The position numbers were made by a program, and so were the translations under genes. This document shows positions 1-64,000 of a stretch of 64,000 nucleotides of DNA, one piece after another. Below the pieces are notes generated by a model. The model did no database searches. It was not told where the DNA came from and worked only from the letters and a program-made list of their open reading frames with translations. Source of the stretch: Polynucleobacter ibericus (lineage in GTDB: Bacteria > Pseudomonadota > Gammaproteobacteria > Burkholderiales > Burkholderiaceae); assembly GCF_018687955.1 (NCBI RefSeq), contig NZ_CP061309.1, forward strand, positions 620,001 through 684,000, read 5' to 3'. Every line of letters begins with the position of its first letter. Within the stretch, counting starts at the first letter, position 1.

Positions 1-327
1 GTTGATCCACAAACCCGAGCGTTATTAATTCGTGCGGATGTGGAGAATACTGATGATCTATTGCGCCCAGATATGTATGCCTCAGCATCACTCACTACAG
101 GGACGGCTGATGCAGTAGTGGTGCCTCAATCAGCGATTGTCAGAATCCGCGAGAATCGCTATGCGATTATTAAAGTAGGTCCAGAAACTTTCCGTCGCGT
201 GCCAGTCAAAGGTTATGACCTGAACAGTAAGAGTTTTGCGATTACTGAAGGTGTAGAGCAGGGCTGGCAAATATTGGCCGAAGGCGCTGTCTTGTTAAAT
301 GATCGTTTTGCTAAGCAGGAGGACTAA
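1..327 (+). CDS. RND efflux periplasmic adaptor subunit, 3' fragment
   Basis: This is the C-terminal 108 residues of a membrane-fusion (HlyD/CusB-type) protein whose start lies before the window; the frame is open from base 1. The visible part begins VDPQTRALLIRADVEN, typical of the beta-barrel domain of RND adaptors, followed by LRPDMYASASL and a membrane-proximal segment (residues about 40-105). Adaptors of this kind link an inner-membrane RND pump to an outer-membrane channel in the periplasm. It ends directly before the GTG start of the pump gene at 328, with an AGGAGG-like site inside its last codons, so the two are almost certainly co-translated. The metal- or drug-specific N-terminal part is not visible, so the substrate cannot be read from this gene. 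Confidence 0.85.
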   Translation, partial: VDPQTRALLIRADVENTDDLLRPDMYASASLTTGTADAVVVPQSAIVRIRENRYAIIKVGPETFRRVPVKGYDLNSKSFAITEGVEQGWQILAEGAVLLNDRFAKQED

Positions 328-3300
328 GTGAGCGTTTTCACCTCCTTTATTCGAGGGGTAGTTGAAAAGCGCGCGCTTGTCATTTTTGCGTCAATCGTAC
401 TGCTGGGCTTAGGCATGCTCAGTTTAAGTAAGTTACCAATTCAGCCATATCCAGGTGTAGCTCCATTAACGATTCAAGCCATCTCACAATGGCCTGGAAG
501 AAGTACTACCGAAGTTGAGCAGCAAGTCACTATTCCGGTTGAGAATGCTTTGGCTGGTATCCCGGGCTTACAAGCTTTCCGCTCCGTATCCCTGTTTGGT
601 TTATCGGTAGTCACTCTCAAATTTAACGACACTGCTGATCCTTTTAAAGCGCGTCAGACTTTTTTAGCAAACTTAGCAAATGTTGCTTTTCCATCGGGCG
701 TCACCTCAAGTATTAGCCCTGACTCAGATGCAACAGGCGAGATCATGCGTTACGAGGTGCGTTCAGACTATGCATCTTCAACTCTACTGAAGACTCTGCA
801 GAACTATGAGATCTACAAAGAGCTCAAGCAAACTCCGGGTGTAGCTGATGTATCTTCTTTCGGCGGCAAGGTACGTCAATATCAAGTCATTGTCAGCCCA
901 GAAAGCATGCAGGCCAAGGGCATCTCTGTTAATCAGTTGATTGCTGCCTTAACCAATGCAAATAGTAATACCGGTGGCGGACTATTACCGAGTGGTGAAC
1001 AGCAATTTGTGGTCCGTGGGGTAGGCCTCCTCAAGAATATTGACGATATCAAGCAGGTCGTTATTACCATCAATAATGGTGTACCGATTCATATTGGGGA
1101 TGTAGCTAGGGTGGAAATTGGTAATGCTCCACGCTTGGGTATGTTCCAGTTCAATGACAATCCAGATTCTGTAGAAGGGATTGTGTATCTACGCCGTGGT
1201 GAGAATGCTACTGAAGTTTTGGCGCGCGTTCGCAACACGGTAGACAACATTAATAAACACGTACTGCCCCCTGGTATTGAAGTAAAGCCTTTCTATGATC
1301 GTCAGGTTCTGTTGGACATTACTGTCGGTACCGTAAAACATACTTTGTTCTTCGGTATTTCTTTGGTGCTGGCAGTGCTGTTCTTCTTCTTAGGTAATAT
1401 TCGTGCGGCTGCCGTAGTAGCTGCGGTCATTCCCTTAGCACTGTGTGTTTCGTTTATTCAGATGCACTTGTGGAGTGTGCCAGCCAATCTGATCTCCTTG
1501 GGTGCTATCGACTTTGGCGTGATTGTTGACTCAGCCGTGATTTTGACGGAGAACGTCATGCGTCACCTGGAAGAGGGCGGCAAGCGCTTAAACCAAAGCA
1601 TTATTCTCGCAACGAGTGAAGTACAGCGAGCGATGATTTATTCCACGGGCATCATCATCGTCGCCTACTCACCATTGTTCTTCATGGGCGGTGTTGAGGG
1701 CATTATCTTTAAGCCAATGGCCTTTACGATGGGCTTTGCTTTGATTGCTGCAATGATTCTCAGTTTGACATTCTTGCCGGCAATGATTTCATTGGTCTTT
1801 GGTGAGAATCTACACCATAAGCCACCATCTTTTATTACCAAGATCTTGGATAGCTATAAGCCTTTGCTGAGAAGGTGGATGGATCGCCCATTAACTATTT
1901 TCTCGGTAGCAGTCTTTGTATTGGGAATTACTTTGCTCAGTATGACTCGCTTGGGTACGGCATTCTTGCCGACGCTTGAGGAGAATAATATTTGGTTGCG
2001 CGTCACTTTACCCAATACAGTTGATCTCGATTATTCAGTCAAGATTGCGAACCAATTGCGCGAAACCTTTATGGCGCAACCGGAGATTGAAAAGGTTGCA
2101 GCCCAGATTGGGCGTCCGGATGATGGTACTGACTCAACCGGTGTCTTTAACCAAGAGTATGGCTTGTATCTGAAGAGTCCTGACAAAATGCCTAGTGGGT
2201 CTTCAAAGAAAGACTTGATTGCACACTTAGAAGTTGAGCTTAATAAAATTCCAGGGGTTACCTATAGCTTCTCGCAATACATTCAAGATAACGTCAATGA
2301 GGCTTTATCAGGAGTGAAGGGTGAGAACTCCGTCAAGATTTACGGCACTGATCTTGAGGTGCTCGACCAAAAAGCACATGAAGTGATTGATCAACTCAAA
2401 AAAGTACGTGGTGTTGCTGATGAAGGTATTTTGAAAGAGTTGGGTCAACCAACCCTTAATATTCAGATTGATCGAGAGAAAGCAGCGCGTTACGGCATTA
2501 ACGTAAATGATATTCAGACGGTAGTTGCCAATGCGATTGGTGGGGCTGCGGTAACCAACTTGCTCGAAGATGAAAAAACCTTCGGCATAGCAGTGCGCTT
2601 GAATGAAGGTAGTCGCAATGACGTTGCTGACATTGGCCATTTATTGGTTGAGGCCCCTGATGGCACCAAGATTCCTCTATCGATGGTTGCTACTGTTCGT
2701 TTAACGGATGGTCCATTCTTCATCTATCGTGAAGCGGGTAAGCGTTATATCGCGATTAAATTTAGTGTCCGCAATCGTGATCTCGGTAGCGCTGTAGAAG
2801 ATGCCCAATTCTTAGTGGAAAAGAATATTACTTTGCCACCAAACTATTCCATTAGCTGGGACGGTCAGTTCAATCAAATGAAGCAAGCGCAGAAGAAGCT
2901 AATGCTGATCGTGCCATTAGCTTTGATGGGCATTTTCTTGTTGCTGGTAAGTGCGTTTGGCAACTTCCGCGATGCCTTCATTGTGATGATCAATGTACCG
3001 TTTGCTGCAATTGGTGGCGTCATTGCTCTGCACTTAGCAGGTGAGACCTTAAGTATTTCAGCATTCTTTGGATTCTTATCGCTGTTTGGTATTGCGATTC
3101 AGGATGGCGTGATTCTCATTTCCTTTATTAATAAGACGGCTGCCACTGAGCATGGGCAGATGAAAGACATCATGGTTGAGGGTGCATCCTTGAGGGTACG
3201 TCCGGTATTAATGACTGCAGCCCTCTCTGGCTTGGGTCTCCTGCCAGCAGCCTTATCGCATTCGATTGGTTCTGAGGCGCAACGTCCATTAGCCTTGGTG

Positions 3301-3405
3301 ATTGTGGGTGGCATGGTAACTACTACTATTTTGACTCTCTTAGTGTTACCTGTCATTTATGGTTGGTTTAGAGCCCGTGCTTTAACTCCAGCCAGTAATA
3401 TATAA
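328..3405 (+). CDS. Heavy-metal-type RND efflux pump (CzcA/CusA family)
   Basis: A 1025-residue inner-membrane proton-driven transporter. It has the usual RND plan: TM1 near residues 12-35, a large periplasmic loop, TMs 2-6 at about 335-490, a second periplasmic loop and TMs 8-12 at about 855-1015. The TM4 segment [20 protein letters not shown] has the single-Asp pattern of the heavy-metal (HME) subfamily rather than the paired Asp of multidrug pumps. The GTG start is supported by the AGGAGG site in the preceding adaptor gene. Length fits CzcA/CusA proteins (about 1030-1060). The cation exported cannot be assigned from sequence alone, and TM4 Ser/Val variants at the metal site leave room for another substrate. 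surE follows 31 bases downstream and may be read through, as no clear terminator is seen between them. Confidence 0.88.
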
Positions 3406-3436
3406 ACATCTAGCAAAAAGAAAGAACTACATAGTC

Positions 3437-4231
3437 ATGAGTAATCGTCAACCCCACATTCTGATTTCTAATGATGACGGCTATTTAGCTCCCGGCTTAT
3501 TGGCTTTGGTGAATGCAGTGCGTCCTTTGGGCCGGATTACCGTAATCGCTCCTGAGCAAAACCACAGCGGCGCCTCCAATTCTTTAACGCTTTCTAGACC
3601 ACTCTCGATTCATCGAGTTGCTGGTGGAGAGCGAGATGGCTTTTTCTTTATCAACGGCACTCCTACGGATTGTGTGCACGTAGCCATGACTGGATTCTTG
3701 GATGAGAAACCTGATCTCGTGATTTCTGGGATCAATCAAGGTGAGAACATGGGTGAAGATACGCTTTACTCTGGTACTGTTGCTGCTGCTGTAGAGGGCG
3801 TCATGTTTGGAGTGCCCGGTATTGCATTCTCGCAAATAGATCGTGGCTGGAATCGGATTGAAGATGCTGCAAAAGCCGCGCATGATGTGGTTGCGCAGAT
3901 GCTGGTTTCTGCATTAAGCAAAAACCATGCTGATGGCGTAGCAACACTACTCAACGTGAACATCCCAAATCGTCCTTATGCAGATCTCTATCGCTGGCGT
4001 GTTACTCGCCTCGGCAATCGTCATCATTCACAGCCTGTAGTAGTTCAAGACAGCCCTCGCGGCGAAAAGATTTATTGGATTGGTGCTGCTGGTGATGTTA
4101 AGGAAGGCTCTGAGGGTACAGATTTTCATGCTATCGCTGAAGGCTGTATCTCGATCACTCCAATGCAATTGGATTTGACGCACCATGCTCGTTTAGCTGC
4201 AATGCGTGCGAATGGATGGGATCGCGGTTGA
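3437..4231 (+). CDS. surE: 5'/3'-nucleotidase SurE
   Basis: SurE is a cytoplasmic metal-dependent phosphatase that hydrolyses nucleoside 5'- and 3'-monophosphates and is tied to survival in stationary phase. The 264 residues open with [14 protein letters not shown], whose Asn-Asp-Asp cluster binds the divalent metal, and include the conserved [15 protein letters not shown] and [20 protein letters not shown] segments. Length matches the family (about 250-265). The ATG at 3437 follows an AAGAAAG purine stretch. The gene overlaps the start of pcm, the classic surE-pcm pairing. Confidence 0.96.
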
Positions 4232-4884
4232 AGGCGCCCACCGAACGTTTTGCTGCCTATCGACAGGCTCTAGCTGCAAAAGTGCATGCGGGGGGTGTTA
4301 AGCACGGCAAAACACTTGAGGCTATTGCCACTGTGCCACGCCATGCATTTATGGATGCAGGCTTGCATGCGCAAGCTTATGAAGATACGGCGCTACCTAT
4401 AGGTCATGAGCAAACGATTTCCAAGCCATCGGTAGTAGCGCGCATGATTGAGTTGCTCCATAAGCCTAAACATAAGCTTGGCAAAGTATTAGAGATTGGC
4501 ACTGGTTGTGGTTATCAAGCAGCAGTTCTCAGTTTGTTAGCAGAAGAGGTGTATTCAATCGAACGTATTCGTCCGCTGCATGACATGGCAAGAGCAAAGC
4601 TGCGCCCATTTCGCATTAATAATCTGCGCCTGATTTATGGCGATGGTATTTTGGGTTTACCTCAAGCAGCACCATTTGACGGCATTATTTTGGCGGCCGC
4701 AGGCTTGGGTATTCCGGATGCTTTACTTGATCAATTGGCGATCGGTGGGCGTTTGGTAGCTCCAGTTGCCAAAAATGACAAAGAGCAGCAGTTGGTCATG
4801 GTGGAGAGAATGAGCTCCCAGCGCTACCAAAGAACTGTGCTGGACGGGGTCTTTTTTGTCCCCTTACAATCAGGGGTAGTATGA
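4216..4884 (+). CDS. pcm: Protein-L-isoaspartate O-methyltransferase
   Basis: Pcm uses S-adenosylmethionine to methylate isoaspartyl residues in damaged proteins, the first step of their repair. The 222 residues contain the SAM-binding motif [16 protein letters not shown] (about residues 92-107) and the substrate-side motif [19 protein letters not shown] (about 60-78). The ATG at 4216 gives a 16-base overlap with surE. A TTG at 4228 would give a 4-base overlap, and neither start has a strong ribosome-binding site, so the exact start is uncertain by four codons. Cotranscription with surE and nlpD is expected from the spacing. Confidence 0.94.
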
Positions 4885-4921
4885 GATCCATGATGAATTC
4901 ACTAATTCAGAACCTAATTTA

Positions 4922-5686
4922 ATGTCACACACTTTATCCAAACGTTTCCTCATTGCATTTATATCCGCATCTTTGATGATGTTGGTGGGATGTTCTACAC
5001 TGCGTACTAAGCCTGCTGGCGTGACGGATAGAAGCGGTAGCAGCTCTGTTGAGGCAACGCCACCTGGCTACTACCGAGTTAAAAAAGGGGATACCTTGGC
5101 TCGTATAGCTTTAGATAATGGCCAAGCTCCGCGCGATGTAGTGCAATGGAATAAGGCAGTCAATCCTAGCTTTAATCCGAATGTGATTGAGGTGGGTGAC
5201 TTGATCGTGATTAAGGCTCCAGCAGGCTCTAAGTCTGCACGCGTGGTCGAGAAAAAGTCGGCAGCAGAAAAATCTGATACACCAGTATCAACTCCTGAGC
5301 CAGCAAAAGCAGAAGTCGTAGCTGAGCCGGGCATTCGTTTATCTTGGCCAGCAAAAGGTAAGGTCGTCGCTGAATTTAGTGAGACCAATAAGGGAATCGA
5401 TATTGCCGGTAAGGTTGGCGAGCCGGTACTTGCGGCATCTGATGGCAAAGTGGTTTATGCCGGCAATAGTTTGCGCGGTTATGGCAATTTAGTTATTGTT
5501 AAGCACGACAATACTTATCTCACTGCTTATGCCCATAACAGCAAGCTCTTGGTTAAAGAAGGTGATGCTGTGCGTAAGGGGCAGCGTATTGCCGAGATGG
5601 GTGATACAGATGCCAATGCAATCAAGTTGCACTTTGAGCTCCGTGTAAATGGCAAGCCAGTGAATCCAACGCCGTATTTGCAGTGA
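4922..5686 (+). CDS. nlpD: NlpD-like lipoprotein, LysM plus degenerate M23 domain
   Basis: A 254-residue envelope lipoprotein. A signal peptide ends in a lipobox (LVGC, Cys at about residue 24). It is followed by a LysM peptidoglycan-binding domain (YYRVKKGDTLARIALDNG, about 50-95), an Ala/Lys/Pro linker, and a C-terminal M23/lysostaphin-like domain (about 140-250). The zinc ligands of active M23 enzymes are not kept: the first His position reads KGIDIA and the last motif is LHFEL instead of HxH. This matches NlpD, which activates amidases for septal cell-wall splitting rather than cutting peptidoglycan itself. In many proteobacteria rpoS follows nlpD; here a nuclease gene follows 17 bases later. 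Confidence 0.9.
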   Translation: MSHTLSKRFLIAFISASLMMLVGCSTLRTKPAGVTDRSGSSSVEATPPGYYRVKKGDTLARIALDNGQAPRDVVQWNKAVNPSFNPNVIEVGDLIVIKAPAGSKSARVVEKKSAAEKSDTPVSTPEPAKAEVVAEPGIRLSWPAKGKVVAEFSETNKGIDIAGKVGEPVLAASDGKVVYAGNSLRGYGNLVIVKHDNTYLTAYAHNSKLLVKEGDAVRKGQRIAEMGDTDANAIKLHFELRVNGKPVNPTPYLQ

Positions 5687-5703
5687 TGTTGCAGTAAATA
5701 CGC

Positions 5704-6525
5704 ATGGCCACTGTTCTTGTTTTTGACATTGAAACGATTCCTGACGTAGCGGGTCTGCGTCGTTTGGAAGATTTTCCGGAGTCAATGAGTGATTCTGAAG
5801 TAGCTGCTAAAGCCATGGCTGATCGTGCTGCTAAAACGGGTAGTGAATTTCTACCCCTATTTCTGCAAAAGATTGTGGCTATCTCCTGCGTGATTCGGAG
5901 AACGACTAAAGAAGGTTTGCCACAAATTAAAGTCGGCACACTTGGAACTCCACAAGATGATGAGAAGGTGTTGATCCAAGCCTTCTTTGATCTAGTAGAA
6001 AAATACACTCCTCAATTGGTGTCATGGAACGGTAGCGGTTTTGACTTGCCGGTTCTACACTATCGAGCTTTAGCAAATCATGTGCAAGCTCCACGTTATT
6101 GGGAGATGGGTGAGAGCCAGGATTCTGATAGCCGAGAATTTAAATGGAACAACTACATCAGTCGTTATCACATGCGTCATCTCGATATTATGGATTTGCT
6201 GGCTAAATTTAATGGCCGTGCAAATGCGCCCCTGGATGGCTTAGCTAAGCTCTGCGGCTTTCCCGGAAAAATGGGGATGGATGGTAGCCAAGTATGGCCG
6301 GCTTATCAGGATGGCAAGATTAATGACATCCGCCGTTATTGCGAGACTGATGTTGTCAATACGTATCTCATGTACTGTCGCTTTCAGTTGTTGCGCGGCG
6401 GCTTTTCTCATGACGAATATCAAGAAGAAATTGATTATGTAAAAGCCTATCTCGAAAAAGAGGCTAAAGAACCCAACGGTGGTCAGTGGCAAGAATATCT
6501 CCAAGGTTTTGCACCGGATGCGTAG
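5704..6525 (+). CDS. Predicted 3'-5' exonuclease, PolB-exonuclease-like
   Basis: A 273-residue protein of the family of stand-alone 3'-5' exonucleases related to the proofreading domain of family B DNA polymerases. The first DEDD-type metal motif is at the extreme N-terminus (VFDIETIPD, residues 6-14). The second is SWNGSGFDLPVLHYRAL (about 103-119, Asp after Phe), and the third lies in RRYCETDVVNTYLMYCR (about 211-227). Members act on single-stranded DNA or RNA ends; the biological substrate here is unknown. It overlaps the start of rlmD by 8 bases, so the two are probably co-translated, which is compatible with a nucleic-acid maintenance role. Confidence 0.82.
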   Translation: MATVLVFDIETIPDVAGLRRLEDFPESMSDSEVAAKAMADRAAKTGSEFLPLFLQKIVAISCVIRRTTKEGLPQIKVGTLGTPQDDEKVLIQAFFDLVEKYTPQLVSWNGSGFDLPVLHYRALANHVQAPRYWEMGESQDSDSREFKWNNYISRYHMRHLDIMDLLAKFNGRANAPLDGLAKLCGFPGKMGMDGSQVWPAYQDGKINDIRRYCETDVVNTYLMYCRFQLLRGGFSHDEYQEEIDYVKAYLEKEAKEPNGGQWQEYLQGFAPDA

Positions 6526-7945
6526 AGGCGATAAGCCAGTCAATATTGAAGTGACTGAGCCAATTAAAGTGGAGGCACTCGATTTAGATGCCCAGGGAAT
6601 TGCGCGTCTCATTCCCAATGAGGAAGAGACTGCCCAGGGCCAGAGCGGCAAGGTGATTTTCATTAAAGGTGCATTGCCAACCGAGCTGGTGACTTACACC
6701 ATCACCAGTGAGAAGGCCCGCTTCAGTAAGGCCAAAGTACGTAATATCCTCAAGCCTGCGGTATTTAGGGCTGAGCCCAAATGTAAAGCCTTTGGCGTAT
6801 GTGGCGGTTGCACTATGCAGCATTTAGACATACGTGCTCAAGTAGCAATGAAGCAGCGCGTACTGGAAGATGACTTACAACATATCGCTAAAGTAAAACC
6901 AGAAGAGATCTTACGTCCAATGGGCGGCCCTACCTGGGAATATCGTCATCGTGCCCGTTTAAGTGCAGTTAACCGCTCCATTAAAAAAGGCACGGTACTG
7001 ATAGGCTTTCATGAAGGCAAGAGTGGTTATGTAGCAGATATGTTGGCGTGCGAGATTTTACCTAAGCATGTATCTGATTTATTGCCAGAGATGCGAAAGT
7101 TAGTCATGGGTTTGTCCATTGTGGATCGTATGCCCCAGATTGAAATTGCGGTTGGCGAGCCAGAGGATGCGCTATCGGATGACCCTAAAAAATCGAAGCC
7201 AGTAACCGCTTTGGTGTTTCGTAATTTGAAGCCTTTAACGGCGGAAGATGAGCAGCTACTGCGAGCCTTTGCTGATCAGCATCAGGTCTGGATTTGGCTC
7301 CAACCTAAGGGCATTGAGACGGTAGCCCCTTTTTATCCAGAGACGGGCAAGCTTTGTTACCGCCTGCCTGAGTTTGAAATCGAAATGCCATTCAAACCTG
7401 CAGACTTCACCCAGGTGAATCACATGATGAATCGCGCATTGGTGAGTAGGGCGATTCGGTTGCTAGAAGTAAAACCTACGGATCGAGTGCTTGATTTATT
7501 TTGCGGCATTGGAAATTTCACATTACCTCTTGCCAGAAAAGCAAAAGCAGTTTTGGGTATTGAAGGTCTCGAGAGTTTGACGACACGTGCAAAAGCAAAC
7601 GCAGAACATAATGGACTCGTTGATAAAGTCAGCTTTATGCAAAGCGATTTATTTTTAGTCACTACAGAGACAATTGCTTCGTGGGGTAAAGCAGAGCGTT
7701 GGCTAATGGATCCGCCGCGTGAAGGCGCAATGGAGATTTGTAAGGCGCTTGCTGATCTGCATACAGGGCAAAGTGAATTGTTGCCAGAGCGCATTGTGTA
7801 TGTCTCCTGTAATCCCAAAACTTTAGCCAGGGATGTCGAGATCTTGTGCCATCAGGCAGGCTACCGATTGAGTAGTGCGGGGATTATTAATATGTTCCCG
7901 CATACCTCCCACGTGGAGTCTATGACCGTTTTTGACCGTAACTAA
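6518..7945 (+). CDS. rlmD: 23S rRNA (uracil-1939-C5)-methyltransferase RlmD
   Basis: RlmD (RumA) methylates U1939 of 23S rRNA using SAM. The protein has an N-terminal TRAM RNA-binding domain (about residues 5-70), an iron-sulfur cluster motif CKAFGVCGGC (about 88-97), and a C-terminal SAM domain with LDLFCGIGNFTLPLA, the DPPREGA motif and the catalytic-Cys motif YVSCNPKTLARD. The ATG at 6518 is chosen over the in-frame GTG at 6479. It places MRRGDK just before the TRAM domain and gives an 8-base overlap with the upstream stop, whereas the GTG would add 13 residues buried in the previous gene. About 475 residues, slightly longer than E. coli RlmD (433). Confidence 0.93.
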   Translation: MRRGDKPVNIEVTEPIKVEALDLDAQGIARLIPNEEETAQGQSGKVIFIKGALPTELVTYTITSEKARFSKAKVRNILKPAVFRAEPKCKAFGVCGGCTMQHLDIRAQVAMKQRVLEDDLQHIAKVKPEEILRPMGGPTWEYRHRARLSAVNRSIKKGTVLIGFHEGKSGYVADMLACEILPKHVSDLLPEMRKLVMGLSIVDRMPQIEIAVGEPEDALSDDPKKSKPVTALVFRNLKPLTAEDEQLLRAFADQHQVWIWLQPKGIETVAPFYPETGKLCYRLPEFEIEMPFKPADFTQVNHMMNRALVSRAIRLLEVKPTDRVLDLFCGIGNFTLPLARKAKAVLGIEGLESLTTRAKANAEHNGLVDKVSFMQSDLFLVTTETIASWGKAERWLMDPPREGAMEICKALADLHTGQSELLPERIVYVSCNPKTLARDVEILCHQAGYRLSSAGIINMFPHTSHVESMTVFDRN

Positions 7946-8113
7946 GGTCTAAAACTTGGATTTGGCAGTATTTCTATTGGGTTCTGCCCCAAAGTTGTGC
8001 GCATAGCTTATTTGCAGTGCAGCTTTAGTAAACCGCCATTTCAGCGCAGAGTAGATTGAGTTTATGCAGAGAGCATTACTGCCAAACCGGTAATTTACTG
8101 TTGGGAGTTCCTC
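7946..8113. other. Intergenic leader between rlmD and a small ORF
   Basis: No protein gene is visible. The stretch contains a perfect 10-base inverted repeat, TTTGGCAGTA at 7961-7970 and TACTGCCAAA at 8077-8086, which could close a long-range RNA stem. It also contains a small TTGGG/CCCAA hairpin near 7977-7994. No convincing -35/-10 pair was found. It may be the 5' leader of the small ORF at 8114 or part of an undetected RNA. Confidence 0.4.
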
Positions 8114-8194
8114 ATGAAAGCCTCAGATAGTTTTGCCCTCATATTGATATTGATGGCCTTATCTTATGCGGTCAGCATGTTTGTAGCAGTCTAG
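8114..8194 (+). CDS. Candidate 26-residue single-pass membrane peptide
   Basis: A short reading frame, ATG to TAG, encoding 26 residues. Residues 7-26 (FALILILMALSYAVSMFVAV) are almost wholly hydrophobic, preceded by the polar start MKASDS. A GGGAG ribosome-binding site (8103-8107) sits 6 bases before the ATG, and a strong hairpin terminator follows at 8231-8255. These support a real small membrane protein with its own transcription unit, comparable in size to CydX- or KdpF-type subunits, but no family was recognised. Its function is unknown, and it could be a chance frame. Confidence 0.45.
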   Translation: MKASDSFALILILMALSYAVSMFVAV

Positions 8195-8230
8195 TTGCCT
8201 GCAAGCAAGAAGCAGTTCATTAGCGACAAA

Positions 8231-8255
8231 GAAAAAGGCGCCCGCAGGCGCCTTT
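8231..8255 (-). terminator. Intrinsic terminator (mainly minus strand)
   Basis: Perfect 9-bp stem AAAGGCGCC / GGCGCCTTT with a CGCA loop. Read on the minus strand it is followed by a U-run (complement of GAAAAA), so it terminates the Bax-inhibitor-like gene that ends at 8294. On the plus strand the trailing TTTA is short, but it could still stop transcripts of the small ORF. Confidence 0.8.
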
Positions 8256-8262
8256 AGAGAAC

Positions 8263-8284
8263 ATCACACTTTATAAAGTGTGAT
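8263..8284. repeat. Perfect 22-base palindrome beside the terminator
   Basis: Ten bases, ATCACACTTT, are exactly repeated in inverse orientation (AAAGTGTGAT) around a central AT. It lies 9 bases after the end of the minus-strand gene at 8294 and just before the GC-rich terminator. It may be an extra stem protecting the mRNA end, a plus-strand terminator, or a protein-binding site. Confidence 0.6.
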
Positions 8285-8293
8285 TTGCTTCCC

Positions 8294-8995
8294 TTAGTCT
8301 CTATTACCGCCAACAATACCCAAGAGGGCAAGCAGGTTGGTGAAGACGTTATAAACATCAAGGTAGATAGCTAAAGTAGCCATGATGTAGTTGGTCTCGC
8401 CACCATTGATAACGCGTTGCACGTCAACCAAGATGAAGGCAGAGAAGATTGCAATAGCAAGAACCATCACAGTCAACATCAAGGCAGGTAACTGTAGCCA
8501 AATGTTTGCCAATGAAGCAACGATCAAGAGCAATACACCAACCATCAACCATTTGCCCATACCGGCAAAATCACTTTTGCTTACAGTAGCGATCGTTGCC
8601 ATAGTGGCGAAGATCGCAGCAGTTCCGCCGAAGGACAGCATGATCAGGGTTGCGCCATTGCTATAGCTGTTAAGCGTGTAGCCGACTAGGCGAGACATCA
8701 TGATGCCCATAAAGAAGGTAAAGCCTAGGAGTAGGAGAACGCCCACACCAGTGTCTTTGTTCTTTTCGATTGCCCAGAAGAAACCAAAGGCAACTGCCAT
8801 GAACACAATGAAACCAATAAATGGACTGCCAGAAAATAGATCTAGGCCCATTGCAACGCCAAGCCAAGCGCCAATGACAGTGGGCACCATGGATAGCGCT
8901 AGCAGAGCATAGGTATTGCGCAGTACGCGGTTGCGTATTTGGACGGTACTAATTGAGCCGGTTTGGCCAAAGCCGTAAGAGTTCAGATCACTCAT
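8294..8995 (-). CDS. Bax inhibitor-1 family integral membrane protein
   Basis: About 233 residues with seven hydrophobic segments covering nearly the whole protein after a short polar N-terminus (MSDLNSYGFGQTGS). It belongs to the BI-1/YccA/YbhL (UPF0005) family, whose bacterial members are inner-membrane proteins acting as pH-sensitive calcium leak channels or as modulators of FtsH proteolysis. The C-terminal IYLDVYNVFTNLLALLGI fits the family signature. The start at 8995 is chosen because AAGGAG lies 6 bases upstream; an in-frame codon at 9034 has no such site. It is transcribed away from ndk. Confidence 0.88.
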   Translation of the reverse strand: MSDLNSYGFGQTGSISTVQIRNRVLRNTYALLALSMVPTVIGAWLGVAMGLDLFSGSPFIGFIVFMAVAFGFFWAIEKNKDTGVGVLLLLGFTFFMGIMMSRLVGYTLNSYSNGATLIMLSFGGTAAIFATMATIATVSKSDFAGMGKWLMVGVLLLIVASLANIWLQLPALMLTVMVLAIAIFSAFILVDVQRVINGGETNYIMATLAIYLDVYNVFTNLLALLGIVGGNRD

Positions 8996-9052
8996 ATTGA
9001 CTCCTTCTTTTTCATAGTTATTACATGAGCCCACGAAGGGCTGTTGTCAGTA

Positions 9053-9079
9053 AGTATAGACAAAACCCTCTAATTTCAA
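9053..9079 (-). promoter_or_regulatory. Possible promoter of the BI-1-like gene
   Basis: On the minus strand TTGAAA (9074-9079) is followed after 15 bases by TATACT (9053-9058). The -10 is close to consensus, but the spacing is two bases shorter than ideal. It would start transcription about 50 bases before the ATG at 8995. In the leader an AGCCC / GGGCT hairpin lies near 9028-9041. Confidence 0.4.
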
Positions 9080-9111
9080 GCCCCTAGATAAAAGTCTTAC
9101 AAATAAAGGGC

Positions 9112-9151
9112 TTATGCCCTGTAAATTCAAGGGCTTAGCCCTACAGGCATA
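9112..9151. repeat. Nested inverted repeat upstream of ndk
   Basis: TTATGCCCTGTA (9112-9123) and TACAGGCATA (9142-9151) are nearly complementary arms with one base missing. Between them AGGGCT and AGCCCT form a smaller palindrome. The element lies about 25 bases before the ndk -10 box, so it could be an operator or an RNA stem on the opposite strand. Confidence 0.5.
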
Positions 9152-9174
9152 GGGGTAAATACGGTCAAGCAATG

Positions 9175-9180
9175 TATAAT
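9175..9180 (+). promoter_or_regulatory. Possible -10 box of the ndk promoter
   Basis: A perfect TATAAT at 9175-9180 lies 76 bases before the ndk ATG. At the proper distance upstream the sequence is AGGGGTAA, with no recognisable -35. If used, the promoter probably depends on an activator or other contacts, or the match is chance. Confidence 0.35.
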
Positions 9181-9256
9181 TCGGGGGTCGCTGAGCTTGG
9201 GGGCTTATTTAACGCCGGCTTGGCAAATATCTTTGAAATCACTATTGGAGTCTTGA

Positions 9257-9682
9257 ATGGCAATTGAACGCACCCTTTCTATTATCAAACCTGATGCTGT
9301 CGCTAAAAACGTCATCGGCAAAATTTATGACCGTTTTGAATCTGCTGGTTTGAAGATCGTTGCTTCTAGAATGGCGCACCTCTCACAAGTTGAGGCTGAG
9401 CAGTTCTACGGCGTTCATAAAGATCGTCCTTTCTTCAAAGATTTGGTGAGCTTCATGATTTCCGGTCCTGTAATGATTCAAGTATTGCAAGGCGAAGGCG
9501 CAATTGCTAAGAATCGTGACTTGATGGGCGCAACCGATCCTAAGAAGGCAGAAAAAGGCACAATCCGTGCTGACTTTGCTGACAGCATTGATGCAAATGC
9601 TGTGCACGGTTCTGACGCTCCTGAAACTGCTGCTGTGGAAGTTGCTTTCTTCTTCCCTGGTATGAATGTTTTCAATCGTTAA
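9257..9682 (+). CDS. ndk: Nucleoside diphosphate kinase
   Basis: Transfers the gamma-phosphate between nucleoside triphosphates and diphosphates through a phosphohistidine, balancing NTP and dNTP pools. The 141 residues match the family length. They contain [11 protein letters not shown] at the N-terminus and the active-site motif [12 protein letters not shown] with the catalytic His at residue 117. A GGAG site lies upstream of the ATG. It is first in the conserved block ndk-rlmN-ispG-hisS. Confidence 0.97.
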
Positions 9683-9724
9683 TCACTGATTAATCGATTA
9701 GCTATTTATTTATAAGTAGACGCA

Positions 9725-10957
9725 TTGACCTCCCCGCGCGTAAATCTCTTAGATTTTGACGCTGACCAAATGGCGGCGTATGTCGCGGGGTTGAATGAAA
9801 AGCCCTTTAGGGCCAAGCAGCTCATGCAGTGGATACATCAACGTGGTGTATCAGACATCAACGACATGAGTGATTTAGCAAAAAGCTTTAGAGCAACATT
9901 GCTAGACAAAGTAGAAGTACTTTCTCTCCCCGTTATCAAAGATGAGCATGCACTAGACGGCACCCGTAAGTGGTTGCTGGACGTGGGCGCCGGTAATGCT
10001 GTGGAGTCGGTATTCATTCCTGAGGATGATCGAGGCACTCTGTGCATTTCTTCTCAGGCAGGCTGCGCAGTCAATTGCCGTTTTTGCTCAACTGGGCATC
10101 AAGGTTTCTCGCGCAACCTCACTTCCGGTGAAATCATCGGACAACTTTGGTTTGCAGAACATCTGCTGCGCAATGATCCAGAAGCTGTTCGCAGAGTGGA
10201 AAAGTTTCCAACGCCAGGATGGGAACATACTGGGCGCGTGATTTCGAATGTCGTGATGATGGGTATGGGTGAGCCTTTGCTCAACTACGACAACGTTGTA
10301 TCCGCATTACGTTTAATGCTGGATGACAGGGCATATGGTTTATCGCGTCGACGTGTGACGGTTTCTACCTCGGGCGTAGTGCCGATGATTGATCGTCTAG
10401 CGCAAGATTGTCCAGTAGCTTTGGCGGTCTCATTACACGCGCCAAACGATGCACTGCGTGATCAATTGGTTCCACTCAATCAAAAATATCCTTTGCGTGA
10501 GTTACTTGACGCCTGTGAGCGTTACCTACCATTTGCACCAAGAGACTTCTTAACCTTTGAATATTGCATGCTCGATGGCATCAATGATTCGGACGTTCAA
10601 GCAAAAGAATTGGTACGCCTGCTCAGAAACATCAAGTGCAAGATCAACCTCATTCCCTTTAATCCTTTCCCAGAATCTGGCCTCAAGCGTTCATCAGCGC
10701 AACGAGTAAACGCCTTCGCTGGCATTTTGTTGGATGCAGGTATGGTGGCTACAGTTCGCAAGACCCGAGGTGATGACATCGCTGCGGCTTGTGGTCAATT
10801 AGCAGGAGATGTAGTGGATCGCACGAGAGTGCGTGAGCGTGCCGTACACAATGCAGAAATTGAACTCACAGAGGTTGAATCTGATGAAGAGTTTGATGAA
10901 GACCTCAATGCGGAGCCAAAAGAGCATCCGATTGAATGGCTCAAAAAGTTAAAGTAA
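9725..10957 (+). CDS. rlmN: Dual-specificity 23S rRNA/tRNA adenine-C2 methyltransferase RlmN
   Basis: A radical-SAM enzyme that methylates C2 of A2503 in 23S rRNA and A37 in several tRNAs. The cluster-binding CxxxCxxC motif is at residues 114-121 (CAVNCRFC), and the [17 protein letters not shown]-binding segment follows. The only sensible start is a TTG at 9725 ([11 protein letters not shown]). The 410 residues exceed E. coli RlmN (384) mainly through an acidic C-terminal tail of about 35 residues ([15 protein letters not shown]) that is not part of the catalytic core. ispG starts 13 bases downstream. Confidence 0.95.
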
Positions 10958-10970
10958 AGATTAGACCCGG

Positions 10971-12248
10971 ATGAGCTCTAATAATTCATTGTCACCACTG
11001 CCGAATTTACCTTTGGGACCAAGTCCTAAACGTGCAACCCGTCAAGCGACTGTTGCCTGGAAAACGAACATCATTACGGTTGGTGGTGATGCACCAGTAC
11101 GTGTGCAGTCGATGACCAATACCGATACTGCAGATGCGGTAGGCACTGCAATACAGGTAAAAGAATTAGCGCGCGCTGGCTCAGAGATGGTGCGCATCAC
11201 TGTGAATACACCAGAAGCCGCTGCTGCAGTTCCTTATATTCGTGAGCAGTTAGACAAGATGGATGTGTTGGTGCCATTAATTGGGGACTTTCATTACAAC
11301 GGGCATACGCTCTTAAATGATTTTCCCGAGTGCGCTAAGGCGCTATCAAAGTACCGTATTAATCCTGGCAATGTGGGTAAGGGCGCCAAGCGTGATCCAC
11401 AATTTGCACAAATGATTGAAGCTGCTTGCAAATACGATAAGCCCATTCGTATTGGCGTGAACTGGGGCAGCTTGGATCAAGAGCTTTTAGCCTCCATTAT
11501 GGATAGCAACGCAGCTTTAGCAGCTCCAAAGACGGCGCAAGAAGTCATGATTGAGGCCTTGATTCAGTCGGCCTTGCAGTCGGCAGAAAAAGCCGTTGAA
11601 TTTGGTATGAATCCCAATCAAATTTTACTTTCATGCAAAGTGAGTAATGTTCAAGACTTGGTGGCGGTTTATCGTGATCTCTCCCGTCGCTCCGACTATC
11701 CATTGCACTTGGGATTAACTGAAGCGGGCATGGGTAGCAAAGGGATTGTGTCTTCAACCGCAGCAATGGGTATTTTGTTGCAAGAGGGCATTGGGGATAC
11801 GATTCGGGTTTCATTAACGCCTGATCCTGGCGCACCTCGTGAAAACGAAGTCATCGTCGCTCAAGAAATACTGCAAACCATGGGCTTGCGTAATTTCACG
11901 CCAATGGTGATTGCCTGTCCAGGTTGCGGCAGAACTACCAGCACTACCTTCCAGGAATTGGCTGCCAATATTCAGTCTTATTTACGTCAACAAATGCCAG
12001 TTTGGAAGAAAACCCATCCAGGCGTAGAGAATATGAATGTCGCTGTCATGGGCTGTATTGTGAATGGCCCAGGTGAGAGCAAGCACGCCAATATTGGTAT
12101 CTCCCTGCCTGGCACAGGCGAAACCCCTGCGGCACCCGTATTTGTCGATGGAGTGAAGGTAAAAACCCTGCGTGGTGAGAGAATTGCTGAAGAGTTTCAG
12201 GTGATTGTTGATGAATACGTCAAACAAAACTATGCATCTAAGATTTAA
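10971..12248 (+). CDS. ispG: 4-hydroxy-3-methylbut-2-enyl diphosphate synthase IspG
   Basis: IspG (GcpE) is the iron-sulfur enzyme of the non-mevalonate isoprenoid pathway that converts MEcPP to HMBPP. The 425 residues contain [14 protein letters not shown] near the N-terminus, GVNWGSLD, and the cluster-ligand region CPGCGRT plus GCIVNGPGE near the C-terminus. In related genomes rodZ or pilW-like genes commonly sit between rlmN and ispG; here the gap is only 13 bases. hisS follows 38 bases later. Confidence 0.97.
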
Positions 12249-12286
12249 AGAAGCTGAAGAAAAGTAATAACAAAACAATAATAAAA

Positions 12287-13618
12287 ATGACTGATCAAAA
12301 CAAAGACTCAAAAGCACAGGCCAAGGTTCAGAAGATCAATGGTGTGCGGGGTATGAATGATTTGCTACCAGCAGATGCTGCACAGTGGGCACATCTTGAG
12401 CATGTCTTGCGTGATTTAACGCGTGCCTATGGCTATGAATTTTTAAGAACGCCGATAGTAGAAGCTACTGCTGTGTTTCAACGTGGTATTGGTGAGGTTA
12501 CCGATATTGTTGAGAAGGAGATGTACTCCTTTGAAGATCGCTTAAATGGTGAGCAACTTACTTTACGCCCTGAGGGTACTGCTGCTTTAGTGCGCTCGGT
12601 GATTGAAAATAATTTGCTTTATGAAGGACCTAAGCGTCTTTGGTATACCGGCCCCATGTTTCGTCATGAGCGCCCACAACGTGGCCGCTATCGCCAGTTC
12701 CATCAGTTCGGTATTGAAGCCTTAGGCTTTGCTGGTCCAGATATTGATGCAGAAATCATTCTCATGGGGCAGCGTCTTTGGGATGAATTGGGTCTTAAGG
12801 GCGTACGCCTAGAGATTAACTCTCTTGGGCAGGCGCCTGAGCGTGCTGAGCATCGCGCTGCTTTGGTAACTTATTTTGAAAAGAATCAAGAGCAGTTGGA
12901 TGAAGATTCTCAGCGTCGTCTGATATCAAATCCATTGCGCATTTTGGATTCTAAAAATCCGGAGATGCAAGCATTGATCGAAGGTGCGCCAAAGTTACTG
13001 GATTTCTTGGGTGAAGAGTCGCTCAAACATTTCAATGCTGTGCAAGCTTTGCTCAAAGCCAATAACATCCCCTGCAAAATTAATCCCCGTTTAGTGCGCG
13101 GTTTAGATTATTACAACCTCACCGTATTTGAGTGGGTGACGGATGAGTTGGGTGCTCAGGGCACGATTGCGGGCGGCGGTCGCTATGACCCCTTGATTGA
13201 GCGCATGGGTGGTAAAGCAGCGCCTGCGTGTGGTTGGGCTATGGGCATGGAACGCGTGCTGGAGTTGATGAAGGTTTCTGGTTCTTTGCCTGAAACACAG
13301 GCTCAATGCGATATTTTTGTTTTGCACCAGGGCGGCGAGACTTTGACGGCTGCCATGATTATTGCTGAGCGCTTACGCAGTGCTGGCATCGATACCATTC
13401 TTTTCTGCCCTCCAGATGGTGAATCTGCCAGCTTTAAGTCACAAATGAAGAAGGCAGATGCTAGTGGGGCTGCTTTTGCGGTCATTATTGGCCCAGATGA
13501 GCTTGTCAAGAATGAGGCTCAGCTTAAGGACTTGCGTGGCACAGGTGAGCAGAAGTCGGTTCCTTTGGACGATGTCCTAGGGGCAGCAATTGACGCGCTA
13601 GTGGGCGCCTCCGAATAG
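12287..13618 (+). CDS. hisS: Histidyl-tRNA synthetase
   Basis: Class II aminoacyl-tRNA synthetase charging tRNA-His in the cytoplasm. The 443 residues include motif 1 around [15 protein letters not shown], motif 2 ([18 protein letters not shown]), the histidine motif [15 protein letters not shown], motif 3 ([10 protein letters not shown]) and a C-terminal anticodon-binding domain (about 345-440). The ATG at 12287 gives a short polar extension ([16 protein letters not shown]) before the conserved [12 protein letters not shown]. Confidence 0.97.
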
Positions 13619-13666
13619 AATTAAGCTAATACACCATTAATTACCTATAAATGAGTTTGGATTGAC

Positions 13667-14326
13667 ATGCCTTTAGATCTAGAAGAACAAGAACAATTAG
13701 ACCAATTCAAAGCGTTTTGGCAAAAATACCGCAACATCATTACTGGCGTTGTTACTGCCGCTTTATTTGCTTATGCCGCTTATAGCGGGCTTCAGTGGTG
13801 GCGCAATAGCCAGGCACTTGAAGCTTCTAAGTTGTACGAAACGATGGTGAGCGCTATCGCTAAAGGCGATAAGGATCAAACTTTGCGTGCAACGGATGAT
13901 TTACAAAAAGATTTTGGACGCACCCCTTATGCAGCAATGTCTAGTTTGATTGCTGCGCGTATTGCATCAGATGCGGGCGACAGTGCAAAGGCATTGGATT
14001 ATTTACGTTGGGCTGCTAAGAACGCTTCAAACGATGGCTACCTCGCATTGGCAAAGTTACGCCTAGTGACTCAATTGATTGAGTTGGGTAGCGAAAAAGA
14101 TTTTGCAGAGGCAGATCAAATTTTGAAAGAAAAGCCGATCGCAGGCTTTGAATCTTTATGGCTTGAGCGTCGTGGTGATTGGTACTTAGCCCAGAAGAAA
14201 AATGCTGAAGCTAAAGCGAGTTATCAAGATGCTTGGAAAAAATTAGACCAAGCAAAAGAATTTCCTGAAGAGGCGCGTCGTCTCTTGAAGGTGAAATTGG
14301 ATGCTGTTGGAGGAGTTTCTCAGTGA
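13667..14326 (+). CDS. yfgM: YfgM-family tetratricopeptide membrane protein
   Basis: A 219-residue protein with the YfgM (UPF0070) layout: a cytoplasmic N-terminus (MPLDLEEQEQLDQFKAFW), one membrane segment near residues 25-45 (NIITGVVTAALFAYAAYSGL) and a periplasmic TPR-like helical domain. In E. coli YfgM binds the SecYEG-PpiD site and helps hand secreted proteins to periplasmic chaperones. It overlaps bamB by 4 bases (GTGA), linking secretion and outer-membrane protein assembly. Confidence 0.92.
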   Translation: MPLDLEEQEQLDQFKAFWQKYRNIITGVVTAALFAYAAYSGLQWWRNSQALEASKLYETMVSAIAKGDKDQTLRATDDLQKDFGRTPYAAMSSLIAARIASDAGDSAKALDYLRWAAKNASNDGYLALAKLRLVTQLIELGSEKDFAEADQILKEKPIAGFESLWLERRGDWYLAQKKNAEAKASYQDAWKKLDQAKEFPEEARRLLKVKLDAVGGVSQ

Positions 14327-15480
14327 TTAAAGAGATGAAGCGTTTGTCAATGCGTATAGGCGCTGCCCTAGTAATGGGTTCCGTGATCATTGCTTTAGTT
14401 GCTTGCTCTGGTAACGCGAGAGTGAAGAAGCCTGCGGAATTGGCTACGGTAACAAATCAGTTCGATTTACAGCCCGTATGGTCAACTAGTGTTGGTTCAT
14501 CCGAAACCTTTAATTTCCATCCGATTGTTGCTGGCGATGCTGTATATGCTGCATCTCATCGTGGCAATTTAGCTAAGATTAACTTGTCATCAGGCAATAA
14601 GGTATGGGAGGTTTCTGTACCTGAACGTTTATCAGTTGGTCCCGGGTCTGATGGTCGTACTACTGTTGCCGTCACTACCAAAGGTGTGGTCTACGCCTAT
14701 GACGACACTGGTAAGCCAATTTGGAATGTGAGTGTGGGTAGTGAAGTATTGAGTGAGCCGGTAGTTGCTGGTGGTGTAGTGATTGTGCGAGCACTAGATA
14801 ATCGCTTTATTGGCCTGGATGCACAAACCGGTGTTCGCAAGTGGGCCTATCAGCGCCAGCAATCTGCATTATCCTTGCGCGTCGGTTATGGCATGCTACC
14901 TATTAATAATGAAGTGGTTGTTACGGGTTTTGCTGGCGGCCGCTTTGGCATGATTGCAATTAGCAATGGCGGTCTAGTGTGGGAGACCCCAGTTTCCTTT
15001 CCTAAGGGCTTCTCAGAAATCGAACGCTTAAATGATGTCACTGCTAAACCAAGCATCGAAGGCGATATTATTTGTGCGGTTTCCTATCAAGGGCGTATTG
15101 GTTGTGGTCAAGCCCGTACCGGTAATCTTTTGTGGTTTAAAGATTATTCAAGTTATACCGGCACCTCACAAAATGCAGATATGGTTTTCTCGGCAAACGA
15201 AAAATCGTATGTAACTGCTTTTGCATCTAAAGACGGAAAACAAATTTGGGAGAACACTCAGCTGACATTCCGTGATGTAGGTGAGTCACTCGCAGTGGGC
15301 AGAGTTTTGCTGATGGGTGATGCTCAAGGTTATATCCATGCATTTTCACAGGCGAATGGCGAGATGGTTGCGCGTATTCGTCACGACAGTAGTCCAATCT
15401 CGGCTGCCCCCATTGCGGTAGGTGGCCTCATCTTGGTTCAATCACAAGGTGGAAAAATAGCGGCGTACAGTCCAAAATGA
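14323..15480 (+). CDS. bamB: Outer-membrane assembly lipoprotein BamB
   Basis: Lipoprotein of the BAM complex that inserts beta-barrels into the outer membrane. The N-terminal signal ends in lipobox LVAC, and the rest is an eight-bladed PQQ-like beta-propeller with repeated [20 protein letters not shown] and KWAYQRQ-type blades. The 385-residue length is normal. The GTG start at 14323 overlaps the yfgM stop and has AGGAG seven bases upstream. It also overlaps der by 4 bases (ATGA). Confidence 0.94.
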
Positions 15481-16841
15481 ATCCAGTCATCACTATCGTC
15501 GGTCGTCCTAATGTAGGAAAGTCGACACTCTTCAATCGCTTAACGCGTTCACGTGATGCCTTAGTGGCTGACTTTTCTGGCTTAACCAGGGATCGCCACT
15601 ATGGCAAAGGTCGTATCGGCGAGCGCGCATTTATTTGCGTAGATACAGGTGGTTTTGAACCTGTTGCCAAGACAGGCATTGTTGCCGAAATGGCAAAGCA
15701 GACAAAACAAGCGGTTGCTGAATCAGACATCGTTATCTTCTTGGTGGATGGTCGTCTTGGTATGGCGCCACAAGATCGAGTGATTGCTGATTTCCTCCGT
15801 AAGACCGGTAGACCAGTCATCCTAGCGGTAAACAAGACAGAGGGTATGCAGGCTGGCGTTGTTACTGCAGATTTTCATGAGCTGGGTTTGGGTGAGCCTT
15901 TTCCAATCTCCTCTGCACATGGTGATGGCGTGCGCGGTTTGATTGATGACGCATTAGATTCCTTGGGCATTGCTGAGCCGGAAGAAGATGAATTAGCAAG
16001 CGATCCAAACCGCCCAATGAAAATTGCGGTGGTAGGTCGTCCTAACGTCGGTAAATCGACCTTGATCAATAAGTTGATCGGTGAAGAGCGTGTCATCGCT
16101 TTTGATATGCCAGGCACTACACGAGATGCGATTGAGGTTCCCTTTGAGCGTAATAGCAAACCTTATATTTTGGTTGACACTGCAGGTTTGCGTCGTCGCG
16201 GAAAAGTATTTGAAGCTATTGAGAAGTTCTCCGTTGTTAAGACATTACAAGCTATTGCTGACTGTAATGTGGTGATCTTGATGCTGGATGCTCAGCAAGA
16301 TATTTCTGAGCAAGATGCCCACATCGCCGGCTTTATCGTTGAAGCTGGTCGAGCATTAGTGGTTGCAGTGAACAAGTGGGATGGTCTGGATGCGTACGTA
16401 AAAGAGCGCGCTCGTTTAGAGATTGCGCAAAAGCTGCGCTTCCTCGATTTTGCAAACGTACATCCAATTTCCGCAAAAAAGGGTACAGGTCTTAAAGAGC
16501 TCTTTAAGGATGTGGATGCTGCCTATGCTGCAGCGATGGCAAAGTTACCAACCCCTCGTCTAACGCGCATCTTGCAAGAAGCAATTGAGCATCAACAGCC
16601 AAAACGGGTTGGCATGGGTCGTCCGAAATTGCGTTATGCCCACCAAGGGGGCATGAACCCCCCAATTGTGGTCATTCATGGCACATCCTTGAGTGGGGTG
16701 ACTGATAGTTACAAGCGATACTTGGAAGGCCGCTTTAGGGATGTCTTTAAATTACGCGGCACGCCGCTCCGAATTCAGATGAATACTGCCAAAAACCCCT
16801 ATGTTGATGCCGATAAGGGTAAAAAAGGCAAAAAGCGCTAA
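15477..16841 (+). CDS. der: Ribosome-assembly GTPase Der (EngA)
   Basis: Tandem GTPase needed for late 50S subunit assembly. Two complete G domains are visible: G1 motifs GRPNVGKS at about residues 8-15 and 185-192, DTGG and DTAG switch motifs, and NKTE / NKWD specificity motifs. A C-terminal KH-like domain (about 360-445) ends in a lysine-rich tail ([11 protein letters not shown]). Length 454 fits. It is translationally coupled to bamB by the ATGA overlap. Confidence 0.97.
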
Positions 16842-16873
16842 TTTGGGCTAAGCTTTCATTCTGCTGTCGATAT

Positions 16874-16900
16874 GGGCTTGATTTTTTTGAAAATCAGCCC
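16874..16900 (+). repeat. Hairpin between der and hfq
   Basis: GGGC plus TGATTTT (16874-16885) pair with AAAATCA plus GCCC (16890-16900), with one bulged T and a four-base TTTG loop. There is no U-run after it, so it is a weak terminator at best. It may separate der from hfq expression or stabilise the der mRNA end. Confidence 0.5.
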
Positions 16901-17022
16901 AATATAGAGAGTTCAAGAAGCAGTATGGTTTGGCAGTATGCATTCAGCGGTGAAGATTGATATTTAATAAAAAAAGCAAGACTCCCAAAAAAGTAGTTAA
17001 CAAAAGATAAATAAGGGGCAGT

Positions 17023-17265
17023 ATGAATAACAAACAAATTCAATTACTTCAGGATCCGTTCCTCAATGCTTTGCGCAAAGAACATGTTCCTGTCTCAATC
17101 TATTTGGTAAACGGCATTAAATTGCAGGGCAACATTGAATCTTTCGATCAATATGTTGTTCTCTTGCGTAATACCGTGACCCAAATGGTTTACAAACACG
17201 CAATCTCTACGATCGTTCCAGCTCGTGCGATTGATTTCCGTTTAGAAGAAGCTAGCCCTGTATAA
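17023..17265 (+). CDS. hfq: RNA chaperone Hfq
   Basis: Hexameric Sm-like RNA chaperone that pairs small RNAs with mRNAs. The 80 residues contain Sm1 ([20 protein letters not shown] and [19 protein letters not shown]) and Sm2 ([10 protein letters not shown]) motifs. The C-terminal tail is short, as is common in this group. The ATG follows AAGGGGCAGT, a good ribosome-binding site. About 180 bases of A/T-rich DNA precede the gene and probably hold its own promoter, but no clear -35/-10 pair was identified. Confidence 0.98.
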
Positions 17266-18499
17266 AACCGGAGTAGATGCGGCGCGCGCTGTTCTGGTTG
17301 GAGTAGATACAGGACGCGAAGACTTTGCAGATAGCATGGCCGAGCTCAGCCTTTTGGCTGACAGCGCTGGCTCTATACCTGCAGCCACTGTAATTGCGCG
17401 TAAGGGCAAGACTGACCCCGCCTTATTTATTGGCTCGGGCAAAGCGAATGAGCTCAAGCGGGTAATGGAAGAGCAGGGTGCAGAACTGGCGATCTTCAAT
17501 CATCCACTTTCCCCAACGCAGCAGCGCAATTTAGAACGTCATATTGGTTTTCATGTGATGGATCGCACCGGTTTGATTTTGGATATCTTTAGTCAACGAG
17601 CGCAAAGTCATATAGGTAAGACGCAAGTTGAACTAGCGCAAGTGCGATATCGCATGTCTCGCCTAGTGCGGGCTTGGAGTCACTTAGAGAGACAGCGTGG
17701 CGGTATTGGTGTGCGTGGCGGTCCTGGTGAAACCCAAATGGAGTTGGATCGCCGAATGTTGGCCACTAAAGCCAAGCGCTTGGAAAATGAACTTGAAAAA
17801 CTACAGCGTCAACAAAGAACCCAAAGAAGGGCGCGCAATCGAAAAGATGTCTTCTCGGTCTCTTTGGTTGGATACACCAATGCGGGTAAATCAACCCTAT
17901 TTAATGCCCTAACAAAAGCAGGGACTTATGCCGCGGACCAGTTATTCGCTACTTTGGACACCACCTCTAGAAAAGTCCATTTAGATGGAGTGGGTTCTAT
18001 TGTGGTCTCCGATACAGTGGGATTTATCCGGGATTTGCCCCACCAGTTAGTGGAGGCTTTTAGGGCCACTTTGGACGAAACCATCCATGCCGACCTCATT
18101 TTGCATGTTATAGACGCCTGTAGCCCCGTTGCAAGAGAGCAAAAGGCTGAAGTGGAGGCCGTTTTGGAAGAAATTGGGGCCGATGACATCCCCAGGATCG
18201 AGGTGATGAACAAGATCGACCAGATGCCACAAACCTTCACCCGTGGGGCTGCTTTAGAGCGGGATGGACAGGGCTTCCCGAGTCAGATTTTCCTGTCAGC
18301 CAAGACCGGCTTGGGCCTTGATTTACTTCGCTCAGCCCTCGCCGAATGCTCGCAAATGACTGATAGAATAAGGGTCGAACACAACCGTGCCAAGAAGCAG
18401 TTGGCCCCGGATGAGTTTTTAGAACCCTTACCCGAACGACCAGAAACTTCTGAATTTAATCCGATTTCCAACCGAAGCTATTTTTCTAATGATGCGTAA
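17258..18499 (+). CDS. hflX: Ribosome-associated GTPase HflX
   Basis: GTP-dependent factor that splits stalled 70S ribosomes. It has an N-terminal domain, a coiled-coil, the GTPase motif [22 protein letters not shown] and NKID. The first ATG in frame is at 17336 ([12 protein letters not shown]). The translated sequence before it, [19 protein letters not shown], matches the conserved first beta-strand of HflX proteins (E. coli has QAVLVHIYFTQ at this place). The frame is open back to 17246, and the only usual-type start there is CTG at 17258, overlapping the hfq stop. I therefore prefer 17258; the ATG at 17336 is the conservative alternative. Overlaps hflK by 11 bases. Confidence 0.9.
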
Positions 18500-20009
18500 A
18501 TTTCTCGAGCTGTTTTCGGTCAATGATCCAGGTTGGGGCAATAGCCACAATGCTGGCGGATCTAAAGATGCCAAAGATGGGCAGGGTAGTGATCAAGCTC
18601 CAAAAGCGGATCCAGAAACCAATAAGCCTGTCGAGACTCAACCAACAAGTCAACCAAGCAATCCGGTTAATAAGCCAGATGGTCCGCCAGATTTAGATGA
18701 ACTGTGGCGCGATTTCAATGACAGAATTGCCGGTATCTTTGGCGGCAAGAAAAAACCTGGTGCAATGGGCGGCTCTGCTAGTAAGCCAGCCAACAAACCG
18801 AGTAGCACTGATATTCCTCCGCCATCACAGCGTGGCAATGGTGGTAACAATGGTGGTGGCAATGGCGGCATCAATGCGCCTAACTTTAATTTCACCAATC
18901 CATTTGGTTCTAAAGCGAGCTTCCTCATTGCCGGAGCGATTGTTTTCTTTATGTGGGTATGCAGCGGCTTCTTCATTATTCAAGAAGGCCAAGCCGGCGT
19001 TATTCTGACTTTTGGTAAGTACGATTACACCGCTAAGCCCGGTATTAACTGGCGCATGCCTTGGCCAATTCAAGCCGATGAAACGGTGAACCTATCGGGA
19101 GTGCGATCTGTTGAGGTAGGTCGTCCGATACTCATTAAGGCGACTAATCAAAAAGATTCCTCAATGCTCACTGAAGATGAAAATATCATCGATGTGCGCT
19201 TTGCTGTTCAATACCGCTTGAAAGATCCAACTGATTATTTATTTAATAACCGTGATCCAGATGCAGCAGTAGTGCAGGCAGCCGAGACTGCCGTGCGCGA
19301 AATCGTTGCACGTAGCAAGATGGATACTGTGCTGTATGAAGGTCGTGAAAAGATTGGTATTGATTTAGCCAACTCTATTCAGAAAATTTTGGACAGTTAC
19401 AAAACGGGTATTTACGTTACTAGTGTGACTGTGCAAAACGTGCAGCCACCAGAACAAGTACAAGCAGCGTTTGATGATGCGGTGAAGGCAGGTCAAGACC
19501 AAGAGCGTTTGAAGAGTGAAGGTCAGGCTTATGCCAATGACATTATTCCCCGCGCCAAAGGTACCGCCGCCCGTCTGATTCAGGAGGCTGAAGGCTACAA
19601 AGCCCGTGTTGTTGCTACTGCAGAGGGTGATGCCACACGCTTTAAGCAAATCCTCGTTGAATACGCTAAAGCACCTCAAGTAACTAAAGATCGTATGTAC
19701 ATCGACACCATGCGTGAGATGTACAACAACGTGACAAAGATCTTAGTTGACACCACTAAGAGCAACAGCCTCCTCTATCTCCCGCTCGATAAGATCGTTG
19801 CTCAGGTCAGTGCTGAAAGTGCTCAGGCAGCGAGTACGCAAGTGAACCCAACAGGAGTAAGCACTCCAACTGGAAGTGTGACTGTGGGTGGCGCAACGGG
19901 AGTCAATGCCCCGAGCTCCACTTCTGGCGCCGCAATCTCAACACCGTCCTCTAGTGGCTCTGCTGATAAACGTGATGGCCTGCGTAGTCGCGATAGGGAG
20001 TCTAGATAA
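18489..20009 (+). CDS. hflK: FtsH-modulating protease complex subunit HflK
   Basis: Band-7/SPFH membrane protein that with HflC forms a large cage around FtsH and modulates its proteolysis. The 506 residues have a long Gly/Asn/Pro-rich cytoplasmic N-terminus (about 1-135), one membrane segment near 138-162 (FLIAGAIVFFMWVCSGFFII), the SPFH domain (EGQAGVILTFGKYDYT onward) and a coiled-coil. The Ser/Thr/Gly-rich tail of about 75 residues is longer than in E. coli HflK (419 in total). It shares one base (TAATG) with hflC. Confidence 0.95.
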   Translation: MMRKFLELFSVNDPGWGNSHNAGGSKDAKDGQGSDQAPKADPETNKPVETQPTSQPSNPVNKPDGPPDLDELWRDFNDRIAGIFGGKKKPGAMGGSASKPANKPSSTDIPPPSQRGNGGNNGGGNGGINAPNFNFTNPFGSKASFLIAGAIVFFMWVCSGFFIIQEGQAGVILTFGKYDYTAKPGINWRMPWPIQADETVNLSGVRSVEVGRPILIKATNQKDSSMLTEDENIIDVRFAVQYRLKDPTDYLFNNRDPDAAVVQAAETAVREIVARSKMDTVLYEGREKIGIDLANSIQKILDSYKTGIYVTSVTVQNVQPPEQVQAAFDDAVKAGQDQERLKSEGQAYANDIIPRAKGTAARLIQEAEGYKARVVATAEGDATRFKQILVEYAKAPQVTKDRMYIDTMREMYNNVTKILVDTTKSNSLLYLPLDKIVAQVSAESAQAASTQVNPTGVSTPTGSVTVGGATGVNAPSSTSGAAISTPSSSGSADKRDGLRSRDRESR

Positions 20010-20881
20010 TGAATGCAAATCGTTTAATTGCTGCAGGTATCGCCTTTATTGCGCTGATATATGTGCTGTCCTCTAGTATTTTTGTTGTCGACCAACGTAA
20101 GTTTGCTGTAGTGTTTTCATTCGGACAGATTGTTCGTGTAATTGAAAAGCCGGGGATTCAGGCAAAGCTTCCAGCCCCATTTGAAAGTGTCCGCTTCTTT
20201 GATCGTCGTATTTTGACGATTGATAATCCAGAAGCAGAGCGCTTTATTACTGCTGAGAAGAAAAACTTATTAGTAGATTCTTATGTGAAGTGGCGCATTG
20301 TCGATCCTCGTAAGTTCTTTATTAGCTTTAAGGGTGATGAGCGCTTGGCGCAAGATCGCTTAACTCAGTTGGTCCGCTCCGCATTAAATGAAGAATTCAC
20401 AAAACGTACTGTGCGTGAATTGATTTCCGATCAACGCGAAGAAGTAATGCAAGGTATTCGTAAGAAGGTTGCTGATGATGCTTCGGATATCGGCGTAGAA
20501 ATCGTAGATGTGCGCTTAAAGCGTGTTGACCTCTTGGCAGAAATTAGCGATTCTGTTTATCGCCGTATGGAAGCAGAGCGTAAGCGCGTTGCCAACGAGT
20601 TGCGCTCAATGGGTGCTGCAGAGTCTGACAAGATTCGCGCTAATGCAGAGCGTCAGCGCGATACCATCTTGGCTGAGGCTTATCGTGATGCACAAAAAAT
20701 CAAGGGAGCGGGAGACGCTAGAGCAACTGCTCTCTATGCAGAGGCATTTGGGCGCGATGCTCAGTTTGCTCAGTTCTATCAAAGCTTAGAGGCTTATAGA
20801 AGCTCATTCAAGGATAAGAAAGACATCATGGTGGTTGAACCCAATGGTGAGTTCTTTAAGTTCTTACATAAAAAGCAATAA
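20009..20881 (+). CDS. hflC: FtsH-modulating protease complex subunit HflC
   Basis: Partner of HflK. The 290 residues have an N-terminal membrane anchor (LIAAGIAFIALIYVLSSSIFVV), the SPFH domain (VVDQRKFAVVFSFGQIVRVIEKPG) and a helical region rich in charged residues (EAERKRVANELRSMGAAESDKI). The ATG overlaps the hflK stop by one base, indicating coupled translation. Confidence 0.96.
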   Translation: MNANRLIAAGIAFIALIYVLSSSIFVVDQRKFAVVFSFGQIVRVIEKPGIQAKLPAPFESVRFFDRRILTIDNPEAERFITAEKKNLLVDSYVKWRIVDPRKFFISFKGDERLAQDRLTQLVRSALNEEFTKRTVRELISDQREEVMQGIRKKVADDASDIGVEIVDVRLKRVDLLAEISDSVYRRMEAERKRVANELRSMGAAESDKIRANAERQRDTILAEAYRDAQKIKGAGDARATALYAEAFGRDAQFAQFYQSLEAYRSSFKDKKDIMVVEPNGEFFKFLHKKQ

Positions 20882-20898
20882 GGCAAATAGTCCACATC

Positions 20899-22062
20899 AT
20901 GAATCGCTGGTTACTTCCTGAAGATATTGCAGACGTCTTGCCTGCAGAGGCTCGCAAAGTTGAGTCTTTGCGTCGTGCCGTCTTGGATTTATATCAGTCT
21001 TATGGTTATGAGCTAGTAGCTCCTCCAATCTTGGAGTTCTTAGACTCTTTGTTAACTGGTACTGGTTCTGATCTCAATCTACAAACCTTTAAGTTGGTAG
21101 ATCAATTATCTGGTCGCACTTTAGGTCTGCGTGCGGACATGACGCCACAGGTAGCCCGCATTGATGCACATCTTTTAAATCGCGCTGGCGTTACCCGTCT
21201 TTGTTATGCCGGTTCTGTAGCGCATGCCCGTACTCCTGTTGGTAGCTCGGCACGTGAAGAGTTGCAACTCGGTGCAGAGATCTATGGTTGTGCTGGTTGG
21301 GAGGCTGATCTTGAAGCGATTACCTTGCTACTTAAAACCCTGTCTGTTGCAGGTTTAGAGAAGGTTTATCTTGATTTGTCTCACGCCGGAATTTTGGCTG
21401 GCATCTTAGATGGTCAGAACTTAGATAAAGCAACAGTTGAAGCTTTGTATGGCCTATTGCAAAGTAAAGATCGTCCTCGCTTAAAGCAATGGGCAGCCTG
21501 CTTACCTGCAAATGTTGCACAAGCACTGATGGCTTTGACTGAGCTCAATGGACCTTGTGCTCAGGTTTTATTAAATGCCAAGAAAGCACTGCCGAAACAC
21601 GCTGCGATTGATCAGGCGCTGGCAGATCTTGAGCGTTTAGTTTCTGCTGCTGCGAAGTTATCAACCAATTTAGAGCTCAGCATTGATTTGGCGGATCTGC
21701 GTGGTTATCAATATCACAGCGGTGTGATGTTTGCTGCCTACGTTGATCAATTGCCACAGCCAATCGCTAGAGGCGGTCGCTATGACCATGTTGGCCAAGC
21801 CTTCGGTCGCCCACGTCCTGCAACTGGTTTTTCTTTGGACCTTCTGACCTTAGCAAACTTATCACCCTTAAGTGCACGTAAGTTAGCTATCTTGGCCCCA
21901 TGGATTGAAGATGCTGAATTAAGTAAGACCATCACAGCTCTGCGCAGTAAGGGTGAGGTAGTGATAGAAGTTCCAGTAGGCACAACAGCAGAAGCTGCTG
22001 AATATGAATGCGATCGAGAGTTGGTCAAGCAAGGTAACTCTTGGGAAGTAAAGAAAAAGTAG
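20899..22062 (+). CDS. hisZ: ATP phosphoribosyltransferase regulatory subunit HisZ
   Basis: HisZ is a histidyl-tRNA-synthetase-like protein without aminoacylation activity. It pairs with short-form HisG for the first step of histidine biosynthesis. The 387 residues align to the class II catalytic core: LPEDIADVLPAEA, LRADMTPQVARIDAH (motif 2 area) and ARGGRYDHVG. The anticodon-binding domain of true HisRS is missing. True hisS lies 8 kb upstream in the same block, so this copy is not the synthetase. Confidence 0.95.
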   Translation: MNRWLLPEDIADVLPAEARKVESLRRAVLDLYQSYGYELVAPPILEFLDSLLTGTGSDLNLQTFKLVDQLSGRTLGLRADMTPQVARIDAHLLNRAGVTRLCYAGSVAHARTPVGSSAREELQLGAEIYGCAGWEADLEAITLLLKTLSVAGLEKVYLDLSHAGILAGILDGQNLDKATVEALYGLLQSKDRPRLKQWAACLPANVAQALMALTELNGPCAQVLLNAKKALPKHAAIDQALADLERLVSAAAKLSTNLELSIDLADLRGYQYHSGVMFAAYVDQLPQPIARGGRYDHVGQAFGRPRPATGFSLDLLTLANLSPLSARKLAILAPWIEDAELSKTITALRSKGEVVIEVPVGTTAEAAEYECDRELVKQGNSWEVKKK

Positions 22063-22071
22063 TCAACATGA

Positions 22072-23481
<1,410 letters not shown>

Positions 23482-23500
23482 TAGAAAATCATTGGCTCCG

Positions 23501-23514
23501 TACTGAATTCAGTA
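23501..23514. promoter_or_regulatory. Palindrome upstream of glcB, possible operator
   Basis: TACTGAATTCAGTA is a perfect 14-base palindrome in the 79-base gap between purA and glcB. Its place upstream of a single-gene transcription unit fits a regulator-binding site, but no known operator is recognised. Confidence 0.35.
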
Positions 23515-23560
23515 AATTACTAAATCTATTTATTAACTTTTTGTTTAAGAAGACATCAAC

Positions 23561-25777
23561 ATGACTGCGCGCACTACCTGCAATAGCCTTCAAGTAGCAA
23601 CTCCCTTATATCGCTTCATCGAAGACAAGGTACTTCCAGGTACTGGCATCAAGAGTGCTGACTTTTGGAAGGGTTTTGATGAGATCGTTAAAGACTTAAC
23701 ACCAAAAAATGATGCCTTACTTGCTAAGCGCGATCGCATTCAGTTGGATTTGGATAAGTGGCACCAAGCCAATCCAGGTCCGATCAGCGATATGCCTGCA
23801 TATCGTCAGTTCTTAAAAGAAATTGATTACTTGGTTGATGTTCCAGGAAAAATTACCGCTACTACTAAGAATGTAGATGATGAGCTGGCCCTTCAGGCCG
23901 GCCCTCAATTGGTAGTTCCAGTGCTCAATGCGCGTTATGCACTCAATGCTGCTAACGCACGTTGGGGATCTTTATATGACGCCCTTTACGGTACAGACGT
24001 TTTGTCTGAAGAAGATGGTGCAACTAAGGCTGGTGCTTACAACCCAATTCGTGGTGCTAAGGTTGTTGCTTTTGCCCGCAATTTCTTGGATCAAGCTGCG
24101 CCTTTAGCAAAGGGTTCGCATCGTGATTCAGTTGCCTACACTGTTGATGACAATAAGTTGTCTGTTAAGTTAAAAGACGGCACAAGTACTGGCTTGGCTG
24201 ATGAGAAGCAATTTGTTGGCTATCAGGGCGATGCCGCTACACCAAGTTCTATTTTGTTGCGTAATAACGGCGTTCATATTGATATCGAAATTAATAAGAG
24301 CAAAACCATTGGCTCAAGTGATCCTGCGGGCATTAATGATGTTGTGCTTGAGGCTGCACTTTCCACGATTTTGGATTTGGAAGATTCCATTGCTGCAGTA
24401 GATGGCGATGATAAGGTTGTTGCTTATGAGAATTGGTTAGGCATTCTTAAGGGTACTTTGGTTGAGGAAGTGAAGAAGGGTGATAAGACGATTACTCGCG
24501 CACTCAATCCGGACCGTAAGTACACAGCGGGCATTGGTGCGGTAGATGCAAAAGACGGCATCGTTACTTTGCATGGCCGTTCACTTTTGTTCCTGCGTAA
24601 CGTTGGCCATTTGATGACTAATCCAGCCATCATTACTGGTGAGGGAAAAGAGATCTACGAAGGTATCTTGGATGCGGTTGTGACTGTGTTGATCGCTTTG
24701 TATGACATCAATCGTCCTGCAAGCCAGACGATTGGTAATACCCGTAAGGGCTCGGTTTATATCGTGAAGCCAAAAATGCATAGCCCAGAAGAAGTGGCTT
24801 TTGCAGGTGAGCTCTTTGGTCGTGTTGAAAAATTACTCGGCTTACCAGCAGACACTGTGAAGTTGGGAATCATGGACGAAGAGCGTCGCATGAGCGCCAA
24901 TATCAAAGCGGCGATTGCTGCTGCAGGTGCGCGCGTAGCCTTTATTAATACTGGGTTCTTAGATCGTACTGGTGATGAGATGCACACTGCGATGTATGCA
25001 GGTCCTATGATGCGCAAAGGCGATATGAAAACCAGTAAGTGGTTGTCAGCTTATGAGCGTCGTAACGTATTTGCAGGCTTGGATTGTGGTTTACGCGGTC
25101 GCGCTCAAATCGGTAAGGGTATGTGGGCAATGCCAGATATGATGAAAGCTATGGTTGAGCAGAAGATTGTTCATCCTAAGGCAGGTGCAAACACTGCGTG
25201 GGTACCATCGCCAACTGCAGCTACCTTGCACGCACTACACTATCACCAGGTGAATGTAGCTGAGCTCCAAAAAGAAATGGAAAAGCTCGATACTCAAGCC
25301 GAAGCTGAAGCATTAATCAATGATTTGCTGACTATTCCAGTGGTTGAGAAGGCTAACTGGTCTAAAGAAGAGATTCAGCAGGAGTTGGACAATAACTGCC
25401 AGGGTATTTTGGGTTACGTTGTTCGTTGGATCGATCAAGGCGTAGGATGCTCTAAGGTTCCTGATATCCATAACGTTGGCTTAATGGAAGATCGTGCTAC
25501 TTTGCGTATTTCCAGCCAACACATTGCCAACTGGTTGCTTCATGGCATTGTCACTGCAGACCAAGTGAATGAAACTTTGCAGCGCATGGCTAAAGTCGTT
25601 GATGGGCAAAATGCTGGCGATCCTGTGTATCAGCCAATGATGCCTAATTACAAAGATTCTTATGCTTATAAGGCAGCTAGTGATTTGATCTTCAAAGGCC
25701 TTGAGCAACCTAATGGTTACACAGAACCTTTGCTGCATGCATGGCGCTTAGAGGTAAAGAAGGCGCACGCTCAGTAA
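23561..25777 (+). CDS. glcB: Malate synthase G
   Basis: Condenses glyoxylate with acetyl-CoA to malate in the glyoxylate or glycolate pathway. The 738 residues agree with the G isoform (about 725). The glyoxylate- and Mg-binding segments [20 protein letters not shown] and [17 protein letters not shown] are present, as is the C-terminal region [20 protein letters not shown] with the catalytic acid further on ([18 protein letters not shown]). A 14-base palindrome (TACTGAATTCAGTA, 23501-23514) lies 47 bases upstream and could be an operator. The gene ends at a strong terminator. No isocitrate lyase is adjacent. Confidence 0.97.
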
Positions 25778-25799
25778 TATAGCTAAGGCTCTAAACCAG

Positions 25800-25835
25800 A
25801 ATGGATTTGCCCACAAAGCAAATCCATTTTTTATT
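25800..25835 (+). terminator. Intrinsic terminator after glcB
   Basis: An 11-bp stem, AATGGATTTGC / GCAAATCCATT, with a 7-base loop (CCACAAA) followed by a T-rich run (TTTTTTATTTA). It closes the glcB transcript and lies immediately before the next start codon at 25847. Confidence 0.9.
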
Positions 25836-25846
25836 TATCACAAGCA

Positions 25847-26341
25847 ATGTTCGGATTTTTAAACCCTTTCTCTAAAGCTCACTCACGGTTTCCATTTCAG
25901 TTTGATGATGGCGGGAGAGAGGCTGCTGGCTTTAAGGGTGGCGCTGGTGATTGTGTTGTTAGGTCTATCGCCATCGCTGCAGAAATTCCATACATGCGAG
26001 TGTATGAAGATTTGAGGCTCGCAAACGAGAATTACGCCGAACTCAGAAATGATCGTTTGGCCAAGAGGCTAAGCGCAAAGGGCTCATCCCCTAGAAATGG
26101 CAATCACCGCAATGTATTTCATGACTACATTCTGGGTTTAGGTTTTGAATGGGTGCCAACCATGAAGGTGGGGGCGGGTTGCCAGGTGCATCTGAGGCCT
26201 GATGAACTTCCTACGGGAATAGTGATCGCTAAAGTTTCCAAGCACCTCACTGCCATCATGAATGGCGTCATTCATGACACGCATGATCCATCAAGAAATG
26301 GCAGTCGGTGTGTATATGGCTACTACATTAAGAAGCGCTAG
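25847..26341 (+). CDS. Conserved hypothetical protein, possible papain-like cysteine peptidase fold
   Basis: A 164-residue protein with no signal peptide or membrane segment. It opens with FQFDDGGREAAGFKGGAGDCVVRSIAIA, where Cys36 sits at the start of a predicted helix. Later come SKHLTAIMNGVIHDTHDP (His133, then His143/Asp144) and RCVYGYY. A Cys at a helix start followed by His and Asp/Asn is the order of papain-like peptidases. I recall similar proteins as hypothetical proteins in bacteria and phages, with no proven role. The start lies only 12 bases after the glcB terminator, with no ribosome-binding site seen, so its promoter and start are unclear. It overlaps the convergent channel gene by 14 bases. 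Confidence 0.7.
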   Translation: MFGFLNPFSKAHSRFPFQFDDGGREAAGFKGGAGDCVVRSIAIAAEIPYMRVYEDLRLANENYAELRNDRLAKRLSAKGSSPRNGNHRNVFHDYILGLGFEWVPTMKVGAGCQVHLRPDELPTGIVIAKVSKHLTAIMNGVIHDTHDPSRNGSRCVYGYYIKKR

Positions 26342-26843
26342 GATCTTTCTGGCGGTGCTTGAGATTCCAAGCAGCCTTGTAAGAATTAGTCATGCCGATC
26401 ATGGTGGAGGTAGTCCATGCGATTGAGAATAATCCAGAAAACGATACGAAGAAAGCGAGACTCTTCCAGCCCATTGGCAGGATATCCTGAACAAAGCCTA
26501 CCGTGGTGTAGCTGCTACCCACAAAGAGAAGCGTGTCAATACCACTATCCATTAAACCAAGCGCTAGGATGAAGAGAGTCCAAATAATAATTTCGGTAAT
26601 ATGAACTAGGGCGATAAAGAAAAAAGCTGAATAAAAATGAAAAAAGACCCAGTTGTATTGCCTGTCTGTCAAATTTTCGTTGGTTAATCTTTCAAAGCGC
26701 AACATGATGAAATTAATTGCGCTACCGTGAAAAAAAAGAATCAATATGAGGCCGAATATCCCATACAGTGCATCTCTAATGAGCGGCAAAAGTGGGATGC
26801 CTGCTAGGGTTGATTGAGTAATAGTGTCAGGTGTAATCGGCAT
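26328..26843 (-). CDS. Two-TM-type potassium-channel-like membrane protein
   Basis: About 171 residues from the ATG at 26843. Hydrophobic segments are at about 21-46, 67-99 and 129-151. Before the last segment is a pore-loop-like stretch, SYTTVGF (residues 111-117), resembling the TVGYG selectivity filter of potassium channels, so this is an Ion_trans_2-like protein. The filter has Phe where Tyr is usual and lacks the final Gly, so potassium selectivity is uncertain. The frame is open back to a GTG at 26945, which would overlap the divergent MFS gene; the internal ATG is preferred because TM1 follows it directly. Neither start has a clear ribosome-binding site. Confidence 0.65.
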   Translation of the reverse strand: MPITPDTITQSTLAGIPLLPLIRDALYGIFGLILILFFHGSAINFIMLRFERLTNENLTDRQYNWVFFHFYSAFFFIALVHITEIIIWTLFILALGLMDSGIDTLLFVGSSYTTVGFVQDILPMGWKSLAFFVSFSGLFSIAWTTSTMIGMTNSYKAAWNLKHRQKDPSAS

Positions 26844-26934
26844 AAATTTAAGGGGATAGTAAGCGGTATTGGATAAGCAAATATCCTTATCAGGGTTGAT
26901 AATGGCATATTGATAAGTCCAAGTAAAGTAGCCC

Positions 26935-28179
26935 TTGAATAGCACCCCCTATACCGCTGAATCGAAGAAGCGAGAACGCTTCTTTCTACTTTCTTTAGCG
27001 GGTATTCAGTTCACCCACATCCTGGATTTTATGATCATGATGCCATTGGGTCCCGAGTTCATTCGGGTGCTCAATATCAACACGCATCAGTTTGGTTTAT
27101 TGCTTTCTTCTTACACTTTTGCCGCTGCCGCAGCAGGCATCTTAGCTACTTACTATATAGACCGGTTTGAGCGTAGAAAACTACTCTTAAGTCTGTATGC
27201 CTTTTTTATTATTGCAACGCTGGCTTGTGGTTTGGCACCCAATTATGAATTCCTCTTTATAGCCCGAGCCTTTGCGGGTGCATTTGGCGGCATTTTGGGT
27301 TCCTTGGTGCAAACTATCGTGGCTGACTCGATTCCTTTTGAGCGCAGAGGCAAAGCATTGGGAACGGTGATGGCTGCTTTCTCTGTATCCACAGTTGCTG
27401 GGGTGCCTTTAGGCTTGTTTTTATCCAACCATATTCCATCTTTGGGCTGGCGTGCACCATTCTTCTTCATCGCCATTATTTCAATTCTGATCCTCTATCT
27501 GGGTTATCGCAATATTCCCAAGATTGCAGGTCATTTAGATCATATTCATGAGGGTAGTAGGCTTAGTCAGATTCTAAAAATTTTGACCGCAAGGCAGAAT
27601 ATCAAAGCATTTATCTTTATGGCCTTGATTATGATCACTGGATTCTCTGTAATTCCTTATATCGCCCTGTATCTCACCGCCAATGTTGGCATTGCTAATT
27701 CTTATATATCTTTAATTTATCTGTGTGGTGGCATTGCTACCTTAGTGAGTTCCCGGTTGATAGGGCATATGGCTGATAAGTATGGCAAGGTTCTAGTATT
27801 TAGGGTATTGGCGATTGTGAGTTTCATTCCATTATTGGTAACAACTAATCTGGTGCCAGTTCCCCTTTGGATTGTTTTGCTGAACTCCACTGCATTTTTT
27901 GTCCTAATCTCCGGACGTATGATTCCCGCCATGGCGATAGTGAGTCAACTGGTAGAACCTAAGATTAGGGGAACGTTTATGAGTTTGGTGGGCTCTACTC
28001 AGATGCTAGCCTCAGGGATTGCTTCCGTTTTAGCTGGCCTTATAGTTACGATCACTGCCGATGGCAAGATGGAACATTACAACTTGGTTGGATATGGTGC
28101 CGTTGCTTGTGGCATGCTGACATTCTGGCTGGTAGGATATATCCATTCTGATACAAAAAAGCATAAGGAGATCCCATGA
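26935..28179 (+). CDS. Major facilitator superfamily transporter
   Basis: A 414-residue inner-membrane secondary transporter with twelve predicted membrane helices. It begins near IQFTHILDFMIMMPLGPEF (TM1) and includes the loop 2-3 motif YIDRFERRKLLL and the corresponding loop 8-9 segment HMADKYGKVLVFR. The start is TTG at 26935: a stop codon lies just upstream in frame, and the next ATG (inside FMIMM) would cut TM1, so TTG is the only start that keeps a full fold. The sugar-efflux/drug:H+ antiporter type is likely, but the substrate is unknown. It overlaps the hydrolase gene by 4 bases, so both may act on one compound. Confidence 0.85.
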   Translation: MNSTPYTAESKKRERFFLLSLAGIQFTHILDFMIMMPLGPEFIRVLNINTHQFGLLLSSYTFAAAAAGILATYYIDRFERRKLLLSLYAFFIIATLACGLAPNYEFLFIARAFAGAFGGILGSLVQTIVADSIPFERRGKALGTVMAAFSVSTVAGVPLGLFLSNHIPSLGWRAPFFFIAIISILILYLGYRNIPKIAGHLDHIHEGSRLSQILKILTARQNIKAFIFMALIMITGFSVIPYIALYLTANVGIANSYISLIYLCGGIATLVSSRLIGHMADKYGKVLVFRVLAIVSFIPLLVTTNLVPVPLWIVLLNSTAFFVLISGRMIPAMAIVSQLVEPKIRGTFMSLVGSTQMLASGIASVLAGLIVTITADGKMEHYNLVGYGAVACGMLTFWLVGYIHSDTKKHKEIP

Positions 28180-28862
28180 TTGAATTTAAAAGACCTGATG
28201 GACAGGTTCTCAACGGATATTTGGCTGAGCCTATCAATAAAGCGAATGCCCCTGGAATAGTCGTTATTCAGGAATGGTGGGGGTTGGACGATGAGATAAA
28301 AGCAGTGGCAGATCGTTTTGCTCAAGCAGGGTATCGCGCACTGGTTCCGGATTTGTATCGGGGTAAATTGGCTCTTGAGGCGAATGAGGCTGAGCATTTA
28401 ATGGGCGATCTTAATTTCGGTGATGCGGCCGGTCAAGATATTCGAGGTGCTGTTCAGTATCTCAAAGCGACTGGCAGTACAAAAGTTGCGGTAACTGGAT
28501 TTTGTATGGGGGGCGCATTAACTGTGCTTTCTGCTTGTAATGTGCCAGAGCTAGATGGCTCTATTATTTGGTACGGTAATCCACCGCTTGAGTACGTTAA
28601 TGCAGAAGCTATTACTAAGCCGATGTTGGGTCACTGGGCTTTGCATGACGAATTCTTCCCGATAGCTGGTGTTGATCAGTTAGAGGCAAAGTTAAAACAA
28701 GCTGGCGTCAATTTTGAATTTCATCGCTACGACACTAAGCATGCCTTTGCAAACCCTAAAGCAGATACCCGCGGCTTAGCACCCCTGAAGTTCAACGCCG
28801 AAGCAGCGCAATTGGCTTGGGATCGCACCATACAATTTTTGCAAAAATATATTAATAACTAG
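28176..28862 (+). CDS. Dienelactone hydrolase family protein
   Basis: A 228-residue cytoplasmic alpha/beta hydrolase of the dienelactone hydrolase (carboxymethylenebutenolidase) family. Cys110 is the nucleophile in GFCMGG, with Asp158 (HDEFF) and His189 (KHAF) completing the triad. QEWWGLDD near residue 32 carries the conserved Glu that activates the Cys. An AAGGAG site lies before the ATG, which overlaps the MFS stop (ATGA). The natural substrate is not known; no aromatic-ring cleavage genes are nearby, so a general lactone/ester hydrolase role is as likely as chlorocatechol degradation. Confidence 0.87.
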   Translation: MIEFKRPDGQVLNGYLAEPINKANAPGIVVIQEWWGLDDEIKAVADRFAQAGYRALVPDLYRGKLALEANEAEHLMGDLNFGDAAGQDIRGAVQYLKATGSTKVAVTGFCMGGALTVLSACNVPELDGSIIWYGNPPLEYVNAEAITKPMLGHWALHDEFFPIAGVDQLEAKLKQAGVNFEFHRYDTKHAFANPKADTRGLAPLKFNAEAAQLAWDRTIQFLQKYINN

Positions 28863-28883
28863 TCCGTATTACTTTGAATCACT

Positions 28884-29384
28884 ATGCACTTATTCTCTGA
28901 AAACCTTGCCGTAGAAATTTCTACCTATTACCGCAATTTGACCTTGGGTCATGGTGTCACTCCAAAAGTATTTACCTTGGTAAATGCTGATGGTGACCAA
29001 TACCTCTTCTTCATTGATGATCTCCCCATTGAGAGCGAAGATGAAAAGAATCAGTTCCTGGCCTATATTGTTCAGGCACATGAGGCAGTTTGCTATGCCC
29101 GTGGCACCTTAGTGATTGTTGAAAGAAATCAACAATATATTGAGTTTGCAGTTGTTGACCGAGATGATGCTGACGCGATTGTGTGTTCGGCGGAGCTAAC
29201 GCGTGATATGGATGATAAGCCGATTGGCTTAGGTGAGTTTGAAAAGACCTTGGTAAAGAAGGGCTCCATTATTTTTGGAGGCCTCTTTGAGGCTATTCAG
29301 CTGTCAGATAATAAGATTGAAGATTTTGAAAGCCTCTGGCTTGAGATGAAAGCCAAAATTTTGCATCGCTCAATGGGGCTTTAA
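28884..29384 (+). CDS. Hypothetical protein of unknown family
   Basis: A 166-residue soluble acidic protein without signal peptide, membrane segment or cysteine pattern. I do not recognise a family. The middle (KVFTLVNADGDQYLFFIDDLP, then YARGTLVIVERNQQYIEFAVVDRDD) alternates like a beta-sheet, and the C-terminus is helical. It starts 21 bases after the hydrolase gene, so it may belong to the MFS-hydrolase operon, and overlaps the convergent permease gene by 15 bases. Codon use looks like its neighbours. Confidence 0.7.
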   Translation: MHLFSENLAVEISTYYRNLTLGHGVTPKVFTLVNADGDQYLFFIDDLPIESEDEKNQFLAYIVQAHEAVCYARGTLVIVERNQQYIEFAVVDRDDADAIVCSAELTRDMDDKPIGLGEFEKTLVKKGSIIFGGLFEAIQLSDNKIEDFESLWLEMKAKILHRSMGL

Positions 29385-30692
29385 TTTAGTTCTAAGATAT
29401 TTGCGTGCAGTTGCTTCAAGGGCGAAGGATCCGACTAAGGCAAGCCCCAGAGCAATCGCGCTGCCTGGTGCGCTCTCGATTACATTTAGCAATAGAGTAG
29501 TAAATAAACTCAAGTTAATAATAATTGCCATCCATAGCGGCCACAGCTTGGCACCGGTTTGCTTGCGCACTCGAATATGCCCAAAGGTAATTGCTGCATA
29601 AACCAATAAAAAAGCTAGGCTAGCCATTTTTCCGACTACGTCTAATGGGAATGCTAAAGCAAGAGCAATCACCAAGAGCGCTGATATGGTTAATGCACGA
29701 AACTCTGTATTTAAGACCTCGCTACCCAAAGCTTTTGAGACTGTGATTTTGCTCGCCATATCGGCTGCAATATTAGATGCAGCAAAGATGGTGGCATTGA
29801 GTGCGGCAGCACAAGCTAATAAAGCGGAAGCACCAATCACTACAAAACCCATCTTTCCAGCTACGATTTGGGCTACATCGCCTAATACGTGACCGCTATA
29901 CAGCGCCATTTGAGCAGGGGTAAGCAGCAGCACTACTGCAGTGCTGACTAGTAAATAAGCGATCGTTACCAAAATCAAGGCTGAGAACATAGCAAGAGGA
30001 AGTTCTTTGTGTGGTGCTTGCATAGCATTTGAGGAATTGGTCACAACCCCAAAGCCTTGGTAGTTGATATACAGGATGCCTGTTGCAATCGCAATGCCAT
30101 TGATGGACCAATCGGTTGCCTTAAATGCGCCAACATCGGCCACATGAATACCTTCTACAGAAAAAAGCAAAAGAGCAAGTGTTACGAAGCCAATGGCCAG
30201 GGTTTCAGCCTTACCAACGATATCAGTGCCGAGTAAGTTAATGCCCGCGCAAAGAATGATGATGATTACTCCAACAATCTTGATTTCAAGTAGCGATAGA
30301 TATCCGCCAAGTAAAGTATTGGCATATTCAGAAAAGCCAGCGGCATAAAGTGCAGCTGCAATCAGGTAGGCAATGTATTGAAATATATTGAGCCCCCCTG
30401 AAATCACTCCAGGCCCATAGCTCATTACTGTAAAAGTAGCTGCACCTCCGCTACTAGGAAAAGTAGCACCTAATTTAGCGTATGAGTAGACGGAGAATGA
30501 GGCAGCAATTGCGCCAAGCAAAAACGCTATTGGAATGTAGGAGCCAGCATGAGCGCTAGCAGTGCCCAGAAGGGAAAATAGACCAGCACCCATCATTCCG
30601 CCTATTCCAAGAGCGGTAGCCGAAAAGAGGCTAATACCTTTGGAATTGTTGCTCTCTTTTTTGAGTAGGGAGGGGTTTAATTGATCGGTCAA
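29370..30692 (-). CDS. APC-family amino acid permease
   Basis: A 440-residue inner-membrane transporter with about twelve membrane helices. The N-terminal helix carries GIGGMMGAGLFSLLG, the glycine-rich substrate-binding motif of the amino acid-polyamine-organocation superfamily. Later segments such as GFGVVTNSSNAM and the ASKIT / AFPLD region fit the family. The substrate is not assignable. It is transcribed divergently from the amidohydrolase gene across a 133-base gap containing a GCTCTC-ATG-GAGAGC hairpin (30754-30768). Confidence 0.87.
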   Translation of the reverse strand: MTDQLNPSLLKKESNNSKGISLFSATALGIGGMMGAGLFSLLGTASAHAGSYIPIAFLLGAIAASFSVYSYAKLGATFPSSGGAATFTVMSYGPGVISGGLNIFQYIAYLIAAALYAAGFSEYANTLLGGYLSLLEIKIVGVIIIILCAGINLLGTDIVGKAETLAIGFVTLALLLFSVEGIHVADVGAFKATDWSINGIAIATGILYINYQGFGVVTNSSNAMQAPHKELPLAMFSALILVTIAYLLVSTAVVLLLTPAQMALYSGHVLGDVAQIVAGKMGFVVIGASALLACAAALNATIFAASNIAADMASKITVSKALGSEVLNTEFRALTISALLVIALALAFPLDVVGKMASLAFLLVYAAITFGHIRVRKQTGAKLWPLWMAIIINLSLFTTLLLNVIESAPGSAIALGLALVGSFALEATARKYLRTKLKPH

Positions 30693-30753
30693 GATAGGGA
30701 GGTATTAGTAGATGCCTTATATTAAAGCTATTTAGTCTAAGTGAGGGCCATTA

Positions 30754-30768
30754 GCTCTCATGGAGAGC
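30754..30768. repeat. Small inverted repeat in divergent permease/amidohydrolase promoter region
   Basis: GCTCTC and GAGAGC around an ATG centre form a perfect 6-bp stem. It lies between two divergent genes, where a shared operator would be expected, but the match is short. Confidence 0.35.
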
Positions 30769-30825
30769 AGCTTGGCACTGTTAAAATTTAGAAAAAGCTG
30801 CCAACATAAAATTTAAGGTCAAAGC

Positions 30826-32526
30826 ATGCGCCATTTAAATCGAATTGTCTTAGCAACCCTATTTTTGTCCGCACAATCTGCCATTGCAGCCGGTAATGCT
30901 GATGTCATTTTTTACGGGGGCGATATTGTCACAATGAATAAGGCCCAACCTGCAGCAGAGGCGGTAGCTATTCAGGGTGGAAAGATTATTCAGGTAGGCT
31001 CTTTGTCTAAAACAAAAGCCTTGCAAGGTAAGGATACCAAGCTCATCAACCTAAATGGTCAAACTTTGATGCCGGGTTTTGTAGAGCCTCATGTGCATAT
31101 CTTTGGTACAGCATTTTCAGAAGAGCTTTGGCAAAACATGTCTAACTTCGAGATGCCGCATGACACCTTGGATAGTTTGGTTGCAAAGCTGACAACGTAT
31201 AGCAAGAGTGTTAAAGATGGAGAGTGGATTACTGCGTTCGGCGTTGATCCATCAAGAACTGATCCATTTATGGCTGAGTTGACAGCCGATATTTTGGATA
31301 AGGTATCCACAACAAAGCCAATTTTTGTCATGAATCAAAGCATGCATATTGCCTATGTAAACCATAAAGCCTTGGAGATGGCAGGGGTTACTGACTCCAC
31401 TCCAGATCCTAGTGGTGGAAAATTGCTAAAAGATAGCAAGGGGCGTTTAACAGGCGTAATTTATGAGGTGCCCGCTTTCTATTTGTTCTTAAAAAAGATG
31501 CCTGTACCTAAGCAGGATTTAATTGAGCAAGCGGTTGCAAAAGTGGGCCAAAAAATGGTGCGCAAGGGTGTTACGACTTCAGCAGAAATTTCTCTCGGCG
31601 GTTATCTTGGTGTTGATAAAGAAAACGCTTTATTAAACGATATGACTCATAGTGGGAAGCTTCCTGTTCGTGTCAGGGGTTATATGTATTCAAACGCATA
31701 CCCATTGACTAACAATAGCTATAAGCCAGGTCAGGGTGATGATGTCTATAAGCTTATTGGCGTCAAGATTGTGTCAGATGGCTCCGACCAAGGTCTCACT
31801 GGTGCAATGATTCAGCCCTATGCATATCCTGCGGGGACAAAAAATACTGGTAATCTCAACTTTACTGAGCAAGAACTTTATGACCTTGCTAAGCCAAGAT
31901 TTGATCAGGGTTGGCAAATCTCTGTTCATTCCAATGGCGATAGAGCAATTGAGCAGGCTCTGAATGTTTTTCAGAAATTGGTTACCAAGCCAAGTGACGT
32001 AAAGGCTAGATTAAGAATTGAGCATTTCACAGTTCCTACTGAAGCGCAGATTACAAAAGCAGCAAAATTAGGCGTTGTTCCTGGCTTTACGATTGGACAC
32101 ACAGATTATTGGGGTGAAGCGTTTCACGATCACCTGCTTGGACCGGAGAGAGCTAATCGAATTGACCCAAGTGCTAGCTTGATTAAGAATGGCATGCATT
32201 TTGCGTACCATAGCGATTCTCCAGTCTCCCCAATCCATCCATTGAAGTACGCATCTGAGGGAGCCTCAAGACTTTGGCAGGCGCCCCCACAAAAGGTGTT
32301 AAATGCGAACGAAAAAGTATCTATTAATGATGCTTTAAAAGCGGTCACTATTGACGCCGCTTATCAATTAAAGATGGATGACAAGGTGGGCTCTATCCAG
32401 ACTGGCAAGTACGCTGACTTTGCCATCATTGATAAAAATCCGATGAAAACGGATGCCTATAAGATCAGAGATATTCAGGTCAATGAAACCTGGGTAAATG
32501 GTCAGCAGGTATTTAAGAAGAACTAA
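30826..32526 (+). CDS. Exported amidohydrolase (YtcJ-like, amidohydrolase-3 family)
   Basis: A 566-residue metal-dependent hydrolase. Residues 1-21 form a signal peptide ending AIA-A, so it acts in the periplasm. The amidohydrolase core follows: the small beta-domain (DVIFYGGDIVTMN), the HxH metal motif EPHVHIFG (about residue 88), a VHSNGDRAI His motif (about 367), IEHF (about 403) and the HSDSPVSP Asp/Ser motif (about 464). Family members cleave amide bonds in exoenzyme substrates, often N-acyl amino compounds or formamides. A neighbouring divergent amino-acid permease suggests uptake of a released product, but that is inference. Confidence 0.88.
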   Translation: MRHLNRIVLATLFLSAQSAIAAGNADVIFYGGDIVTMNKAQPAAEAVAIQGGKIIQVGSLSKTKALQGKDTKLINLNGQTLMPGFVEPHVHIFGTAFSEELWQNMSNFEMPHDTLDSLVAKLTTYSKSVKDGEWITAFGVDPSRTDPFMAELTADILDKVSTTKPIFVMNQSMHIAYVNHKALEMAGVTDSTPDPSGGKLLKDSKGRLTGVIYEVPAFYLFLKKMPVPKQDLIEQAVAKVGQKMVRKGVTTSAEISLGGYLGVDKENALLNDMTHSGKLPVRVRGYMYSNAYPLTNNSYKPGQGDDVYKLIGVKIVSDGSDQGLTGAMIQPYAYPAGTKNTGNLNFTEQELYDLAKPRFDQGWQISVHSNGDRAIEQALNVFQKLVTKPSDVKARLRIEHFTVPTEAQITKAAKLGVVPGFTIGHTDYWGEAFHDHLLGPERANRIDPSASLIKNGMHFAYHSDSPVSPIHPLKYASEGASRLWQAPPQKVLNANEKVSINDALKAVTIDAAYQLKMDDKVGSIQTGKYADFAIIDKNPMKTDAYKIRDIQVNETWVNGQQVFKKN

Positions 32527-32554
32527 AGATAATTTGCTGTTAGTCGCAAAGTGC

Positions 32555-32578
32555 AAAACCGCCTTCGGGCGGTTTTTC
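32555..32578 (+). terminator. Intrinsic terminator after the amidohydrolase gene
   Basis: A 9-bp stem, AAAACCGCC / GGCGGTTTT, with a stable TTCG tetraloop, running into TTTTTCTT. It separates this unit from the minus-strand tRNA gene, and the A-run upstream lets it work for transcripts from the other side too. Confidence 0.92.
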
Positions 32579-32651
32579 TTTAGATACTAGAAAGCGGTCT
32601 GACTATTGAAAATAGGGCTCTAGGCCCCATATAGGTCTTTAGAGGTGTATT

Positions 32652-32738
32652 TGGTGCCCAGGAAGGGACTCGAACCCCCACAACCTTACGATCGCCAGCA
32701 CCTGAAGCTGGTGCGTCTACCAATTTCGCCACCTGGGC
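32652..32738 (-). tRNA. tRNA-Leu (anticodon CAG)
   Basis: The minus strand forms a long-variable-arm tRNA. The acceptor stem GCCCAGG pairs with CCTGGGC, and the discriminator A and an encoded CCA lie at 32652-32655. The D-arm region is TGGCGAAATTGGTAGACGCA. The anticodon stem CCAGC/GCTGG holds the loop TTCAGGT (anticodon CAG, reading CUG). The T-arm contains GGTTCGAGTCC. The 87 nt including CCA fit tRNA-Leu. It is transcribed away from rnr. Confidence 0.96.
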
Positions 32739-32746
32739 ATGCCATT

Positions 32747-32776
32747 ATTATAGAGTGACGGACGTTTTAAGGTCAT
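32747..32776 (-). promoter_or_regulatory. Promoter of tRNA-Leu
   Basis: On the minus strand ATGACC (32771-32776) and a perfect TATAAT (32747-32752) are 18 bases apart. The predicted start is about 7 bases beyond the -10, near 32740, almost at the tRNA 5' end. Confidence 0.65.
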
Positions 32777-32893
32777 TTCTGGCTCTTTTTGGCTTTTTCC
32801 CTTCAGACTTGGTGGTTTGATACAGTAGCCTTATTCATAACAAAAATAGATATCAATAGATATACACAGGGCATGTATTGCCGAAGGAATTAA

Positions 32894-35275
32894 ATGCGTA
32901 AAGCAAAAGACTTGATGCCACGTGAGGCTGACCGTTTAGGAACAGTGCAGGGGCATCGAGATGGATTTGGATTTGTAATACCCGATGATGGTGGCGAAGA
33001 TATCTTTCTTTCAGAAAGAGAAATGTCACGTGTCATGCATGGCGATAGAGTCAATGTCAGAGTATTAGGAACAGATCGACGTGGTCGCCCAGAAGGGCAG
33101 ATCGTCGAAGTAGTTCTACACGCCAACAAAGTAGTTATCGGTCGCCTCTTAAATGAAAATGGTGTGCTAATTGTTGCGCCAGAAGATAAGCGTATCGGTC
33201 ATGACATTCTGATTCCACCAAAGGGTCAAGGACAAGCGAAGTTAGGTCAGGTTGTTAGCGTCGAGATTATTGATTACCCAGATAGCTATCGCCAGGCAGT
33301 TGGTCGCGTAGTAGAAGTCTTGGGTGAAATCGATGATCCGGGTATGGAAATCGAAATCGCTGTACGTAAGTATGGCGTTCCTCATGAGTTTTCTGCCGCT
33401 GCCTTAAAAGAAGCAACAGCGCTACCAGATACTGTTCAACAGTCTGATTTAGAAGGTCGGGTTGATCTGCGTGATGTACCGTTAGTCACTATCGATGGTG
33501 CTGATGCACGTGACTTTGATGATGCCGTGTACTGTGAGCCGGTGATGTACGGGCAGACTAAGGCTTGGCGCCTCATTGTGGCGATTGCTGACGTTTCTCA
33601 TTATGTAAAGCCAGGCCATCCTTTGGATGATGAGGGCTTATTGCGTGCTACTTCGGTGTACTTCCCAAGACGCGTCATTCCAATGCTGCCAGAGAAGATC
33701 TCCAACGGGCTCTGCTCGCTTAATCCTGGGGTAGACCGTCTGTGCATGGTGTGTGATTCAGTTGTGGATAACAACGGCATTGTTTTGGCATACCAGTTTT
33801 ATCCAGCAGTGATGCATTCAGCACAACGCTTTACTTACGATACGGTTTGGGAGATTCTGTCTAACAGCAAAGGTCCTGAAGCAACACGCTTTGCGCAGTT
33901 CCGCCCTTTGCTCGGTAATCTATATTCGCTTTACAAGATTCTGTTAGCAGCTCGTGAGAAGCGGGGCGCTATCGAGTTTGAAACCACCGAGACTCAAATC
34001 ATTAGCAATGAGCTTGGCAAGATTTTGCGTATTGAGCCGCGTCTTCGCAATGATGCCCATCGCTTAATTGAAGAGTGCATGTTGACTGCCAACGTATGTG
34101 CAGCTGACTTTATTGAAAAAAATAAGCATCTCAGCTTGTATCGTGTTCATGGTGAGCCATCCGAAGAAAAGTTAGTTACATTACGCCAAGTTCTCAGAAC
34201 ATCAGGCCTGTCTTTGGGCGGTGGCGAGAAGCCAAAACCACGTGACTACGCTAAATTGATGCGTGAGATTAAAGAACGTCCTGATGCCAACATGCTGCAG
34301 TCAGTGGTATTGCGCTCTATGCAACAGGCAATGTACCAGCCGGATAACGAAGGCCACTTTGGCTTGGCTTACCCAGCGTACTCGCACTTTACTAGTCCGA
34401 TTCGTCGCTATCCTGACTTGCTAACGCATCGGGTAATTAAGTCGATCCTAGAGAAAAAGCCTTATGTACCAGTCTTGCCGCCTAAGGTGCCACTGAATTT
34501 GACCTTGCCCCGTAAAGGTAAAGGTCGTGAGAACGCAGTAAATGCCAAGAAATCTCAAAGCGATGCAAAAGCAGGGGTAGCCAAAGGTGCTAAGCCTCCT
34601 AAAGGTGCTAATGCGGCATTACCTATTTGGGGTCAATTGGGTGTTCATTGCTCATCGAATGAACGTCGGGCTGATGAGGCTTCACGTGATGTAGAGGCAT
34701 GGCTCAAGTGTTACTACATGCGTGATCATTTAGGTCAAGAGTATGCGGGCACCGTTACTGGCGTTGCTAACTTTGGTTTATTTATTCAGCTAGAGAATCT
34801 CTTTGTCGAGGGCATGGTGCACGTCACCGAACTTGGCGGTGATTACTTCCAATATGACGAAGCACGTCAAGAGTTGCGCGGAGAGCGTACTGGAATTCGC
34901 TATCGCTTAGGCGATCGTTTGCATGTGTTGGTAAGTCGTGTTGACTTAGATGCACGCAAGATTGAATTTAGCCTTGTTAAGTCGGTTGGTGCTGAGCCTG
35001 GCGGGTCTTCTAATCGTCGACAGCTAATACTGGCAAGCGATACTGGTAGGCCAAACAAAAAAGCCGCCCCTCAAAGAGGCCGCTCAGACAATAAGACCCC
35101 ACAAAAACCAAGCGGTATTAATGTCAATGCAGCAAAATCTGCCGGCACCTTAGGCGCCAATCAGTCCAAGAGCAAAGCAACTCGTAAGAATGGTAAGTCC
35201 AAGCCGGGAAGAGTTGTTGGTAAACCAGCCGGAAGTAAACCCCCGGTTCGTAGCACAAAAGCACGCCGCAAATAA
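32894..35275 (+). CDS. rnr: Ribonuclease R, lacking the N-terminal winged helix
   Basis: RNase R is a processive 3'-5' exoribonuclease for structured RNA. The 793 residues contain cold-shock domains (about 15-190), the RNB catalytic domain with DARDFDDAVYCE holding the metal-binding Asp residues, and an S1 domain (about 615-695). A long Lys/Arg-rich tail follows. The protein begins directly at the first cold-shock domain (RLGTVQGHRDGFGFV). The winged-helix domain of about 80 residues found in E. coli and Burkholderia RNase R is absent, and a stop codon at 32891 closes the frame. AAGGA lies 6 bases before the ATG. A basic, Ala/Lys-rich insertion (about residues 528-577) interrupts the end of RNB. 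rlmB follows 35 bases later, the usual order. Confidence 0.95.
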   Translation: MRKAKDLMPREADRLGTVQGHRDGFGFVIPDDGGEDIFLSEREMSRVMHGDRVNVRVLGTDRRGRPEGQIVEVVLHANKVVIGRLLNENGVLIVAPEDKRIGHDILIPPKGQGQAKLGQVVSVEIIDYPDSYRQAVGRVVEVLGEIDDPGMEIEIAVRKYGVPHEFSAAALKEATALPDTVQQSDLEGRVDLRDVPLVTIDGADARDFDDAVYCEPVMYGQTKAWRLIVAIADVSHYVKPGHPLDDEGLLRATSVYFPRRVIPMLPEKISNGLCSLNPGVDRLCMVCDSVVDNNGIVLAYQFYPAVMHSAQRFTYDTVWEILSNSKGPEATRFAQFRPLLGNLYSLYKILLAAREKRGAIEFETTETQIISNELGKILRIEPRLRNDAHRLIEECMLTANVCAADFIEKNKHLSLYRVHGEPSEEKLVTLRQVLRTSGLSLGGGEKPKPRDYAKLMREIKERPDANMLQSVVLRSMQQAMYQPDNEGHFGLAYPAYSHFTSPIRRYPDLLTHRVIKSILEKKPYVPVLPPKVPLNLTLPRKGKGRENAVNAKKSQSDAKAGVAKGAKPPKGANAALPIWGQLGVHCSSNERRADEASRDVEAWLKCYYMRDHLGQEYAGTVTGVANFGLFIQLENLFVEGMVHVTELGGDYFQYDEARQELRGERTGIRYRLGDRLHVLVSRVDLDARKIEFSLVKSVGAEPGGSSNRRQLILASDTGRPNKKAAPQRGRSDNKTPQKPSGINVNAAKSAGTLGANQSKSKATRKNGKSKPGRVVGKPAGSKPPVRSTKARRK

Positions 35276-35310
35276 ACATACCCTACATAGAAATTACATT
35301 AGAAAATAAG

Positions 35311-36078
35311 ATGAAACAAATATTAGTAGGGTTCCATGCAGTGCAAGCACGTTTGCGCGTAGATCCGGATAGCTTGAAGTCGGTGTACTTTGATCCGAGT
35401 CGTCGCGATAGGCGGATGGGTGATTTTTTAAAGCAAGCTGAAGAGATTTTGGGCGAACGTTTACATGCAGCTGATGCCGAGCGTCTCCATAAGTTAACAG
35501 GGCATGATCGTCACCAAGGCGTTGTAGCTTTAGCAGAAAAAATAACCGTTGCGAGAACGATCACCGAAGTGGTTGAAGATGCAGAGAGTGCGCAGAAGCA
35601 GCCATTATTTTTGGTTTTAGATGGTGTGACTGATCCCCATAACTTTGGCGCTTGCCTACGTGTAGCAGATGGTGCCGGTATAGATGCCGTAGTGATTCCC
35701 AAAGATCGCTCTGCATCTATTAATGCCACTGTTAGCAAAGTTTCTAGTGGTGCATCCGAAGTGATGCCAGTGATTACTGTAACCAACCTTGTTCGTAGCA
35801 TGAAAGAAATGCAAGAAGCGGGTGTTTGGCTGATTGGCACAGATGACGAAGCGACAAAATCAATCTACGATATAGATCTCACCGGCTCCATTGGGATTGT
35901 GATGGGGGCTGAAGGCGAGGGGATGCGTCGCCTTACCAAAGAAAACTGCGATGAGTTAGTCCGTATTCCAATGCAAGGTGTGGTCTCCAGTTTGAATGTA
36001 TCTGTTGCAAGTGGCGTATGCTTGTATGAGGCATTAAGACAGCGCCTAGCAAAAGCAAGCACTAAAGCTGCCAAGTAA
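35311..36078 (+). CDS. rlmB: 23S rRNA (guanosine-2251-2'-O)-methyltransferase RlmB
   Basis: SPOUT-class enzyme methylating the ribose of G2251 in the ribosomal P-loop. The 255 residues include an N-terminal substrate-binding domain (GFHAVQARLRVDP onward) and the trefoil-knot SAM region: DGVTDPHNFGACLRVADGAG, GIVMGAEGEGMRRL and PMQGVVSSLNVSVASGVCLYE. Downstream of rnr as in enterobacteria, and probably in the same transcript. Confidence 0.95.
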   Translation: MKQILVGFHAVQARLRVDPDSLKSVYFDPSRRDRRMGDFLKQAEEILGERLHAADAERLHKLTGHDRHQGVVALAEKITVARTITEVVEDAESAQKQPLFLVLDGVTDPHNFGACLRVADGAGIDAVVIPKDRSASINATVSKVSSGASEVMPVITVTNLVRSMKEMQEAGVWLIGTDDEATKSIYDIDLTGSIGIVMGAEGEGMRRLTKENCDELVRIPMQGVVSSLNVSVASGVCLYEALRQRLAKASTKAAK

Positions 36079-36092
36079 AAAAGGAGCTTCAT

Positions 36093-36278
36093 ATGAAATG
36101 CAATATCGGACATACAGATCGCGTAGTGCGGATGACTGTTGGTGTAACCCTTATGGGTTTAGCGGGTTTTGGCATCACTGGCCCATGGGCCTGGATCGGA
36201 ATTATCCCTTTGATCACTGGAATGATCGGTAATTGCCCAGCCTATTCAATACTAGGCATTAACACCGGTAAAAAGTAA
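36093..36278 (+). CDS. Small DUF2892-type membrane protein
   Basis: A 61-residue protein with an N-terminal MKCNIGHTDRVVRMTVG and two hydrophobic stretches (about 14-27 and 31-48), ending NCPAYSILGINTGKK. This is the stand-alone DUF2892 (YgaP membrane domain) pattern, which includes the conserved Asn-Cys-Pro near the C-terminus. The function is unknown. An AAGGAG ribosome-binding site lies 7 bases before the ATG and the gap to rlmB is 14 bases. Confidence 0.85.
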   Translation: MKCNIGHTDRVVRMTVGVTLMGLAGFGITGPWAWIGIIPLITGMIGNCPAYSILGINTGKK

Positions 36279-36297
36279 AAACCCAAGGAGTAATCCA

Positions 36298-36325
36298 GCT
36301 ACTAGCAATTTACTTGGCTAGTAGC
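36298..36325. repeat. Hairpin across the 3' end of the transaldolase gene
   Basis: GCTACTAGC (36298-36306) and GCTAGTAGC (36317-36325) form a perfect 9-bp stem around the tal stop codon at 36310. No long U-run follows on either strand. It may protect the tal mRNA 3' end or reduce read-through between the convergent genes. Confidence 0.55.
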
Positions 36326-37287
36326 GCCTCCAGCTTCTCTGTGTCTACGCAGAAGTTCCGAATTCCCTCAGCCAATTTCTCGGTAGCCATCGCATCATTA
36401 TTGAGTTGCAGACGGAAGCTAGACTCATCTAGCTTCAAGGGGGTAATACTCTCCGCCTGCAATGCTGCCGCAGCATTAGCAGGATCAAGTTTTTTCTCAA
36501 CTGATGCATTACTACCTTGCAGTTCAGCCAAAAGCTCAGGGCTAATCGTTAATAGATCTACCCCAGCAAGCTCTAGAATCTGACTGGTATTACGAAAACT
36601 AGCGCCCATGATTTCAGTAGGGATGCCAAAGTGTTTGTAATAGTGAAAGATTCTTTTAACTGAAGTGACGCCTGGATCATTTGCACCACCATTGGCGCTA
36701 TCACTCCAGTTAGCGGCTAGCTTAGCTTTATACCAATCAGTAATACGACCCACAAATGGGGAGATTAGTTTGGCATTGGCTGCGCCACATGCAGCCGCTT
36801 GAACGAGCGAGAAGAGCAGGGTCATATTGCAATGGATGCCTTGTGACTCTAACTCCTTGGCGGCAGCAATGCCTTCCCACGTGCCAGCTAGCTTAATCAG
36901 AATGCGTTTGCGATCAATGCCATGAGATTCATAAAGCGAGATTAAATGCTTAGCCTTGGCTACAGTGCCCTTAGTATCAAACGACAGACGCGCATCCACT
37001 TCTGTAGAAACCCGCCCTGGAACGATTTTCAGAATCTCTAAGCCAAAGGCAACCAAGATGTAATCGACCAAGTCAGTCGGGTTCATGCCCGGATGAGCTG
37101 CTTTAACTGATTGCACCAAATCCTGGTAATTGCTTTGTTGAGCTGCTTTCAGAATGAGCGAAGGGTTGGTAGTCGCATCCTGCGGTTGGAAGGCCTGCAT
37201 GCGCTCAAAATCACCCGTATCAGCTACGACCGTGGTGAGTTGCTTGAGTTGCTCAAGTTGGCTTAGGTTCGAAGAGGTGCTATTCAT
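36310..37287 (-). CDS. tal: Transaldolase
   Basis: Non-oxidative pentose phosphate pathway enzyme moving a dihydroxyacetone unit between sugar phosphates. The 325 residues contain the N-terminal [28 protein letters not shown] and the Schiff-base Lys motif [19 protein letters not shown]. The [12 protein letters not shown] segment follows. Length fits class I TalB (317). It is divergent from rpiA (102-base gap), another enzyme of the same pathway, so the shared region may co-regulate both. Confidence 0.96.
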
Positions 37288-37388
37288 GGGCTTGCTCGCT
37301 GCTCTAAAGTGGTTTTCTTGTGAATATCATATGATAGATGGATTAATTACTCGGTTCCAGTTCGGGCATAAGGGCATTAGACAGGCAT

Positions 37389-38099
37389 ATGAATCAAGAT
37401 CAACTAAAACAAATGGTAGGTGAAGCAGCTAGAGATGAAGTGCTCAAGCTTGCTGCAGGGCAAATTTTAGGTATAGGCACGGGATCAACGGCCAATTGCT
37501 TTATTGATGCCTTGGCGCCTCATAAGGACCATTTTGCTGGGACCGTATCGAGCTCTAATGCAACAACTGAGCGTTTATTGAAGCATGGTTTTAAAGTGCT
37601 CGATCCAAATGACGTTCAAGGTTTGCCTGCCTATGTAGATGGCGCAGATGAAATCGATCCAGCCGGCCACATGATTAAAGGTGGCGGCGGGGCTCTCACC
37701 AGAGAAAAAATTATTGCCTCCATGGCAAAGCAATTTATTTGTATTTGCGATTCCTCCAAGCAAGTCCCAGTACTGGGTAACTTTGCATTGCCAGTGGAAA
37801 TCATTCCGCTTGCAAAAGGTGTTGTTACTCGTGAGTTAGAAAAGTTTGGCGGCAAAGTAACTTTGCGCTTAGCGAAGAGCACCCGCGCTGATCTCAATCA
37901 AACGCCTAGCGAGCCTTTTGTGACTGATAACGGTGGCTGGATCTTGGATATAGCGGGGCTGAAGATTGCCGACCCCCTCCAGATGGAAGCGCAAATCAAT
38001 CAAATTGCCGGTGTGATTACTGTAGGTTTATTTGCAAAAGAAAAAGCGAACATTTTGCTGGTCAGCAATGCTGCAGGCGTGGATCGTATAGCCCTCTAA
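37389..38099 (+). CDS. rpiA: Ribose-5-phosphate isomerase A
   Basis: Interconverts ribose-5-phosphate and ribulose-5-phosphate. The 236 residues contain GIGTGSTANCFIDAL (phosphate loop), AYVDGADEIDPAGHMIKGGGGALTREK (catalytic Asp and Lys/Glu region) and a C-terminal GVITVGLFAKEKANILLV. Length is slightly above E. coli RpiA (219). It is followed by a terminator at 38130. Confidence 0.96.
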   Translation: MNQDQLKQMVGEAARDEVLKLAAGQILGIGTGSTANCFIDALAPHKDHFAGTVSSSNATTERLLKHGFKVLDPNDVQGLPAYVDGADEIDPAGHMIKGGGGALTREKIIASMAKQFICICDSSKQVPVLGNFALPVEIIPLAKGVVTRELEKFGGKVTLRLAKSTRADLNQTPSEPFVTDNGGWILDIAGLKIADPLQMEAQINQIAGVITVGLFAKEKANILLVSNAAGVDRIAL

Positions 38100-38124
38100 T
38101 CACGGCTTGAGATTATTTAGGCAT

Positions 38125-38284
38125 TAAAAAACCCGACGGGGTATGCCCATCGGGTTGTTTTGCCATGGTTTGCATGGCGCAGATAATCGGAAGGTAATCA
38201 GTTCCGACATCCATGAGTGCACAGATGCACTCATCTTTAGTGGCTTTCGCCAATGTGAGTGAGGCACTCAATCTGTCTCACCAC
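38125..38284 (-). ncRNA. Candidate structured small RNA of about 160 nt
   Basis: The minus strand has all parts of an independent RNA gene. A promoter (38291-38318) predicts a start near 38284. Then come the stem-loops TGAGTG/CACTCA (38270-38256), TGGC-GAAA-GCCA (38252-38241), a 9-bp ATGAGTGCA/TGCACTCAT (38234-38213), TCGGAA/TTCCGA (38207-38187) and GCCATG/CATGGC (38178-38162). It ends at a terminator (38156-38130) followed by six T. CAGAT (38275-38271) with ATCTG (38184-38180), and GGTG with CGCC outside it, could close a multibranch junction around the first four hairpins. No reading frame fits. It does not look like 6S, SRP, RNase P or tmRNA. Function unknown; the nearby hfq gene shows the cell has an RNA chaperone. 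Confidence 0.6.
38130..38160. terminator. Bidirectional terminator between rpiA and the candidate RNA
   Basis: The stem AACCCGA / TCGGGTT with an inner GGG/CCC extension is flanked by AAAAAA upstream (38126-38131) and GTTTTG downstream. On the minus strand it gives a U6 tail, the stronger direction; on the plus strand it can end the rpiA transcript. Confidence 0.85.
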
Positions 38285-38290
38285 AACTTC

Positions 38291-38318
38291 ATCCTACGCT
38301 TATCTTTGGCAGTGTCAA
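38291..38318 (-). promoter_or_regulatory. Promoter of the candidate small RNA
   Basis: On the minus strand a perfect TTGACA (38313-38318) is followed after 16 bases by TAGGAT (38291-38296), a four-of-six match to TATAAT. It lies downstream of yggX and points into the stem-loop-rich region. Confidence 0.6.
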
Positions 38319-38378
38319 CAGCAATTTAGAAAATATTTTTCAATCAATTATTTGCTGCAATACGGCAAACTAATTTTT

Positions 38379-38651
38379 TTACTCTGCAGGCGGTACGTAA
38401 CCTTGTGCCATATCTGCGCCACCCTCAAAGAAGTACTTTTCTACCTGTTTTAGGAGGTATTGGCGTGCGCGTGGGTCTGCCATATTGAGGCGGTTTTCAT
38501 TAATCAGCATCGTTTGGTGCTTTAACCAAGCAGCCCAAGCTTCTTTAGAAACTTGATTCCAAATCTTTTTACCTAGATCACCAGGAAGTGGGGCGAAATC
38601 CATGCCTTCGGATTCTTTATTGAGTTTGATGCATTGAACCATGCGTGCCAT
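38379..38651 (-). CDS. yggX: Fe(II)-trafficking / oxidative damage protection protein YggX
   Basis: A 90-residue cytoplasmic protein linked to iron trafficking and protection of iron-sulfur clusters. It begins [19 protein letters not shown], with the conserved Cys at position 7, and continues with [19 protein letters not shown] and [18 protein letters not shown], the YggX signature. It lies 14 bases after argA on the same strand and is probably cotranscribed. It reads toward the candidate RNA promoter; no separate terminator is clear at its end. Confidence 0.96.
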
Positions 38652-38665
38652 CTGTAATACCTTTC

Positions 38666-40030
38666 TTATAAATCTTTAGTTAAAACCATGGACTTACGAT
38701 CCCAGTTATAAATTTGTTTTCTTTCTTCAGGCAGATCATCAACGGATGCCCGTTTAAAGCCACGCTTTAAGAACCAGTGCTCAGTTCTCGTGGTGAGAAC
38801 AAATAATTTCTTGATGCCTTCTTGTTTAGCGCGCATTTCAACACGCTTAAGGAGACGTTCACCATCACCTGATCCTTGAACATCGGGATCTACTGCAAGG
38901 CAGGCTAGTTCACCGACGCCATTTGGGAATGGGAAGAGGGCAGCACAGCCGAAGAGAACGCGGTCATGCTCAATCACTGAGAAGCGCTGAATATCACGCT
39001 CAATCACATCTTGTCCACGCGCAGCCAAGATACCTTCTTCTTCTAGGGGCATAGTTAACTGCAAGATACCGCCAACGTCATCTTGATTCGCTTCGCGCAA
39101 ATTTTCAATATCGGAGGAGGCCAACATCATTCCAATACCATCATGGGTAAAGAGCTCTTCAAGGAGGGCGCCATCTTGATTACAAGGTAGGAAGTGCACT
39201 CGGCTTACGCCTGCCCGAATTGCTCTACCAGAAATATTGAGCAGGCTTTTCATGCCTAAATCCATCTCTTTATTTTGGGCTACGTATTCATGTAGCTGCG
39301 GCATGGAGAGTTCAGTAATGAAATCACCTTCAGCATCCTTTAGGCCAGCATAAGGACTCAAAAAGATTAGCTTATCTGCTTTAAGGGCGGCAGCGGTAGA
39401 AGCTGCTACATCCTCGTAAGCTAAGTTAAATGCTTGACCTGTAGGCGAGAAACCTAAAGGAGAGAGCAGTACGATCTTATTGCTATCTAAAGACTGCCTA
39501 ATAGAGCCGGAGTCCACTTTACGGACTAAACCGGTATGAACGTAATCAGTACCCTCGACAACGCCCACTGGCATTGCAGTAATAAAGTTACCGGAAATTA
39601 CGGAGATACGTGAACCCGCCATAGGGGTGTTGGGTAACCCTCTGCTAAACGCTGCTTCGATATCGAGACGCAATTCACCGGCGGCTTCTTTTACGCACTC
39701 AAGCGCAGCAGCATCGGTAATCCGATAGCTATGCAAGGCGCTCTTGCCGAACTTGCTCTTAATCTTACGTAGTGTCAGCTGCTCTTCAATCTGAGGGCGG
39801 ATACCATGAACCAAAACAATGCGCATCCCCATGGCATGCAGCATGGCGATATCCTCAATCAGGTTCTCAAGACCGATTTCTTGGACAAGTTCGCCCGCAA
39901 AAGCAATGACAAAGGTCTTCTCACGGAAGCTGTGGATGTAGGGCGCAACATCGCGCAACCACCCTACGAAAGGGAAGTTGGAGGTCGTTTCAGTGGCCAT
40001 TAAGGCCTGGTTAGGTGCATTTGTTGGCAT
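38666..40030 (-). CDS. argA: Amino-acid N-acetyltransferase (N-acetylglutamate synthase)
   Basis: First enzyme of arginine biosynthesis, acetylating glutamate with acetyl-CoA. The 454 residues have an amino-acid-kinase-like domain (about 20-310, [15 protein letters not shown] and IRPQIEEQL) that binds the arginine inhibitor. A GNAT acetyltransferase domain (about 320-450) follows, with [17 protein letters not shown] as the acetyl-CoA loop. Two starts are possible, 40030 and the ATG ten codons later at 40000; the first is kept here. It is divergent from hrpA with only 14 bases between start codons, so each promoter must lie in the other gene's 5' end. Confidence 0.95.
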
Positions 40031-40044
40031 AGTGAGAAAATTAT

Positions 40045-43000
40045 ATGGTGCAAGAGCCTATAAACCAACAAAAACCCAAAGCAATGCCAAAGCCTGTGCC
40101 TGCTTCCAACACCTCACGCCGGCTAGAAATTCGCTTTCCAGAGGAATTGCCGGTCTCGGGTCAGCGTCAGCTAATCAAGGATGCCCTGCAAAGCCATCAG
40201 GTAGTGATTGTTTGTGGTGAGACGGGTTCGGGTAAGACAACGCAGCTGCCGAAGATTTGCTTAGATCTTGGTCGCGGCACAATAAACGGCGGCAAGCTCA
40301 TTGGCCATACTCAGCCTCGCCGAATCGCAGCAACCGCCACAGCCAAGAGAATCGCCCAAGAGTTGGGCTCACCCATAGGTCAGGATGTGGGTTACCAAGT
40401 CCGCTTTGCAGATAAGACTAGCAATACGGCTTCCATTAAGTTGATGACGGACGGTATCTTGCTAGCCGAGACGCAGCGCGATCCCCAACTACGCGCCTAT
40501 GACACGCTCATCATCGATGAGGCTCATGAGCGTAGTCTGAACATTGATTTCTTATTGGGGTACTTGCGCCAATTACTTCCTAAGCGACCCGACCTCAAAC
40601 TCATCATTACTTCAGCAACCATTGATGCTCAGCGCTTCGCTGAACACTTTGCGCTTAATGGCAAAGTAGCTCCAGTGATTGAAGTTAGCGGTCGACTCTT
40701 TCCGGTGGAGCAGCGTTATGCTCCTCTCGAGCCAGATGCAAAGCCGGATGGTAAAAAAGAATCTAAGACCGCAAAAGAGATTCCAGACGCGGTGACTGAA
40801 GAGATTTCCAGCTTGTGGCGCGAGGGCGCATCTGGTGCTGGAGATGTTTTAGTGTTTTTGCCAGGTGAGCGAGAGATACGCGATTGTGCTGAAGCCTTGC
40901 GTAAGGACCATGTCTTGCAGCAGCGTTTTCATCCGGAGATTCTGAGTCTCTTTGCGCGCCAATCCGTTGCTGAGCAAGAGAGGGTCTTCAGTCCAGGCAA
41001 TGGGCGACGCATCATCTTGACAACCAACGTTGCAGAGACCTCATTAACTGTCCCCAATATTCGCTATGTCATCGATAGTGGCTTGGCGAGAGTCAAGCGC
41101 TATTCCTATCGCAATAAGGTAGAGCAACTACAGATTGAGTCCATCTCCCAGGCGGCTGCCAACCAAAGGGCGGGGCGCTGCGGTCGTATATCGGATGGCA
41201 TTTGTGTGCGCCTCTATAGCGAACAAGATTATCAAGGCCGCCCCAAGTTCACCGATCCTGAGATATTGCGCAGTTCTTTAGCTGCAGTGCTTCTACGGAT
41301 GAGCTCCTTGCGCTTGCCTAAGATTCAGCACTTTCCGTTTATTGATAAACCACTAGGAAGGGCAATCGCTGATGGCGTGCAACTTCTGGACGAGTTGGGC
41401 GCTATTGAATTTGATGAGTCAGACCCCGTTGATGCTAGGGAGAATGGCAAGGATGTCAATAACAGTTTCAAGCTGACTGCCACTGGCAGGCAATTGGCTG
41501 ACTTACCACTGGATCCCCGGATTGGCAGAATGCTCTTGGCTGCGAAAGAGCATAACGCCTTAAAAGAAGTCATCATTATTGCTTCGGCGTTGGCTACGCA
41601 GGATCCACGAGATCGCCCGATGGATCAGGCTGCTGCTGCTGATCAAGCGCATTTGCAGTTTGCGGATGAGCGCTCGGAGTTCCTTAGCTTCGTTAAATTG
41701 TGGAATTGGTATCAAGATGCTTTACAGCACAAGCACAGCAATCGTCAGCTAGAGAATCTGTGTAAAAGTAAATTTCTTTCGCCGCGTCGCTTGCGTGAGT
41801 GGCGTGATGTACATGGTCAACTGCACACAATGCTTGGTGAAAAGGGCTGGAAAGAAAATGGTTTACCTGCAACCTACGAGCAAGTTCACCTCTCTTTATT
41901 AACGGGCTTATTAGGTTATGTAGCCAAGAAAGAGGAGGATGAAAAAACTCAAGACCGCAACAGTAAGACAGGCGGTTACGTTGGGGCGCGCGGTATTCGC
42001 CCATTCATTTGGCCCGGCTCCACGATTGGTAAGAAGGCGGGCGCTTGGATTCTGGCAGGTGAACTGCAAGAAACCAATCGCATGTATGCCAGAACGATTG
42101 CCAAGATTGAACCTCAATGGGTAGAGCGAGTTGCAGCTCATCGGCTAATCAAATCGCTGAGTGATCCATTCTGGGATAACCGTCAGGGTGAGGTAATGGC
42201 TTTTGAGCGGGGTACTTTGTATGGCTTACCGATCTACCATGGACGCCGGGTGCGTTACGAGCCTCACAATCCCGAGGAAGCAAGAGAGTTATTTATAGGC
42301 CAGGCCTTAGTTCAAGAGGAAATGTTTGGTCGGATGGATACGCCAGCGTTGCAGCGCGAAACCGAAACCGATGCCAAGAAGAAATATCCCAATCTCTTTG
42401 GATTCTTCTGGCACAACCGTCGACTGATTAAAGAAATTGAAGCCCTTGAACATCGTTCACGTCGACCAGACGTATTAGTAGATGACGAATTATTATTTGC
42501 TTTTTATGAATCACGCATTCCAAAAGCGGTATGTAGTCGAGAAAGCCTGAAAGCATGGTTAGACAAAGACAAAGAGCTCGATAGTCAGCTTCGCTTAGAA
42601 AAAGCAGACCTCATGCGTCATGAGGCAGCTGGTATCACGGTTGATCGTTACCCAAAAACGATGTTGGTCGGCGGTGCACGGCTTAGTCTGACCTATCACT
42701 TTGAACCAGGTAGTCCTAAAGATGGTGTAACTCTGGTAGTGCCGCTGACTCAACTCAATCAAGTTGATGGGCGCCGTTGTGAATGGCTAGTACCTGGTAT
42801 GTGTGAAGAGAAGACGCTTCTGCTGCTGAAGTCATTGCCGCAGAAACTGCGACGTCACTGTGTTCCTCTGCCCGATTATGCAAAGTCTTTTCTAGAGCGC
42901 AAGTTAGAAGAAAAGCAATTTGGCGTGGGCGACTTCTTGGACAGTCTGATCAGTGATATCCGTAAAGAGCGCGGTCTTGAGATTAAGCGTACGGACTTTA

Positions 43001-44103
43001 GACCAGAAGCATTACCGCTACATTCTTCAATGAACTTTCGCTTGATTGATGAACATGGACGTCAGTTGGAAGTTGAGCGCAACTTAACGCGTTTACGTTC
43101 TGAATATGGACAGACTGCCCGTAATGCATTCCAGGCAATTGCTCAAGAGACGGCTCAAGTCGAGTTAGGTGTTGAGCCACCAGTAGGTGCATCAAAGCCT
43201 ATCGCCACTTCTGCAGATGCCACCCGAAAAGTTGAGCAGGGTGGTTATCGCTCCTGGGAATTCGGCGAGCTTCCTGAAACCTTAGAGATTCAAAAGGGCA
43301 ATAAAACCTTGTTTGGTTACCCAGCTCTAGTAGATCGGATTGATTATTGCGACCTTGAGGTATTTGATGATTTAGAGGAGGCGCGTAAGCAGCATGCCCT
43401 TGGATTGCGTCGCTTATTTGCACTGAGCAATAAAGATACGCTCAAAGCATTGCAAAAACAGTTGCCGGGTATTCGTGAGCTGGGTCTGTTATTTATTAAT
43501 GTGGGATCAGTAGATGGCTTGATAGATCAGATTCTCAATCTGGCGCTTGAGCGAGCATTTATGGGCGAAACACTCCCAGTCAATGCGGAGCAATTTACAG
43601 AACGGCTTCAGGCAGGTAAGCCTCGGTTAGCACTCATTGCCCAGGAAATCTCTCGCCATGCTCTAAATGCATTACAGGCTCATGCAGATTTGCAGAAAAA
43701 GACTGCTAGCGCAAAAGCGGTTTCACCTACCGCTTATGCTGATATCCAAACTCAAATACAAGGCTTGATTTTTCCGAAGTTTGTCGCTGAGATACCGTAT
43801 GCCCAGCTGGTACATGTACCTCGTTACTTAAAAGGGGTTGCCATGCGTATCGATAAATTGCGCTCTAACCCCAGCCGTGATGCGCAATGCCAAAAGGATT
43901 GGGAGTCGGTAGCCCGTCCATGGCAAAAGCTGATGCAGGGCAATAAGGGTGCTGCCTCCTATGCAATGGCTGAGGATCAGGCTTTAACAGATTTTCGGTG
44001 GCAGCTAGAAGAGCTCAGGGTCGCTTTATATGCCCAGGAGCTTAAAACCCCAACCCCAATGTCCTTAAAGCGTCTTGAAAAGGTATTGGCAAGCTTGCGC
44101 TAA
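40045..44103 (+). CDS. hrpA: ATP-dependent RNA helicase HrpA
   Basis: A 1352-residue DEAH-box helicase of the HrpA family, implicated in rescue of stalled ribosomes and mRNA processing. The core (about 35-470) has Walker A GETGSGKTTQ, the box DEAH in IIDEAHERSLNIDF, SAT and the motif VI QRAGRCGRI. HA2 and OB-fold regions follow (about 480-760), then the large DUF3418 C-terminal domain characteristic of HrpA. Length is close to E. coli HrpA (1300). The ATG at 40045 precedes a non-conserved Pro/Lys/Gln-rich leader of about 30 residues. Confidence 0.96.
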   Translation: MVQEPINQQKPKAMPKPVPASNTSRRLEIRFPEELPVSGQRQLIKDALQSHQVVIVCGETGSGKTTQLPKICLDLGRGTINGGKLIGHTQPRRIAATATAKRIAQELGSPIGQDVGYQVRFADKTSNTASIKLMTDGILLAETQRDPQLRAYDTLIIDEAHERSLNIDFLLGYLRQLLPKRPDLKLIITSATIDAQRFAEHFALNGKVAPVIEVSGRLFPVEQRYAPLEPDAKPDGKKESKTAKEIPDAVTEEISSLWREGASGAGDVLVFLPGEREIRDCAEALRKDHVLQQRFHPEILSLFARQSVAEQERVFSPGNGRRIILTTNVAETSLTVPNIRYVIDSGLARVKRYSYRNKVEQLQIESISQAAANQRAGRCGRISDGICVRLYSEQDYQGRPKFTDPEILRSSLAAVLLRMSSLRLPKIQHFPFIDKPLGRAIADGVQLLDELGAIEFDESDPVDARENGKDVNNSFKLTATGRQLADLPLDPRIGRMLLAAKEHNALKEVIIIASALATQDPRDRPMDQAAAADQAHLQFADERSEFLSFVKLWNWYQDALQHKHSNRQLENLCKSKFLSPRRLREWRDVHGQLHTMLGEKGWKENGLPATYEQVHLSLLTGLLGYVAKKEEDEKTQDRNSKTGGYVGARGIRPFIWPGSTIGKKAGAWILAGELQETNRMYARTIAKIEPQWVERVAAHRLIKSLSDPFWDNRQGEVMAFERGTLYGLPIYHGRRVRYEPHNPEEARELFIGQALVQEEMFGRMDTPALQRETETDAKKKYPNLFGFFWHNRRLIKEIEALEHRSRRPDVLVDDELLFAFYESRIPKAVCSRESLKAWLDKDKELDSQLRLEKADLMRHEAAGITVDRYPKTMLVGGARLSLTYHFEPGSPKDGVTLVVPLTQLNQVDGRRCEWLVPGMCEEKTLLLLKSLPQKLRRHCVPLPDYAKSFLERKLEEKQFGVGDFLDSLISDIRKERGLEIKRTDFRPEALPLHSSMNFRLIDEHGRQLEVERNLTRLRSEYGQTARNAFQAIAQETAQVELGVEPPVGASKPIATSADATRKVEQGGYRSWEFGELPETLEIQKGNKTLFGYPALVDRIDYCDLEVFDDLEEARKQHALGLRRLFALSNKDTLKALQKQLPGIRELGLLFINVGSVDGLIDQILNLALERAFMGETLPVNAEQFTERLQAGKPRLALIAQEISRHALNALQAHADLQKKTASAKAVSPTAYADIQTQIQGLIFPKFVAEIPYAQLVHVPRYLKGVAMRIDKLRSNPSRDAQCQKDWESVARPWQKLMQGNKGAASYAMAEDQALTDFRWQLEELRVALYAQELKTPTPMSLKRLEKVLASLR

Positions 44104-44173
44104 ATCAATTGAAGACCAAATCCATTGGGACGCAGAGGTCATTTTGGCCCCTCCAATTGCTTACAATGGAGAT

Positions 44174-45220
44174 ATGTACAAATTTATCAAGATTAGAGGT
44201 TTTCGCATACTTGCGACCTCCGCATTATTTACGCTACTTTTTGCCAATCCAAATGCGTTTGCGCAAACTGCTAGCCCAGCATCGTCAGTAGCGCCAGCAA
44301 ATACTGCAAATCAGCCTAAGCTAGCAGTCGTCCTGAATTCAGGTGAGGCAACAGTTAGCTTAATTGATATGCCTACTCGTCAAGTGATTAAAACGATTCC
44401 TGTTGGCAAAGAGCCGCATCACTTGATGATCACGCCCGATCAAAAAACATTGCTGATTGCCAATGCAGCTGGTAATGATGTTGCGTTGATGAATCCCACG
44501 ACTGGTGAGTTAACCGGCAGAATTCCCAATATCATCGACCCCTATCAAATTGGTTACTCGCCAAACAATAAATGGTTCGTGGCAAACGGTAATCGTTTAG
44601 ATCGTGTTGATATTTATGCTGCGGATGGTGCCAATCTCAAATTAGCGAAGACAGTGAAGTTGGCAAAGACGCCAAGTCATATCGCTTTTACTGCAGATAG
44701 CAAAATTGCCTTCATTACTTTGCAAGATTCGAATGAGCTCGCAGCGATTGACCTCGAAACCCAAAACGTATTGTGGGTGATGCCAACAGGTAAAGTGCCC
44801 GCTGGTTTGTGGATGACGCCTGGCGATCAGTATTTGTTGGTGGGTATTACTGGCGAAGATAACGTACAAGTTATTGATTGGAAGAATCGTAAAGAAGTGA
44901 AGCGTATTTCAACTGGTAAGGGTGCCCATAACTTCCGTCCTTTGGGCGACAAAAAGCATGTCTTTGTCAGCAATCGGATCGCTTCCACAATTAGTTTGAT
45001 CAATATGCAAACCCTCGAGAAGGTTGGTGATATCACTGGGCTTCCAGCTGGACCGGATGATATGGAAATCACTCCTGACGGTAAAACCCTTTGGGTAACC
45101 CTTCGCTTCTCTAAAAAAGTAGGAGTGATTGATATCCCAACGATGAAATTAGTAACCGTTATTCCTGTTGGAAAATCTCCGCATGGTGTCTTCTTTGCCC
45201 CAAGGGCTGGATGGGAATAA
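44174..45220 (+). CDS. Exported YVTN-type beta-propeller protein
   Basis: About 348 residues. The ATG at 44174 is chosen because a GGAG site precedes it and a signal peptide begins there (MYKFIKIRGFRILATSALF, cleavage near NAFAQ). The upstream frame from 44075 lies inside hrpA and has no signal. The mature part has repeated blades of the YVTN/cytochrome-D1-like propeller kind: AVVLNSGEATVSLIDM, VIKTIPVGKEPHHLMITPD, TGKVPAGLWMTPGD and VTVIPVGKSPHGVFF. Such proteins are periplasmic and of varied or unknown role, some associated with PQQ-dependent oxidation. No dehydrogenase is adjacent. Confidence 0.85.
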   Translation: MYKFIKIRGFRILATSALFTLLFANPNAFAQTASPASSVAPANTANQPKLAVVLNSGEATVSLIDMPTRQVIKTIPVGKEPHHLMITPDQKTLLIANAAGNDVALMNPTTGELTGRIPNIIDPYQIGYSPNNKWFVANGNRLDRVDIYAADGANLKLAKTVKLAKTPSHIAFTADSKIAFITLQDSNELAAIDLETQNVLWVMPTGKVPAGLWMTPGDQYLLVGITGEDNVQVIDWKNRKEVKRISTGKGAHNFRPLGDKKHVFVSNRIASTISLINMQTLEKVGDITGLPAGPDDMEITPDGKTLWVTLRFSKKVGVIDIPTMKLVTVIPVGKSPHGVFFAPRAGWE

Positions 45221-45229
45221 GTACAAGTG

Positions 45230-46006
45230 ATGATTCATAAAGTATTCATCCGTTTAGCAGCCGCGCTCACGCTCGGCTGTTTTTCATTGGGCGCTATTGC
45301 TCAAGCAGAATGCAGCAAGAAGATTTACCTAACCTTTGATACGGGCAATATGTCTGTAGCTGAAAAGGTGGCGGAGATTCTTAAGCGACAAAATGTAAAG
45401 GCTACTTTTTTTCTCGCTAATGAAAAAACTTTTCGCGGTGACTTTTCTTTAGATGATTCTTGGAAGAGCTATTGGCAAGAGCGCGTGAAAGAAGGTCATC
45501 ACTTTGGCAGTCATACTTACGACCATACCTACTTTGTGAAAGATGGTCCCAAAGGAGCAGTGTTTGAGAGACCCCAATTTGGTCCTAAAGCTGGCATGAC
45601 AGTTCTGTATAACGAAGCGGAGATGTGCCGAGAAATTCGTAAGGTGGATGTGCGTTTCCAGGAGCTCACCGAGAGCCCCCTACAAAAGATTTGGCGTGCG
45701 CCGGGTGGTAAAACGTCTCCTGCCTTGATTCGTATGGGCGATATGTGCGGCTACCAGCATATTGGCTGGGCTCCTGCTGGATTCTTAGGGGATGAATTGG
45801 ATTCTGGAAAGCATCCGAATGCCCATCTTTTAGAAAAAGCCAGCAGAGAGCTGAAGGATGGCGATATCACCATGGCTCATTTAGGCATTTGGTCTAGAAA
45901 AGATCCCTGGGCGCCCGCCGTTTTAGAGCAACTCATTGTCAATCTGAAGGGGCGCGGATTCTGCTTTGGGCTGCTGCCCAAAAATTCCGTAAATCCGTCA
46001 AAATAA
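45230..46006 (+). CDS. Exported polysaccharide deacetylase family protein
   Basis: A 258-residue NodB-homology protein with a signal peptide (MIHKVFIRLAAALTLGCF to about AIAQA). The first motif reads TFDTGN, keeping the catalytic-base Asp but replacing the second, metal-binding Asp with Thr. The metal-binding His pair is present in GSHTYDH, and the later IWRAPGGK motif is present. PdaA-type peptidoglycan deacetylases also have a changed TFD-x-G motif, so activity on peptidoglycan or another N-acetyl glycan is possible. The ATG at 45230 is preferred to the GTG one codon upstream. It is followed after 3 bases by the hydroxylase-like gene. Confidence 0.83.
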   Translation: MIHKVFIRLAAALTLGCFSLGAIAQAECSKKIYLTFDTGNMSVAEKVAEILKRQNVKATFFLANEKTFRGDFSLDDSWKSYWQERVKEGHHFGSHTYDHTYFVKDGPKGAVFERPQFGPKAGMTVLYNEAEMCREIRKVDVRFQELTESPLQKIWRAPGGKTSPALIRMGDMCGYQHIGWAPAGFLGDELDSGKHPNAHLLEKASRELKDGDITMAHLGIWSRKDPWAPAVLEQLIVNLKGRGFCFGLLPKNSVNPSK

Positions 46007-46009
46007 GAC

Positions 46010-46981
46010 ATGGATTTCAGCACCATCACCTCCAATATCTCAGGCGCCTATGCCAGCGTACAGGAATTCATTTTTTCCAATCTGCTAGCTCCAGTTTTAT
46101 ATCAATTCGATTTAATGGCTTGGGCTGAGGATGTATATGACGGTATTGATTGGTTTTTATTTGGCTGCATTCAAATTTTCTTAATCATTGTTGTATTACG
46201 CACTTGGGAGCGTTTGGCTCCGGCAGAGACGCAAGAACCATTTGCTAAAGCCAGTAGGGCGGATGTGTTCTACACTTTGTTTCATCGTCTGGGGATTTTT
46301 CACGGACTTGTATTTATTGCCTTGTCTGGATTCTTTTTTGAAATCGACTCGATCCTGCATGATTTTCGCTTTGATCGATTAAACGTTGAGTCTTGGTGGC
46401 CAGGGGTTAGTTCAATCCCGGTGGTGAGCTTTTTCATCTATCTCGTGTTATTAGATTTCGTAGAGTATCTCTATCATCGTGCCTCGCATGTGTTTAATTG
46501 GTGGTGGCAGCTGCACGCCTTGCACCACAGTCAAACGGTGATGACGGCATGGTCTGATGATCGTAATCACGTTCTTGATGACATCATGCATGCAACCTTT
46601 ATGGCCTTCTTTGCTCTTTTATTTGGGGTATCGCCAGGCCAGTTCATCGCGCTCATTGCTGTTAGCCAATTGATTCAAAGCTGGCAGCATGCCAATATTA
46701 AAATTCACTTGGGTCTAGCCAAATACTTGCTAGTTTCTCCCATGTTTCATCGCATGCATCATGCAGTGGGTTATGGCCATGAAGCGAAAGGCAAGCCTGG
46801 TGTTCTAGGTGGTTGTAATTTTGGTGTTCTGTTTCCATGGTGGGACATGCTTTTCAGAACTTCCATCTTCCCTAAAGAGGTCTACCCTACGGGGGTAAGA
46901 GGTTTATCTGTTTCACCAAATATCCTCGCGCATCAATGGCAAGGTCTCGTTCATGCCGTAAAGGAATTGAAACCCAAGTAG
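46010..46981 (+). CDS. Sterol desaturase / fatty acid hydroxylase superfamily membrane protein
   Basis: A 323-residue integral membrane di-iron protein. Hydrophobic helices lie at about 48-66, 92-112 and 140-160, with a further hydrophobic hairpin at about 198-222. The histidine box HRASHVFNWWWQLHALHHS (HxxxH then HxxHH) and the later MFHRMHHAVGYGHE form the iron-binding clusters. The superfamily hydroxylates or desaturates lipids; the substrate here is unknown, with hopanoid, sterol-like or fatty-acid lipids possible. Located after an exported deacetylase and before a membrane protein with few bases between, so the three may form an envelope-related operon. Confidence 0.87.
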   Translation: MDFSTITSNISGAYASVQEFIFSNLLAPVLYQFDLMAWAEDVYDGIDWFLFGCIQIFLIIVVLRTWERLAPAETQEPFAKASRADVFYTLFHRLGIFHGLVFIALSGFFFEIDSILHDFRFDRLNVESWWPGVSSIPVVSFFIYLVLLDFVEYLYHRASHVFNWWWQLHALHHSQTVMTAWSDDRNHVLDDIMHATFMAFFALLFGVSPGQFIALIAVSQLIQSWQHANIKIHLGLAKYLLVSPMFHRMHHAVGYGHEAKGKPGVLGGCNFGVLFPWWDMLFRTSIFPKEVYPTGVRGLSVSPNILAHQWQGLVHAVKELKPK

Positions 46982-47010
46982 GTCTTAATCCATTGGGTAA
47001 TAGGAGTTGT

Positions 47011-47880
47011 ATGGTTGGGTTGCAGCAGGTATTTAAATCTTTTGGCATGGCCTTAGCTGGAACCATGCATCCGCGTATGTTGTGGCTAAGCTTGCGCCCA
47101 TTTCTGATTGTCTCGGTTCTATGGGGTGTGTTGATTTGGCTTATGTGGGCACCAGCGCTTGAAGCCTTAAGCATCTTTCTAACCACCTCAATCTTTACTA
47201 GCTGGATTCAGGAGGGCTTAATTTGGGCTGGCTTTGAAAATGCCAGAGCATGGATTGCGCCACTATTTTTTGTGATGCTGATTATTCCCCTCATCACAAT
47301 TAGTTTGCTTGTATTCATCGCTTTTTCAACTGTGCCTGCAATTGTCAGAATCGCCTCTAGACAATCCCAATTTCAGGGCTTGGAGAGTAAGCGGGGCGGC
47401 AGCTTCTTTGGCAGTCTGATTTATTCCTTGTGGTCAGCTCTGATTTGTTTAGTGTTGGTAATGTTGACCTTGCCTGTGTGGTGGGTTCCGCCCTTGGTAG
47501 CGGTATTGCCACCATTACTGTGGGGTTGGTTAACAATGCGCTTGATGTCGTATGACGTGCTCGCTAAGCATGCTAGCGCCGAAGAGCGTGATCTGCTCAT
47601 TCAAAAATACCGTTGGCCTTTACTCTGCATGGGAATTGCATCCGGGATGTTGGGTGCAGTGCCAACATTCTTTTGGGCTACCTCTGCGTTGGCTTTGGTG
47701 CTTTTCCCCATTGTGAGCTTTGTAGCGCTTTGGATTTATTCTCTGATTTTTGTGTTTGCTGCTTTATGGTTTAGCTACTTCTTATTGGATGCACTTAAGC
47801 AGTTAAGAGAAGAAGAGTTAGATAAGGTACTCACAGTGCAATCGCGTGTTGTTGATATTGAACTTCCGCATCATAGTTAA
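47011..47880 (+). CDS. EI24/CysZ-like multi-spanning membrane protein
   Basis: About 289 residues with six or more hydrophobic helices (for example FLIVSVLWGVLIWLMWAP, PLFFVMLIIPLITISLLVF and WSALICLVLVMLTLPVWWV). It resembles the EI24 domain family, whose bacterial members include the sulfate transporter CysZ. The ATG at 47011 is chosen because AGGAG lies just upstream; an in-frame ATG at 46936 lies inside the previous gene and adds only a basic, non-conserved leader. The role is unknown; transport or envelope function is inferred only from its family. Confidence 0.8.
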   Translation: MVGLQQVFKSFGMALAGTMHPRMLWLSLRPFLIVSVLWGVLIWLMWAPALEALSIFLTTSIFTSWIQEGLIWAGFENARAWIAPLFFVMLIIPLITISLLVFIAFSTVPAIVRIASRQSQFQGLESKRGGSFFGSLIYSLWSALICLVLVMLTLPVWWVPPLVAVLPPLLWGWLTMRLMSYDVLAKHASAEERDLLIQKYRWPLLCMGIASGMLGAVPTFFWATSALALVLFPIVSFVALWIYSLIFVFAALWFSYFLLDALKQLREEELDKVLTVQSRVVDIELPHHS

Positions 47881-47896
47881 TACAAGGGCCAATGAG

Positions 47897-48760
47897 ATGG
47901 TTGATGCAATCAAAAAAGTTGAAATAGACGAGTCAAAAGAAACTCAAGCGGCGCAACGTCGTTTCGGTTTAATCGTGATTGGAGACGAGATTCTGTCAGG
48001 GCGTCGTCAAGATAAACATATGAGTAAGCTTATTGAGTTGCTCAATGAGCGCGGTCTTAGTTTGGCTTGGGCCAAATATGTTGCAGATGATCCTGAACAA
48101 ATTACCGCTACCCTAAAAGAAAGTTTTGCGAGTGGGGATGTGGTGTTTAGTACTGGCGGTATTGGTGCGACACCAGATGATCACACGCGTCAATGTGCGG
48201 CGCTTGCCTTGGGCACTAAAACAGAATTGCACCCCACTGCACAAGAGTTGATTGCAGGACGCATTCAGTCCATGGCAGAAGGCGATCCCATTAAGGCGGA
48301 CTTAAACACCCCGGAGAATCAACATCGCTTCAAGATGGGTGAGTTTCCGATTGGGAGCGACATCATCCCTAATCCGTATAACCAAATTCCAGGCTTTCGG
48401 ATTCGGGAGCATCACTTTGTCCCAGGATTTCCGGTGATGGCTGCGCCCATGATGGCATGGTGTTTGGATACCTATTACAAGGATCTTTTCCATCAAGAAA
48501 ACTGGGCAGAGCAGAGTTTTATTGTGCCCAAGGGCATTGAATCCACCCTAACGCCTTTGATGGAGCGTATCGAGGCCAGTTTTCCAGGGGTTAAGGTTTT
48601 TAGTCTGCCATCCGTAGGTGATCCCTCAAGGGGCGGCGTCTACTCCCAGCGTCATATTGAATTGGGCATTAAAGGCAATGCCAACCTGCTGGAAAGCGCT
48701 TGGATTGCCTTGAGAACAGGCACCCAAGAGCTGGGCTACGAAATCCACGATATCAGCTAA
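47897..48760 (+). CDS. Molybdopterin-binding (CinA N-terminal-like) protein
   Basis: A 287-residue protein with a MoCF-type domain: FGLIVIGDEILSGRRQDKH at residues 23-41, FSTGGIGATPDDHTRQ for the GG-binding loop, and FPVMAAPMM further on. Related to the N-terminal (COG1058) domain of CinA but without the C-terminal nicotinamide-nucleotide deamidase domain, so it is a stand-alone form. The precise ligand and reaction are not established for such proteins. The ATG at 47897 gives the first start after the EI24-like gene (16 bases). Confidence 0.85.
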   Translation: MVDAIKKVEIDESKETQAAQRRFGLIVIGDEILSGRRQDKHMSKLIELLNERGLSLAWAKYVADDPEQITATLKESFASGDVVFSTGGIGATPDDHTRQCAALALGTKTELHPTAQELIAGRIQSMAEGDPIKADLNTPENQHRFKMGEFPIGSDIIPNPYNQIPGFRIREHHFVPGFPVMAAPMMAWCLDTYYKDLFHQENWAEQSFIVPKGIESTLTPLMERIEASFPGVKVFSLPSVGDPSRGGVYSQRHIELGIKGNANLLESAWIALRTGTQELGYEIHDIS

Positions 48761-48764
48761 GTCT

Positions 48765-48787
48765 ATTTGCACTAAAATGGTGCAAAT
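48765..48787 (+). promoter_or_regulatory. NtrC-type binding site 1 upstream of glnA
   Basis: A perfect palindrome with arms ATTTGCAC and GTGCAAAT around a 7-base centre (TAAAATG). It matches the NtrC box consensus (TGCAC, about 6 bases, GGTGCA), including the GGTGCA half. It sits right after the previous stop codon, about 190 bases before the glnA ATG. Confidence 0.85.
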
Positions 48788-48820
48788 AGGAGTATTTGGG
48801 GTTTTGTGAAGGGTATTTCA

Positions 48821-48835
48821 GCACTTAAACAGTGC
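48821..48835 (+). promoter_or_regulatory. NtrC-type binding site 2 upstream of glnA
   Basis: GCACT and AGTGC around TAAAC form a second NtrC-like palindrome, its centre 52 bases (about five helical turns) downstream of the first one. Two sites on one face of the helix is the arrangement of the enterobacterial glnA enhancer. Confidence 0.75.
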
Positions 48836-48885
48836 AATAATAAGTGTTCCCATTTGTTTGCTTCAGTAAATTACATACATCCAGT

Positions 48886-48901
48886 AGGCATGTTTGATGC
48901 C
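48886..48901 (+). promoter_or_regulatory. Candidate sigma-54 promoter of glnA
   Basis: AGGCAT at 48886-48891 and ATGC at 48897-48900 place GG and GC exactly 10 bases apart, as sigma-54 requires, but the flanking bases match TGGCAC and TTGC only partly. Transcription would start near 48911, about 55 bases before the ATG. The NtrC sites then lie near -136 and -84. No sigma-70 promoter of quality was found in the same gap. Confidence 0.5.
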
Positions 48902-48965
48902 TGGAATAAACAAGGGTGTATGCCTTAAGTTTTGATTCCGAATTTAGTTAATAGAGGAGATTTGC

Positions 48966-50381
48966 ATGACGAAGACCGTCGCTGATGTGATGAAGTTAGT
49001 TAAAGAGAAAGAATGTACTTTCGTTGATTTCCGCTTTGTAGATACAAAGGGTAAAGAACAGCACACGACAGTTCCTATCTCTGCTTTTGACGAAGATAAA
49101 TTTGAGAGCGGTCATGCATTTGATGGTTCCTCTATCGCTGGCTGGAAAGGTATTGAAGCTTCTGACATGTTGCTCAGACCAGATCCAACAGCTGCTTACA
49201 TCGACCCATTCTATGAAGAGCCAACTTTGGTGTTGACTTGTGATGTGATCGAGCCTGCTGATGGCAAAGGTTACGACCGTGACCCACGTTCTATTGCTAA
49301 GCGCGCTGAAGCGTATTTGAAAAGTACTGGCTTAGGCGACGCAGCTTACTTTGGTCCAGAGCCAGAGTTCTTTATTTTTGACGGCGTTCGTTGGGGCGCT
49401 GACATGCAAGGTTGCTTCGTGAAGATTGATTCCGAAGAGGCTCCATGGTCATCAGGCGCTGAAATTGAAGGCGGCAATACTGGTCACCGTCCAGGTAAAA
49501 AGGGCGGCTACTTCCCAGTTGCTCCTGTAGATACATTCCAAGACATGCGTTCTGAAATGTGTTTGATTCTTGAATCACTGGGCATTCCAGTTGAAGTGCA
49601 TCACCATGAAGTTGCTGGCCAAGGCCAAAATGAATTGGGCACTAAGTTCAGCACATTGGTACAACGCGCTGACTGGACTATCTGGCAGAAGTATGTGATT
49701 CAAAACGTTGCTCATGCATATGGCAAGACAGCAACATTCATGCCTAAGCCAGTCGTTGGCGATAACGGTTCTGGTATGCACGTTCACCAATCTATTTGGA
49801 AGAACGGCGAGAACTTGTTTGCTGGTAACGGCTACGCAGGTTTGTCAGAATTTGCATTGTTCTACATCGGCGGCATCATTAAGCACGCTAAAGCATTGAA
49901 TGCGATTACTAACCCAGGTACAAACTCATACAAGCGTTTGGTTCCAGGCTTTGAGGCTCCAGTGAAGTTGGCTTACTCAGCACGTAACCGTTCTGCTTCT
50001 ATTCGTATTCCACACGTTCCAAATCCTAAGGGTCGCCGTATCGAAACGCGTTTCCCGGATCCATTGGCCAACCCATACCTTTGCTTCTCAGCATTGATGA
50101 TGGCTGGTTTGGACGGCGTTCAGAACAAGATTCATCCAGGCGAAGCTGCTGACAAGAATTTGTACGACTTGCCACCAGAAGAAGATGCAAAGATTCCAAC
50201 CGTTTGCGCAAGCTTGGAAGAGGCATTGGATGCATTGAAGAAAGATCACGAGTTCTTAACTCGCGGTGGTGTATTCACTGAATCCATGATTGATGCATAT
50301 ATCAATTTGAAGATGGAAGATGTCACACGTTTCCGTATGACTACTCATCCTATCGAATTTGATATGTACTACTCCCTGTAA
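48966..50381 (+). CDS. glnA: Glutamine synthetase, type I
   Basis: ATP-dependent ammonia assimilation enzyme, dodecameric in the cytoplasm. The 471 residues contain [17 protein letters not shown], the metal-binding [11 protein letters not shown], the ATP-binding [16 protein letters not shown], and the adenylylation region NLYDLPPEE, whose Tyr is the target of GlnE. It therefore belongs to the GSI-beta type regulated by adenylylation. A GAGGAG ribosome-binding site is present. It is the first gene of a glnA-ntrB-ntrC locus with upstream NtrC sites, and an intrinsic terminator follows at 50429 inside ntrB. Confidence 0.98.
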
Positions 50382-50395
50382 GCGAAGGAAAGAAC

Positions 50396-51529
50396 TTGAG
50401 CGCAGGTCTGTTGCGCAATTCGTTCAAGGGAGCAGCTTCGGCTGCTCCTTTTTTTCCGACATTGCTTGATCAGATGCCCAATGCCATCGTGGTATTTGAG
50501 GCTGAGAACCAACAATTGGTGTACGTGAATCCAGCTGCCGAGGCTGCCTTAGATCTCTCACGTAAATCACTTGAGGGTCAATCTGTGCACAATTTATTTG
50601 GCGACAATGACGCTTTAAAAGTCATGATTAGCGAGGTGAAGTTAGGGCATTTCTTGGTACAACGACAAGAAATGATTCTGCACTCACTGCCCGGCAGTAT
50701 TCATCATGAATCTATTCCAGCGCATGTAGTTGTTGCTGTTCTGGATGATCCTGATCTGATCATGATGGAGTGGTTTCCAATTGACCAGCAGTTGCGTAGT
50801 GAGCGTGATGAACGAGTAACGCAGCAAGTCGAGGCAAACAAACAATTGATGCGCAATTTAGCGCATGAGATTAAAAACCCATTGGGTGGAATTCGTGGAG
50901 CGGCTCAGCTGCTCGAATTCGAATTGCCGGATAAAGGCCTGCGGGAGTACACGCAAGTCATTATTAAAGAATCAGATCGCCTGCAGACTTTAGTAGATCG
51001 CCTCTTAGCGCCACATCGCAAGGCGCATCTGATGGAATCGTTCAACGTGCACGAAGCTTTGGAGCGTGTGCGTAGTTTGGTTTTAGCTGAGTTTCCAAAA
51101 GGACTCAAAATTATTCGTAATTACGATACGAGTCTGCCGGATGTATTAGGAGACCGCGAGCAGTTGATTCAGGCGACCTTAAATATTGTTCATAACGCAG
51201 CGCAAGCGCTCTCTGAAGAGATTCAGGCTGGGGTAGCGCAAATTGAATTAAAGACTCGCGTGGCACGTTCAGTCACGATTGCAAAGCATCGTTATAAGCT
51301 AGCAATGGATTTGCATGTGATCGATAACGGCCCTGGCATTCCAGAAGAAATTATTGAGCGCATCTTCTTTCCATTAGTTTCTGGCAGAGAGGGTGGTAGC
51401 GGGCTCGGTCTTACCTTGGCCCAAACCTTTGTTCAGCAGCACCAGGGTTTTATTGCTTGTAATAGCCGCCCTGGACGCACCGATTTTCATATTCAAATTC
51501 CATACCGTAGGCAGGAGAAAGCATCATGA
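50396..51529 (+). CDS. glnL: Nitrogen regulation sensor histidine kinase NtrB
   Basis: NtrB phosphorylates or dephosphorylates NtrC under control of PII. The 377 residues contain a PAS domain (about 23-130), the H-box NLAHEIKNPLGG with phospho-acceptor His157, an N-box around NIVHNAAQAL and the G-boxes VIDNGPGIPEEI and GGSGLGLTLA. The start is TTG at 50396, with an AGGA site 6 bases upstream. The first ATG in frame (50474) would begin inside the PAS domain's first strand and has no ribosome-binding site. A perfect terminator hairpin falls within codons 12-20. It overlaps ntrC by 4 bases (ATGA). Confidence 0.95.
   Translation: MSAGLLRNSFKGAASAAPFFPTLLDQMPNAIVVFEAENQQLVYVNPAAEAALDLSRKSLEGQSVHNLFGDNDALKVMISEVKLGHFLVQRQEMILHSLPGSIHHESIPAHVVVAVLDDPDLIMMEWFPIDQQLRSERDERVTQQVEANKQLMRNLAHEIKNPLGGIRGAAQLLEFELPDKGLREYTQVIIKESDRLQTLVDRLLAPHRKAHLMESFNVHEALERVRSLVLAEFPKGLKIIRNYDTSLPDVLGDREQLIQATLNIVHNAAQALSEEIQAGVAQIELKTRVARSVTIAKHRYKLAMDLHVIDNGPGIPEEIIERIFFPLVSGREGGSGLGLTLAQTFVQQHQGFIACNSRPGRTDFHIQIPYRRQEKAS
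50429..50455 (+). terminator. Intrinsic terminator inside the 5' end of ntrB
   Basis: A perfect 8-bp stem GGAGCAGC / GCTGCTCC with a TTCG tetraloop followed by seven T. It lies 48 bases after the glnA stop but within the ntrB frame as read from the TTG at 50396. It probably stops most glnA transcripts and lowers ntrBC relative to glnA; ribosomes starting at the TTG could melt it and allow read-through. Confidence 0.9.
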
Positions 51530-52983
51530 AACCAATTTGGATCGTTGACGATGATCAATCTATTCGTTGGGTCTTAGAGAAAGCTTTGGCGCGCGAGAAT
51601 ATTCCTCATAAGAGTTTCTCCAATCCAAATGACGTACTCAATGCTTTAGAAAAAGAATCTCCCCAAGTACTGATTTCGGATATCCGTATGCCTCGTGGTA
51701 ACGGTTTGGATTTACTGCAGCATGTCAAAGCAAGTCATCCGAATCTGCCCGTCATCATCATGACGGCGTATTCAGATTTAGATTCAGCAGTCTCCTCGTT
51801 TCAAGGCGGTGCTTTTGAATACCTTACCAAGCCCTTTGATGTGGAAAAAGCGGTTGAGTTAATCCATCGCGCAGTAGAGCAGGGTATTCGTAATGACTCC
51901 GGCGCCAAAGAGCTCACCGCTTGGAGACAGGATGCGACTGAGATTATTGGTCAAGCACCAGCCATGCAAGAAATCTTCCGCGCGATTGGTCGCTTAGCGC
52001 AATCCAATGCCACCGTTCTTATTACGGGAGAGTCTGGCACTGGCAAAGAGTTAGTTGCTCATGCTTTGCATAAGCACAGTCCTTGTGCCAAAGGCCCATT
52101 TGTTTCTTTAAGCACCTCGGCTGTACCAAAAGATTTATTGGAATCTGAATTGTTTGGTCACGAGCGTGGTGCCTTCCCTGGTGCGCAGACCTTGCGTCGT
52201 GGTCGTTTTGAGCAAGCCGATGGCGGCACTCTCTTCTTGGGTGAAGTAGGTGACTTACCGTTTGACTTGCAAACACGTCTGCTGCGAGTTTTATCTGATG
52301 GCCACTTCTACCGCATTGGTGGACAAGATCCGATTAAGGCAAATGTACGCATCATTGCCTCAACCCATCAAAATTTAGATGCTAGAGTAGCTGCTGGATT
52401 GTTCCGTGAAGATTTATTGCATCGTTTGAATGTGATTCGTTTACGTATGCCTTCATTACGCGAGCGTAGTGAAGATATCCCGATGTTAGCAAGACACTTC
52501 ATGCTCACTTGCGCTAAGTCTCTGGGTGTTGAGCCCAAGAAACTCTCTGATGAAGTTCTCAAAGAAATCAGTGCAATGCCCTTTCCAGGTAACGTGCGCC
52601 AATTAGAGAACTTATGCCATTGGTTAACCGTGATGACATCAGCCAATGTGATTGGTGTGAGTGATCTTCCTGCAGATATTGTTGCAGAAGCCAGTGAGCA
52701 GCCAATCGTTATTCAGGGTGAGTCTTCACCAAACAATCCAAATCCAGCTGCTACCAAGCTTGCTTCAGGTGATTGGGAAAGTGGTTTAGGGCGCCTGGCA
52801 GTGAAGATGCTGCAAGACGGTGATAAAGAAGTGTTTGATGCCTTGACGGCACGCTTTGAAAAAGCCGTTCTGCAAGCAGCGTTAGAAGTCACTCGCGGCA
52901 GAAGAGTAGAAGCTGCTCAACGACTGGGTATTGGCCGCAATACCATTACTCGTAAGTTGCAAGAGCTTGGAATCGATGACTAA
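51526..52983 (+). CDS. glnG: Nitrogen response regulator NtrC with altered AAA+ motifs
   Basis: A 485-residue NtrC with a receiver domain (Asp52 in ISDIRMP, Lys102 in LTKPFD), an AAA+ sigma-54 activator domain and a C-terminal Fis-type helix-turn-helix (EAAQRLGIGRNTITRKLQEL). Walker A (GESGTGKE, about 168-175) and the arginine-finger region FREDLLHRL are normal. The sigma-54 contact loop reads GAFPGA (residues 215-220) instead of GAFTGA, and Walker B reads LFLGEVGD with Gly239 in place of the conserved Asp. Both changes are plain in the DNA (CCT at 52177, GGT at 52240). The DNA-binding domain and operator sites are intact, so it probably still binds DNA; its ATPase and sigma-54 activation are doubtful. 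Confidence 0.93.
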   Translation: MKPIWIVDDDQSIRWVLEKALARENIPHKSFSNPNDVLNALEKESPQVLISDIRMPRGNGLDLLQHVKASHPNLPVIIMTAYSDLDSAVSSFQGGAFEYLTKPFDVEKAVELIHRAVEQGIRNDSGAKELTAWRQDATEIIGQAPAMQEIFRAIGRLAQSNATVLITGESGTGKELVAHALHKHSPCAKGPFVSLSTSAVPKDLLESELFGHERGAFPGAQTLRRGRFEQADGGTLFLGEVGDLPFDLQTRLLRVLSDGHFYRIGGQDPIKANVRIIASTHQNLDARVAAGLFREDLLHRLNVIRLRMPSLRERSEDIPMLARHFMLTCAKSLGVEPKKLSDEVLKEISAMPFPGNVRQLENLCHWLTVMTSANVIGVSDLPADIVAEASEQPIVIQGESSPNNPNPAATKLASGDWESGLGRLAVKMLQDGDKEVFDALTARFEKAVLQAALEVTRGRRVEAAQRLGIGRNTITRKLQELGIDD

Positions 52984-53824
52984 TTCGGTACGAATAGCTG
53001 CGTGGAATGTGAACTCCTTAAAAGTTCGCCTTCCACAAGTCCTTCGTTGGTTACAGGACCAAGAGAAGGCAAAAGAACCAATTGATGGACTGTGCTTACA
53101 AGAGCTCAAGCTCACGGATGATAAGTATCCACACAAAGAGTTAGAGGATGCAGGCTATCTAAGTCTGGCGGCAGGACAAAAGACCTATAACGGCGTCGCT
53201 ATCATTTTGCGCAAAGCAGCCTTAGCACCAATTGCCTCAGATATTGAAACTGCATTTCTGAAGCCCATCAGAAATATTCCGAACTATATGGATGAGCAGC
53301 AACGTATTCTGGCAGCAACAGTATGTTTTGCAGGTACCCAGCCGATGAGACTGGTCTCAGCATACTTTCCAAATGGACAATCACCCGATAGTGATAAGTT
53401 TCAATACAAACTAGCTTGGTTGAAGGCTCTTCAAACCTGGCTAGCAGAAGAGATGCAACAAAATTCACGTTTAGCGCTCTTAGGTGATTTCAATATTGCT
53501 CCAGCGGATGAAGATGTGCATGATCCCAAGGCCTGGGAAGGGCAAAACTTAGTCTCCCCACCAGAGCGCGCAGCATTTCAAGAGCTCATCAAACTAGGCC
53601 TGACTGATTCATTCAGAATGTTTGAACAGTCACCTAAAACCTATAGTTGGTGGGATTACCGCATGATGGGCTTTAGAAGGAATGCCGGTATGCGGATTGA
53701 CCACATTCTATTAAGCGAGGCGCTCAAAGAAAAATGTAGTGCCAGCACAGTGGATAAAGTCTCTAGGGCCTGGGAGCAGCCATCGGACCATGCTCCGGTG
53801 ATTGCTACCATCCAAAAGTCCTAA
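52976..53824 (+). CDS. xth: Exodeoxyribonuclease III
   Basis: A 282-residue AP endonuclease and 3'-5' exonuclease of the ExoIII family that repairs abasic sites. Motifs seen: VRIAAWNVNSLK at the start, LQELKLTDDKYP holding the metal-binding Glu, LLGDFNIAPADEDVHDP, FRRNAGMRIDHILLSEAL and the catalytic SDHAPV near the end. The ATG at 52976 overlaps the ntrC stop by 8 bases and leaves the conserved first strand intact; the in-frame start at 52931 lies inside ntrC. A DNA-repair gene coupled to ntrC is likely only an operon-packing effect. Confidence 0.94.
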   Translation: MTNSVRIAAWNVNSLKVRLPQVLRWLQDQEKAKEPIDGLCLQELKLTDDKYPHKELEDAGYLSLAAGQKTYNGVAIILRKAALAPIASDIETAFLKPIRNIPNYMDEQQRILAATVCFAGTQPMRLVSAYFPNGQSPDSDKFQYKLAWLKALQTWLAEEMQQNSRLALLGDFNIAPADEDVHDPKAWEGQNLVSPPERAAFQELIKLGLTDSFRMFEQSPKTYSWWDYRMMGFRRNAGMRIDHILLSEALKEKCSASTVDKVSRAWEQPSDHAPVIATIQKS

Positions 53825-53846
53825 TATGGTGAATAATCATTGTTGA

Positions 53847-55526
53847 ATGCCTTTATCTAGAAATTCATCCGCCTATTTATTAGTCATTGTTAGCACCTTG
53901 ATGCTGGCAGGGTGTTTCATGGTTGGGCCGGACTTCACTAGACCTACGGTTAAAACGGTAGATCAATATAAAACATCAAGCCAAACCGAATTTACAGAAT
54001 CCTTAGGCGAAAACTCCAACAAGATTCTGGACCCAGTGGAGTGGTGGAAGAGCTTTAATGATCCAACTCTGAATGCTTTGCTAAAGCAAGCAACGGATCA
54101 AAACTTAACTTTGCAACAAGCGGCTTTACGTATCTACCAGTTACAGGCTCAATTGGGTGTGAGCGACGCTACATTGCTGCCATCTGCTAACTTAAGTGCT
54201 TCGTACAACAACAATCGAAATAGCGCGATCCAAGAGGCGATTAATGACTCTAATAATTTGATCTCTAAAAATGCCTTAGTTCAGGTGAGTTGGGAGTTAG
54301 ATTTTTGGGGCAAGAATCGCCGTGGTGTTCAAAGTTCACTGAACTCGTATTTATCAGGAGTTGCCGCTTTTTACTCTGCAGATGTTTCTTTAACTGCTGA
54401 TGTGGCTAATACCTATATCAATATAAGAAACTATGAAGAGTTGATCGCAGTTGCTAAAACTAATCTAGCCTTACAAAAAGAAAGCTTACGCATTGCAGGT
54501 GCTCGCTTCAAATATGGCGCTACCTCGATGCTGGACTTAAGCCAAGCGCAAGCGCAGTATGAGCAGACTAAGGCTCAGATACCGGGCTTGGTCGCGAATT
54601 TGAAAAAAAATCAGCATGCCATGAGTATTTTGCTGGGCGAGCCCCCCAATTATTACGAAAAGACTTATGGCAATACCAGGGGTAGTCTCAAACCGCCAAC
54701 CGAGCTGGGTATTGGTATGCCGATAGATTTATTACGTCGCCGCCCCGATGTTTTGCAGGCAGAGTTTGATGCTGCTTCTAAGTCGGCCCTCATTGGTGTG
54801 AATAAGGCGCAGCTGTACCCGACATTTACCTTAGGGGGAACTTTTGGTTATTCCACTTCAAACTATGGAAGCTTAACCTCACCTAATTTATTTAGTTGGG
54901 GCAATAACTCATCCGGAGTGAGTGCTGGCCTTTACTTGCCACTGTTCTATCGGGGCGCAATTGTGGATCAGGTGCGCGTGCAAGATGCCATCTTCCAGCA
55001 GAGCCTTTTGGCTTATCAGAATCAAGTCTTGAATGCTCAGAAGGAGGTCGAGGATTCACTCATCACCATCTCCACTACCAAAAGCTCAAAAGAAGACTTA
55101 GGTCGTGGCGTGATTGCAGCACAGAGCGCCGCAGATTTAGCGCTTGAGCGTTATAAAACAGGGCAGAGTGATTACACCACGGTGATTACTGCACAGCAGA
55201 ATCTATTAAATATCCAAAACTCCTTGGTACAAACTTCATCCAATGAGCTCATCGGCTATGTTGGAGCATTTAAGGCGCTTGGTGGTGGCTGGACGGCGGA
55301 CATGACTCCTCCCAAGCTGCCAGATCAGATGATTGCGGATATGACTGATCGCACAGACTGGGGTTCTGTACTTACCAGAGCAGGCGATCCTTTAACGGTG
55401 AAGGTCAGTAAGGTTTTGGTGGATACACCAGACCCATCTAAATCTACACAAGCTATCGCACCAAGCAATACAAATACACCCACAAATACACCTACTAAGC
55501 CGACTCAGGGAAGTGCCGCGCCATGA
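53847..55526 (+). CDS. Outer-membrane channel lipoprotein of an RND efflux system (NodT family)
   Basis: A 559-residue TolC/OprM-like outer membrane factor. The signal peptide ends in lipobox LAGC, followed by MVGPDFTRPTV, the standard start of NodT-family lipoproteins. Two repeated coiled-coil/beta-barrel halves follow (LKQATDQNLTLQQAALRIYQLQAQLG near 70 and LLRRRPDVLQAEFDAASKS near 295). The C-terminal tail is longer than usual and Thr/Pro rich (TNTPTNTPTKPT). It overlaps the adaptor gene by 4 bases (ATGA), so the three pump parts are co-translated in the order channel, adaptor, pump. Confidence 0.92.
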   Translation: MPLSRNSSAYLLVIVSTLMLAGCFMVGPDFTRPTVKTVDQYKTSSQTEFTESLGENSNKILDPVEWWKSFNDPTLNALLKQATDQNLTLQQAALRIYQLQAQLGVSDATLLPSANLSASYNNNRNSAIQEAINDSNNLISKNALVQVSWELDFWGKNRRGVQSSLNSYLSGVAAFYSADVSLTADVANTYINIRNYEELIAVAKTNLALQKESLRIAGARFKYGATSMLDLSQAQAQYEQTKAQIPGLVANLKKNQHAMSILLGEPPNYYEKTYGNTRGSLKPPTELGIGMPIDLLRRRPDVLQAEFDAASKSALIGVNKAQLYPTFTLGGTFGYSTSNYGSLTSPNLFSWGNNSSGVSAGLYLPLFYRGAIVDQVRVQDAIFQQSLLAYQNQVLNAQKEVEDSLITISTTKSSKEDLGRGVIAAQSAADLALERYKTGQSDYTTVITAQQNLLNIQNSLVQTSSNELIGYVGAFKALGGGWTADMTPPKLPDQMIADMTDRTDWGSVLTRAGDPLTVKVSKVLVDTPDPSKSTQAIAPSNTNTPTNTPTKPTQGSAAP

Positions 55527-56776
55527 AAGAATTATTAATAAAAGCCAAACTTTTGCTGATGCCTGTATGGGAGCATATTTTGACGCTCTGGAATTCAGCT
55601 TCTGCCAGATGGAATGCGCTCCTGGAGAAGTTAAGTACGGTTGAGATTCCCATTTTGAAAAAGAAGTTGTCACCCCGGACAATTGGGGTATCCATTTTGG
55701 TTTTGATTGCCTTAATAGCGATCGTTTGCTTGAAGTCTTGCGGCAAAGAGATCAAGCAACCCCCAACACCTGTCACCATTGCAGTGCCACTCTCACAAGA
55801 GATTCGTAGTTTTGCTACTTTTGATGGTTTAGTGGATCCATTCCTCACAGTAAACCTGGATGCGCGGGTCAAGGGTTATCTCACTAAGATTGGATTTGCA
55901 GATGGCGCCATGGTCAAGAAGGGTGATCTACTCTTTGTGATTGAGCAAGACCAATATATCCAAGAGGTGAAATTAAAACAGGCAATTTATACCGAAGCTA
56001 AGAGCGAGTACGGTCGCCAGAAATCCCTCCTGAAAGAGAATGCGACTTCTCAAGCTGCGGTGGATAGAGCTTTATCTCAATTCCAGCAAGCTGAAGCTAA
56101 TCTGACTCTTGCCAAGATTAATTTGGGTTATACCGAAATCAGGGCGCCCTTTGATGGACTCATGGGAAGGCATTTATTGGATGTTGGTGCTTATTTAGAT
56201 TCAACTACAAAAGGGGTGCAGCTCTCTACTATTCAGCAGATCTCGCCGATCTATGTCTACTTCAATATTAATGAGAGAGACTTTTTGAAGTTTGAAAAAG
56301 GTCAAGATCAAAACGCGGAACGTAAATCAGAGGTCAACAAGTTACCTATCTTCGTTGGCCTACAGGACGAGGTTGGATATCCGCATGAGGGTGTTCTGGA
56401 TTACGCTGCAAATTTAATCTCTACTGACACTGGATCATTGCAGTTACGAGCAATCTTGAAGAATGAAAAGTATCAGTTGATTCCTGGTTTATATGCGCGT
56501 GTGATGGCTCAATATGGAGAGCCAAGACAAGCATTATTGCTGCCTAAAACTGCTGTGATGACAGACCAGGTAGGTGACTATGTCTTTGTTTTGGATGATG
56601 CAATGCGAACCCAACGTCAAGACATTAGCTTAGGTCAGCGCTTTGACAAATATGTTGAGATTAGCAAGGGCTTAACCGCTAGCAGCAAAGTTGTTATTAA
56701 TGGATTTATTAACTTGAGTATTAATCAAGTAGCTAAGCCAACAGAGGTGACGCTTGAGGCTATGCCCGCTCGATAA
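55523..56776 (+). CDS. RND efflux periplasmic adaptor with a long cytoplasmic N-terminus
   Basis: A 417-residue membrane-fusion protein of the MdtA/AcrA type. The usual core is visible: TVNLDARVKGYLTKIGFADGAMVKKGDLLF (lipoyl-like half), a helical hairpin, YTEIRAPFDGLMGRHLLDVGAYLD and the beta-barrel PGLYARVMAQYGEPRQALLLPKTAV. Before it lies an unusual part: about 52 residues, partly amphipathic (LLIKAKLLLMPVWEHILTLW), ahead of a membrane anchor at about 53-70. Typical adaptors begin with a signal or anchor at residue 1. The ATG overlaps the channel gene stop, so the extension is probably translated, though a downstream start cannot be excluded. Confidence 0.88.
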   Translation: MKELLIKAKLLLMPVWEHILTLWNSASARWNALLEKLSTVEIPILKKKLSPRTIGVSILVLIALIAIVCLKSCGKEIKQPPTPVTIAVPLSQEIRSFATFDGLVDPFLTVNLDARVKGYLTKIGFADGAMVKKGDLLFVIEQDQYIQEVKLKQAIYTEAKSEYGRQKSLLKENATSQAAVDRALSQFQQAEANLTLAKINLGYTEIRAPFDGLMGRHLLDVGAYLDSTTKGVQLSTIQQISPIYVYFNINERDFLKFEKGQDQNAERKSEVNKLPIFVGLQDEVGYPHEGVLDYAANLISTDTGSLQLRAILKNEKYQLIPGLYARVMAQYGEPRQALLLPKTAVMTDQVGDYVFVLDDAMRTQRQDISLGQRFDKYVEISKGLTASSKVVINGFINLSINQVAKPTEVTLEAMPAR

Positions 56777-56778
56777 TC

Positions 56779-59700
56779 ATGCTATCTAAATTTTTTATCG
56801 AACGGCCGGTACTGGCCAATGTCATTGCTCTGATGATGCTGCTGATCGGGGCAGTATCGATTAATAGTTTGCCGATTGCTCAGTACCCTAATATTGTTCC
56901 GCCTACCATTCAAGTGACCGCCAGATATCCAGGCGCAAGTGCAACTCTTGTACAGCAATTGGTTGCTAGCAATATTGAAACTCAGGTGAATGGTGTTGAG
57001 GGGATGCTCTACATGGAGTCGGCATCAACCAATGATGGCAACTACACCCTAACAGTTACTTTTAAGGTTGGCACCGACCCTGATTTAGCACAGGTGAACG
57101 TACAAAACCGGGTAGCTATTGCGCTGCCATCTTTACCTCAGGCAGTACAAAAGCAGGGCGTTACAACCAAAACACAATCTACTGCCATTTTGCAGTTCGT
57201 TACCCTGACTTCATCCAATCCAGATCATGACGGCTTATTTTTAAGTAACCTCGCAAACCTTAAGCTACAACAGCGCTTAGCGCGATTACCAGGTGTGGCT
57301 GCAGCCAATGTGTTTGGGGTAGGTAACTACAGTATGCGAGTTTGGCTTGATCCTGCCCAACTCAAGATGCGCAATCTCACGCCAAGTGATGTGATAGCGG
57401 TTATTAATAAGCAAAACGTCTTGCTTACAGCAGGACAAATTGGTGCGCCACCAACCCCGATGGGGCAGGACTTTCAGTTGACACTGAATGTCACGAGCGC
57501 GATGACAACCCCTGAGCAGTTCGGAAAAATTGTGGTTAAGTCAGGTGGTAAGGCGGCTATCACTTACTTGCGTGACATCGCCAGAATAGAAATGGGTAGT
57601 CAGAACTATAGTCAATTCTTCAAGATTAATGACAGTCCTGCAGGTGGTATTGCGATCTATCAAATGCCTGGTGCTAATGCGATTGCTACTGCACAAGCAG
57701 TGCAAGATGAAATGAAAAGCATCGCCAAAACACTGCCAAAAGAGGTGTCTTGGGCTATTCCGTTTGATACCACGATGTTTGTGCAAGCCTCTATTCATGA
57801 AGTATATAAAACGCTCTATGAAGCAGGCATCTTAGTATTGCTCGTGATCATGATTTTCTTGCAGAACTGGCGTGCCACGCTGGTTCCTGCAACGACAGTG
57901 CCTGTGACCATTATTGGCGCATTTGCGTGTATGGCAGCTCTTGGGTTCTCGATCAACTTGCTCACTTTATTTGCCATTGTTTTATGTATCGGTATTGTGG
58001 TGGATGATGCGATCGTGGTGGTAGAGGCTGTTTCTAAGAAGGTGGAAGAGGGCGAAGATCCTAAGCAGGGTGCAATTGATGCTATGACTGCTTTGATGGG
58101 TCCGATCATTGGTATTACTTTGGTCTTAATGGCAGTATTTATCCCCGCTTCATTTATTGCCGGTATCACCGGTCAGATGTATCGCCAGTTTGCATTGGTG
58201 ATTGCAGCAACAGCATTAATTAGTGGCATAAATGCGATTACCTTAAAGCCAACTCAGTCTGCCCAGTACTTAAAGCCGATCGATAAAAACTTAGTTAAAA
58301 ATAAACTTTATCAAAAGTTTGATTTGTATTTCAATCGCCTCGCAACTTGGTATGGCCACAAGATTGAAGGCTTGATGAAAAACCGAGCCAAAGCCTCGAT
58401 GGTAGGTATTGCAATTATTGTGGCTTCACTCATTGGATTGACGTTTGTCCCTTCGGGGTTTATTCCAAACGAAGATCAAGGTTATTTAGTGGTATCAACC
58501 ACCTTGCCTGATGCAGCATCTTTGCAGCGCACTGAAGAGGGAATGAAAAAAGCCGTTGACGTAATCAAGAAGGTTCCCGGTGTTGAGACTGTTGTAGTCA
58601 TTGGTGGCATTAATTTGTTGAACAACAGTAGCTCTCAGTCCAATAGCGGTGCTTTGTACGTCATTATGAAGAAGTGGGAAGAGCGGGGCAAAGGTCAGGG
58701 TCTTCGTGACATTTATAACAATATGAATGAGGGGCTGAAGCAGGTTCAAGAGCTTAAATCCTTTGTGCTATTACCGCCAGCTATTCCTGGATTGGGACTA
58801 TCCGGTGGTTTTGAGATGAGACTCATGCTCACCGACGGTAGTAATAATTTTGCTAAGTTGGATGCCGCTACTAAGGCCTTCCTTGATGAAGCACAAAAAC
58901 AGCCAGAAATTATGATGGCCTTTACGCCTTTCCAAAATAATGTGCCGCAACTTCAACTCAGTTTCAATGTGGGTAGAGCGGAAACTTTTGGTGTCGAGAT
59001 CGGTGATGCTTATGATGTATTGCAATCCTACCTAGGATCTTCTTACGTCAATCAATTCTTTAAGTATGGCCAGACCTACCAAGTGTATGTGCAGGCTGAT
59101 GGTAAATACCGTAGTGCTATTGAGCAGGTGAATCGTCTCTATGTCAAAAATAAGAGTGGCAATATGGTTCCACTCGGATCTTTCATTGACGTCAAAGAAA
59201 CCACTGGACCAGCATTTGCATCTCAGTTTCAGCTTTATCCCTCAGCTGCTGTCTTGGGCGCAGCCAAAGAGGGCTACAGTTCTGGACAGGCAATGCAAGC
59301 CCTGGAGCAGGTTGCCAAGAATTTGCCTGACGGTGTCGCATTCCAGTGGGCTGGCATGTCATATCAAGAGGATTTGGTCGGTAACACCGTCATCTTGATC
59401 TTTGCGTTATCGATCTTGTTGGTGTACTTGGTACTCGCAGCTCAATATGAAACTTGGGTTGCTCCGCTGGCTGTTCTGACTGCAGTACCACTGTCCTTGT
59501 CTGGAACCGTCTTGGCTTTATTGCTCACAGGTCTATCAAACAATATTTATGTGCAGATTGGCCTAGTGTTGATGATTGCACTTTCTTGCAAGAACTCCAT
59601 TTTGATTGTGGAGGTCGCTATTGAATGCAGGCATAAAGGCATGAGTTTTGTGGATGCTGCACTGGAAGCTTCAAGAGAACGCTTTAGACCAATCGTCATG

Positions 59701-59907
59701 ACGTCCATCGCCTTTATTTTAGGCGTTATGCCTTTGCTCCTGTCTACTGGCGCCGGTGCAGCAGCGCGTATCTCTTTGGGTATTACCGTATTTAGCGGCA
59801 TGATCGCTTCTACCTGCCTTGCCGTGGCATTGGTTCCCATCTTTTATGTAGAGATCGAAACTTTCTTTGAGAATCGTAAAAATAAGAAGCTCAATAAGTC
59901 AGTGTAG
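56779..59907 (+). CDS. Multidrug-type RND efflux pump (HAE-1 family)
   Basis: A 1042-residue proton-coupled inner-membrane pump of the AcrB/MexB type. It starts MLSKFFIERPVLANVIALMM (TM1). TM4 contains IVVDDAIVVVEAV with the paired Asp residues of the proton relay, distinguishing it from the heavy-metal pump at 328. The second half repeats the layout with TM10-12 around IGLVLMIALSCKNSILIVEVA. It completes a tripartite operon with the channel and adaptor just upstream (2-base gap). Substrates of this family are hydrophobic drugs, dyes and bile-like compounds; the specific range is unknown. Confidence 0.93.
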   Translation: MLSKFFIERPVLANVIALMMLLIGAVSINSLPIAQYPNIVPPTIQVTARYPGASATLVQQLVASNIETQVNGVEGMLYMESASTNDGNYTLTVTFKVGTDPDLAQVNVQNRVAIALPSLPQAVQKQGVTTKTQSTAILQFVTLTSSNPDHDGLFLSNLANLKLQQRLARLPGVAAANVFGVGNYSMRVWLDPAQLKMRNLTPSDVIAVINKQNVLLTAGQIGAPPTPMGQDFQLTLNVTSAMTTPEQFGKIVVKSGGKAAITYLRDIARIEMGSQNYSQFFKINDSPAGGIAIYQMPGANAIATAQAVQDEMKSIAKTLPKEVSWAIPFDTTMFVQASIHEVYKTLYEAGILVLLVIMIFLQNWRATLVPATTVPVTIIGAFACMAALGFSINLLTLFAIVLCIGIVVDDAIVVVEAVSKKVEEGEDPKQGAIDAMTALMGPIIGITLVLMAVFIPASFIAGITGQMYRQFALVIAATALISGINAITLKPTQSAQYLKPIDKNLVKNKLYQKFDLYFNRLATWYGHKIEGLMKNRAKASMVGIAIIVASLIGLTFVPSGFIPNEDQGYLVVSTTLPDAASLQRTEEGMKKAVDVIKKVPGVETVVVIGGINLLNNSSSQSNSGALYVIMKKWEERGKGQGLRDIYNNMNEGLKQVQELKSFVLLPPAIPGLGLSGGFEMRLMLTDGSNNFAKLDAATKAFLDEAQKQPEIMMAFTPFQNNVPQLQLSFNVGRAETFGVEIGDAYDVLQSYLGSSYVNQFFKYGQTYQVYVQADGKYRSAIEQVNRLYVKNKSGNMVPLGSFIDVKETTGPAFASQFQLYPSAAVLGAAKEGYSSGQAMQALEQVAKNLPDGVAFQWAGMSYQEDLVGNTVILIFALSILLVYLVLAAQYETWVAPLAVLTAVPLSLSGTVLALLLTGLSNNIYVQIGLVLMIALSCKNSILIVEVAIECRHKGMSFVDAALEASRERFRPIVMTSIAFILGVMPLLLSTGAGAAARISLGITVFSGMIASTCLAVALVPIFYVEIETFFENRKNKKLNKSV

Positions 59908-59995
59908 CGGGTGTTTATGGTAAATTGCTTTGCTAGCCATCCGAGTTGCAGTGCTAATATAGTTTTTTGTGCAAACTAACCCAAACTAGAATCCT

Positions 59996-60949
59996 ATGAT
60001 GTCCATTAACAAGAACTTCAGCTTTTTTAATGCCACTTTGATACGAGGCGTTTATTTAACGATTGCTACCCTTTTTATCTCTCTGAGCCTTAGCCTTCCA
60101 GCACAAGCCCAAGAAAAGCCTGAGGTGAAGTACGCTCAAGTTGGTGATGTAAAGTTAGCTTATTACCTTAAAGGTAAGGGTGATCCTATGATCCTCATCA
60201 TGGGTTATGCAGCGACCATGAGCGCTTGGGATCCTGCTCTTCTTGGTGAGCTGGCAAAGAATAATCAACTCATCATTTTTGATAATCGCGGCGCTGGACT
60301 TTCAACCGATACCAAAGAAAATAAGACCACTATTCCGCAAATGGCGGATGATGCCGCAGGTCTAGTTAAAGCACTGGGCTTTAAAAAGGTAAACGTATTC
60401 TCATGGTCAATGGGCGCTCGAATTGGACAGCAGTTTGTCATTAGGCACCCAGAGCTGGTAAGTAAAGTTATTCTATGCGCTCCGAATCCAGGCGGCAAAT
60501 ATCAAATTGGTATTTCTAAAAAGGTTGGGGAGGAGTTAAATAATCCGAGCCTTTCTCCGATGGACAATTTTGAGTTGCTATTCCCAATTACGCCGGAAGG
60601 CAAGGCTGCCGCCAAGGTTGTGTACGGGAGATTTATGGCAGCAAAAGCTGCTGGAACTATTCCTGATGACTTTGTAATTTCTAAAGAAGCTAAAGAGCGA
60701 CAAGTTCGTGCTCGCACAACCCTTTGGGATGCCGATAATCAGAATTACCTAGACTTAAAGAAGATTAAAGTTCCCGTTCTGGTTGCAGATGGTCGTGAGG
60801 ATATCATCGACAATCCTCAAAACTCGGTGGTGATTGCCAGTCAAATTCCTTTTGCCTGGTTGGCTTTTTATGAAGGTGGACATGCTTTCTTATTTCAGAG
60901 TTATAAGAAGCTTTCTGAAACCGTGAACGTGTTCTTGCAAAAGGACTAA
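59996..60949 (+). CDS. Exported alpha/beta hydrolase
   Basis: A 317-residue alpha/beta hydrolase with a signal peptide (residues 1-38, ending PAQAQ). The core has the oxyanion strand MILIMGYAATMSAWD and the nucleophile elbow SWSMG with Ser138. The classic GxSxG has Ser in the first Gly place, a tolerated variant. An Asp in VADGREDIID and His in GGHAFLFQ complete the triad. Two ATGs are adjacent; the first is used. The substrate is unknown. It forms a single-gene unit closed by the terminator at 60967. Confidence 0.87.
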   Translation: MMSINKNFSFFNATLIRGVYLTIATLFISLSLSLPAQAQEKPEVKYAQVGDVKLAYYLKGKGDPMILIMGYAATMSAWDPALLGELAKNNQLIIFDNRGAGLSTDTKENKTTIPQMADDAAGLVKALGFKKVNVFSWSMGARIGQQFVIRHPELVSKVILCAPNPGGKYQIGISKKVGEELNNPSLSPMDNFELLFPITPEGKAAAKVVYGRFMAAKAAGTIPDDFVISKEAKERQVRARTTLWDADNQNYLDLKKIKVPVLVADGREDIIDNPQNSVVIASQIPFAWLAFYEGGHAFLFQSYKKLSETVNVFLQKD

Positions 60950-60966
60950 TCACAGCAGCGCATTAT

Positions 60967-60997
60967 AAAAAAAGCCACTCAATGAGTGGCTTTTTTT
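60967..60997. terminator. Bidirectional intrinsic terminator
   Basis: The stem GCCACTC / GAGTGGC with a 3-base loop is flanked by seven A upstream and seven T downstream, so it works on both strands. It separates the convergent hydrolase (plus) and prlC (minus) genes. Confidence 0.95.
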
Positions 60998-61031
60998 ATA
61001 TCTACCTAAAAGTAATCTGATTGGTTTCACG

Positions 61032-63158
61032 CTAAGCCAAACCACCATGTCTTAACAAGGCATCAATACTGGGTTCTCTACCTCTAAATGCCTTGAATGA
61101 CTCGGCAGCAGGACGGCTGCCACCGACCTCTAAGATCTCCTCGCGATAACGAGCGCCAGTCTTTTCATCAAGGACGCTGCCCGTGAGTTTTGCGGCTTCC
61201 TCAAAGGCAGAATAGACGTCAGCAGAGAGTACTTCAGCCCATTTATAGCTGTAATAGCCAGCTGCATAACCGCCAGCAAAGATATGACTAAAGGTATTGA
61301 TCCAACGGGAGATAGTTGGCTGTGGAATAACGTTAAATTGATCGGCAATTGCTCTAGATAGATCAAGCACTGCTTGTCCCTGTGCATTCTTCGCATCAAA
61401 ACTGGCATGTAAGCGCCAGTCGGTTAATGACATCACAATCTGACGCAAAGTCATATAACCATTCTGGAAATTCTTAGCAGCGAGGATCTTGTCAAATAAT
61501 TCACGTGGAAGAGGTTTTCCTGTCTCAGCGTGAGCAGTCATCTTCTGCAAGACTTCCCATTCCCAGCAGAAGTTTTCCATAAACTGACTTGGCAATTCAA
61601 CAGCATCCCACTCAACGCCATTAATGCCAGATACACCTAAGGCGCTCACTTGCGTCAGGAGGTGGTGTAAGCCATGGCCGCTTTCGTGGAAGAGGGTAAT
61701 CACATCATCATGAGTAATCGTAGGTTGACGTAATACGCCATCGACTTTGACTGGAGGCGCAAAGTTACAAACCAAATATGCTACCGGCACTTGAATCTCA
61801 CCATTGGGTAATACTCTACGGCCACGGGCATCATCCATCCAGGCACCGCCACGCTTGCCAGGGCGGGCATAAGGGTCTAAATAGAAGTAAGCCACGATAT
61901 TGCCCTTAGCATTCTTGACTGAGAATGATTGCACATCGCTATGCCAGGTCGGTAAGTCAGCTGCTTCAATCTTGACGCCAAATAAAGTCTGAATGACTTG
62001 GAAGAGGCCGTCCAATACTTTGGGTAATGGAAAATATTGCTTGAGCTCATTCTCAGAAAAAGAATAACGCTCTTGTTTTAGTCTTTCGGAGGCAAAGGCA
62101 ACATCCCATGGCTCCAAACCATCGGTAAAAGCCAGTTCAGTTTTTGCAAACTCAGAGAGTTCTTGCCAGTCTTTAAGCGCAAAGGGTTTTGCCTTCTGCG
62201 CAAAGTTTGTTAAGAAAGTATCAACCTCATCAACACTGCTAGCCATCTTCGGCGCTAAGCTCAGGGCGGCATAGTTTTTAAAGCCCAACATGCGCGCTTC
62301 TTCATTACGCAGTCTTAATTGTTCCAGCATGTTTTGGGAGTTGTCCCAATCTAGTTTGCCATGGGCGTACTGGGGCGCTAGTTCAGAAGCACGAGTCACG
62401 TAGGCTTCGTACATCAAGCGACGCAGGGCTCTGTTCTCGGAGTATTGCATCACTGGGTAATAGGAGGGAAAGTGCAGGGTAAAAGCCCAGCCCTGAAGAC
62501 TCTTCTGTTGAGCAGTATCTGCTGCTGCAGCAATCGCATCCTCGGGAAGGCCTATCAGATCAGCTTTATCCTTGATGAGATGCACAAAGCTATCGGTAGC
62601 ATCTAAGACATGATCTGAAAAGGCCTTACCTAAGGTTGCTTGCTCATCCTGAATTTGAGAAAAGCGCGGCTTATCTGCGTCACTCAGTTCAGCGCCGCCT
62701 AAACGGAAATCTCGTAAAGAGTTCTCAATTACTTTCTTCTGTGCGTTACTGAGTTTTGCAAAGTCTGGTGCTTTACTAAGTTCTTTAAACTTTTGGTAGA
62801 GATCTAAATTCTGACCAAGACTAGAAAAGAAGGCGGTAACTTTCGGTAACATCTCACCATAGGCGGCACGCAACTCTGGCGTATCAGCAACGCTATTCAG
62901 GTGAGAAATCACGCCCCAGGATCTACCAAAAGATTCGGTGGCATCTTCTAGGGGCTCAGCCAACGCATCCCAGTTAGATGGAGTATCTGGATGAACAGCT
63001 AGGTCTACCGCATTTTGCGCATGTTTAAGAAGATACTCAATCGCCGGCGCAATATGCTCTGGCTTTACTTCTGAGTAGGCAGGAATGCCGCGTCCAAAGT
63101 TAACGAGTGGATTGCTTTGTAATTCTGCGGGGAGGGTGTTAGCAAGGGATGTAGTCAT
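61032..63158 (-). CDS. prlC: Oligopeptidase A (M3 metallopeptidase)
   Basis: Cytoplasmic zinc peptidase that degrades signal peptides and other oligopeptides. The 708 residues, close to E. coli PrlC (680), have the zinc motif HESGH at about residue 490 in LFHESGHGLHHLL, with the second-shell Glu region GVEWDAVELPSQFMENF downstream. The N-terminus (NPLVNFGRGIPAYSEVKPEHI) is the family start. It shares strand and neighbourhood with folD, which ends 69 bases upstream of its start. Confidence 0.96.
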   Translation of the reverse strand: MTTSLANTLPAELQSNPLVNFGRGIPAYSEVKPEHIAPAIEYLLKHAQNAVDLAVHPDTPSNWDALAEPLEDATESFGRSWGVISHLNSVADTPELRAAYGEMLPKVTAFFSSLGQNLDLYQKFKELSKAPDFAKLSNAQKKVIENSLRDFRLGGAELSDADKPRFSQIQDEQATLGKAFSDHVLDATDSFVHLIKDKADLIGLPEDAIAAAADTAQQKSLQGWAFTLHFPSYYPVMQYSENRALRRLMYEAYVTRASELAPQYAHGKLDWDNSQNMLEQLRLRNEEARMLGFKNYAALSLAPKMASSVDEVDTFLTNFAQKAKPFALKDWQELSEFAKTELAFTDGLEPWDVAFASERLKQERYSFSENELKQYFPLPKVLDGLFQVIQTLFGVKIEAADLPTWHSDVQSFSVKNAKGNIVAYFYLDPYARPGKRGGAWMDDARGRRVLPNGEIQVPVAYLVCNFAPPVKVDGVLRQPTITHDDVITLFHESGHGLHHLLTQVSALGVSGINGVEWDAVELPSQFMENFCWEWEVLQKMTAHAETGKPLPRELFDKILAAKNFQNGYMTLRQIVMSLTDWRLHASFDAKNAQGQAVLDLSRAIADQFNVIPQPTISRWINTFSHIFAGGYAAGYYSYKWAEVLSADVYSAFEEAAKLTGSVLDEKTGARYREEILEVGGSRPAAESFKAFRGREPSIDALLRHGGLA

Positions 63159-63226
63159 CCCTCTAGCTTAATGGACTGGGAACAATTTTGCCAAAAGTAC
63201 CAGTCAATTCCTTGATGCAAACTCAG

Positions 63227-64000
63227 TTAATGCTTGGAGGCCTTTTCAGCAGCTTCCAAGGTATTCATTAGCAACATGGTGATGGTCATAGGACCTACGC
63301 CACCAGGGACGGGGGTAATCCATCCAGCCACATATTTGGCAGTATCAAAATCCACGTCGCCACAAAGCTTGCCGTCGGGTAGGCGGTTGATACCAACGTC
63401 AATGACAACGGCACCATTCTTGACCATGTCACCGGAGATCATTTTGGGTTTGCCAGTTGCCACCACCAAAATATCAGCATCTTTTGTATGGTGCGCTAAG
63501 TCGCGAGTCTTGCTGTTGCAAATCGTAACGGTTGCGCCAGCTTGCAAGAGGAGCATGGCCATAGGCTTACCCACAATATTGGAGGCGCCAACAATTACCG
63601 CACGGGCACCACGAATGGGGTATTCAATGCTTTCCAGAATCTTCATGCAGCCATATGGGGTGCACGGTTTGAATTCTGGTTGGCCAACCATCAGGGCACC
63701 AGCGTTGGCAACGTGAAATCCATCTACATCTTTTTCTGGGGCAATTGCTTCAAGCACTCGCTCAGAGGCAATATGTTCAGGTAGCGGTAGTTGTACCAAG
63801 ATGCCATGAATTGCAGGATCCGCATTGAGCAGGGCAATACGAGCAAGTAATTCATCTTCGCCAAGCTCAGCAGAATAGCGCTCTAAAACAGAATGAAAGC
63901 CGACATCTTCACAAGCTTTAACTTTATTGCGGACATACACAGCGCTGGCAGGGTTGTCTCCCACCACTATAACTGCTAAACCAGGTCTTGTGCCTTTAGC
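63227..64000 (-). CDS. folD: Bifunctional methylenetetrahydrofolate dehydrogenase/cyclohydrolase FolD, 5' end outside window
   Basis: FolD interconverts 5,10-methylene-, methenyl- and 10-formyl-tetrahydrofolate for one-carbon supply. The frame is open to the window edge, and the visible protein starts [19 protein letters not shown], so the true start lies beyond 64000. Seen are the substrate region [14 protein letters not shown], the QLPLPEHI loop, the NADP-binding [21 protein letters not shown] and [15 protein letters not shown] at the C-terminus. Only about 30 residues seem to be missing relative to the family (about 285). The GTG at 63967 is an internal codon of the conserved first strand, not the start. 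Confidence 0.96.

Follow-up and report, generated by a model that had tools for sequence, protein, structure and literature searches.

HRC-28-1 of Polynucleobacter as a probable stand-alone small RNA gene with a conserved promoter of its own

Bacteria of the genus Polynucleobacter are very abundant in fresh water and have small genomes, and we know of no characterised small RNA of the genus's own. In the window analysed here, the whole 64,000-nucleotide stretch of the P. ibericus genome, a row of hairpins lies on the minus strand between yggX and rpiA. Is this a structured tail of the yggX message, a terminator surrounded by neutral sequence, or a gene in its own right? A consensus-like promoter and the RNA gene together span positions 38126-38318. 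Reading along the minus strand, TTGACA (38318-38313) is followed by a 16-nt spacer, TAGGAT (38296-38291), a further 6 nt and the RNA itself, which begins with GTGGTGAGACAG at 38284 and ends at 38126 with the six T of a terminator. A preliminary description had placed the two hexamers, the spacer and the terminator in exactly this way. The features are as follows.

38379..38651, minus strand: yggX (oxidative damage protection protein), conserved upstream neighbour, context only
38313..38318, minus strand: -35 element TTGACA; TTGAC in 64/64 homologous copies examined
38291..38296, minus strand: -10 element TAGGAT; TAGNAT-type hexamer at a fixed distance in 64/64 copies, spacer 16 or 17 nt
38126..38284, minus strand: probable small RNA gene (HRC-28-1 RNA), 159 nt, predicted +1 at 38284; covariance model score 160.4 bits, covariation in 50 sequences
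38255..38284, minus strand: hairpin 1, 10 modelled pairs starting at the predicted 5' end, tip with invariant CAG...GUG; two-sided changes in 7/10 pairs, 97.7% of cells paired (50-sequence alignment)
38241..38252, minus strand: hairpin 2, UGGC-GAAA-GCCA; GNRA loop (GAAA/GCAA/GUAA) in most copies
38213..38234, minus strand: hairpin 3, 9 bp with a UCUR-type loop (UCUA/UCUG and variants); two-sided changes in 8/9 pairs
38181..38212, minus strand: hairpin 4, two stacked helices with apical GGAAC...CUUCC; two-sided changes in 7/8 pairs
38162..38178, minus strand: hairpin 5, 6 bp; two-sided changes in 5/6 pairs
38126..38156, minus strand: intrinsic terminator, stem 38156-38130 followed by the U run; a remnant persists where the RNA body is deleted
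37389..38099, plus strand: rpiA, conserved convergent neighbour, context only

The minimum free energy fold of the RNA consisted of five hairpins and the terminator, including TGGC-GAAA-GCCA and the 9-bp stem, and so reproduced the architecture described earlier from the sequence alone. Its energy was -67.6 kcal/mol compared with -42.6 ± 4.3 kcal/mol for shuffled sequences (z = -5.85), and 0/200 shuffles were as low. The promoter-like pattern by itself was unremarkable (3 found versus 2.1 expected); the evidence for a promoter therefore comes from its conservation across copies and not from its mere presence.

Homologues were detected in relatives, those with full matches sitting between yggX and rpiA. 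A MAFFT alignment of 47 distinct rpiA-locus copies supported 45 consensus pairs, 21 of them with two-sided changes. When copies from other loci were included (50 sequences), standard pairs occupied 97.8% of cells and 34/45 pairs showed two-sided changes, which are the covarying stems that the preliminary description had named as a check; this larger alignment was fitted to the covariance model and thereby favours structure, and the independent MAFFT alignment has the same compensations. The covariation score of the 50 sequences was 0.430; shuffles scored 0.206 (0/500 as high), and slid controls, in which 32-42% of cells were paired, scored no more than 0.079. Pairing and covariation in a smaller divergent set agreed with these values. 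Across homologues G-U pairs outnumbered A-C pairs by 192 to 19, which assigns the fold to the minus strand. Judged by these comparisons, the element is a real structured RNA.

Not every proposed pairing survived. A multibranch junction closed by CAGAT/ATCTG and GGTG/CGCC, suggested from the single sequence, is not conserved: the pairing of CAGAT with ATCTG was present in 69% of cells and never showed a two-sided change, and its invariant CA already pairs within hairpin 1. No reading frame was kept open across homologues, which speaks against a small protein and bears out the initial impression that no coding frame fits. Conservation was lower in unpaired columns (69%) than in paired ones (83%). 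Conserved positions that are also accessible lie at the tip of hairpin 1, in the loops of hairpins 2 and 3, in parts of the hairpin 4 loop and in an A-rich linker. The second base of the hairpin 2 GNRA loop varies, and the stem of this hairpin is swapped for an unrelated longer one in the G016/G091/G092 clade and deleted in G181.

No part of the element varies less than the terminator, which remains where everything else has been deleted, as would be expected if it alone were functional and the other hairpins were neutral sequence. We give this reading almost no credence, since a terminator can explain neither the invariant promoter nor the strong covariation seen in each of the five hairpins before it. 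The terminator stem also reads as a terminator in the rpiA direction, so that it is probably common to yggX and rpiA and would end both transcripts; its retention in genomes that have lost the RNA suggests that this is a separate role.

The preliminary description had put the RNA forward as a candidate novel one, which does not hold. A survey of 26 bacterial genomes (RNA Biol 2021, PMC8632094) describes a motif, HRC-28-1, with 33 examples, mostly from Polynucleobacter, located downstream of the PRK05408 oxidative damage protection gene (yggX) and opposite to rpiA, and built of six stems, the final one being an intrinsic terminator. The RNA in the window likewise belongs to Polynucleobacter, lies downstream of PRK05408/yggX, converges with rpiA and has five hairpins plus a terminator, that is, six stems. 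We take it to be HRC-28-1 on the strength of the published description (location, strand, genus and six-stem layout) rather than of the consensus figure; the motif has thus been known since 2021 and is not new. That description suggests that the motif belongs to the 3' UTR of the yggX mRNA and gives no function (PMC8632094). A search of later literature for HRC-28-1 by name returned nothing.

Rfam 15 held no matching family at the locus, either at the gathering threshold or with E up to 10; matches to sau-19, STnc310, FuFi-1 and similar families were at chance level. Polynucleobacter-1 (RF01718), a comparison left pending by the preliminary description, had no match in the window or at the locus even with E up to 10. 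The sole Rfam match in the 64-kb window was a tRNA gene (32655-32738, minus strand).

Should HRC-28-1 then be read as part of the yggX message, acting in cis on stability or termination, as proposed in 2021? In every genome that was read, the rpiA-locus copy lies downstream of yggX and on its strand, and yggX read-through would include it. Against this stands the promoter, conserved in every copy examined (64/64): TTGAC, 16 or 17 nt, then the TAGNAT-type hexamer, whose last base falls exactly 6 nt upstream of the first base of the RNA in all 64. The hexamer was TAGGAT in 55/64 copies and TAGCAT, TAAGAT, TAGAAT or TAGAGT in the others; the information content of the hexamers was close to 2 bits, while the majority of positions between and upstream of them were poorly informative. 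Eleven of the 64 promoter-bearing copies (L112-L118, L120-L122 and L137) are non-syntenic, so promoter and RNA form one unit. In a divergent copy, L138, the promoter match was weaker.

By our count, 12 Polynucleobacter genomes carry the RNA at unrelated loci that do not adjoin yggX, mostly with the promoter (G163, G166 with two copies, G011, G100, G075, G098, G160, G161, G104, G061, G159 and G175). Neighbours of these copies include a solute-binding protein and a HemN-like radical SAM protein, HD-domain and TctC proteins, AzlD and LysR, PIN and polyketide-cyclase-like proteins, and a cupin, and the orientation of the RNA relative to them differs between loci. Such unrelated neighbours and varying orientation argue against a cis role tied to yggX. 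Other genomes, conversely, retain yggX with the terminator alone or with a gap of 14-33 nt. An element of the yggX 3' UTR should always lie on the yggX transcript and lack a promoter of its own; neither is the case here, and we regard that interpretation as very improbable.

Several individual genomes deserve mention. G166 carries two diverged copies at two unrelated loci (L113:3674-3836 and L114:4152-4312). G011 has a split yggX match with an internal stop (L086:1501-1728), and its RNA is missing at the rpiA locus and present elsewhere. The most divergent copy (L138:1501-1673, 73.4 bits) comes from G175, a distant member of the genus whose nearest sampled relatives lack the RNA, possibly reflecting horizontal transfer or multiple losses.

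A covariance model search of 186 genus genomes gave matches in 128. After exclusion of three terminator-only genomes (G116, G128 and G187) and addition of two (G098 and G175) with broader models, approximately 127/186 genomes carry the RNA; weak matches within the genus to two models, R2 and R3, were terminators. In a quickly built tree of yggX + rpiA proteins from 117 genomes, one clade of 77 (SH-aLRT 98) contained every one of the 68 rpiA-locus copies, a neighbouring clade of 17 included nine carriers with the RNA elsewhere, and G175 was the sole carrier in the most distant group; support is weak for many inner branches, and gains and losses can therefore be counted only roughly. The RNA disappeared more than once inside the carrier clade: a terminator remnant is left in G116, G128 and G187, a different terminator is found in G164, only a gap of 23-25 nt remains in G120, G124, G125 and G126, and the G101 copy has a decayed appearance. 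Because it has been lost several times, the RNA is not essential.

Outside the genus, no convincing copy was found in 399 genomes of the order (a few of them from the genus itself); matches in other Burkholderiales genera reached at most 32.5 bits, were terminator-like and in several cases occurred on both strands. A pattern scan of named genomes returned 48 contigs, each of them labelled either as Polynucleobacter or as an unclassified beta-proteobacterial/Burkholderiaceae assembly. Searches of phage records and viral contigs produced no match to the RNA, and a search for a second copy in the same genome yielded only a 21-nt chance match.

Comparison of the copies places a sigma-70-type promoter a fixed 6 nt before hairpin 1, together with a conserved fold and same-promoter copies elsewhere. 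The conserved promoter and the copies at unrelated loci point to an independent small RNA gene, and covariation, rigid promoter placement and these additional copies lend strong support to the earlier proposal that a structured RNA is transcribed independently here. We therefore consider it likely, with good confidence, that HRC-28-1 is a family of stand-alone small RNA genes, in which the predicted promoter would drive an RNA of about 159 nt acting in trans and independently of its neighbours.

How such an RNA would act is a matter for more tentative wording; a regulatory role in trans is the one we favour. Hfq is encoded in the same window (17047-17232, plus strand; Pfam PF17209, 103.5 bits), as an Hfq-dependent small RNA would require. 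No ProQ/FinO protein (PF04352) was found in any of the 186 genus genomes, with a positive E. coli control, and on this ground we reject a ProQ/FinO-dependent RNA. For a small RNA gene, Hfq-assisted pairing with mRNAs would be the most likely mechanism, although we rate it at a little short of even; contact would be made by the A-rich linker and by hairpins 3 and 4 at their tips. A search for a long accessible invariant seed found none and unpaired columns are less conserved, which weakens a base-pairing mechanism. Protein sequestration by the small RNA comes second, as a possibility over which pairing is slightly preferred. An RNA-seq study of P. asymbioticus has been published (PMC6629928; data set PRJNA523328).

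The alternative that this is primarily a protein-sequestering or scaffolding RNA, like 6S or the CsrA-binding RNAs yet outside those families, draws on the better conservation of structure than of loop sequence, and on GNRA and UCUR loops that are retained while stems are exchanged, which would suit a shape-recognising partner. It has no known partner, 6S is encoded elsewhere in the genome, ProQ/FinO was not found in the genus and hairpin 2 is swapped or absent in some species; we judge it rather unlikely. More doubtful still is that a genus-restricted small RNA, whose gene moves between loci with its promoter and whose multi-hairpin shape binds a specific protein, constitutes a new functional class. 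Once HRC-28-1 is recast as a small RNA gene, its function can be tested directly, with a covariance model over about 127 species and with mutants that have lost it naturally, and the motif clearly qualifies as a candidate new family for Rfam.

Among known RNAs, Polynucleobacter-1 shares with the present one only the genus in its name, its covariance model having no match here. 6S RNA is a stand-alone RNA of similar length. However, 6S forms one long interrupted hairpin whereas the RNA described here is a row of hairpins; RF00013 did not match at the locus and 6S is a separate gene at G000:C1:1313013-1313231 (58.1 bits), in keeping with the first impression of a shape unlike 6S. Hfq-binding trans-acting small RNAs have several features in common with it (own promoter, intrinsic terminator with a U run, Hfq encoded), but the RNA here is more structured than most of them and has no long conserved open seed, and its Hfq binding is putative. 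With HRC-28-1 as published (PMC8632094), it shares the genus, the position downstream of yggX and opposite rpiA, and the six stems ending in an intrinsic terminator. The published description gives 33 examples and a 3'-UTR idea, whereas here the motif extends to about 127 genomes, with a conserved promoter of its own and copies at unrelated loci; this wide range within the genus, and the reclassification of the motif from 3'-UTR element to probable stand-alone, locus-changing small RNA gene, are what the present analysis adds.
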